Assembly: GCA_031267935.1 (NCBI GenBank)
Contig: JAIRYD010000021.1
Span: 1 to 36,646, forward strand
Origin: Tannerella sp.
GTDB lineage: Bacteria > Bacteroidota > Bacteroidia > Bacteroidales > Tannerellaceae
DNA: 36,646 bases
Direction: 5' to 3'
Below the pieces are notes generated by a model. The model had not been told where the DNA came from and searched no databases. It saw only the letters and a list, made by a program, of their open reading frames with translations. Of the stretch, positions 1-36,646 are shown piece by piece; positions within the stretch are counted from its first letter, which is position 1; every line of letters starts with the position of its first letter. The translations under genes and the position numbers were made by a program.

Positions 1-130
1 CTGTCCCGCCGGCATTACAGCAAAGCATATACGACGTCATGACGGGCGCGGTGAAGTAGAGACGGGGCGTGCCCCGTCTCTACGTGCCTCGCAATGTCCG
101 GATTGCTTCGTGTCTCGCATTGACGGGTTT
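1..130. repeat. Interspersed palindromic repeat, diverged copy
   Basis: The first 45 bases (CTGTCCCGC...AAAGCATATACGACGTCAT) match the unit repeated at 36428-36646. The stretch GGATTGCTTCGTGTCTCGCA at about 102-121 also matches those copies. Between them sits a perfect hairpin at 56-83, whose 13-base arms (GTAGAGACGGGGC and its complement) are separated by GT. This is therefore a diverged copy of the right-end repeat with another palindrome nested in it. I see no coding content here. Confidence 0.7.
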
Positions 131-620
131 GGCCGAAGGTTTTCTGTCGTGTACGCAGCCCTGTTCGTGATTTCCCCCTGTCCGTTTTTTTTGAATATGC
201 AGACTTGTAAAGACGCAACGGAGTGAAGCGGATGCTTTTTACCGGGATACACATCCTGTTCCGGCAAAATATTCAATAGCACCTCAAAAAAAGAATTAAC
301 CGTGATTTCCATCACCGCCGGCAGGCGCGGCGCAGCCTGCGGAAGGTGGGCCGCCGTCGGTTCGCTGCCTGACAGGGCCGGACGCCGCTGTCGATAGGGA
401 AACAGTCCTGCCTTTCGGGCGGCAACAGCATGTGCGGCTCTTTCGCGGCCGTTCGCCGGCCTGCGGTTATGGAAATCACGTCCTTCGGACCCGGGTTTGC
501 CGGCATGGCATTTGCGGCTGTGCGAAACGGCGGTAAATGATGGGCATGCTGCATAATGAGCTGTGCTTTGCGTGTTTACTGCCGGGGTTTGCAGGCTGTG
601 CGGTGGCGGCGGCGTTTCGG

Positions 621-830
621 AATCCCGGGGTTTCAAGGTAAAACCTCGGGGTTTTAAAATATAACCTCGGGGTTTCAAGATAAAACCTTGGGGTTTCAAA
701 GTATAATCCCGGGTTTGCAAAGTAAAACCTTGGGGTTTCAAAACAGAATCCCGGGGTTTCAAAGTAAAACCCCGGGGTTTCAAAGTAAAACCCCGAGGTT
801 TCAAAGCATAATCCCGGGGTTTTGTTTCCC
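621..830. repeat. 21-bp tandem array, ten units
   Basis: Ten consecutive units of exactly 21 bases, consensus close to AACCCCGGGGTTTCAAAGTA plus A, fill 621-830 without spacers. Each unit contains the palindrome CCCCGGGG. Neighbouring units can pair as GGGGTTT with AAACCCC over a 7-base loop, so the array is a chain of potential hairpins. Because 21 is a multiple of three, long heptapeptide-repeat frames appear on both strands, but they have no start context or recognisable fold and I do not call them genes. A second array with the same period lies at 20476-20811. Confidence 0.9.
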
Positions 831-945
831 TGTTTTTCGATGTTCCGGTTCCAGTATTTTCCCGTGCGGCGGAAAGCGGTGCATGCGGATGGCCGTTCAT
901 GGACGGGGGCATGCCGTTCCGTCTTCCGAAGCTAGTTAGTCACGT

Positions 946-1243
946 GAAATAAATAACATGTAGCAGTCGCACAAAACATCCTGCCGGCCGTTTCCCGCAA
1001 CCGGAGGATGCATCTCCGTGCACTTTTATGTTTTCTTTGATTCAAACACGGAGTCCACGGAGCACACAAAGAGCACAGCCGGTTGAAAACGGCGCACGGG
1101 ATGCGGAAAAGCATCCCCGCGTACCGGAAAAGGAAATGATGGATCTTCTTTGTGTGCTCCGTGCACTCCGTGTTGAAAATAAACGGGAAAGGACACGGAG
1201 ATGCACCTTACGGTGCGGGAAACCTTTATATGTTACTTATTTC
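946..1243. repeat. Foldback inverted-repeat element, about 300 bp
   Basis: Three pairs of inverted segments are nested around a centre near 1110. They are 946-962 with 1227-1243 (GAAATAAATAACATGTA against its near complement), 990-1020 with 1194-1223, and 1045-1072 with 1147-1174 (28 bases with one mismatch). Together they make a long imperfect foldback that resembles a MITE in size and shape. No transposase is encoded. The right arm ends immediately before the stop codon of the phosphatase-like gene, so the structure could also end that transcript. Confidence 0.75.
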
Positions 1244-2833
1244 TCATTTCCTGGACACATTGATTTCGTACAGCGGTATGCGTTCGCAGGCGTTCGGCGG
1301 GTGGATGCGCAGGATGTGCGTCACGGTGGGCGCCACTTCCGTCGCTTTCACTTCGCGGTAGATGCGCTGCGGCGCGAGGCCGTTTCCCATGAAAATGAGC
1401 GGGGTCTGTACGACGTTGCTGCGCGTGTGCCTGACCTGCTCTCCGGGGCGGTCGTTGTGAATCGCCCATCCGGGCTGCAGGCTGATGATCAGGTCGCCGC
1501 GGCCGATGTGATAGGTGCCGTGCTGCAGTTTTTCCGTGCCTTCGTTCCACGTGCCCGCGCGCAGGGTCATGTCGGTGGTGACGTGTGCCACGCCGCTGAA
1601 TTCCGACAGGAAGTCGGCCGCTTTCCGTTGAAATGCGGCCAGATCCAGCTTTTCCTCCTCCACGGCTTTGCGGTTGAGATATATCTGGTTGTCGTAGAAT
1701 CCGTTCACCCAGGTTTTCTGGCCGTAGAGCGCCATGAGATACATGTTCAGCAGCGCCGTGCAGCGGGCGGGATGAAATTCGCCGCCGGCAAGCGACATTC
1801 CCCGCGGATATTCTTCTTCACTCTCGAAATAGCCTGTGCCGGTGAAGACTACAAGCGTGTTCTTGAGTCCCACCTTCCGGTCGACGGCGTTCAGCAGTTC
1901 GGCGATGTCGCGGTCCAGCTGGACATAGGTATCCTGAATTTCAGCCGTATACTCTTCCGTTTTGTTGCCGGAAAAATTTCCCGCATAGTACGTGACGGCA
2001 AGCATGTCGGGACACGGGCGCGTGCCGAAGGCGCCGTATTCGAGAAATTGAAACACGAGCCGGTTCACCTCCCTGTTGCCGAAGGGCGACGTCTTGATGC
2101 GCGGAAAGCAGTCCAGCGTCCTGGGTTTGAAGGTATAACTGAACGGCGGGCGTTCCGTCACGTAGGGCAGCGTCCTGTAACGGTCGGGCGGAAAAGTCGG
2201 TTGCCATGTCATGCCGGCCATTCGTGCTGTCAGCGACTCCTGTCCGTTATTGTATTTCTCGACATACCACGGGATATTCTTGTAATACGTCGTCGTGGCC
2301 CATTTTCCGTTCGTATTGTCGATCCAGAAAGCGCCGTTGGCCGCATGTCCGGCCGAGAGGATGGCGCTCTCGGCGTCGGGCGCAACGGCATATACTTCGC
2401 TGCGACCTTTGGAGGCAATCTTCAGTTCGTCGCCGACGGTCGAGGCCAGCAGGTTTTTCGGCGAATAGCTGTCGCGCGTAAAATTCCCCGGATGATCGGG
2501 ATCGTACAGCGAAGGCAACTCTTTCAACGTTTCAAAACTGTATGTCGACCGGCCCGTAATTCCGTGCGCACTGGGATTGGCGCCGGTAAACAGCGTCGCA
2601 AAAGAGCTCGCCCGGTCCACGGGAGAAAACTCGAACTCGATATTGTGATACACCACGCCTTCGTTCATCAGCCGTTTGAAACCGTCTTCGTCGAACATCT
2701 GGTGGAAATATTCCAGATAATCGCCCCGCAACTGGTCCACAGTAATATATACCACCAGTTTGGGAACCTGCCGCTGTGCCTGCAGACCGGCCGCAACCAG
2801 TACGGCGATCCACGAAAATATGATCTTTTTCAT
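1244..2833 (-). CDS. Alkaline-phosphatase-fold protein, probable pseudophosphatase
   Basis: 529 residues with a signal peptide (about 1-20) and then the alkaline phosphatase superfamily fold of the PafA type. It starts PKLVVYITVDQLRGDYL, with the first metal-site Asp at D33, and later has SAGHAANGAFW and the final TEVAPTVTHILRI segment. Compared with my memory of PafA, the other active-site residues are missing. The nucleophile Thr position is R74. The Lys and Arg positions are D153 and E155. The DYVGH metal ligands read YYAGN (Y282, N286), and the DHG pair reads T333-G334. The protein is secreted to the periplasm or cell surface, but probably does not hydrolyse phosphate esters. It overlaps the upstream DUF4105 gene by four bases (ATGA), which implies one operon and coupled translation. 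The fold is clear; the physiological role is unknown. Confidence 0.85.
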   Translation of the reverse strand: MKKIIFSWIAVLVAAGLQAQRQVPKLVVYITVDQLRGDYLEYFHQMFDEDGFKRLMNEGVVYHNIEFEFSPVDRASSFATLFTGANPSAHGITGRSTYSFETLKELPSLYDPDHPGNFTRDSYSPKNLLASTVGDELKIASKGRSEVYAVAPDAESAILSAGHAANGAFWIDNTNGKWATTTYYKNIPWYVEKYNNGQESLTARMAGMTWQPTFPPDRYRTLPYVTERPPFSYTFKPRTLDCFPRIKTSPFGNREVNRLVFQFLEYGAFGTRPCPDMLAVTYYAGNFSGNKTEEYTAEIQDTYVQLDRDIAELLNAVDRKVGLKNTLVVFTGTGYFESEEEYPRGMSLAGGEFHPARCTALLNMYLMALYGQKTWVNGFYDNQIYLNRKAVEEEKLDLAAFQRKAADFLSEFSGVAHVTTDMTLRAGTWNEGTEKLQHGTYHIGRGDLIISLQPGWAIHNDRPGEQVRHTRSNVVQTPLIFMGNGLAPQRIYREVKATEVAPTVTHILRIHPPNACERIPLYEINVSRK

Positions 2834-4062
2834 CGCATGCTTTCTTTAATTCTTGTCCAACCGTATCCCGACCTCAGCAACAGACTTGCTATCAGCGGAA
2901 CAAAAGCCGCGTTCAGATGCTGCGGCACGAAAATCCATCCCGCCGACATCACCAGAAGCGCTGCAAAATTAATACAATGGTAGTAATACGCCGCTTTGTT
3001 AAGTTTTTTTACGGCAAAGCACATCACCCCCGCGAGATGAAACGGATGCAGCCATACGACGGAGATATTGGGCCATATCCCCCGGTGCACGGACACGAAG
3101 CAGAGGAAATAAAGAATGCACCCGGCCAGTCCGGCCAGCGTAAACAGCAGCATGTCAAACCACCTGAAATACTTCTTCGCGCGCCGCTCCGCGATCGTCA
3201 CCCCCGCCGCAAGGGCGAAAATCAGGCCGGCGCACAGCCCCGGCGTAAACGCACCGTGCGCCGGCTCGCCGTCCGGCTCGTCATCCGGCACGGCGTCTAC
3301 CACGGCGGCGGCGGCCGACACCAGCGGCGTCGAAACACCGCCCTCACGCACAATCCGCGCGCGGGCAAAAACATTCTTTACGTTTTCGGGCAGAAAAAAC
3401 GTTTCCTCCCGCGTCATCACTCTGTCGGCAGGCATGCCCAGCACCAAATCACATCCGAACGTGAGCCACGGATGATTTCGCGTGCACCGGTTAATCGCCT
3501 CGCGAAAAGTGGTTTTTCCGACGTATTCCTCATATTCGACGCGCCCGGCGACGATGCGCGCCACCAGTGCGGCAGGACGCGTCGAGCAGTTGTCGTAGAA
3601 GAAACTGTAACGATACACGCAGTTTTCGGGCTGCGCGTTGACGACAAGCGCCCGGAAGAGCGCGTTTTTCTCATCCGTCCGAAGATTCAGTACCTGCTCG
3701 TACACTTCGCTGCCGCGCATCTGATAATCAATCAGAAAATCCCCGTACCTGTTTACGCCCAGCATATAATCCGTTTCTCCCTTCGTGAAGCGATAGATGA
3801 AATTCGGTTTCGAAAAGTCGAAAAGGCCGTAATTGAACACGTAGTCGATGCCCGTGGTGTCGCGGACGCGCAGCGCCGTATGCCCGTAAAGCGTATAAAC
3901 GGTCCCGTCGCTCGGCGAGCAGGTCAGCAGACTGACTTGCGCCTTGTCACTCAAGATATTCTGCGCCTGCGACGATACACACAAGACAGAAAACAACAGG
4001 AGCGGAATCTTTTTCCACCACCGGTTTTCCGCCCCGAACCGAAATATTTCGAATGTCCACAT
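2830..4062 (-). CDS. DUF4105 (Lnb N-terminal domain) membrane protein
   Basis: 410 residues. A hydrophobic export signal lies around residues 17-33 (KKIPLLLFSVLCVSSQAQ). A soluble domain of about 200 residues follows, with the two conserved marks of DUF4105: YGHTALRV (H61) and FFYDNCSTR (C159). The C-terminal part, about residues 265-400, has several hydrophobic helices, so the protein is probably held in the inner membrane with its domain in the periplasm. His before an Asn-Cys pair recalls permuted papain-like (NlpC/P60 or LRAT type) enzymes, but this is only an analogy. No better in-frame start exists near the signal peptide. A TAnnTTTG promoter lies about 40 bases upstream. It is the first gene of a two-gene operon with the phosphatase-like protein. 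Confidence 0.85.
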   Translation of the reverse strand: MWTFEIFRFGAENRWWKKIPLLLFSVLCVSSQAQNILSDKAQVSLLTCSPSDGTVYTLYGHTALRVRDTTGIDYVFNYGLFDFSKPNFIYRFTKGETDYMLGVNRYGDFLIDYQMRGSEVYEQVLNLRTDEKNALFRALVVNAQPENCVYRYSFFYDNCSTRPAALVARIVAGRVEYEEYVGKTTFREAINRCTRNHPWLTFGCDLVLGMPADRVMTREETFFLPENVKNVFARARIVREGGVSTPLVSAAAAVVDAVPDDEPDGEPAHGAFTPGLCAGLIFALAAGVTIAERRAKKYFRWFDMLLFTLAGLAGCILYFLCFVSVHRGIWPNISVVWLHPFHLAGVMCFAVKKLNKAAYYYHCINFAALLVMSAGWIFVPQHLNAAFVPLIASLLLRSGYGWTRIKESMR

Positions 4063-4102
4063 TTGCCTGCAGTTAAGTTAAAATAATGATTGATACGGCT
4101 GC

Positions 4103-4110
4103 CAAAGGTA
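4103..4110 (-). promoter_or_regulatory. Bacteroidota -7 box for the DUF4105 operon
   Basis: On the minus strand the sequence reads TACCTTTG, an exact match to TAnnTTTG, about 40 bases before the start codon at 4062. The -33 element is weak (TTTTCG about 18 bases upstream). Confidence 0.6.
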
Positions 4111-4161
4111 AGCCTTTTTGTTTGATTGCGAAAATTATCGGCCGATTCTTTTTCTTACACC

Positions 4162-4238
4162 CCCGACAGCGAACCGTCCCTCGCGAATATTCGGCCGAAG
4201 CGCCGCGTCATGACGCACGAGGGCGTATCGCCGTCGGG
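4162..4238. other. Nested inverted repeats in a divergent intergenic region
   Basis: The gap 4063-4364 separates the divergent DUF4105 operon and coaX. It holds nested complementary arms. CCCGACAGCG (4162-4171) pairs with CGCCGTCGGG (4229-4238), and CCCTCG (4178-4183) pairs with CGAGGG (4218-4223). Inside are the small palindromes CGAATATTCG (4184-4193) and GCGTCATGACGC (4205-4216). It could be a structured RNA, a regulator-binding region or a remnant of a palindromic element. Nothing else recognisable is in this gap apart from promoters. Confidence 0.5.
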
Positions 4239-4364
4239 TATCATATCGCTTTATCAGGGTAAAGACTGACAAATATTGCGGAAAAAAACATATTCATAGA
4301 ATAAAAAGTATGTTTTTCCGTCTTTTTTGCTTTTCTTTGCAGCGCGATTTAAAGACGAGAAATT

Positions 4365-5093
4365 TTGAACTTGATTGTAGAACAGGGAAATACGGCGTTA
4401 AAATTAGCTGTTTATCAGCATGATGAATGGATAGACACGGTTGTATGCAAAACATCCGGAATGCCGGAACTCGATTCGTTGTTTGAGCGGTATCCGCTGG
4501 AAAACGGCATTCTTTCCACCGTGAAGGAACCTGATAAGGCATGGGCAAATATTTTGTCGCGCAGGTTGAAAAGATTTATTTTCTTTGATGATTCAGTCAG
4601 ATTACCGCTGGAAATTGACTACCGGACGCCCGGCACGCTGGGCAAAGACCGGATTGCCGCAGCCGCAGCCGCTCATTATCTGCATCCGGAAAGTGACGTG
4701 CTGGTGATCGACGCGGGCACGGCCATCACCTACGAAGTGGTGGAAGCTTCGGGCCGCTACGTCGGCGGAAACATTTCGCCCGGACTGACAACCCGTTTCA
4801 AGGCGTTGCACCGGTTCACGGAAAAGTTGCCGCTTGTGGAGGAAACCCCGCAAGTGCCGCTGACAGGCACGGACACGGAAAGCGCCATCATTGCAGGTGT
4901 CGTGAACGGGATCGTGTATGAGATGGATGGACATATCAATGCCGTACGGGCGGTCTATCCCGGCATTTTTGTTTTTTTAACGGGTGGTCATTCGTTTTAT
5001 TTTGAAAAACGACTTAAAAACGCCATCTTTGCAGCAATTAATTTAGTATTGACCGGATTAAACAGGATATTAGAATATAATGTTGAAAGATAA
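4365..5093 (+). CDS. coaX: Type III pantothenate kinase
   Basis: 242 residues. CoaX phosphorylates pantothenate, the first step of coenzyme A synthesis, in the cytoplasm. The ASKHA-fold marks are present: N-terminal NLIVEQGNTALKLAVY (phosphate loop; the EQGNT form is usual in Bacteroidales), VIDAGTAITYEVV around D116, GGNISPGL near residue 134, and the late TGGHS motif. Length is normal for the family. The start is a TTG codon, chosen because NLIVEQGNT must be at the extreme N-terminus and no ATG precedes it. It is the first gene of a plus-strand run, and its end overlaps the next gene by 14 bases. A possible promoter (TTTCTTTG near 4332) is imperfect. Confidence 0.93.
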   Translation: MNLIVEQGNTALKLAVYQHDEWIDTVVCKTSGMPELDSLFERYPLENGILSTVKEPDKAWANILSRRLKRFIFFDDSVRLPLEIDYRTPGTLGKDRIAAAAAAHYLHPESDVLVIDAGTAITYEVVEASGRYVGGNISPGLTTRFKALHRFTEKLPLVEETPQVPLTGTDTESAIIAGVVNGIVYEMDGHINAVRAVYPGIFVFLTGGHSFYFEKRLKNAIFAAINLVLTGLNRILEYNVER

Positions 5094-6318
5094 CAGATTA
5101 AAGATTATTGTATATTTGTTTCTGTGTACGAACATGTGCCTGTTTGCGCAGAATAGCACCAATTCGCCCTACACGCGCTACGGTTATGGAGCGCTGGCAG
5201 ACCGGTCGTTCGGCGCCGGTCGTTCGATGGGAGGAATCGGCTACGGACTGCGTTCGTCGCGACAGATCAACCCGATGAATCCCGCATCATACTCATCCAT
5301 GGATTCGTTGACATTCCTGCTGGATGCGGGCGCCACGTTCCAGCTCTCGTGGTTCGACGACAACAACAACAGACAGCGCAACATGAACGGTAATTTCGAA
5401 TACGTAGCCATGCAGTTCCCGTTGACGCGCAAACTGGCGGTGAGCGTCGGACTTCTGCCGTATTCGCATGTAGGATACAACTTCGGCGCATATTCGGAAG
5501 ACGGCCCTGGCAGTCTGGTTGAATATTCGGGCACGGGCGGATTAAACGAAGTGTACGCCGGACTGTCCGCAGATATATGGAAAAAACGTCTGGCATTCGG
5601 CGCCAACATAAGTTATCTGTTTGGAAATGTCGACCACAGGCGGCGCATTACGACTTCCAATATAATGTATACGATGAAAAAGGTAGAAGTACACGACATG
5701 AAATTCGATCTTGGCGTGCAGTATACGCATCCGCTGACCCGGACCGACCGCATGACTTTCGGCGCGGCATATTCGCCCGGAAAGAAACTGAGCGCGACGG
5801 CGTATGACCTGATTTCGTTCGACCAGTATTTCAGTTCCCTGGCCCAGGCGGATACATCGCGGAATGCAGGCTTCGACATCCCGGCCACGTATGGACTGGG
5901 CGTCACGTATACGAAAGATTATAAAATGATTCTGGCGGCAGACGTGTCGTATCAGAACTGGGCGAATGCACACTATTTCGGCAGCAACGAAAACTTTAAG
6001 AACCGCGTCAAGGTCGCTTTGGGCGCCGAATATATCCCTAACAATTTCACGCGGGCATACATGAGCCGGGTTCGCTATCGCGCCGGACTGCACTACAACA
6101 GTTCCTATCTGAAAATAAAAGATGCCGGATACAATGAATTGGGCGCAAACCTGGGACTGGGATTTCCGATGCTGGACAACCGTTCGTTTATCAACGCCTC
6201 GTTCGAATACGTCAAGGTCGTTCCCGACTCGAAAACGCTCATAAACGAGCAGTATTTCCGTTTCACGCTCAGCTATACGTTTAACGAATTTTGGTTCTTC
6301 AAACTGAAAATGGATTAG
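5080..6318 (+). CDS. Outer membrane beta-barrel protein
   Basis: 412 residues with a signal peptide (about 1-24, ending LFAQ). The mature protein begins NSTNSPYTRYGYGALADRSFGAGRSMGGIGYGLRS and continues as alternating hydrophobic and polar strands. It ends in a terminal strand rich in aromatics (EFWFFKLKMD). This is the pattern of a FadL/OmpP1-like or related barrel of Bacteroidota, for which I do not know a substrate. It follows coaX with a 14-base overlap and precedes the TPR protein by 52 bases. Its position in a run with lptC and a periplasmic chaperone is consistent with a role in envelope biogenesis, but that is inference. Confidence 0.8.
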   Translation: MLKDNRLKIIVYLFLCTNMCLFAQNSTNSPYTRYGYGALADRSFGAGRSMGGIGYGLRSSRQINPMNPASYSSMDSLTFLLDAGATFQLSWFDDNNNRQRNMNGNFEYVAMQFPLTRKLAVSVGLLPYSHVGYNFGAYSEDGPGSLVEYSGTGGLNEVYAGLSADIWKKRLAFGANISYLFGNVDHRRRITTSNIMYTMKKVEVHDMKFDLGVQYTHPLTRTDRMTFGAAYSPGKKLSATAYDLISFDQYFSSLAQADTSRNAGFDIPATYGLGVTYTKDYKMILAADVSYQNWANAHYFGSNENFKNRVKVALGAEYIPNNFTRAYMSRVRYRAGLHYNSSYLKIKDAGYNELGANLGLGFPMLDNRSFINASFEYVKVVPDSKTLINEQYFRFTLSYTFNEFWFFKLKMD

Positions 6319-6370
6319 CGGACATGTTTTTTTGAATGATAAATATTAATTTTTTTAAAGTTACAGAGAT

Positions 6371-7735
6371 ATGAAAGTCAAAGGATTCTTGTTAGTTGCC
6401 GGTTTATGTGCAACGATGATGAGTGCAAATGCACAGAAAGGAGTAGACAACGGTACCCGTTTCGGTTCGGGCGCGGACAGCATTCGTTGTTTGGAAAACG
6501 TCAGCCTTGCAACGTCTTACGCTAAGGTGGATAATTTTAAGGATGCGTATCCCTTTTGGAAAATCGCATACGACGAATGTCCTGCCGCAACCAAGGATTT
6601 GTATCTGTACGGAGTACGCATTGTGAACTGGCAGATCTCGCAGGAAAAAGACCCTGCCGGAATATCAGCCCTGATAGACGATTTAATGGGCGTGTATGAC
6701 AAACGCGTCAAATATTTCGGCGACGATCCGAGATATGGCAAAGACTGGATTGTAGCCCGCAAGGCACAGGATTATATGCGATTGAAAGGCGAAACCGCCG
6801 ACGCGAACACGCTCTACGGCTGGCTGGACGAAGTCGTCGCGGAATACAGGGAAAAAACCGACCCGCTGGCCGTTTCGCTATATATGTTCGCTTCGCTCAA
6901 AAAGATGAGTACGGACGAAAACCACAAAGGCAAATATGTCGAAGACTTCCTGTCCTGTTCGGACATTTTCGACAAGCAGATGGCCGTTGCCAAAACGGCC
7001 AACGACAGCAAGGAACTGGCCGCTCTTGAAGTGATGAAGAGTGATATCGAAAGAAACTTTGCAGCCAGCGGCGCAGCAGACTGCGCCACGCTGGAAAGTA
7101 TTTACGCAGATAAAATCGACCGGAACAGGGACGACATCAAATTCCTGAAAGAAACGCTCGTGCTGCTCAGAAGGGTCAGATGTCAGGACAGCGAAACATT
7201 TTTCAAGGCATCGGAATATGCCCACCGCATCGAACCTTCGGCCGAATCGGCGCTGGGTATGGGCAAGCAGGCCGTGAAGAAAGACGATCTCGAAATGGCT
7301 GAAAAATACTTCCTGGAAGCAGCCGAGATGGCGACGGAAGGCGACACGAAAGGCGACATCTTCTATACCATCGCATTAATCGCCAGCGATCAGAGGAACT
7401 ACTCTAAATCAAGACAATATTGTATGAAAGCAGTAGAAGCCGATCCCACGAACTGCGCACCTTACATCCTGATCGGCAAGATGTATATCAACACGGCAAA
7501 CAGCGTATACTCCGACGATCCGGTTCTGCGCAAGTGCGTATACTATGCCGCAGTCGACAAATTCAGCAAAGCGCGCCAGACGAACGAATCCTGTGCAAGC
7601 GAAGCCACCCAGCTGATGAACCAGTACAGCGCGTATTTCCCGACGACGGAAGAAATATTCATGCACCCCAACCTGAAAAAAGGGGAGGCCATCACTGTCG
7701 GCGGCTGGATCGGCGAACGCACGATCATAAGATAA
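6371..7735 (+). CDS. Exported tetratricopeptide-repeat protein
   Basis: 454 residues with a clear signal peptide (MKVKGFLLVAGLCATMMSANAQ). The rest is helical. TPR-like units are visible around residues 295-400, for example ALGMGKQAVKKDDLEMAEKYFLEAAEMA and the following IFYTIALIASDQRNYSKSRQYCMKAVEADP. These repeats usually mediate protein-protein contacts, so this is probably a periplasmic scaffold. The C-terminus (KKGEAITVGGWIGERTIIR) follows the last helix and carries no known sorting signal. It lies between an outer membrane protein and lptC, 8 bases before the latter, so it is probably co-transcribed. Confidence 0.85.
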   Translation: MKVKGFLLVAGLCATMMSANAQKGVDNGTRFGSGADSIRCLENVSLATSYAKVDNFKDAYPFWKIAYDECPAATKDLYLYGVRIVNWQISQEKDPAGISALIDDLMGVYDKRVKYFGDDPRYGKDWIVARKAQDYMRLKGETADANTLYGWLDEVVAEYREKTDPLAVSLYMFASLKKMSTDENHKGKYVEDFLSCSDIFDKQMAVAKTANDSKELAALEVMKSDIERNFAASGAADCATLESIYADKIDRNRDDIKFLKETLVLLRRVRCQDSETFFKASEYAHRIEPSAESALGMGKQAVKKDDLEMAEKYFLEAAEMATEGDTKGDIFYTIALIASDQRNYSKSRQYCMKAVEADPTNCAPYILIGKMYINTANSVYSDDPVLRKCVYYAAVDKFSKARQTNESCASEATQLMNQYSAYFPTTEEIFMHPNLKKGEAITVGGWIGERTIIR

Positions 7736-7743
7736 CACGCCGT

Positions 7744-8358
7744 ATGAATCCCAACTGCGGGACAAACAAAGGCATGACAACGCTCCTCCAGACCGTTGTT
7801 GTGCCTCTTTTCTTTCTCGCATCGTGCCACTTCGATCGAAAGGAGTTTGTCAACATCGTCTTCGATCCCGAAATCCATTATACGATGAAGGCGATAGATG
7901 TGTCCAAACTTGTTTCCGATTCGGGCGTGGTCAAATACCGTGCCGAAGCGCAGGAATGGTTCGTCTTCGACAAGGCAAACGAACCGTACTGGTACTTTCC
8001 CGAAAAAGTACATATCGAAAAGTTCGATACCCTGTTCCGGATCGAAGCAAGTTTCGATGCCGATACGGCATATTATTACACCAGACAGAAGCTGTGGAAA
8101 TTTATTGGAAATGTGGACGTGCGAAGCGTCGCGGACGAACGTTTCGAAACGTCGCTGATGTACTGGGATCAGGATACGGAAAAAGTATATTCGGATCAGT
8201 TCATCCGCATCACGAAAAACGATTTTGTGAATACGGGCATCGGTTTCGAATCGAACCAAACGCTAACGAGCTATAAAATATTCAATTCCGGCGCCATCAT
8301 TCCCGTCCGCGAAGAAACGCGCGACACGACGGAAGCAGGAAAAACACCCCCTCCGTGA
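7744..8358 (+). CDS. lptC: LPS export protein LptC, lipoprotein form
   Basis: 204 residues from the ATG at 7744. LptC passes lipopolysaccharide from the LptB2FG transporter to the periplasmic LptA bridge. Here it has a lipobox (FFLASC, Cys about residue 28), as is common in Bacteroidota, instead of the transmembrane helix of Escherichia coli. The body shows the family's beta-jellyroll pattern, including SLMYWDQDTEKVYSDQFIRI and GIGFESNQTLTSYKIF. A start at 7774 (MTTLLQ) is possible but would remove the positive residue of the signal peptide. It begins 8 bases after the TPR gene. A promoter-like box lies between it and the next gene. Confidence 0.85.
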   Translation: MNPNCGTNKGMTTLLQTVVVPLFFLASCHFDRKEFVNIVFDPEIHYTMKAIDVSKLVSDSGVVKYRAEAQEWFVFDKANEPYWYFPEKVHIEKFDTLFRIEASFDADTAYYYTRQKLWKFIGNVDVRSVADERFETSLMYWDQDTEKVYSDQFIRITKNDFVNTGIGFESNQTLTSYKIFNSGAIIPVREETRDTTEAGKTPPP

Positions 8359-8398
8359 AAAAAAATAGCCGAAAGAATATTCTCATTACTTTTTTTTA

Positions 8399-8406
8399 TA
8401 CCTTTG
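8399..8406 (+). promoter_or_regulatory. Bacteroidota -7 box before the PpiD-like gene
   Basis: TACCTTTG matches TAnnTTTG exactly, 39 bases before the ATG at 8445 and within an AT-rich 86-base gap. No good -33 TTTG was seen. It suggests that the chaperone gene has its own promoter besides read-through from the coaX run. Confidence 0.55.
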
Positions 8407-8444
8407 TGCCCTTAATTGAAAATATAAAAACGATAAAATAGAAA

Positions 8445-10595
8445 ATGGCAACATTAGAAAAAATTCGAAACCATGCAGGATTATTGGTAATTGTCGTTGG
8501 TTTGGCGCTGTTCGCGTTCATCATCAACGACGCGTTAAACTCCGGTTCCACTTACTTGAAACAGTCACAGGACGAAGTAGCCAGTGTAGACGGTACGCCG
8601 ATCAAGTATATGGATTACAATTTTCGCATCGAAGAAATGACGGAAGTATTTAAAATTCAGTCACAGACAACATCAGTGACCGACGAGTACAAAGAGCAGA
8701 TCAACCAAAGCGTATACGACATGATGGTACGCGAAATCGTCATGAATAACGCTTTCGGCAACCTGGGAATCCAAGTGACACCCGACGAACTGTTCGACAT
8801 GGTCGAAGGCGAAAACGTATCGCCGATGGTACAACAATTTCCTCTGTTCATCGATCCCTCGACCGGCGCTTTCAGTAAAGCGTATGCACTGGAAATCCTC
8901 AAGTCGTTCGACAATCTGAGCAATTTCGCGCCGAACCAGCGCCCCGAAGTCGAAAGACTTCGCAATTTCTGGCTGTTCTGGGAACGCAACATGAAGACGC
9001 AGCGTCTGCAGGAAAAATACATGAATCTGCTGAGCAAAGCCCTCGTTACCAATCCGCTCGAAGCCAAAGACGCGTATGAAGCTTCCGCCGAAAATTCGGA
9101 TATCGTCTTCGTCACACAACCTTATACAACGATACCCGACTCGCTGATCAATGTCGACAACGACGAAATCCGGAAACTGTACAACGAACGCAAAGAACAG
9201 TATAAACAGAAAGAAAGCCGGATTGTCGACTACATCGCAGTAGAAGTACGTCCCAGCGAAGCGGACTACGAAAATGCGAGAACGGAAATAGAAGAACTCA
9301 AAAACGAACTGGCCTCCACGGATGATATGGAACGATTCGCCGGCACGACGTCGAATGTCGAATATGCAGATGCATTCCAGTCGGCCGCCACGCTGGATGC
9401 CGAAATGAAAGCCTTTGCCGAAATTGCACAGATCGGCGACATCGACGGACCGGTATTCGCCAACGACTCCTATACGCTCATGAAACTTGTCGACAAAACC
9501 GTTGCACCCGATTCCGTACGGGTATATCATATCTTTCTGACGGTGCCTGCTTCGCCAAACGGCGGCGTAGACGATGCGATCACCGCACAGGCAGACAGTT
9601 TGCTGGGCGTATTGAAAAACGGAGGCGATTTTGCGGCGTTGGTTGAACAATATTCGCTTGACGACCAGACAAAAACGAACGGAGGCGAAATAGGATGGCT
9701 TACGGAAATAGGCGCATTGCAGGTCGTCAGAAAAGAACTCAAAGATGCGATCTTTGGCGCTGTACTGAACCAGCCCACCATCCTGAAAACATCGTACGGT
9801 ATTCATATCCTGAAGATAACGGAGAAAACAGCCAATGTGCCCAAATACAAGATTGCACAGGCACGACTCACGGTGACGCCGGGCAACAAGACTTTTAACG
9901 ACACGTATAACCAGTTGAGCCAGTTCGTGGCCAACAACAACTCGTCAGAAAAAATAGCCGCTTCCGCGGCCGAAGCAGGCTTCAACCTGATTTCGGGCGT
10001 CAGAATTACGACCATCGATCGCATACTGGGCGCTGTGCCCAACTCGCGCAGCGCCATCCGCTGGGCTTTCGAAACTACGCGCAAAAACGAAGTCTCGAAC
10101 ATCATTGACTGTAGCAATCAGTTTGTTGTAGTTGTCCGCCGGGACGTTTTGCCCGAAGGATACCAACCCGTCAATACGGTGGCGCCGATATTGCGGTCGG
10201 AGATTGCCGCGAAGAAAAAAGGCGAGCAGCTGGCCCGGTCGCTGAAAGAAAAAAATCTGCAAACCCTTCAGGCTTATGCGGACGCGATGAACTCGCCGAT
10301 TGATACGGTACGCTATATCACGCCGGGAACTACACGCATTACCAAAATAGGACTGGAGCCCGTTCTGAACGCCGAAATTGCCTACTCTCAGCCCAACCAG
10401 TTGTGCGGCCCCATCGTCGGAAACAATGGCGTATATGTCTTCATGGTCATCAACCATACGCAGGAAGGTGGCACTTACAACGAAACAGAGCAAATCCGCT
10501 CCATGGACATGACGAACAGCTACAAAGGCTATCAGGCTTTCCAGCAGTTGGTCGACGAAACAAAAATCACAGACAACCGGATTCGGTTCGACTGA
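8445..10595 (+). CDS. PpiD/SurA-type periplasmic peptidyl-prolyl isomerase
   Basis: 716 residues. The N-terminus is cytoplasmic and is followed by one transmembrane helix (about residues 12-30, LLVIVVGLALFAFIIND). A SurA_N-like chaperone region follows (VASVDGTPIKYMDYNFRIEEM...). A parvulin (PpiC rotamase) domain lies near residues 355-460, with VYHIFLTV, GGDFAALVEQYS, GGEIGWLT and SYGIHILKI. The long C-terminal part resembles a second, degenerate isomerase unit. Proteins of this build are anchored in the inner membrane and help secreted and outer membrane proteins fold. Length is typical of Bacteroidota PpiD-like proteins. It ends the coaX-lptC run and is followed by an intrinsic terminator. 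In Bacteroides I recall a CorC/HlyC-type gene between lptC and this gene; none is present here. Confidence 0.88.
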   Translation: MATLEKIRNHAGLLVIVVGLALFAFIINDALNSGSTYLKQSQDEVASVDGTPIKYMDYNFRIEEMTEVFKIQSQTTSVTDEYKEQINQSVYDMMVREIVMNNAFGNLGIQVTPDELFDMVEGENVSPMVQQFPLFIDPSTGAFSKAYALEILKSFDNLSNFAPNQRPEVERLRNFWLFWERNMKTQRLQEKYMNLLSKALVTNPLEAKDAYEASAENSDIVFVTQPYTTIPDSLINVDNDEIRKLYNERKEQYKQKESRIVDYIAVEVRPSEADYENARTEIEELKNELASTDDMERFAGTTSNVEYADAFQSAATLDAEMKAFAEIAQIGDIDGPVFANDSYTLMKLVDKTVAPDSVRVYHIFLTVPASPNGGVDDAITAQADSLLGVLKNGGDFAALVEQYSLDDQTKTNGGEIGWLTEIGALQVVRKELKDAIFGAVLNQPTILKTSYGIHILKITEKTANVPKYKIAQARLTVTPGNKTFNDTYNQLSQFVANNNSSEKIAASAAEAGFNLISGVRITTIDRILGAVPNSRSAIRWAFETTRKNEVSNIIDCSNQFVVVVRRDVLPEGYQPVNTVAPILRSEIAAKKKGEQLARSLKEKNLQTLQAYADAMNSPIDTVRYITPGTTRITKIGLEPVLNAEIAYSQPNQLCGPIVGNNGVYVFMVINHTQEGGTYNETEQIRSMDMTNSYKGYQAFQQLVDETKITDNRIRFD

Positions 10596-10620
10596 CCGCG
10601 TCAATATTGATTCAAACATA

Positions 10621-10652
10621 AAAAGCTGTTGTGCAATGCGCGACAGCTTTTA
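10621..10652 (+). terminator. Intrinsic terminator after the PpiD-like gene
   Basis: AAAAGCTGT (10621-10629) pairs perfectly with ACAGCTTTT (10643-10651) over a 13-base loop and ends in a short T tract. It begins 25 bases after the stop codon. It covers the first possible ATG of rlmN (10636), which argues for the later rlmN start. Confidence 0.6.
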
Positions 10653-10665
10653 CCATTTAAAGAAA

Positions 10666-11709
10666 ATGGACACTGACAATCATAAAACACGTTTACTGGG
10701 GATGACGCTCGACGAGTTGAAAGACACCGTCGCCGGCGCAGGATTACCTGCATATACAGCGCTTCAGATTGCCGACTGGCTGTATAGGAAAAAAGTAACT
10801 GCCATCGACGAAATGAGCAATCTCTCAAAAGCAGGGCGCGCCGTACTGAAAGCATCGTACGAAGTCGGTGCACAGCCCCCCGCCCGCGAAATGAAATCGA
10901 TCGACGGCACGGTTAAATACCTGTTCCGTACATCGCCGGACCACGCCGTAGAAACCGTTTATATTCCGGATAAAGATCGCTCTACGCTTTGTGTTTCTTC
11001 GCAGGTCGGATGCCGTATGAACTGTCTTTTCTGCATGACGGGCAAGCAGGGTTTCGCCGCCAACCTGACAGCCGGTGAAATCATCAACCAGATACAATCC
11101 GTGCCGATGTCGGAACAGTTGACCAACATCGTGTTTATGGGAATGGGCGAACCGTTCGACAATACGGACGAACTGTTCAAGGCGTTGAAAATCATGACGT
11201 CCGGATATGGATATGGCTGGAGCCCGAAACGGATTACGGTCTCTACGGTCGGGATCATGAAAGGATTGCGCCGTTTTCTGGAAGAAAGCGCATGCCATCT
11301 GGCAATAAGTCTACATTCGCCATATTCAGATGAAAGACAGCTGCTTATGCCGGCGGAGAAAGCCTTCCCCGCCGCAGAAATAATACGACTGCTGAAGCAA
11401 TACGACTTTTCGCATCAGCGTCGCGTGTCGTTCGAATATATCCTGTTCAAAAACAGGAACGATTCACCGTCGCATGTGGAGGCGCTGGCACGTTTGTTGC
11501 GGGGACTGGACTGTCGCGTCAATCTGATACGCTTTCACTCCATGCCCGGAACGCCGTTCGAAAGCAGTGCGGCGCAACGCATGGAACAGTTTCGTGATGC
11601 GCTGAATATGAAAGGAGTAGTGTGCACGATTCGTGCATCGCGAGGCGAAGATATCCTTGCCGCCTGCGGTATGTTGTCGACGGCAGAAAAAAATACGCGT
11701 GAAAAATAA
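10666..11709 (+). CDS. rlmN: 23S rRNA/tRNA adenine-C2 methyltransferase RlmN
   Basis: 347 residues from the ATG at 10666. RlmN is a radical SAM enzyme that methylates C2 of A2503 in 23S rRNA and of A37 in some tRNAs. The cluster motif CRMNCLFC (C116, C120, C123) is present, as are the GMGEPFDN segment, LAISLHSP and the C-terminal catalytic Cys in DILAACGML (about C334). Length fits the family. An ATG at 10636 is in frame but lies in the loop of the upstream terminator, and MDTDNHKTRLLGMTLDEL gives a normal N-terminus, so the later start is preferred. It appears to be a single-gene unit between the PpiD-like gene and the DUF4837 gene. Confidence 0.95.
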   Translation: MDTDNHKTRLLGMTLDELKDTVAGAGLPAYTALQIADWLYRKKVTAIDEMSNLSKAGRAVLKASYEVGAQPPAREMKSIDGTVKYLFRTSPDHAVETVYIPDKDRSTLCVSSQVGCRMNCLFCMTGKQGFAANLTAGEIINQIQSVPMSEQLTNIVFMGMGEPFDNTDELFKALKIMTSGYGYGWSPKRITVSTVGIMKGLRRFLEESACHLAISLHSPYSDERQLLMPAEKAFPAAEIIRLLKQYDFSHQRRVSFEYILFKNRNDSPSHVEALARLLRGLDCRVNLIRFHSMPGTPFESSAAQRMEQFRDALNMKGVVCTIRASRGEDILAACGMLSTAEKNTREK

Positions 11710-11730
11710 CCATATTTCCGCATAAAGAAG

Positions 11731-11738
11731 TATATTTG
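11731..11738 (+). promoter_or_regulatory. Bacteroidota -7 box before the DUF4837 gene
   Basis: TATATTTG matches TAnnTTTG exactly, 19 bases before the ATG at 11757. A -33 box at the usual distance is not clear. It would drive the DUF4837-pdxA run. Confidence 0.45.
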
Positions 11739-11756
11739 TAACAAAATTTTAATGTT

Positions 11757-12803
11757 ATGAAAACGTCAGTATTATCGTCCGTTGCCGGACTTGTTTTATT
11801 GTTTTTGTTGAATGGGTGCGAATTTTTTTCGGCGACCGGTTCGTCGGGAAAATCTGTAGGAGTAAATGCCACCGGAGTGGCTTATGAAATCGTAGTCGTG
11901 GCGAAACCCGAGGTTTGGGACGATTCGATGGGAGAATTGATTAAGAGCGAGCTGCTTGCGGAAGTGAAAGGATTGCCCCGGTATGAACCCTCCATGAGGG
12001 TGATGCACGTAGCGCCGGTTGATTTCAGCGGTATGCTGACTTATGTCCGTAATATCCTGATTGTAGACATCGACGAAACGCTATATACGAAGATGTCTTT
12101 CAGGACTGAAAACGATCGATGGGCAAACGGGCAGACCGTCGTTCATCTCTCGGCGCCTGTTGCGGATTCGTTGAATGCATACCTGACGCACAACTCCGGA
12201 ATACTGGTCAAATATTATACGCAGGTGGAAATGGATCGGCTTGCCCAATACTATAAAAAAACCTACAGTTCACTGATATACGGAAAACTGAAAGAAAAAT
12301 TTGGCTTTGGCCTGCATGTGCCCGAAGATTTTTCGTCGTACAAGGACACGGCAAACTTCTTTTGGGCGACCGATGATACCCGTTTCGGGCAGACATACAT
12401 CGCCGTATATTCTTTTCCGTATGTCGACAAAAACACCTTTACAGGCGATTATCTGGTTGCCATGCGCGATTCGATGATGCGCAGATACATCCCCGGCTCG
12501 TTCCCCGGTTCCTACATGCGGACAACGGAATACGTGTCTTATACGCCGGTGACGTTGCAGGGCAAGTATTGCGGCATCTTGCGCGGACTGTGGGATACGT
12601 ACGGCGACAAGATGGGCGGACCGTTTGTCAGCTATGCCCGTCTGGACGAGGTGAATAACCGCGTGATTGTCACGGAAGGCTTCGTGTATGCGCCCGAAGC
12701 GGATAAACGCACTTTTATCAGGAGGATAGAAGCGGCATTGCATACACTGGAACTGCCGGACAGTCCGGTCATACAATCAAGCCTCGAAGCCGCAGTAAAA
12801 TAA
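11757..12803 (+). CDS. DUF4837 family lipoprotein
   Basis: 348 residues. The signal peptide ends in a lipobox, LLNGC (Cys about residue 21), so the mature protein is lipid-anchored in the envelope. The body has features I associate with DUF4837 of Bacteroidota: YEIVVVAKPEVWDDSMGELI, a central IYGKLKEKFGF-type segment and FVSYARLDEVNNRVIVTEGFVYAP near the end. I know of no established function. It is followed 23 bases later by pdxA and is probably co-transcribed with it, although a functional tie to vitamin B6 synthesis is not evident. Confidence 0.8.
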   Translation: MKTSVLSSVAGLVLLFLLNGCEFFSATGSSGKSVGVNATGVAYEIVVVAKPEVWDDSMGELIKSELLAEVKGLPRYEPSMRVMHVAPVDFSGMLTYVRNILIVDIDETLYTKMSFRTENDRWANGQTVVHLSAPVADSLNAYLTHNSGILVKYYTQVEMDRLAQYYKKTYSSLIYGKLKEKFGFGLHVPEDFSSYKDTANFFWATDDTRFGQTYIAVYSFPYVDKNTFTGDYLVAMRDSMMRRYIPGSFPGSYMRTTEYVSYTPVTLQGKYCGILRGLWDTYGDKMGGPFVSYARLDEVNNRVIVTEGFVYAPEADKRTFIRRIEAALHTLELPDSPVIQSSLEAAVK

Positions 12804-12826
12804 ATAAGTTGTAAGAAAAGCAATAC

Positions 12827-13933
12827 ATGGAGAAGAAAATTAAGGTCGGGATTACGCATGGAGACATCAACGGCATCGGCTATGAAGTGATTCTGAAAAC
12901 TTTTGCGGATGAACGGATCACCGAATTGTGTACGCCGATTGTCTACGGATCGTTTAAAATAGCGATGTACCATCAGAAATCCCTGAATTTGCCGGCAATC
13001 AGTTTCAAAATAATACGTACGCCCGCGGAGGCATTCGACGGGAAAGTAAACCTTATCAACTGTGTGGACGGGGAAGTGAAGGTCGATTTTGCCAAATCCA
13101 CGTCCGAAGCAGGAAAAGCTTCGTTTCAGGCGCTGGAAAAAGCCGTTTCGGACATGAAAACCGGCATGGTAGACGCGCTGCTGACGGCGCCCATTAACAA
13201 ACACGCGATTTGGAGCGAAGCGTTTCGCTTTCCGGGACATACCGAATATCTGGAGAGTCACTTCGGAAATGGGCACAATAGCGGGGCGCTGATGATTCTC
13301 GTGCACGATGCGTTGCGCGTGGCATTAGTCACGGGGCATATCCCGCTGTCGAACGTGGCATCACGTATTACCAGACAGCTGATTACCGAAAAACTCCATA
13401 TTTTCAATACCTCGCTGAAGCAGGATTTTTGCATCATCGGGCCGCGCATTGCCGTCTTGTCGCTGAACCCGCATGCCGGAGATAACGGGCTGTTGGGCAC
13501 GGAAGAAAGCGAATGTATTGCGCCGGCCATCCTCGATGCCGAAAAGCAGGGCGTGATGGCTTTCGGACCTTACGCTTCGGACGGATTTTTCGGCGCGGAG
13601 ATGTTTCGCAAGTTCGACGGCGTGCTCGCCATGTACCACGACCAGGGCTTGATTCCTTTCAAAACGCTGGCGATGGAAGACGGCGTGAATTATACGGCAG
13701 GACTGTCCGTCGTGCGCACTTCTCCTGCGCACGGGACAGCATACGATATTGCAGGACAGGGATTTGCTTCGGAAGCCTCGTTCCGGCAGGCGCTCTATGC
13801 ACTGCTGGATATTCATCGCAACAGGATAATGCATAAAAAAATGACGGCCAATCCGCTGCAAAAACACTACGTCGACAGGGGCGGCGACAACGTGAAACTC
13901 GACCTTACGAAAGATGATGAATTGAATGATTAA
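12827..13933 (+). CDS. pdxA: 4-hydroxythreonine-4-phosphate dehydrogenase PdxA
   Basis: 368 residues. PdxA oxidises 4-phosphohydroxy-L-threonine in the DXP-dependent pathway to pyridoxal 5'-phosphate. Family marks are VGITHGDINGIGYEVI at the N-terminus, LLTAPINKHAI, FPGHTEYL, ALVTGHIPLS, MYHDQGLIPFKTL, and the late VVRTSPAHGTAYDIAGQG. The metal-binding histidines in the GHT, YHDQG and SPAHGT motifs are all visible. Length is slightly above the E. coli enzyme, as is usual in this phylum. Its end overlaps the next gene by 8 bases if that gene starts at 13926. Confidence 0.95.
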   Translation: MEKKIKVGITHGDINGIGYEVILKTFADERITELCTPIVYGSFKIAMYHQKSLNLPAISFKIIRTPAEAFDGKVNLINCVDGEVKVDFAKSTSEAGKASFQALEKAVSDMKTGMVDALLTAPINKHAIWSEAFRFPGHTEYLESHFGNGHNSGALMILVHDALRVALVTGHIPLSNVASRITRQLITEKLHIFNTSLKQDFCIIGPRIAVLSLNPHAGDNGLLGTEESECIAPAILDAEKQGVMAFGPYASDGFFGAEMFRKFDGVLAMYHDQGLIPFKTLAMEDGVNYTAGLSVVRTSPAHGTAYDIAGQGFASEASFRQALYALLDIHRNRIMHKKMTANPLQKHYVDRGGDNVKLDLTKDDELND

Positions 13934-14444
13934 TAATAATGCAGTCATGTTCAGAGATAAAAAAATTGTATATACATCGGGAACATTCGATATGTTCCAT
14001 TACAATCATTTGCGGATGATTAACTATGCCCGCCAGTTGGCCGACATCCTGATTGTGGGGGTGAGTACCGACGAACTGGTATCGTCCTACAAAACGCCTC
14101 CGATCATTCCGTTCAATGAACGCCTTCAGATCATCGAAGCGCTGAAAACACCTGATATCGTGATCCCTCAGCATACGTTAGATCACACGGAGATTGTGAA
14201 GAAACTGAATATCGACGCGTTTGTGGTGGGTGACGACTGGTACGGAAAATATGACTACCTGAAAGAGATTGATGTGCAGGTGTTTTACTTCCCGTATGGA
14301 ACGGGAGTTTCGTCGTCGTCGCTGAAAAAGACAATATACGATTCCTACGAGAAGAATTTGCAGGAAGAAAGGCAGGCCAAACCGGTCACCGTAAAGGTCG
14401 ATGCGGAATTAAATAATTATTCGTCAGTAAATTCCGGCGAATAG
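13926..14444 (+). CDS. Glycerol-3-phosphate cytidylyltransferase-like nucleotidyltransferase
   Basis: 172 residues; an alternative start at 13947 (MFRDKKIVY) gives 165 and would fit the fold equally well. It belongs to the small cytidylyltransferase superfamily (TagD, GCT, HldE domain type). The N-terminal signature is GTFDMFHYNH (residues 19-28), with HYNH in place of the usual HxGH. The second signature is GVSSSSLKK near residue 131, in the place of RTxGISTT. Enzymes of this family join CTP (or ATP) to an alcohol phosphate or sugar phosphate. It is followed directly by an SDR and a CDP-alcohol phosphotransferase, so I infer that it makes a CDP-activated polar group for the latter. The substrate cannot be read from the sequence. 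Confidence 0.82.
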   Translation: MINNNAVMFRDKKIVYTSGTFDMFHYNHLRMINYARQLADILIVGVSTDELVSSYKTPPIIPFNERLQIIEALKTPDIVIPQHTLDHTEIVKKLNIDAFVVGDDWYGKYDYLKEIDVQVFYFPYGTGVSSSSLKKTIYDSYEKNLQEERQAKPVTVKVDAELNNYSSVNSGE

Positions 14445-14449
14445 AAGAA

Positions 14450-15190
14450 ATGACGGTTCGTATGGATAAACACGCTTTCATCACGGGAGGTACAAAAGGC
14501 ATTGGCAGGGCGGTAGCGGCCCTTCTGGCGCAATCCGGTTATCATCTGCTGCTTACGTACGGAAAAGATGATGCGGCGGCACAGGAGGTGGCGGCATATC
14601 TGCAGGCGCAGTATCATGTGGATGTACACGTGTTGCGGGCGGATATTTCGGAACGAAGCGCGATAGATGATATTATCCGCTACATATCCGCATCTTCATT
14701 GAAGATAGACGCGGCCGTGTTCAATGCGGGACTGACCTGTCGCGAGCCGTTCGAAAGCATGGCGCCGGAGGAATGGGAACGCGTTTTCTTTGCCAATGTG
14801 CATTTCCCCGTATTTTTACTGCAACAGCTTGTAAAATACATGAATATAGACGGAAGCATTGTTTTCACCGGCTCATTGATGGGCATCGAACCGCATGCCA
14901 TGTCGCTTTCGTACGGAGTGACGAAGGCGGCAGTGCATGCACTCACGAAAAACCTGGTTAAATTCCTGACCCCGTATCGAATACGAGTTAATGCCGTAGC
15001 GCCGGGATTTGTCAATACGGACTGGCAAAAAAACAAGCCCGAAGCAATCCGCCGCAGCATCGAAAGCAAGATTGCTGCCGGACGGTTTTGTGACCCCGAC
15101 GAACTGGCAGTCGTGTATAAAATGTTGATTGAAAACAGTTATTTCAATGGCGAAGTGGTAGTGGTAGGCGGCGGTTATTCATATAAATAA
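14450..15190 (+). CDS. Short-chain dehydrogenase/reductase (FabG-like)
   Basis: 246 residues. It has a classical SDR Rossmann fold: the cofactor loop TGGTKGIG near residues 12-19, the NAG motif (VFNAGL), the catalytic YGVTK (Y155, K159) preceded by a serine in VFTGSLMG, and the PGFVNTD segment. The C-terminus ends GEVVVVGGGYSYK, where FabG would have its substrate-side loop. A start at 14462 (MDKHAFITGG) is also plausible. It begins 5 bases after the cytidylyltransferase and ends 7 before the CDP-alcohol phosphotransferase. It could therefore reduce a precursor of the alcohol to be activated, or a lipid intermediate. Generic FabG activity in fatty acid synthesis is the alternative. Confidence 0.85.
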   Translation: MTVRMDKHAFITGGTKGIGRAVAALLAQSGYHLLLTYGKDDAAAQEVAAYLQAQYHVDVHVLRADISERSAIDDIIRYISASSLKIDAAVFNAGLTCREPFESMAPEEWERVFFANVHFPVFLLQQLVKYMNIDGSIVFTGSLMGIEPHAMSLSYGVTKAAVHALTKNLVKFLTPYRIRVNAVAPGFVNTDWQKNKPEAIRRSIESKIAAGRFCDPDELAVVYKMLIENSYFNGEVVVVGGGYSYK

Positions 15191-15197
15191 CGAATGA

Positions 15198-16085
15198 ATG
15201 AATAAAGAGTTTGAAGCATCGTTAAAATCCGTCGAAACGGAAAATGTCGTCGACCTGTATTTTTATCGTCCTATCGGGTTCCAGATAGCTCGTGCACTGC
15301 GCAATACGCATATCACGCCCAATATGATCACGGTGCTGTCCATTTTTGTAGGCGTAGGGACGGGTGTGCTGTTCTATTTCGACAGCCTGATACTCAGTCT
15401 GACAGGCATTCTTCTGCTGGTCTTTGCCAACATTCTGGATTGTGTGGACGGACAGTTGGCACGCCTGACCGGTGTCAAGTCCGAAATCGGACGTATCCTT
15501 GACGGCGTTGCGGGAGACATTTGGTTTCTAACGATCTACGTCTGTCTGGCATTGCGGCTGACAAACACGTATCATACGGCGTGGTTTTTCCTGCCGGCGT
15601 TCATCGCGGGGATGTCGCACCTCCTGCAGGCCAATATTACAGACTATTACAAAACGGTACACCTGTATTTCGTCAGCCAGGAGAAAGGAGGCGAATTTCA
15701 TAATCTCGAACAGGTCAGATGTAAACAGAAAACCGTCAAAAACGGATTGCAGAAGGTTTTTCTTTTTCTGTATGAAGGGTATACAGGCTTGCAGGAGAAT
15801 ATGACGCCTGCCCTGCAAGCGCTGATGAAGAATCTCCGCACGAAATATGGCGACGGCGTGCCTGAAAATATACGGCTGGATTTCAGGCGGAAAAGCTGCA
15901 AGTTGATGAAGTGCTGCATCGACTTCCTGACGTTTAACGGGCGAACTTTCGTGCTGTTTGTCGTAGTCCTGACGGACTATATTTGGATTTATTTTATATA
16001 CGAAGCTGTTATACTTAATATTATATTATTCAATGGAATCCGGATGCACGAACGGATGTGCAGAAAAATAAACGAAAAAATTTGA
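15198..16085 (+). CDS. CDP-alcohol phosphotransferase, membrane
   Basis: 295 residues with about six hydrophobic helices. It carries the CDP-alcohol phosphatidyltransferase signature from D81: DCVDGQLAR, eight residues, G98, three residues, D102. The last Asp of the usual DxxDG..AR..G..D..D motif should be at residue 106, but residue 106 is Gly and the Asp is at 107, which is a one-residue shift. An extended soluble stretch (about 150-225) with many charges follows the third helix. Family members move a phosphoalcohol from a CDP-alcohol to a lipid, or a phosphatidyl group from CDP-diacylglycerol to an alcohol. Immediate neighbours are a cytidylyltransferase with SDR upstream and an acyltransferase downstream. 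This suggests head-group synthesis for a membrane lipid, with the exact product unknown. Confidence 0.85.
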   Translation: MNKEFEASLKSVETENVVDLYFYRPIGFQIARALRNTHITPNMITVLSIFVGVGTGVLFYFDSLILSLTGILLLVFANILDCVDGQLARLTGVKSEIGRILDGVAGDIWFLTIYVCLALRLTNTYHTAWFFLPAFIAGMSHLLQANITDYYKTVHLYFVSQEKGGEFHNLEQVRCKQKTVKNGLQKVFLFLYEGYTGLQENMTPALQALMKNLRTKYGDGVPENIRLDFRRKSCKLMKCCIDFLTFNGRTFVLFVVVLTDYIWIYFIYEAVILNIILFNGIRMHERMCRKINEKI

Positions 16086-16110
16086 CAGACCACACACGAT
16101 TTTTTAGTGA

Positions 16111-16944
16111 ATGAAAAAAACGGTAATTGACATACAGGACCTTCAGGAACATATTCCATTTTTTAAAAGCAGATTGGGTATTTTTCTGGCAAAAAGGATA
16201 TTACGATGGTTATCCATCGACAGAGTGAATCAGATTCATACGAATCACTGCGACCTTCGGGGAGCGGCATATACTTCGGCAATGTTGTCCGACCCGTTGA
16301 TGGACGTAAAATATAAAATCCATCACGAAGAACGGCTGGACACCCTGCCCGAGGGGACGTTTATCACAGTTTCGAACCATCCCATCGGCTCGCTGGACGG
16401 GATTATCCTGATTGATATTTTTGCGTCGCGACGACCTGATTTCAAGGTGATGGTAAACGGCGTGCTGACAAAAATAGGCGCCATGGCAGACAATTTTATT
16501 CCGGTCACACCCAAAACGGACGACCGGAACTCGCCGCACGTGGTCAATGTCAACGGCGTACGCCTGTCACTGGCACGCCTGAAAGACGGCCATCCGATGG
16601 GATTTTTCCCTGCAGGCGCCATGTCGTTTATCGACAGACGGCGGCAAATCCGCGACCTTCCGTGGTCGCACAGCGTGATTCGCCTGATAAAGAAAGCTAA
16701 AGCGCCGGTTTACCCCGTCTATTTCGATTGTCGTAATTCCACGTTTTTTTACCTGCTGGGTAAAATAAGCTGGAAAATACGCACGTTACGCGTGGCTGTC
16801 GAGGCTTTTAACAAACACGGCAAGACACTGGACGTCTACATCGGCGAGCCGATTCCCGCACATGCCCTCCAGCAATTCACAAACGACGAGGAGCTGGGCG
16901 CGTTTCTGTACGGGAAAACTTACGGAGCGAAAAGTGCTGAATGA
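16111..16944 (+). CDS. PlsC-like lipid acyltransferase
   Basis: 277 residues. The acyltransferase motif is SNHPIGSLDG (H90, D96). It has five residues between His and Asp rather than the four of classical PlsC, in the form I associate with the hemolysin/GlsA-type branch found in Bacteroidota. The second block, MGFFPAGAMSFIDRRR (around residues 168-184), takes the place of the FPEGTR motif. There is no signal peptide; the enzyme is probably a peripheral protein of the inner membrane face. It starts 25 bases after the CDP-alcohol phosphotransferase and closes the cassette. A role in acylating the product of its neighbours, or in glycine or ornithine lipid synthesis, is possible. Confidence 0.82.
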   Translation: MKKTVIDIQDLQEHIPFFKSRLGIFLAKRILRWLSIDRVNQIHTNHCDLRGAAYTSAMLSDPLMDVKYKIHHEERLDTLPEGTFITVSNHPIGSLDGIILIDIFASRRPDFKVMVNGVLTKIGAMADNFIPVTPKTDDRNSPHVVNVNGVRLSLARLKDGHPMGFFPAGAMSFIDRRRQIRDLPWSHSVIRLIKKAKAPVYPVYFDCRNSTFFYLLGKISWKIRTLRVAVEAFNKHGKTLDVYIGEPIPAHALQQFTNDEELGAFLYGKTYGAKSAE

Positions 16945-17008
16945 CCGACTCTATGCCTCCCGTCTAAAAAACTTTTAGCGCCTCTGTGCGAAATCAAAAT
17001 TTTTCACG

Positions 17009-17016
17009 TACCTTTG
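17009..17016 (+). promoter_or_regulatory. Bacteroidota -7 box before secA
   Basis: TACCTTTG matches TAnnTTTG exactly and lies 100 bases before the preferred secA start. A -33 TTTG at the right distance is not obvious. The leader would be about 95 nt, with nothing in it that I recognise. Confidence 0.5.
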
Positions 17017-17116
17017 CAGGGACGATTTGTCCGGTTTCGTTTGAAAAACTTGTTCCATAAAACGGTAAACAGTCGGAACAAGGCAGGTCGTGATGATAAC
17101 AAAAGTACTTACAGTT

Positions 17117-20100
17117 ATGAAATTCAATGATATACTGACAAAACTGTTCGGAAACAAATCCGAACGCGACCTGAAGGAGATTCTTCCTTATGTGAAAAAT
17201 ATAACGGAAACATATCCTTCCATCAAGGCGCTTACAAACGATGAATTGCGTGCTAAAGCGCAGGAAATAAAAATGTACGTGGTGGACTACGTCAAAGAGG
17301 AACGGCAGCGTATCGATGAGTTGCGTAAAGACATCGACGACAAGGAACTGGAAGAGCGCGAAGCCATTTGGGCGGAAGTAGACAGAATCGAATCCAAAAT
17401 CACTGAAAAATTCGAAACCGTGCTCGACGAAATGCTGCCGCAAGTATTTGCCATCATGAAAGATACGGCGCGACGGTTTACCGAGAACGCGCATATCTCC
17501 GTCACGGCAAACGACTTCGACCGCGACCTGGCTATCAATCACGATTTTCTCAAAATTGAAGGCGAGCAGGCCGTATATTTCAACCACTGGATTGCAGGCG
17601 GAAACGAAACAGTCTGGGACATGGTGCATTACGACGTGCAGCTGATCGGCGGCGTAGCCCTTCACAAGGGTAAGATTTCCGAAATGGCGACGGGCGAAGG
17701 GAAAACACTCGTGGCAACCCTGCCCGTATTTCTGAATGCATTGACCGGCAACGGTGTACATATCGTGACGGTCAATGACTATCTCGCCAAACGAGATTCC
17801 GAATGGATGGGACCGCTGTATATGTTCCACGGCCTGTCGGTCGACTGTATTGACAGGCATCACCCCAATTCCGACGAACGCCGCAAGGCTTATAATGCAG
17901 ATATTACGTTCGGTACGAACAACGAATTTGGTTTCGACTATCTGCGCGACAATATGGCCGTCAGCCCGAACGATCTCGTGCAGCGCAAACACAACTATGC
18001 CATTGTAGATGAGGTTGACTCCGTGCTGATCGACGACGCACGTACGCCTTTGATCATCTCCGGTCCCACGGCAAAAGGCGAAGAGCAGTTGTTCGATGAA
18101 TTCCGCTCGAATGTGGAAATCGTCGTCGATGCACAAAGGAAACTGTGTACCAAATTGTTGGTCGAATCCAGAACAAAAATGGCCAGCAACGACAGCAAGG
18201 TACAGGAAGAAGGTTCGCTGCTGCTCTACCGCTCGTTCAAGGGGCTGTCGCGCAATAAGGCGCTGATCAAGTTCCTGAGCGAATCGGGCGTCAAAACCAG
18301 CATGTTGAAAACGGAAGAGTTCTACATGCAGGACAACATGCGCAACATGCACCTTGTCACTGACGAACTCTATTTCGTCATCGACGAGAAAAACAAGAGT
18401 ATTGAACTGACGGACAAGGGCATTGACCTGCTGACGGGAAAATCGGACGATCCCACTTTCTTTGTCCTTCCCGACATTGCATCCGAATTGTCGCAAATCG
18501 ACGCCCAAACGAGCGATGAAACGGAAAGACAGGTAAAAAAAGATGATCTGCTGACGAACTATTCCATTAAGAGCGAGCGTGTCCATACCGTCAACCAGCT
18601 GCTGAAAGCCTACACGCTGTTCGAACGCGACGACGAATATGTCGTGATCGACGGGCAGGTGAAAATCGTCGACGAGCAGACCGGCCGCATCATGGAAGGC
18701 CGTCGCTATTCCGACGGATTGCATCAGGCCATCGAAGCCAAGGAACGCGTGAAAGTCGAAGCCGCCACACAAACGTTTGCAACCATTACGCTGCAAAACT
18801 ATTTCCGTATGTATCATAAGCTTGCAGGCATGACCGGTACCGCCGAAACGGAAGCCGGAGAGTTTTGGAACATCTATAAGCTGGACGTGATTGTGATTCC
18901 GACCAACCGCCAGATTGCGCGTACGGATATGAACGACCGCATCTACAAGACGAAGCGCGAGAAATACAATGCCGTGATCGACGAAATCAGTGCGCTGATT
19001 GCTGCCGGCCGGCCGGTGCTCGTGGGGACAACTTCCGTGGAAATATCGGAATTGCTGAGCCGGATGCTGAACATGCGGAAAATAAAACACAACGTTTTGA
19101 ATGCCAAACTGCACCAGCGCGAAGCCGAGATTGTGGCACAGGCCGGTCAGACGGGTACCGTCACGATCGCCACGAACATGGCCGGCCGTGGTACCGACAT
19201 CAAACTCTCGCCGGAAGTGAAGGCTGCCGGAGGGTTGGCCATCATCGGTACGGAACGTCACGAAAGCCGGCGCGTGGACAGACAGTTACGCGGTCGTGCA
19301 GGCCGCCAGGGCGACCCGGGCACGTCCGTGTTTTTCGTTTCGCTCGAAGACGATCTGATGCGTCTTTTTGCCTCCGAACGGATCGCGGGACTGATGGACA
19401 GAATGGGTTTCAAGGAGGGCGACGTGCTGGAACACAGTATGCTGAGCAAATCCGTGGAACGTGCGCAGAAGAAAGTGGAAGAAAACAATTTCGGCATACG
19501 CAAACGTCTGCTCGAATACGACGACGTCATGAACTCGCAGCGTAACGTGGTGTATACCCGCCGCCGGCATGCGCTGATGGGCGAACGGATCGGACTGGAT
19601 GTGTTGAATACGCTCTACGATTCGACGGCCGCGCTGATGGAACAGTATGCCGAGGGAGGCGATTACGAAGATTTTAAAATGGACCTGTTCCGCACGCTGG
19701 CGATAGAATCGCCTTTCACGATGGAAGAATTCAGGGAAACGAAGTCGAACAAAATGAGCGAAGAACTGTTTGATGAAGTCCTGAAACAATACAAGCGCCG
19801 CCAGGAACGCATGGCGCAGATCGCCCAGCCGGTTATCAGACAGATATATGAAACCCAGGGCTCCATCTACGAAAATATCCGGATTCCGATCACCGACGGC
19901 ATACGGATGTACAACATCGCGTGCAACCTGAAAGAGGCATACGAAACACAGTCGAAAGCGATTGTAAAGTCGTTCCAGAAATCCGTCACGCTGCATACCA
20001 TCGACGAAGCCTGGAAGGAGCATCTGCGTGAAATGGACGAACTGCGCCATTCGGTACAAAACGCAAGCTACGAAAACAAGGACCCGCTGCTTATCTACAA

Positions 20101-20437
20101 GCTGGAATCGTACAATCTGTTCAAAATCATGATTGAAGACATGAACCGGAAAACCGTGTCCATCCTGATGCGCGGACAGATTCCTGCACGTGAAGAAGTG
20201 CAGGTGCGTCAGGCCACTCCCGAACGCCGCGCCGACATGAGCCGTTACCGCACGGAAAAAAGCCAGTTCGGTTCCGACAGGGGCGGCAGTAATCCCCTGC
20301 TGCCCAAGCCGCCGACAGGCCCCCAGCAACCACAGCGCACGGAACCTGTCCGCGCCGAAAAACGCGTCGGACGCAACGATCCCTGTCCTTGCGGAAGCGG
20401 GAAGAAATACAAGAACTGCCACGGGAAAGGCTTGTAA
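17117..20437 (+). CDS. secA: Protein translocase ATPase SecA
   Basis: 1106 residues from the ATG at 17117; an in-frame ATG at 17090 would add nine residues unlike SecA. SecA is the motor that drives preproteins through SecYEG. Visible parts are the Walker A loop ATGEGKT (193-197 for GEGKT), [15 protein letters not shown], the [13 protein letters not shown] helicase box near 298, and the GMTGTAETE and [10 protein letters not shown] motifs of the second ATPase lobe. Also visible are the helical scaffold and the C-terminal zinc-binding SEC-C motif, [18 protein letters not shown]. At 1106 residues it is about 200 longer than E. coli SecA, as usual for Bacteroidota. It seems to be its own transcription unit, followed directly by a repeat array. 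Confidence 0.97.
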
Positions 20438-20475
20438 GGGGAGCCGGAGGTAAAAGATTCAAGATTTAAGGTTTT

Positions 20476-20811
20476 GTAGCCCGCGGCTTTTGTAGTGTAG
20501 CCCGCGGCTTTTGTAGTGTAGCCCGCGGCTTTTGTAGTGTAGCCCGAAGCTTTTGTAGTGTAGCCCGAAGCTTTTGTAGTGTAGCCCGAAGCTTTTGTAG
20601 TGTACTCCGAAACTTCCGGAGCGTGCTCCGGAACTTCCGGAGCGTGCTCCGAAACTTCCGGAGCGTGCTCCGAAACTTCCGGAGCGTGCTCCGAAACTTC
20701 CGGAGCGTGCTCCGAAGCTTCCGGAGTGTGCTCCGAAACTTCCGGAGTGTGCTCCGAAACTTCCGGAGCGTACTCCGAAGCTTCCGGAGCGTAGCCCGCG
20801 GCTTCCGCGCT
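20476..20811. repeat. 21-bp tandem array, sixteen units
   Basis: Sixteen head-to-tail units of exactly 21 bases begin 39 bases after secA. The first six read close to GTAGCCCGCGGCTTTTGTAG plus T. Units 7-15 read close to GTGCTCCGAAACTTCCGGAG plus C. The last unit is a hybrid of the two. In the second type GCTCCG and CGGAGC pair both within and across units, making a chain of hairpins. The period equals that of the array at 621-830, and the CCCG..GG.TT core is similar. Heptapeptide frames on both strands are a by-product of the 21-base period. Confidence 0.9.
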
Positions 20812-20865
20812 AAAGCCGGAATGTGTCTGATTGTCAGTCGGAATGTTCATGGTTTCCGGTTTCCG

Positions 20866-20964
20866 GTCAGTTCAGTTCATCGTTCAAAGTTGATCGTTCA
20901 TCGTTCAAAGTTGATCGTTGATCGTTCAAAGTGGATCGTTCAAAGTGGATCGTTGATCGTTCAT
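20866..20964. repeat. GATCGTTCA-type short repeat cluster
   Basis: Repeated words GATCGTTCA, TCATCGTTCA and AAAGT(T/G) alternate over about 100 bases. On the other strand they read GAACGATGAAC and GAACGATCAACG, the same vocabulary as the elements at 25269-25364 and 36291-36399. With the 21-bp array, this fills most of the 736-base gap between secA and the porin. The remaining bases up to 21030 hold nothing I recognise. Confidence 0.7.
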
Positions 20965-21034
20965 ATTCGTGTCCGGCAAAGGCGGGTGACAATCAGTAGG
21001 TATTTGGGGGTGCATGAATCGCTATTTGTCGGTA

Positions 21035-21065
21035 TTGGAGGATGGGGCGGGAGGGCGTATCTTTG
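21035..21065 (+). promoter_or_regulatory. Promoter of the porin-imelysin-cytochrome operon
   Basis: TTG at 21035-21037 and TATCTTTG at 21058-21065 are 20 bases apart, a good match to the Bacteroidota pattern. The leader would be about 100 nt. I saw no convincing Fur box, although iron control is expected from the gene content. Confidence 0.6.
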
Positions 21066-21173
21066 CGGGCGAAATAATGTGTGTCTTTGCCGCGTTTTTT
21101 CACTGTGGCGTGCGTGCGTGCATTGCCGCCGGCGGTGGCCGGGGGGCGTACATTAATTATATATGGATAAAAA

Positions 21174-22481
21174 GTGATGAAAGATATGAGGATTGTTCTG
21201 GTGATCGTGTTTTCGGTCGTGTGTCGTGCCGTGCCGGCGCAGGAGGCTGTGCGGGCGGAGGTGGGCGACAGTCTCGTGCCGCGTCCGGCGCTGACGCTGG
21301 GGGGCTACGGGGAGGTGGCGTATACGCGCAATTTCTACAGCGGCAGCCCGTTTCGCTACATGAAGCCGGAGTCGCAGAAGGATGCGCCCGGTCACGGACG
21401 GTTCGACATGCCGCACGTGGTGTTCTTCGCGGGCTACGATTTCGGGCGCGGCTGGCGCATGAGTTCGGAGATAGAGTTTGAACACGGGGGCACCGAGTCG
21501 GCCATGGAAGTGGAGGCGGAGGAGGGCGGCGAGTACGAGCAGGAGGTCGAACGCGGCGGCGAAGTCGTGCTCGAACAGTTCTGGATCGAGAAGACGATCA
21601 GCCGCGGGCTGAACATTCGCGCCGGACATCTGATCGTGCCGGTGGGACTGACGAACGGCAATCATCTGCCGACGCAGTTTTTCACCGTCTACCGCCCCGA
21701 AGGCGAGCGCACGATCCTGCCCTGCACGTGGCACGAAACGGGCATCAGTCTGTGGGGACGGCTGGGCGCGTGGCGCTACGAGGCGATGCTTCTCCCGGCG
21801 CTCGACTCCGAACTGTTCGGCAGCGACCGCTGGATCGGCAATGCTTCGGCCTCGCCCTACGAATTCCGGATCGCCAACAGGTATGCGGGTGCACTGCGCG
21901 TCGACAACTACTCCGCGCCCGGCCTGCGGATGGGCGTGAGCGTCTACTACGGCGAAAGTTTCCGCAACAGTCTGATGCCTTCTTATGCCGAAAAATACGA
22001 CCGCGTGAAAGGCGCCGTAAGCATCGGCAGCTTCGATTTCGAATACCGCGGCCGCGCACTGACGGCTCGCGGATATTTCGACTACGGTCATCTGAGCGAC
22101 GCCATGAACATCTACGCCTACAACCGCAGCCTGCCCAACCAGTCGCCCTCGCCGCGCACCGCCGTCGCCTCCGCCGCCCTCGCTTCGGGCGTGGAAGCCG
22201 GATACGACGTCTTTACCTTCGTGCCCGCCCTGGCCGCGCGGCACGCCGGAATGTATCTCTTCGGACGCTACGAATACTACGACTCGATGTACGAAACGCC
22301 CGGCGGCATGCCGGACGAAAAATGGTGCGCACGACAGCGTATCGTCGTCGGACTGAACTACTTTCCGACAGGCGACGTCGTGGTCAAGGCCGAATACGGC
22401 GTCTCGCTGCTCGAAGCGCCCTTCAACCACGAACCCGGCCTCTCCATCGGCATCGCCTATGCCGGCTTCTTCACCCGATAA
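21174..22481 (+). CDS. Outer membrane porin (OprO/OprP-like)
   Basis: 435 residues with a signal peptide (about 1-23). The mature part begins LTLGGYGEVAYTRNFY, and further strands follow the porin pattern, such as IEFEHGG, EQFWIEKTISRGLNIRAGHLIVPVGLTNGNHLP and the last strand GLSIGIAYAGFFTR ending in aromatic-x-Arg. It resembles the phosphate-selective porin O/P superfamily, which in Bacteroidota covers barrels of many specificities. An acidic insert at about 114-130 (EVEAEEGGEYEQEVERGGE) probably forms a surface or pore loop and could attract cations. It is first in an operon with an imelysin and a di-heme cytochrome, so the cargo is more likely to be metal-related than phosphate. That is inference. 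Confidence 0.8.
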   Translation: MMKDMRIVLVIVFSVVCRAVPAQEAVRAEVGDSLVPRPALTLGGYGEVAYTRNFYSGSPFRYMKPESQKDAPGHGRFDMPHVVFFAGYDFGRGWRMSSEIEFEHGGTESAMEVEAEEGGEYEQEVERGGEVVLEQFWIEKTISRGLNIRAGHLIVPVGLTNGNHLPTQFFTVYRPEGERTILPCTWHETGISLWGRLGAWRYEAMLLPALDSELFGSDRWIGNASASPYEFRIANRYAGALRVDNYSAPGLRMGVSVYYGESFRNSLMPSYAEKYDRVKGAVSIGSFDFEYRGRALTARGYFDYGHLSDAMNIYAYNRSLPNQSPSPRTAVASAALASGVEAGYDVFTFVPALAARHAGMYLFGRYEYYDSMYETPGGMPDEKWCARQRIVVGLNYFPTGDVVVKAEYGVSLLEAPFNHEPGLSIGIAYAGFFTR

Positions 22482-22502
22482 CAAACACAACACAATAATT
22501 AA

Positions 22503-23678
22503 ATGTACACACAAATGAAAACATTCAAACTCACCCTCTCCATGCTGCTCGCCGCCATGCTGGCCGGCAGCGCCGTTTCCTGCAGCGACGACGGCGAAGA
22601 AATCAACCCTCTTGAAGAAAAGGACGCCGCCCTCGCCCCCGTTATCCCGCAGTACGTAAACAACACCGTCATCGTGACCTACAAAGCGCTCGCCGACGCC
22701 ACCATCGACCTCTGCGAATCGCTGCTCGAACTGCGCGAAGACAAAACCCAGGCACGCCTCGAAGCCGCCGCCGCCGCGTGGATCACCACACGCGTCTACT
22801 GGGAACGAAGCGAAGCCTTCCTCTTCGGCGCCGTGGCCGACTTCGGAATAGATCCCCATATCGACACCTGGCCGCTCGACGAACCCGCCTTCGTCAACAC
22901 CCTGAACAGCGCCGGCTTCATCGAAAGCATGTCGGGCGACGACGGCGACGTCTGGGTGGCCGAACACCTGGGCTACTCGCTGCTCGGCTTCCACGGCATC
23001 GAATACATCCTCTTCGAACAGGGACACGCCAAAAACGTCGCCTCCATCACCGACAGCGAACTGATCTACGCCACCGCCGTCGGCGGCGACCTGCGCAACC
23101 AGTGCATCCGCCTCGAAGCCTCGTGGGCCGGCATCGACAACGTCACCGCCTTCAAACGCGACCTGATCGAAGACCTCGAACTCGTCATCATGCCCACCAA
23201 CAGCACCATCTCCTACGGCGAAAACATGCTCGCCGCCGGACAGCCCGGCAGCACCTACCGCACCGTCACCGACGCCGCCGTAGCCATCCTCGAAGGATGC
23301 CTCACCATCTCCACCGAAGTAGGCGAAGTGAAAATCGGCACCTCGTACAACAAGGAAGACGAAGACTACATCGAATCGCCCTACAGCTACAACTCGAAAA
23401 CAGACTTCATCGACAACATCCAAAGCATCGCGAACGCCTACCTCGGCGGCGCCGACGAAACACGGCGAGGCCCCTCCGTCAGCGACTACGTGAAAGCCAA
23501 AGACGCTTCGCTCGACGAAAAAGTGCGCACCTCCATCCTCGAGGCCATCGCCAAAATCGACGCCATACCCCATCCCTTCGCCATCAACTACGCCTCCCCG
23601 CAAGCCGGACAGGCCATGGACGCCTGCGCCGAACTGACCGCCGCCCTCGAAGAAGCAAAAACACTGCTGCAGCAGTAA
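22503..23678 (+). CDS. Imelysin-family (IrpA/peptidase M75-like) lipoprotein
   Basis: 391 residues, or 387 from the second ATG at 22515. The lipobox AVSC places the acylated Cys at about residue 27. The imelysin marks are VYWERSEAFLFG near residues 97-108 and the GFHGIEYILF segment containing GxHxxE, the family's conserved metal-site-like motif. The late NAYLGG and SDYVKAKD segments are also typical. Although named after a peptidase, most imelysin-like proteins are thought to take part in iron acquisition. It lies between a porin (21 bases upstream) and a di-heme cytochrome (27 bases downstream), an arrangement comparable to the imelysin and thiol-oxidoreductase clusters of proteobacteria. 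Codons are strongly C-ending. Confidence 0.88.
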   Translation: MYTQMKTFKLTLSMLLAAMLAGSAVSCSDDGEEINPLEEKDAALAPVIPQYVNNTVIVTYKALADATIDLCESLLELREDKTQARLEAAAAAWITTRVYWERSEAFLFGAVADFGIDPHIDTWPLDEPAFVNTLNSAGFIESMSGDDGDVWVAEHLGYSLLGFHGIEYILFEQGHAKNVASITDSELIYATAVGGDLRNQCIRLEASWAGIDNVTAFKRDLIEDLELVIMPTNSTISYGENMLAAGQPGSTYRTVTDAAVAILEGCLTISTEVGEVKIGTSYNKEDEDYIESPYSYNSKTDFIDNIQSIANAYLGGADETRRGPSVSDYVKAKDASLDEKVRTSILEAIAKIDAIPHPFAINYASPQAGQAMDACAELTAALEEAKTLLQQ

Positions 23679-23705
23679 ACCCCTCACACCTTTCTACTGA
23701 AAAAA

Positions 23706-25208
23706 ATGAAAAAAAGCAACCTCCCTCTCATCTGTCTGCTCGCCGCCGCCCTCACCGCATGTGAAAGCGGCGGCAGCGGCAGCGGACCCGAACCACTGCC
23801 CGACAACCTGTCGGAAGAATACTATGCCGGCGGCAAACTGGGCACCGTATTCAACCGCACGCCCTTCGCCTACCAGCTGCCCGCACCCGCCGTCGAGGAA
23901 CAGGGCCTCGCCTACGACTTCCAGCTCGGCGAAGCCTTCTTCGAAAAAGAATTCAACACCAATCAGACCGGCACCCGCCGGGGACTCGGACCCGTCTCCG
24001 TACGCAGCTCCTGCATCACCTGCCATCCCGGATACGGACACGGCAAACGCATGGACCGCTACCGCGCCAACGACTTCGGCAACGGATACCTGCTGGTCGT
24101 CACCGACGAAAACGACAACTACGTCTCCACCCTCACCGGCATGCCGCAGCTACAGGCCGTCGCTCCCTTCCTCCCCCCCATAGACGAAACAGGCATACGG
24201 ATCGAATGGAAACAGCACGTGGACGAATACGGCAACACCTTCCCCGACGGAGAAAAATACAACCTCACCTATCCCGACGTCACCATCCCGCGCGAATCAT
24301 TCCACGTCCCCATGCCCGACTTCTACAAAGTACGCCTGGAAGCCACCATCGGCATCTACGGCACAGGACTGATCGACGCCATCCCCGACGACTCCCTGCT
24401 CGCCCAGTACACCCGCGAAAAAAACCTCGGACTCCCCCTGAACGACGCCAAATACCAGCCCGAAAACTTCATCCGCGAAGCCGACGGAACCGCACACCCC
24501 GGACGGTATACCTACGGACTCACACGCGGCACGCTGCAAAACGGACCCGGCGCCAACGCCATCTGGAACATCACCAACGTCACACGCTCCAACCGGCGCT
24601 ATCACTACATCACCGACGCCTACGCCCGCGCCATGGCACAGCACGAAAACGTCCGACAGACCCTCGGCAAAGACGAAGCCACGATCTACGCCGAACTCAT
24701 GTCCACCGAACTGCCCGTCGAAATGAGCGACGAAGACTACGTCGAATTCATGGTCTGGCATCGCGGACTGGCCGTCCCCGCCGCACGCGACCTCGACGAC
24801 CCCGACGTGCAGAAAGGACGTACCGCCTTCCACGAAATCGGCTGCACGCTCTGCCACCGGCCGGCATGGACCACCGGCGACGACCGGTATACCGGCGACC
24901 CGCTCGTAGCCGGCAAACTGCCGCGCTACCCGAACCAGAAAATATGGCCCTACACCGACCTCCTCCAGCACCGCCTCGAAATGGTCAACGACATCCGCAC
25001 CGGATGGTGCCGCACAACACCCCTCTGGGGACGGGGACTCTCCGAACAGTGCACCGGCGCCGCCGAACATCTGCACGACATGCGCGCACGCAACTACACC
25101 GAAGCCATCATGTGGCACGGCGGCGACGCAAAAAACGCAAAAGAAAAATTCCGCAGCCTCACGAAAGAAGAACGCGACGCCATCCTGCGATTCCTCGAAT
25201 CAATCTGA
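23706..25208 (+). CDS. Di-heme cytochrome c / di-heme oxidoreductase (DUF1111-type) lipoprotein
   Basis: 500 residues with a lipobox LTAC (Cys about 19). Two c-type heme sites are visible: CITCH at residues 103-107 and CTLCH at 380-384. The C-terminal part carries the family block PLWGRGLSEQ, HLHDMRARNYTEAIMWHGG and then ERDAILRFLESI. It resembles the MauG-like or thiol-oxidoreductase di-heme proteins often found beside imelysins. It would act at the periplasmic or outer face of the envelope as an electron carrier, peroxidase or metal reductase/oxidase. The sequence does not decide which. It is the last gene of the operon and is followed by a strong terminator. Confidence 0.88.
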   Translation: MKKSNLPLICLLAAALTACESGGSGSGPEPLPDNLSEEYYAGGKLGTVFNRTPFAYQLPAPAVEEQGLAYDFQLGEAFFEKEFNTNQTGTRRGLGPVSVRSSCITCHPGYGHGKRMDRYRANDFGNGYLLVVTDENDNYVSTLTGMPQLQAVAPFLPPIDETGIRIEWKQHVDEYGNTFPDGEKYNLTYPDVTIPRESFHVPMPDFYKVRLEATIGIYGTGLIDAIPDDSLLAQYTREKNLGLPLNDAKYQPENFIREADGTAHPGRYTYGLTRGTLQNGPGANAIWNITNVTRSNRRYHYITDAYARAMAQHENVRQTLGKDEATIYAELMSTELPVEMSDEDYVEFMVWHRGLAVPAARDLDDPDVQKGRTAFHEIGCTLCHRPAWTTGDDRYTGDPLVAGKLPRYPNQKIWPYTDLLQHRLEMVNDIRTGWCRTTPLWGRGLSEQCTGAAEHLHDMRARNYTEAIMWHGGDAKNAKEKFRSLTKEERDAILRFLESI

Positions 25209-25228
25209 CGCCACAACGCTCCACAAAA

Positions 25229-25268
25229 AGGCTCCGGTCGGTATATTTCCGACCGGAGCCTCTCTTTC
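25229..25268 (+). terminator. Strong intrinsic terminator after the di-heme gene
   Basis: A perfect 13-bp stem, AGGCTCCGGTCGG (25229-25241) with CCGACCGGAGCCT (25249-25261), has a 7-base loop and a T-rich tail (CTCTTTCT). It begins 20 bases after the stop codon. Confidence 0.9.
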
Positions 25269-25364
25269 TATACTGTGCGCGGCAAGGTTTTGTGAACGAT
25301 GAACTATGAACTATGAACGATGAATCCGGTCATCGTTCATCGTTCATCGTTCATCGTTAAACTG
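25269..25364. repeat. Interspersed GAACGATGAAC element, copy at 25.3 kb
   Basis: It starts TATACTGTGCGCG, continues through iterated TGAAC(G/T)A words, and has a palindromic centre: GAACGATGA (25315-25323) pairs with TCATCGTTC (25330-25338) around ATCCGG. It ends CGTTAAACT. The copy at 36291-36399 has the same start, centre and end. It lies between the convergent di-heme and queF genes. Confidence 0.8.
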
Positions 25365-25400
25365 TACATATCAAATCCGGACCGTTTTCGGACGCAACGC

Positions 25401-25868
25401 TCAGTCCTCCCGATTCGCAAGCAGCCGCCGTTCGGCCCATCCCTCGTATTTCGTGCCGGAACGGCCGTAATTGCAGTAAGGATGAATGCTGATGCCGCCG
25501 CGAGGCACGAAAAGACCGGTCACCTCGATGTATTTCGGCTCCATCAACCGGATAAGATCGTTCATGATCAGATTGACGCAGTCTTCATGAAAAGCGCCGT
25601 GGTTCCGAAAACCGAACAGATACAGCTTCAGACTTTTACTCTCCACCATGCGCAGGTCGGGAATGTAGTCGATCCGTATGGTCGCAAAGTCGGGCTGCCC
25701 CGTGATCGGGCACAGACTCGTAAACTCCGGACAGTTGAACCGCACGCGGTAGTCGCGTGCCGGATGCTTGTTGGCAAACGTTTCCAGCACTTCCGGCGCA
25801 TAATCCGATTTATATTCGACCCTGCGTCCCAGCGCCTCCAGTCTGTCTTCAGTACATTTCGCCGTCAT
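25401..25868 (-). CDS. queF: NADPH-dependent preQ0 reductase QueF
   Basis: 155 residues from the ATG at 25868; a GTG one codon earlier is also in frame. QueF reduces the nitrile of preQ0 to the amine of preQ1 in queuosine synthesis. This is the short unimodular type. The catalytic Cys is in [12 protein letters not shown] (C53), and the QueF motif [20 protein letters not shown] follows, with the Glu and His that bind substrate. The end, [14 protein letters not shown], is also typical. It starts at the stop of the GH57 gene with almost no gap, so it probably rides on the glycogen operon although it has no clear metabolic link to it. Confidence 0.95.
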
Positions 25869-25871
25869 CAC

Positions 25872-27173
25872 TCACTCCCCCCTCTTCTTCGTCTTCCCGT
25901 TCTGTTTCTCGAACATCGCCAGTTCCTTCTGCAGCATCTCGATCTCCTCCGACTGATTCTTTATCATCGTCAGCAGCGAATTAAGCTCTTCATTGTCGAC
26001 GGACGAAGGATATTGCGCCTCGACGCGCAGAATGAAGTCCGAAAGCACGTTCATGTAATTGTTGAACGCATCGTACGGATTGTCGTACGGACTGAACATA
26101 TTGAAGTGCTTCGTATTCATGTAGTAAAAATGATCGCTGCTCTGCAGGTAGAGCCAGTCCTGCCTGATGCGGCGATCTTCGCACAGGCGAACGCGTTCGC
26201 TGATCTCGTTGATCTTGCGAAACGCTTCCTGCTGCAGAATGTTGCCCAGCCACGAGCTGCAATCCTTCTCCTCGTCGACCCACGACATCGGATAGGGCAC
26301 GGAAACCGTATCGACAGGCTTGTGGGCATCGAAAATCTCGGAAGGAAGCGCAAAGGCGACGTTGCTTTTCGCGGCGAACTGCGGCAGCGCGCGGAAGAAG
26401 TCGAAGATTCCCGTTTCGGCGCCCTGCATGGAGCCGAGCACTTCGTAGTTCATGAAGAGGCTGAAGACGTGTTCCGGCTCGGGCGTGGAAGCGATCCACG
26501 AGATATACTTGTCGGCCGTCAGCGGATACTCGTTCCACGAATAATTGCTGAAACGCAGGGCGAGATCTTCGCTGAAACGGTTGTTCTTGAGCAGTAGTTT
26601 CAACTGGGGATGCACGACGGACGCGTAGACGTAGTTCGCGCTTTTCCAGCCGAGCACGTGTTTCGCCCCTTCGGTGAGCATACCCTTGAAACCCATCTTC
26701 CAGACAAGCTCGGAGATATCGTCGGAATAAATCAGTTCCGTATTTCTGAACACTTTGGGGCGGATGCCGAAGAGCGAATGCATCTTGTCGACATGCTTCC
26801 TCACCTCTTCGCGAAACTCGTCCGCGTCGCCCAGCGAAGCCAGCGAATGGGCGTAGGTCTCGGTCAGAAACTCCACGCATCCCGTCTGCGCCAGTTCCCT
26901 GAAACTGTCGAGCGCCTCGGGCGAATAGATTTCCATCTGTTCCGCAGCCGTGCCCGAGATGGAAAAGGCCACCTTGAACCGTCCCTCGCTCGCACGTATC
27001 ATCTCCTTGATGGTACGGTTGGCCGGAAGGTAGCATTTCTCCGCAATGCGACGGAATATTTCTTCATTCTGAAAGTCGTCGTAATAATAATGACTGTTGC
27101 CGATGTCGAAAAAACGGTATCGTCTCAGACGAAACGGCTGATGTATCTGAAAATAAAAGCAGATTGTTTTCAT
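25872..27173 (-). CDS. GH57 family alpha-amylase-like protein
   Basis: 433 residues, cytoplasmic, no signal peptide. GH57 marks are FQIHQPFRL at the N-terminus (HQP 11-13) and VFRNTELIYSDD with the candidate nucleophile E146. The block where I expect the catalytic Asp (a form like MDYETFG) reads FMNYEVLG, with Asn at 242. The last 40 residues (about 390-430) form a charged coiled coil (LLTMIKNQSEEIEMLQKELAMFEKQ). Enzymes of this family cut or transfer alpha-glucans. The gene stands third in a cluster with a debranching enzyme and a glycogen-synthase-type glycosyltransferase, the same trio I recall from Bacteroides. The Asn leaves activity uncertain. Confidence 0.88.
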   Translation of the reverse strand: MKTICFYFQIHQPFRLRRYRFFDIGNSHYYYDDFQNEEIFRRIAEKCYLPANRTIKEMIRASEGRFKVAFSISGTAAEQMEIYSPEALDSFRELAQTGCVEFLTETYAHSLASLGDADEFREEVRKHVDKMHSLFGIRPKVFRNTELIYSDDISELVWKMGFKGMLTEGAKHVLGWKSANYVYASVVHPQLKLLLKNNRFSEDLALRFSNYSWNEYPLTADKYISWIASTPEPEHVFSLFMNYEVLGSMQGAETGIFDFFRALPQFAAKSNVAFALPSEIFDAHKPVDTVSVPYPMSWVDEEKDCSSWLGNILQQEAFRKINEISERVRLCEDRRIRQDWLYLQSSDHFYYMNTKHFNMFSPYDNPYDAFNNYMNVLSDFILRVEAQYPSSVDNEELNSLLTMIKNQSEEIEMLQKELAMFEKQNGKTKKRGE

Positions 27174-27194
27174 AGCATATATTGTTTCTTTGGT

Positions 27195-28454
27195 TTAATG
27201 TAATACACTCTCGTAGACACGGCGCACCTTCTGCCCTGCATATTCCCACTTGAGGCCGTTGACCTCCTTCAGCCCCTCTTCGCGCAGAAAGGCATGCAGG
27301 CGCGGGTAGGAGATGAGACCGTAGATGGCATCGGCGAGCGCCTCGATATCCCAGTAATCGACCTTGATGGCATAGTCGAGAATCTCGGCGCAACCCGACT
27401 GGCGCGAGATGATGGAGGGCACGCCACACTGCATGGCCTCGAGCGGCGAGATGCCGAAAGGCTCCGACACGGAGGGCATGACGTAGACGTCGCTGGCCTT
27501 GAATATTTCGTACACCTGCTTGCCCTTCATAAATCCGGTGAAGTGGAACCGGTCGGAGATGTTGCGCGCCGCCGCCAGGCGTATCATGCGGTCCGTCATG
27601 TCGCCGTTGCCGGCCATGACGAAGCGCACGTTGCGTGTCTTTTGCAGCACTTTCCAGGCTGCTTCGACAAAATATTCGGGACCTTTCTGCATCGTAATCC
27701 GTCCGAGAAAAGTCACGATCTTGTCCGTCACGCCGCGCTTGTCCGGAATGGCGAGAATCTCCTTGCCGAGCGGCTCGACGGCGTTGTGTACGGTGATGAC
27801 CTTGGACGGGTTTTGATGATATTTTTCGATGACGGTCTGTCGCGTCAGGTTGCTGACGGTGATGATCCGGTCGGCATAATCCATGCCGTTTTTCTCGATG
27901 TGGTAGACGTCGGGGTTCACTTTTCCGCGGCTGCGGTCGTAGTCGGTCGCATGCACGTGGACGACGAGCGGCCGGCCGCTGACCATTTTCGTATGAATGC
28001 CGGCCGGATACGTGAGCCAGTCGTGTGCGTGAATGACGTCGTACTGTTCCGTGCGCGCGATGACGCCTGCCACGATGGAATAGTTGTTGATTTCTTCCAG
28101 CAGGTTGTCGGGATATCGGCCCGAAAATTCGATACAGCCCAGGTCGTTCACGTGGCGGTAGCTGAAGTCGTCGTAGATATGATCGCGCAGTGCGAAATAT
28201 TTTGCCGTCTCCATGAATCGGGACAGTCTTTCGGACACGTAGTCGTAGCTCACGTCGCGCCATACCACCGGGGTGTTGCATGCGCCGACGATTTTCAGGA
28301 AGCTCTGGTCTTCGTCGCCCCACGGACGGGGCATGACGAACGTGATCTCCATGTCGGACTGCATCGACATGCCCTTGATTAAACCGAAACTGGCCGTACC
28401 CAGTCCTCCCAGGATATGCGGAGGAAATTCCCATCCGTACATTAGTGCTTTCAT
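27195..28454 (-). CDS. GT4 glycosyltransferase, glycogen synthase type
   Basis: 419 residues with a GT-B fold. The N-terminal lobe starts MKALMYGWEFPPHILGGLGTASFGL, with the glycine-rich acceptor loop. DVIHAHDWLTYPAG and VHVHATDYDRSRG are typical of glycogen or starch synthase-like enzymes. The C-terminal lobe has FLGRITMQKGPEYFVEAA and the nucleotide-sugar motif EPFGISPLEAM, with the two conserved glutamates. It probably transfers glucose from ADP- or UDP-glucose to an alpha-1,4-glucan in the cytoplasm. It lies 18 bases after the debranching enzyme and 21 before the GH57 gene, so all three are probably one transcript. Confidence 0.88.
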   Translation of the reverse strand: MKALMYGWEFPPHILGGLGTASFGLIKGMSMQSDMEITFVMPRPWGDEDQSFLKIVGACNTPVVWRDVSYDYVSERLSRFMETAKYFALRDHIYDDFSYRHVNDLGCIEFSGRYPDNLLEEINNYSIVAGVIARTEQYDVIHAHDWLTYPAGIHTKMVSGRPLVVHVHATDYDRSRGKVNPDVYHIEKNGMDYADRIITVSNLTRQTVIEKYHQNPSKVITVHNAVEPLGKEILAIPDKRGVTDKIVTFLGRITMQKGPEYFVEAAWKVLQKTRNVRFVMAGNGDMTDRMIRLAAARNISDRFHFTGFMKGKQVYEIFKASDVYVMPSVSEPFGISPLEAMQCGVPSIISRQSGCAEILDYAIKVDYWDIEALADAIYGLISYPRLHAFLREEGLKEVNGLKWEYAGQKVRRVYESVLH

Positions 28455-28472
28455 GTTTGTATCCTTCTCTTT

Positions 28473-30407
28473 TTATTCGACATCATATATTCTTATCTTG
28501 TCAATCACCTGCAGGACGGCCGCGATGCTCGTCAGGAACGAGAAGGCGCCGCGCGCCGCAAACGGCGGGTTGCCGTCGAACACTTCGGAGAGGGTGCCGA
28601 TGCAGTGGTGCGAGATTTCTTCTTCGAGGCTGATCAGCATCCGCTCGGCAAACGAAACGCCGCTCTGTTTGAGCAGATCGAGGTATGCCGTCAGATACAT
28701 CCCTAACAGCCACGGCCATGCCGCTCCCTGATGGTATGCCAGGTCGCGTTCGTACTGCGAGCCGGAGCAGTCCGGATGGTAGCCGTTGCTTTTGGGGCTG
28801 AGCGAGCGCAGTCCTTTCGGGGTGAGCAGTTCCTTGGTGACGATGTCGAGCGCCGCCCTTTTTTGCGCGCGCGAGAGCGGCGAGTAGGGGCAGGCCAGCG
28901 CGATGACCATGTTGGGACGTACGCTCCAGTCGCGTGTGCTGCCGTCCACGTAGTCGAACAGGTAGTTGTGTTCGTTCACGAACGTGGCCGGAAACGACGC
29001 GTTCAGTTCCCGGATCAGCCGTTCGGTTTCCCGCGTCCCGCCGTTCAATTCCTGCGCAAAGCAGAGCGCATTATACCACAGCGCATTGTGTTCGACGATA
29101 AACCCGGAGCGCGGGATGACCGGCCGGCCGTTCGCCATGGAGTTCATCCATGTGACGGGCTTGTGACGGCCGTCGCAGTAGAGCAGTCCGTCGTAGGCAA
29201 GTTTCATGTTGGGATGCTTTTGGGCGATGATGTAGTCGATGATTTCGCGCACCAGCTCGCCATACAGCGTCCGCGTTTCGTCCGGGCCCTTTTTCAGTCC
29301 GAACTGCTGTACGCACCATACGGCCCAGAGCAGCACGTCCGGTTCGTTGAGTTCGCGGATGACCTTGTCCGGCATTCCGTCGTGCATGAAGGTGCGCAGT
29401 GCGGGGACGGCCGTGTTCATCAGCTGGCGGTACATGTCTTCTTCGCCGATGCAGAGCGTAGCGCCAGGCATGGCGATGAACATGTCGCGTGCGCGTACCT
29501 TAAACCAGGGGTAACCGGCCAGCAGGTAGACGTTCGCGCCGTTGTTGGGGCGGTAGGCCAGCTGGTGTACCGAATTTTTCAGGCAGTTGAAGAAACTCGA
29601 CCGGGGTGTGCGTTCCTTCACTTCGTCCTCGAACTGTCCGGGCAGCAGTGTCAGTCCTCGCCGCTGGATGTCGCCCGCGCAGAAGATGATGCTCTCGTGT
29701 CGGCGGATGGGCAGTTCGAAATAGCCCGGCACGAGCAGGTCTTCCTTGTATTCGTATCCGCGTTCCTGTTCTTTCGGATATTCGATGTTGTTGTACCAGT
29801 AAGGCTCGTACACGAATCGCGGTTTTTTGTTGAACTGCATGTACAGGTCGGGATAGCCTTCGTAGAGGCACATCCTGATGCCGTTGGGCACTTCGTGATA
29901 CGACAGGTTGGCGAAGTCGTTGGCGTGCGAAAGATCCCTGACGCTGCGGAAGGCAAGGAAGGGACGGAAGCGGAGCGTCGTGGCCGAATGTGCCTCCAGC
30001 AGCGTATACTTGATCAGGATCTGATTGTCCGTCTTCGAAAAAATCTTTTCCTTGGCAAGCACTACGCCGCCGACGCGGTAGACCGTGTGCGGCACCACAT
30101 CCATCGTGTATTCGCGGACATACTTGTGTCCGTTCGGACTGAAATTGTTGCCTTCATACTTGTGGAGGCCGAGGTTGAACGCTGCGCCGTGCTGGATCAC
30201 CGTTTCGTCGAGCGACGAGAGCAGGACATGGTTTTCGTCGTCGAGTCCCGGCACGGGCATCACCAGCACGCCATGATACTTCCGTGTATTGCAATCCACG
30301 ATCGTCGTGCAGTGATACGCGCCCTTGCGGTTCGTCCTGAGCACTTCTCGAAGAAGAGACTCTTCGAGATTTATCAACATTGTTTTATCAAACTTAAGGT
30401 AACTCAT
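28473..30407 (-). CDS. Glycogen debranching enzyme (GH133-type)
   Basis: 644 residues, cytoplasmic. The N-terminal beta domain (about 1-260) contains NRKGAYHCTTIVDCNTRKYHGVLV. The C-terminal six-hairpin domain has the block LLAGYPWFKVRARDMFIAMPG and then LLWAVWCVQQFG, YDGLLYCDG and GRPVIPRSGFIVEHNALWYNAL. The late AYHQGAAWPWLLGMYLTAYL is also typical. The product would remove alpha-1,6 branches during glycogen turnover. It is the first gene of a four-gene run and has a good promoter 58 bases upstream. No transport or regulatory gene is included. Confidence 0.9.
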   Translation of the reverse strand: MSYLKFDKTMLINLEESLLREVLRTNRKGAYHCTTIVDCNTRKYHGVLVMPVPGLDDENHVLLSSLDETVIQHGAAFNLGLHKYEGNNFSPNGHKYVREYTMDVVPHTVYRVGGVVLAKEKIFSKTDNQILIKYTLLEAHSATTLRFRPFLAFRSVRDLSHANDFANLSYHEVPNGIRMCLYEGYPDLYMQFNKKPRFVYEPYWYNNIEYPKEQERGYEYKEDLLVPGYFELPIRRHESIIFCAGDIQRRGLTLLPGQFEDEVKERTPRSSFFNCLKNSVHQLAYRPNNGANVYLLAGYPWFKVRARDMFIAMPGATLCIGEEDMYRQLMNTAVPALRTFMHDGMPDKVIRELNEPDVLLWAVWCVQQFGLKKGPDETRTLYGELVREIIDYIIAQKHPNMKLAYDGLLYCDGRHKPVTWMNSMANGRPVIPRSGFIVEHNALWYNALCFAQELNGGTRETERLIRELNASFPATFVNEHNYLFDYVDGSTRDWSVRPNMVIALACPYSPLSRAQKRAALDIVTKELLTPKGLRSLSPKSNGYHPDCSGSQYERDLAYHQGAAWPWLLGMYLTAYLDLLKQSGVSFAERMLISLEEEISHHCIGTLSEVFDGNPPFAARGAFSFLTSIAAVLQVIDKIRIYDVE

Positions 30408-30464
30408 AGGCTGCCTGTTTTTTTATTTATCGGTTCTTAAATATGTGTTTCCAAAATCGCCTAC

Positions 30465-30496
30465 CAAACATACGAACAAGTTTTTGATAAATCAAA
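30465..30496 (-). promoter_or_regulatory. Promoter of the glycogen operon
   Basis: On the minus strand TTTG (30493-30496) is followed after exactly 20 bases by TATGTTTG (30465-30472), both elements matching the Bacteroidota consensus. The start codon of the debranching enzyme is at 30407. Confidence 0.75.
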
Positions 30497-30760
30497 TATT
30501 TTCGCATTATTTTTTGTGAAAAGATGTGTTTTTTGATGCGTCATAAATATAATAGTCTGGAATGCAGCAGTGTTTCATCGCGTCTTTGCGACGGAGGAAG
30601 CGCTCCGACGGGCAGAGGTCCGAGTGGATTCCTTCGTGGCTAAGCGATTCGCTTCTCACCGTGTTGAGTTGCGCGAGGTATCATTTGCGGGCGTATGAAT
30701 GTTTTTCATCATCCCTGTTCTCAAAAACAGCAACCGGAATGTGTTAATAATGCGATTTCA
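30497..30760. other. Intergenic stretch with no recognisable feature
   Basis: Between the glycogen promoter and the susC leader promoter. It is AT-rich near 30500-30560 and GC-richer after 30590. One 61-codon frame exists (from 30562) but has no protein-like character. I saw no tRNA fold, strong hairpin or repeat. Confidence 0.5.
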
Positions 30761-30793
30761 TTTGCAAAAATATGAAATTATGTGCTATCTTTG
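30761..30793 (+). promoter_or_regulatory. Promoter of the susC leader
   Basis: TTTG (30761-30764), then 21 bases, then TATCTTTG (30786-30793), which is a close match to the Bacteroidota consensus. Transcription should start near 30800, leaving a leader of almost 390 nt before the susC start codon. No second promoter fits between the terminator at 31105-31152 and susC. Confidence 0.7.
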
Positions 30794-30834
30794 CAGGCCG
30801 TAATTATAAATGCGAGAATAAACTTTATCTAAAC

Positions 30835-31026
<192 letters not shown>

Positions 31027-31064
31027 TAATATATGTAAGTCAATTAAAAAAATATTTTCAGGTC

Positions 31065-31085
31065 TTTTCGACACGCGGTCGAAAT
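31065..31085 (+). other. Leader hairpin before the terminator
   Basis: TTTCGAC (31066-31072) pairs with GTCGAAA (31078-31084) over the loop ACGCG. It lies 20 bases before the susC leader terminator and could pause RNA polymerase or compete with other folds. No antiterminator pairing was identified by eye. Confidence 0.5.
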
Positions 31086-31104
31086 TCCGGAAAGAAAATG
31101 CAAG

Positions 31105-31152
31105 CCTTCGGAAGGACGGACTTTATGTGCCGCCCGTCCGGAGGTTTTTTTT
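31105..31152 (+). terminator. Intrinsic terminator or attenuator in the susC leader
   Basis: GGACGG (31114-31119) pairs with CCGTCC (31134-31139). The stem extends, across a four-base bulge, with CCTTC (31105-31109) against GGAGG (31140-31144) including one G-T pair. Eight T follow at 31145-31152. It lies 34 bases before the susC start, so susC transcription from the leader promoter must read through it. Confidence 0.65.
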
Positions 31153-31186
31153 GTATTCATTTTATTAAATACTTAACTGTCAATCT

Positions 31187-34100
31187 ATGAAAAGAGATTT
31201 TATTTTATCATGTGGACGGGATACATGGCGAAAGGCGCTGTGCCTGGTGTGTATCCTGAGTTGTTCGCTTGCATTGCATGCACAGCAGAAGCGTGTGAGC
31301 GGAAAGGTCGTTGACGCAACCGGCGAAACGGTGATCGGCGCCAACATTCTGGAAAAGGGGACTACCAACGGAATCATCACGGACGTGAACGGGACCTTCT
31401 CCCTGGCCGTTCAGGACAATGCCGTGCTGCAGATTTCCTACATCGGGTACGTCACGCAGGAGATCGCGGTGGGCAACCGGACGACCCTGCAGATCACGCT
31501 CGAGGAAGACTTGCAGGCGCTGGACGAAATCATCGTCGTCGGCTACGGTACGATGAAGAAGAGCGACCTGACGGGCGCCGTCGGCCGTGTGACGATGGAA
31601 GGTACAAGTACGATCCCCAACACGAATCTTGCGCAGGCGCTCTCCGGAGCATCGGCCGGTGTCAGCATCACGCAGAATGCCAATCAGGAAGGTGAAGCGT
31701 CGATCTCGATTCGCGGCAAGACGTCGCTTTCGGCCAACGACAGCCCGCTCATCGTGCTGGACGGCATCATCTACAATGGCTCGATTACCAACATCAGCAT
31801 GAACGACATCGAGTATATCGACATCCTGAAAGATGCCAGCGCGGCGGCCGTCTACGGTTCGCGTTCGGCCAACGGCGTCGTGCTGATCACCACCAAGAAG
31901 GGCAAACAGGGCAAACCGCGTATCTCGTTCAACGCCTACTACGGCGTGCAGGCGCCTTCGAACATCGAGATGAAGGTGATGGACGCAGATCAGTATGCGC
32001 TGCGCCTGACGGACTACTACTACCAGCAGAGTCTGTACACGTGGTACCGGACGAACCCGACGAGCGACGCCGGAAAGCCGGCTTATCCCAATGTTTCCGA
32101 CCGCGCGGTGGTGGCACAGTCGCTTCGCACGCAGGAAGAAAGGGACATGTATCTCAAGGGCGGACAAAACATCGACTGGGTGGATGTGGCGCTGGCCGAC
32201 AATCCCATCATACAGAGCTACGACGCCAGTTTTTCGGGACAGACCGACCGTGTGAACTACTATGCTTCGGTGTCGTATACCGGCGAGGAACGCCTTCGCG
32301 TCAACGACGTGTTCGACCGCTACACGTTCAATACCAAAATCGACGGCAAGCTGACCGACTGGCTTTCGGCAGGGCTGAACGTCAACTATTCGTACCGCGA
32401 CTATTCGGGCGTCGCCGCCAATCTGGACGATGCGCGTAAAATCAGTCCGCTGGCCAATGTGACCAACCCGAACGTGCCCGAATCGGTATATCTGACGGGC
32501 GAGAGCTACATGCCGCACCCGATGCGCGGACTGCTGGTGAGCGACGTCGACCTGCGCAACGAACTCTTCTTCGTGGGGAACGTCAAGGTGGAAGTGCCCT
32601 TTGTGAAGGGACTGACGTACGACTTCAACTATTCCAACACGTATTACAACCGCAAGCGAAACACGTTTTATCCCATCACCACTTCCGACGGCGTAGGCAC
32701 CAACGGCAAGGCGGAGAAAAAACCGGAAGAAACGCGCAGCTGGATCTACAACAACATCGTTTCGTATCAGAACAAATTCGGTGCACACAACATCCAGGCG
32801 ACGTTTCTCTACAGCCGCGAGCAGTATACGGGCGAATCGTATACCTTCCGTTCCGAGTTCTTCGACAATCCCACGCTCGAGTACAACAAGATGGACATGG
32901 GTACGAAGCTGAGCACGTCCGACAACAAGGCATGGCAGGAAACGGGCGTATCGTACATGGGACGCGTCAACTATCAGTTCCATAACCGCTACATGGCAGG
33001 CGCCACCGTTCGCCGCGACGGTTTCTCGGGCTTCGGCGCCAACTCGAAGTTCGTCACGCTGCCTTCGGTATCGTTCGGATGGGTAACCTCCGAAGAGTCT
33101 TTCATGCAGCAGTTGCCGTGGCTCTATCTCAAGCTCCGTCTTTCGTACGGACAGAACGGGAACCAGGGTATCGGCCGTTACAGCAGTCTGGCGCAGATGG
33201 CCACGCAGTCGCACGTCTACGGTTCCACCTCCGTCGTCGGCGTATATCCCAACACGATGGGCAATTCGTCGCTGGCCTGGGAAAAGACGAACTCGTACAA
33301 TGCGGGTATCGACTTCGGCCTCTTCGACCGTCGCATCAGCGGCTCCATCGAACTTTATACGGCACAGACCGACGACGTGCTCGTCAAGCGGCGCATCCCC
33401 TGGTCGTCCGGATACGAAGAGATATGGACCAACATCGGCGGTATAAGCAACAAGGGCGTCGAAATCTCCGTGAACTCGCGCAACGTCGACCTGCAGGATC
33501 TGAAGTGGGACCTGGGCGTTACCTTCACGCTGAACCGCGACAAGATCACCAAGCTCTACGGCGGCGGAAACGATATCGATGAAGGCAACTCGTGGTTCGT
33601 GGGCGAACCGATCCGCTCGATCTACGACTACAAGATGACCGGCGGCCTCTGGACGGAGCAGGATCTGTACTCGGGCAACATCCTCAACGGGTGGTATCCC
33701 GGACAGTACAAGTACTGGGACAAGGACGGCAACGGAAGCATCACTCCCGACGACCGCACCATCGTAGGCAACAAGGCGCCCAACTATGCGTTCAGCATCA
33801 GCAATACGCTGACCTACAAAAACTGGTCGCTCTATTTCTTCATCAACTCCATACAGGGCGGCAACGGTTACTACATGTGGAACAACTACGACTACGTCAA
33901 CGTTTCGTCGCGCTCGGACGACGTGTACCGCATCAACCAGCAGGCCACGCGCCAGTACTGGACGCCGACCAACGGCGTGAACAACGCGACGGGCGTCTAC
34001 AACTCGCCCACCGTCACGAGCGGTATCTACGAAGACCGCAGCTTCGTGCGCCTGCAGGACGTTTCGCTCTCCTACAACTTCGGGCCCAAGGTGCGCAAAG

Positions 34101-34267
34101 CCGTCGGAGGCGCCGAATATCTGCAGCTGTACATCTCGGGAAAAAATCTCTACAACTGGACCAGCTTCTCGTTCTGGGATCCCGAATACCTGTCGGACGA
34201 CACCGGCGACCGCTTTCACCTGCCCTCGACAAGAAGTCTTGTTTTCGGTGTCAAGTTATCATTTTAA
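31187..34267 (+). CDS. SusC/RagA-type TonB-dependent outer membrane transporter
   Basis: 1026 residues. The signal peptide (about 1-33) is followed by a carboxypeptidase-regulatory-like beta domain (about 37-112, VSGKVVDATGETVIGANILEKGTTNGIITDVNG). Next come the SusC-specific stretch DEIIVVGYGTMKKSDLTGAVG and a plug domain with SIRGKTSL, PLIVLDGI and DIEYIDILKDASAAAVYGSRSANGVVLITTKKG. A 22-strand type barrel completes the protein, ending RSLVFGVKLSF. It has no N-terminal STN signalling domain, so it is not a FecA-type sensor. With the SusD protein it would import a glycan or peptide using TonB energy; the substrate is unknown because no glycoside hydrolase accompanies it. Its long leader with a microsatellite and terminator is unusual. 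Confidence 0.95.
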   Translation: MKRDFILSCGRDTWRKALCLVCILSCSLALHAQQKRVSGKVVDATGETVIGANILEKGTTNGIITDVNGTFSLAVQDNAVLQISYIGYVTQEIAVGNRTTLQITLEEDLQALDEIIVVGYGTMKKSDLTGAVGRVTMEGTSTIPNTNLAQALSGASAGVSITQNANQEGEASISIRGKTSLSANDSPLIVLDGIIYNGSITNISMNDIEYIDILKDASAAAVYGSRSANGVVLITTKKGKQGKPRISFNAYYGVQAPSNIEMKVMDADQYALRLTDYYYQQSLYTWYRTNPTSDAGKPAYPNVSDRAVVAQSLRTQEERDMYLKGGQNIDWVDVALADNPIIQSYDASFSGQTDRVNYYASVSYTGEERLRVNDVFDRYTFNTKIDGKLTDWLSAGLNVNYSYRDYSGVAANLDDARKISPLANVTNPNVPESVYLTGESYMPHPMRGLLVSDVDLRNELFFVGNVKVEVPFVKGLTYDFNYSNTYYNRKRNTFYPITTSDGVGTNGKAEKKPEETRSWIYNNIVSYQNKFGAHNIQATFLYSREQYTGESYTFRSEFFDNPTLEYNKMDMGTKLSTSDNKAWQETGVSYMGRVNYQFHNRYMAGATVRRDGFSGFGANSKFVTLPSVSFGWVTSEESFMQQLPWLYLKLRLSYGQNGNQGIGRYSSLAQMATQSHVYGSTSVVGVYPNTMGNSSLAWEKTNSYNAGIDFGLFDRRISGSIELYTAQTDDVLVKRRIPWSSGYEEIWTNIGGISNKGVEISVNSRNVDLQDLKWDLGVTFTLNRDKITKLYGGGNDIDEGNSWFVGEPIRSIYDYKMTGGLWTEQDLYSGNILNGWYPGQYKYWDKDGNGSITPDDRTIVGNKAPNYAFSISNTLTYKNWSLYFFINSIQGGNGYYMWNNYDYVNVSSRSDDVYRINQQATRQYWTPTNGVNNATGVYNSPTVTSGIYEDRSFVRLQDVSLSYNFGPKVRKAVGGAEYLQLYISGKNLYNWTSFSFWDPEYLSDDTGDRFHLPSTRSLVFGVKLSF

Positions 34268-34288
34268 CAAACAATAAATTCAACGGAT

Positions 34289-36010
34289 ATGAAAACATAT
34301 TTCAACATACGAACATTTTTCGTTCAAATCGCAATGATGTCGGCGCTCGCGCTGGCCTCGTGCAACGACTCCGAGTTTCTCGAAGAGCAGCCGAAAGATT
34401 TCCTTGCTCCGGACAATGCGTACAGCACGCTGGCGGGCGTCAAGCAGGGCATCACGGGGCTGCACTGGACGCTGCGCAACGACTGGTTTTTCGGCGAAGA
34501 GCAGCAGGACGTGATGAGCATCTACAAGGCGCTGGGCGCCGACATCGCCTTCCACGGCGAAGACCCGAACAGCACGCGCTTCCTGTGCAACTACGTGACT
34601 TACTTGAACCCCGCGTCGGAATACGTGCGTGAATACTGGCGTCGCCCGTACCGCATCATCCAGCGCGCCAACACGCTGCTGGCCGCGCTCGAAACGCTCG
34701 ACGAAACGCTCTGGGTCGCTCCGACGCAGAAGCAGGAATACATCGCCGAGACGCGTTTCTTCCGTGCATGGTCATACCGCCTGCTCGTTTCGTTCTTCGG
34801 CGACGTGCCGGTGGTGACGGACGTGATCGACGAAGCGAAAACCGACTTCGTCCGCGACCCGGCCGCGCAGGCCTACGCGCTGATGGAGGAAGACCTTTCC
34901 TTCGCCGTCCAGAATCTGCCCGACCCGGGCAAGGAAGAAGACCCCGGCCGCGTGACCAAAGGCGCCGCGCTGCATCTGCTGACGGAAGTCTATCTGATGC
35001 AGAAGAAATACAACGAAGCCGTGCAGGCGGCCACGCGTGTAATCAACGACTTCGGTTACGCGCTGATGACCGAACGCTTCGGTTCGACGATCGACGTCTT
35101 CGGCACCGGCGACGTCTACCTCGACCTCTTCTCCTACGGCAATCAGAACCTGTCCGAAAACAGGGAAGCCATCTGGGTGATCCAGTTCGAACCGCCCTCA
35201 GTCATCGGCGGCGCCAATGCCCGCGGCATACGCGCCTTCGGACCGGCATACTTCCGCATGGGCAACACGCCCGACGGCTTCCCCGCCTTCCGCGGCGAGT
35301 TCGTCAACGGCGCCTACACCGGCTATTCCGACACGCTCGGACGCGGCGTATCCTGGATACGGCCCACCAACCTGATGGTCTACAACGTATGGAGCGACAA
35401 CTGGAACAACGACATACGCAACGCGCCGCACAACATCAAGCGCGATTTCTATTACGACAATCCCGCCTCGGCCTACGACAAGCAGAAAATCGACTTCTCC
35501 CTCTATCCCGCCGACGCCGGACGCGATGCGATCCGCGACACGTGTCAGTACATCTATCCTTTCTTCATGAAACATGCCGACCCGCTGAACATCGAGAGCA
35601 ACGCGACCACCTCGGGCGGAGGCGACGTCTTCAAGGATCAGTATGCCATGCGTCTGGCCGAAACGTACCTCCTCCGTGCAGAAGCCTACCTGCAGCTGGG
35701 CGACAAGGCGCGTGCAGCCGACGACATCAACCGGGTGCGCAACCGCGCACATGCCAAACCGGCTACGGCGGACGAGATCGACATCGACTATCTGCTCGAC
35801 GAACGCGCACGCGAACTGTACGGCGAAACGTGCCGCTTCTACGTCCTGCGCCGCACCGGCAAACTCATCGAGCGCGTGCGGAAATACAACAACAACCCCC
35901 TGAATCCCGGCCTGAACATACAGGATCACCACGTGCTATGGCCCATACCGCAGATGCAGATAGATCTCAACATCAACGCACCGTTCCCGCAGAATCCGGG
36001 ATATAATTGA
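34289..36010 (+). CDS. SusD/RagB-type surface substrate-binding lipoprotein
   Basis: 573 residues. The lipobox LASC puts the lipidated Cys at residue 25, followed by NDSEFLEEQPKDFLAPDNAYST, the standard SusD beginning. The helical TPR scaffold is visible as YREYWRR-type and AETRFFRAWSYRLLVSFFGDVPVV segments. The C-terminal RagB/SusD part includes YAMRLAETYLLRAEAYLQLGDKARAADDINRVRNRA and DERARELYGE, and ends HVLWPIPQMQIDLN..FPQNPGY. It forms the lid of the SusC pore on the cell surface and lies 21 bases after it. No hydrolase, sensor or sigma factor gene follows within the window. Confidence 0.95.
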   Translation: MKTYFNIRTFFVQIAMMSALALASCNDSEFLEEQPKDFLAPDNAYSTLAGVKQGITGLHWTLRNDWFFGEEQQDVMSIYKALGADIAFHGEDPNSTRFLCNYVTYLNPASEYVREYWRRPYRIIQRANTLLAALETLDETLWVAPTQKQEYIAETRFFRAWSYRLLVSFFGDVPVVTDVIDEAKTDFVRDPAAQAYALMEEDLSFAVQNLPDPGKEEDPGRVTKGAALHLLTEVYLMQKKYNEAVQAATRVINDFGYALMTERFGSTIDVFGTGDVYLDLFSYGNQNLSENREAIWVIQFEPPSVIGGANARGIRAFGPAYFRMGNTPDGFPAFRGEFVNGAYTGYSDTLGRGVSWIRPTNLMVYNVWSDNWNNDIRNAPHNIKRDFYYDNPASAYDKQKIDFSLYPADAGRDAIRDTCQYIYPFFMKHADPLNIESNATTSGGGDVFKDQYAMRLAETYLLRAEAYLQLGDKARAADDINRVRNRAHAKPATADEIDIDYLLDERARELYGETCRFYVLRRTGKLIERVRKYNNNPLNPGLNIQDHHVLWPIPQMQIDLNINAPFPQNPGYN

Positions 36011-36052
36011 GCGATGAACCGTGAACGGTAAACGGTGAGCGCGGGCTTATCC

Positions 36053-36186
36053 CCCGACGCAGTCGGGAAGACAGCTCCATTCATCGCCCGTAAAGCCGTC
36101 ACGGACCGTCGGCCGGACTTACCGGCAGGAAAAGTATGCCCCGGCAGAGTCGACTTCGTCAGAGTCGGCTTCCGCCGGGGCCTACT
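36053..36186. other. Intergenic hairpins downstream of susD
   Basis: CCCGAC (36053-36058) and GTCGGG (36062-36067) form a tight hairpin. A larger one pairs GCCCCGGC (36138-36145) with GCCGGGGC (36174-36181), with AGTA and TACT outside. Just before them, 36011-36043 repeats words such as GAACGGTAAACGGT that resemble the GAACGA repeat family. There is no coding sequence here. Confidence 0.6.
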
Positions 36187-36230
36187 CATGCAGGCGGCGC
36201 TCCGACGCGTGTTTCCGCCACTTAAAGAAC

Positions 36231-36270
36231 GAGGCTCGTACCGTTACGGCGGTGCGGGCCTCTCCTTTTC
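36231..36270 (+). terminator. Probable terminator downstream of susD
   Basis: GAGGCTCGTACCG (36231-36243) pairs with CGGTGCGGGCCTC (36250-36262), all 13 positions if two G-T pairs are allowed, with a six-base loop and then TCCTTTTC. It is 220 bases after susD, so the earlier hairpins may share the task. Confidence 0.5.
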
Positions 36271-36290
36271 GGCCCGTACCGCTGATATTA

Positions 36291-36399
36291 TATACTGTGC
36301 GCGATGTGGTTTTATGAACGATGAACGATGAACGATGAACGATAAACAATGAATCCGGTCATCGTTTATCGTTCATTATTTATTGCTCATCGTTAAACT
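36291..36399. repeat. Interspersed GAACGATGAAC element, copy at 36.3 kb
   Basis: Same organisation as 25269-25364: TATACTGTGCGCG, then four TGAACGA words, the centre GATGAATCCGGTCATC or close to it, inverted TTATCGTTCAT words, and CGTTAAACT at the end. It shares no coding capacity with its flanks. Confidence 0.8.
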
Positions 36400-36427
36400 C
36401 GCAATGTTAGACCGTGTGAAGTACGGC

Positions 36428-36646
36428 AAAGCATATACGGCGTAATTGTGAATGCAGTGAAGCAGTCCGGGCTGTCCGCTGTATGGATTGCTTCGTGCCT
36501 CGCAATGACGGTACGAATCTCGCCTTTTCGGTCTGTCCCGCTGATATTATAATAAAGCATATACGACGTCATTGCGAACGCAGTGAAGCAGTCCGGGCTG
36601 TCCGCTGTATGGATTGCTTCGTGTCTCGCAATGACGGTACGAATCT
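36428..36646. repeat. 126-bp tandem repeat, cut by the window end
   Basis: Copy one (36428-36553) and copy two (36554-36646, incomplete) are about 95 percent alike over the shared part, with a period of 126. Each contains the imperfect palindrome GTCATTGCGA...TCGCAATGAC (36568-36577 and 36626-36635 in copy two). A diverged relative forms 1-130. This type of CGCAATGAC palindrome occurs in many bacterial genomes. Confidence 0.85.

Follow-up and report, generated by a model that had tools for sequence, protein, structure and literature searches.

The gene at positions 1244 to 2833 of the stretch analysed here (36,646 nucleotides, referred to as the window) appears to encode a secreted pseudoenzyme derived from PafA-type phosphatases. 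Judged from genomics, its most likely role, by a modest balance of probability, is that of a non-catalytic partner of Lnb in lipoprotein N-acylation. We found that the phosphatase site has been lost while the fold is conserved and under purifying selection, that the gene is coupled and in places fused to the Lnb gene, and that it lies next to Lnt in family f10. The coupling to Lnb is absent from the first-pass annotation of this DNA and is probably what matters most.

The open reading frame proposed in that annotation is real, and we add that it lies on the minus strand (2833..1244). It has an ATG start and encodes a 529-aa protein with a PafA-type fold. The protein is the sole match in its own genome (2.84 Mb, 240 contigs, 99.8% complete), and therefore no second, active PafA is detectable there by this query. 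Its nearest named relatives are from Tannerella sp. metagenome assemblies (84%), followed by Parabacteroides. It belongs to the type I phosphodiesterase/nucleotide pyrophosphatase superfamily (PF01663, 82.7 bits, cut-off 23) and scores 306.3 bits with the NCBIfam PafA model NF042991, under the 650-bit cut-off of that model. PafA 5tj3 was the closest solved structure by sequence (HMMER, E 4e-58). Residues 1-19 (2777..2833, minus strand; ..LQA|Q) form a signal peptide, MKKIIFSWIAVLVAAGLQA, read as being cleaved before Q. It lacks a lipobox, has Gln at +1, and appears to be of the signal-peptidase-I type; the mature protein is presumably periplasmic. A19 and Q20 are almost invariant, with Q20 found in 87% of the diverse set. 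Elsewhere in the window, 7-bp arrays (TGAACGA / TCATCGT / ATGAACG type) were found at 25293-25358 and 36314-36353 and an (AG)25 dinucleotide run at 30948-30998. Genes for an imelysin (PF09375) and a di-haem oxidoreductase (PF06537) follow a 435-aa protein with no Pfam match at 21174-25208, and are likely an iron-related set.

An AF2 model built with 51 sequences (mean pLDDT 87.7, pTM 0.88) matched PafA 5tj3 in Foldseek (E 4.9e-43, TM 0.78). VIA-align overlaid the model on PafA with a Z score of 48.3 and an rmsd of 3.8-3.9 Å over 488-489 residues (29% identity); the next match was SPAP/PhoK with a Z score of 39. The alkaline-phosphatase fold is therefore well kept, as had been proposed from the sequence.

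The active site was mapped, in PafA numbering, with HMMER against PafA 5tj3 and with a 131-row MAFFT alignment. The ten residues followed include the Thr nucleophile (T79), the Lys/Arg pair that binds phosphate (K162/R164) and six metal ligands. The title of PafA structure 5too names T79, N100, K162, and R164 as mutated. Only one of the ten is kept in the pseudo-phosphatase, D33 (PafA D38; 2735..2737, minus strand, as are all codons given here), whereas substitutions are found at the nucleophile, at both residues that bind phosphate and at five of the six metal ligands. HMMER and the alignment place R74 (2612..2614) at the nucleophile position T79 and D153 and E155 (2369..2377) at K162 and R164; by alignment, R95 (2549..2551) is found at N100 and V467 (1433..1435) at H486. 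T333-G334 (1832..1837) stand at D352-H353, where T or S followed by G is the usual state in the pseudo clade. The first-pass annotation had described nearly all catalytic and metal residues as replaced with D33 left over, and had named the changes of Thr to R74, Lys/Arg to D153/E155, and Asp-His to Thr-Gly; all of these agree with the alignment, in which nine of the ten residues are gone. Two of its readings need correction. PafA DYVGH (D305-H309) pairs with NFSGN (N286-N290; 1964..1978; HMMER and alignment), giving D305 to N286 and H309 to N290, and not with YYAGN, which begins four columns earlier. The late His thought to survive, H469, is two columns from the H486 position, so that no metal His is left. 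The columns at least 90% conserved in PafA and yet lost in the pseudo clade include nine of the ten active-site columns. We infer that the pseudo-phosphatase no longer hydrolyses phosphoesters.

A match to the protein was present in 57/59 genomes of the window's family (f1, which we read as Tannerellaceae), and in 90/148 genomes of the order and 88/198 of the phylum, the latter two counts including true PafA. The tree contained 112 rows, after 19 close rows of L002-L030 were dropped from the 131, and was built with the ten key columns removed. In this tree the 86 Bacteroidales rows form one clade (SH-aLRT 99), and the site is lost in 84 of them. The 26 rows outside this clade are true PafA, and each of them retains all eight of the catalytic and metal residues compared (T79, K162, R164, D305, H309, D352, H353, and H486); the pattern is therefore not due to chance. 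In the full set, clade B (79 rows) kept T79, K162, R164, D352, H353, and H486 in 0/79 rows each, D305 in 2, H309 in 1, N100 in 29, and D38 in 73. Clade A (26 rows) includes two intact members, L058 and L066, and its other members keep 0-5 of the ten residues. None of 32 further loci added later is intact. In four genomes (G177, G137, G060, and G115), the degraded gene coexists with an intact PafA. The placement of L058 and L066 within clade A is not firm. A single clade of all degraded rows was not rejected by the AU test (56 rows, p 0.528), and that constrained tree was slightly better; parallel site losses, as suggested by two intact members inside a degraded clade, are therefore not claimed. 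A homologous fold with catalytic residues lost across the Bacteroidales orthologues makes this a conserved pseudoenzyme family, as the first-pass annotation had suspected. As for the relatives with an "SxFAT" variant that it mentioned, close relatives read ASAFAT.

Lnb (DUF4105) is the lipoprotein N-acyltransferase of Bacteroides (Armbruster et al., 2024, PNAS), as cited in the accessible parts of PMC13103446, PMC12994826, and PMC12345273. A Lnb homologue (2830..4062, minus strand) lies directly upstream of the pseudo-phosphatase gene and is the sole 5TMH_Lnb match in the genome. Its Pfam scores (PF13387, PF25221) are 82.7 bits for Lnb_N and 147 bits for 5TMH_Lnb, both above the cut-offs; against the NCBIfam equivalog NF051878 it scores 362.8 bits, below the cut-off of 550. 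According to the ORF coordinates, the Lnb stop and the pseudo-phosphatase start overlap by 4 bp (2830..2833, minus strand), and the two genes are possibly translationally coupled. Lnb His61 (3880..3882, minus strand) and Cys159 (3586..3588, minus strand) are invariant (140/140 and 142/142, respectively); the loss of the site is thus confined to the pseudo-phosphatase. When the surroundings of the operon were scanned for promoters and terminators, 3 promoter-like sites were found vs. 2.0 expected, i.e., no signal.

The usual order in related loci is Lnb - pseudo-phosphatase - SecA. Among loci with at least 450 bp of upstream DNA, Lnb was found directly upstream in 67/78 clade-B loci, compared with 0/25 for clade A and 0/25 for PafA. 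The 67 linked loci span 16 family codes, and the exact 4-bp overlap occurs in 21 clade-B loci. Among the 11 clade-B loci without Lnb upstream, Lnb is elsewhere or undetected in 7, and the other 4 are deep-branching rows. A second sample (80 loci, partly from the same genomes) gave Lnb upstream in 69/77 and SecA downstream in 69/76. At a locus without adjoining Lnb (L031), a 695-aa sulfatase-fold protein (4417-6504, minus strand; PF00884, 124.6 bits) is encoded directly upstream of the pseudo-phosphatase.

In 6/61 genomes of family f38, from 5 genera (G095 and G418, with identical proteins, G432, G426, G410, and G415), a single continuous ORF (898-932 aa) encodes both Lnb and the pseudo-phosphatase. 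Pfam detects Lnb_N, 5TMH_Lnb, and Phosphodiest in this single chain. Three loci (L136-L138) are unfused: a stop codon and a gap of 3-6 bases separate the two genes. The former signal peptide is retained at the fusion junction; after the five helices, this sequence would take the chain back across the membrane and so place the phosphatase part in the periplasm. An Ala-Gln site follows the internal signal sequence in four of the five distinct fusions, and signal peptidase may therefore still separate both parts. Cleaved or uncleaved, the fusion yields Lnb and the phosphatase part one to one.

Lnb and Lnt, the classic, unrelated enzyme for the same step, are mutually exclusive in most genomes: among 62 genomes, 33 had Lnb only, 22 had Lnt only (over the cut-off), 6 had both, and 1 had neither. 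The six with both over the cut-off are G086, G115, G124, G174, G193, and G067. In the window's genome, a single Lnb is present, and Lnt gives no match above the cut-off. The accessible part of PMC12994826 describes repeated displacement of DUF4105/Lnb by Lnt in three genomic contexts, and that part mentions no phosphatase. In f10, the order Lnt-DUF6122-pseudo-phosphatase was found in 3/3 genomes of one genus; this pseudo-phosphatase belongs to clade A and carries EATSYHKSHY at the ten positions. At L235, a 602-aa frame (3895-5703) matches Lnt plus DUF6122, a possible fusion of those neighbours. Fourteen of the clade-A genomes examined for Lnt carry it. At L252 it lies 4.6 kb upstream of the pseudo-phosphatase. 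In G131 and G145 the two share a contig at distances of about 14 and 18 kb, respectively, and in the remaining eleven they are on different contigs.

As the mechanism of a Lnb partnership, we propose that the pseudo-phosphatase and Lnb would be made from one operon and that the former would bind to the periplasmic side of Lnb. There it might hold the substrate (diacyl-lipoprotein or phospholipid) in place or pass it on; alternatively, it might stabilise or regulate Lnb. A broader version, which we put forward only tentatively and rate below an even chance, is that the dead PafA serves as a non-catalytic subunit of whichever acyltransferase ends lipoprotein maturation in Bacteroidales, Lnb or in some lineages Lnt. 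The two proteins would then be an enzyme-pseudoenzyme pair, and the recurrent Lnb fusions, in which a five-helix membrane enzyme is joined to a phosphatase-fold domain in the periplasm, would be YejM-like in layout by convergence.

The protein could instead have a general binding or scaffolding function in the envelope (glycans, lipids, or assembly of the outer membrane) that is mechanistically unconnected with acylation, the operon being simply inherited. Many clade A members adjoin genes for M14 peptidase, PcrB, GldD, and GldE, as such a role would allow, and clade A lost the site without an adjoining Lnb. With kinship ignored, 5TMH_Lnb was present in 18/18 clade-B genomes of the sample and in 14/26 clade-A genomes. 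Since the other 12/26 have no 5TMH_Lnb match at all, Lnb is not necessarily required for the role, and the loss in clade A suggests that the non-catalytic role predates the Lnb operon. Lnb can likewise exist alone, as 5TMH_Lnb was found in 9/58 genomes of the order without a match to the window protein (kinship ignored). We nevertheless think a general scaffold unlikely. Sixteen families retain the Lnb-gene-SecA order. Outside the window's own family, protein identity to the window is mostly 33-48%, and the genes further out differ between families; the repeated fusion to Lnb and the Lnt adjacency in f10 also speak against such a role.

The chief rival to a partnership with Lnb is a Sec-linked role, in which the pseudoenzyme would sit on the periplasmic side of the translocon and aid folding or export through Sec, with SecA/Sec as the partner and Lnb a mere operon neighbour. 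SecA is directly downstream in 67/78 clade-B loci, as often as Lnb is upstream, and linkage alone therefore does not favour Lnb. At four loci (L036, L115, L119, and L123) SecA stays where Lnb has moved away. In a distance-matrix co-evolution test (80 loci of 90 after near-copies were dropped), the partial r of the pseudo-phosphatase with Lnb given SecA was 0.47 (0/2000 permutations as high), vs. 0.66 with SecA given Lnb; the distance correlation thus does not single out Lnb. However, SecA is cytoplasmic, whereas the pseudo-phosphatase is secreted. SecA is no longer the neighbour in the window, L069, and L074, all of which keep Lnb; in the window, secA is displaced to 17090..20437 on the plus strand. 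The fusions found are with Lnb (the search covered Lnb fusions), and SecA is downstream in 0/24 clade A and 0/25 PafA loci. We consider a Sec-linked role rather improbable. Arrays of a 21-bp unit occur at both ends of the broken pseudo-phosphatase/secA neighbourhood: 9.5 copies at 624-822, downstream of the pseudo-phosphatase, and about 16 copies at 20475-20807, directly after secA, with more at 20874-20964.

Continued catalysis by a rearranged or metal-free site would be consistent with the retention of D33 in most clade-B rows and with the conserved new residues T333-G334 at the old site. Against this, the nucleophile, the phosphate-binding pair and five metal ligands are gone, and the nucleophile position varies freely in clade B (Q, R, E, K, G, A, C, and I). 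In a set of 31 diverse pseudo-clade rows, chosen of 73, no new His, Cys, Asp, or Glu indicative of an alternative metal site was present among the columns at least 85% conserved ("new" meaning different from the commonest residue of PafA). It is very improbable that the protein is still an enzyme.

Purifying selection was observed on the inactive protein. The NG86 dN/dS of the pseudo-phosphatase was 0.005-0.123 in ten close pairs, and that of the neighbouring Lnb gene was 0.083-0.190 in the same pairs; the pseudo-phosphatase value was below that of Lnb in 10/10 computable pairs, which share sequences (an eleventh pair was saturated). With dN/dS this low, something other than catalysis is being kept. 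Gene decay toward loss, which the variable residues at the former active site might suggest, is contradicted by this selection (dN/dS 0.005-0.12), by retention in nearly all family genomes, and by 36 columns invariant over 23 diverse rows, and we give it almost no credence. The selection for a non-enzymatic envelope role that the first-pass annotation proposed is well supported by the family-wide loss, the kept fold, the purifying selection and the signal peptide with its Ala-Gln site; binding or scaffolding is a possible form of that role.

How Bacteroidota triacylate their lipoproteins became clear only when Lnb was discovered in 2024. The conserved secreted pseudoenzyme encoded in the Lnb operon, in some genomes as one polypeptide with Lnb, offers a direct and testable candidate for a second component. 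In annotation practice, labels of "alkaline phosphatase PafA" in Bacteroidales can mark proteins without a phosphatase site, and phosphorus-cycling gene counts in gut metagenomes are affected if the key residues go unchecked. Pseudoenzymes as such are already known; the new part is the Lnb genomic context. A literature search, which covered few subscription papers, found no recognised residue-lacking PafA family or Lnb-linked pseudo-phosphatase, and the Lnb paper may mention one. According to the accessible part of PMC8812569, a PafA survey kept only ORFs with the key residues (423 isolate ORFs; genome bank n = 468), so that residue-lacking homologues had already been met; that part does not describe the dropped homologues as a family.

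Compared with known systems, the pseudo-phosphatase resembles PafA of Elizabethkingia (5tj3, 5too), the ancestral type, in its full-length fold, secretion and superfamily, and differs from it by the replacement of nine of ten active-site residues and a score of 306 of 650 bits. Lnb is encoded by an adjacent, overlapping and sometimes fused gene and presumably acts in the same step, but its fold, a permuted NlpC/P60 according to the accessible part of PMC12994826, is unrelated to that of the pseudo-phosphatase, and it keeps its His and Cys. YejM/PbgA/LapC of enterobacteria carries an alkaline-phosphatase-superfamily periplasmic domain on a five-helix membrane part. The likeness to YejM is by analogy: this domain is used there in the regulation of envelope lipid synthesis, and the Lnb fusions are similar in layout. 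The pseudo-phosphatase is not a member of that family, scoring 9.6 bits with NF038282 (cut-off 825 bits). YejM differs from it in being a metalloenzyme, as it is called in the accessible part of PMC7576196, that regulates LpxC.
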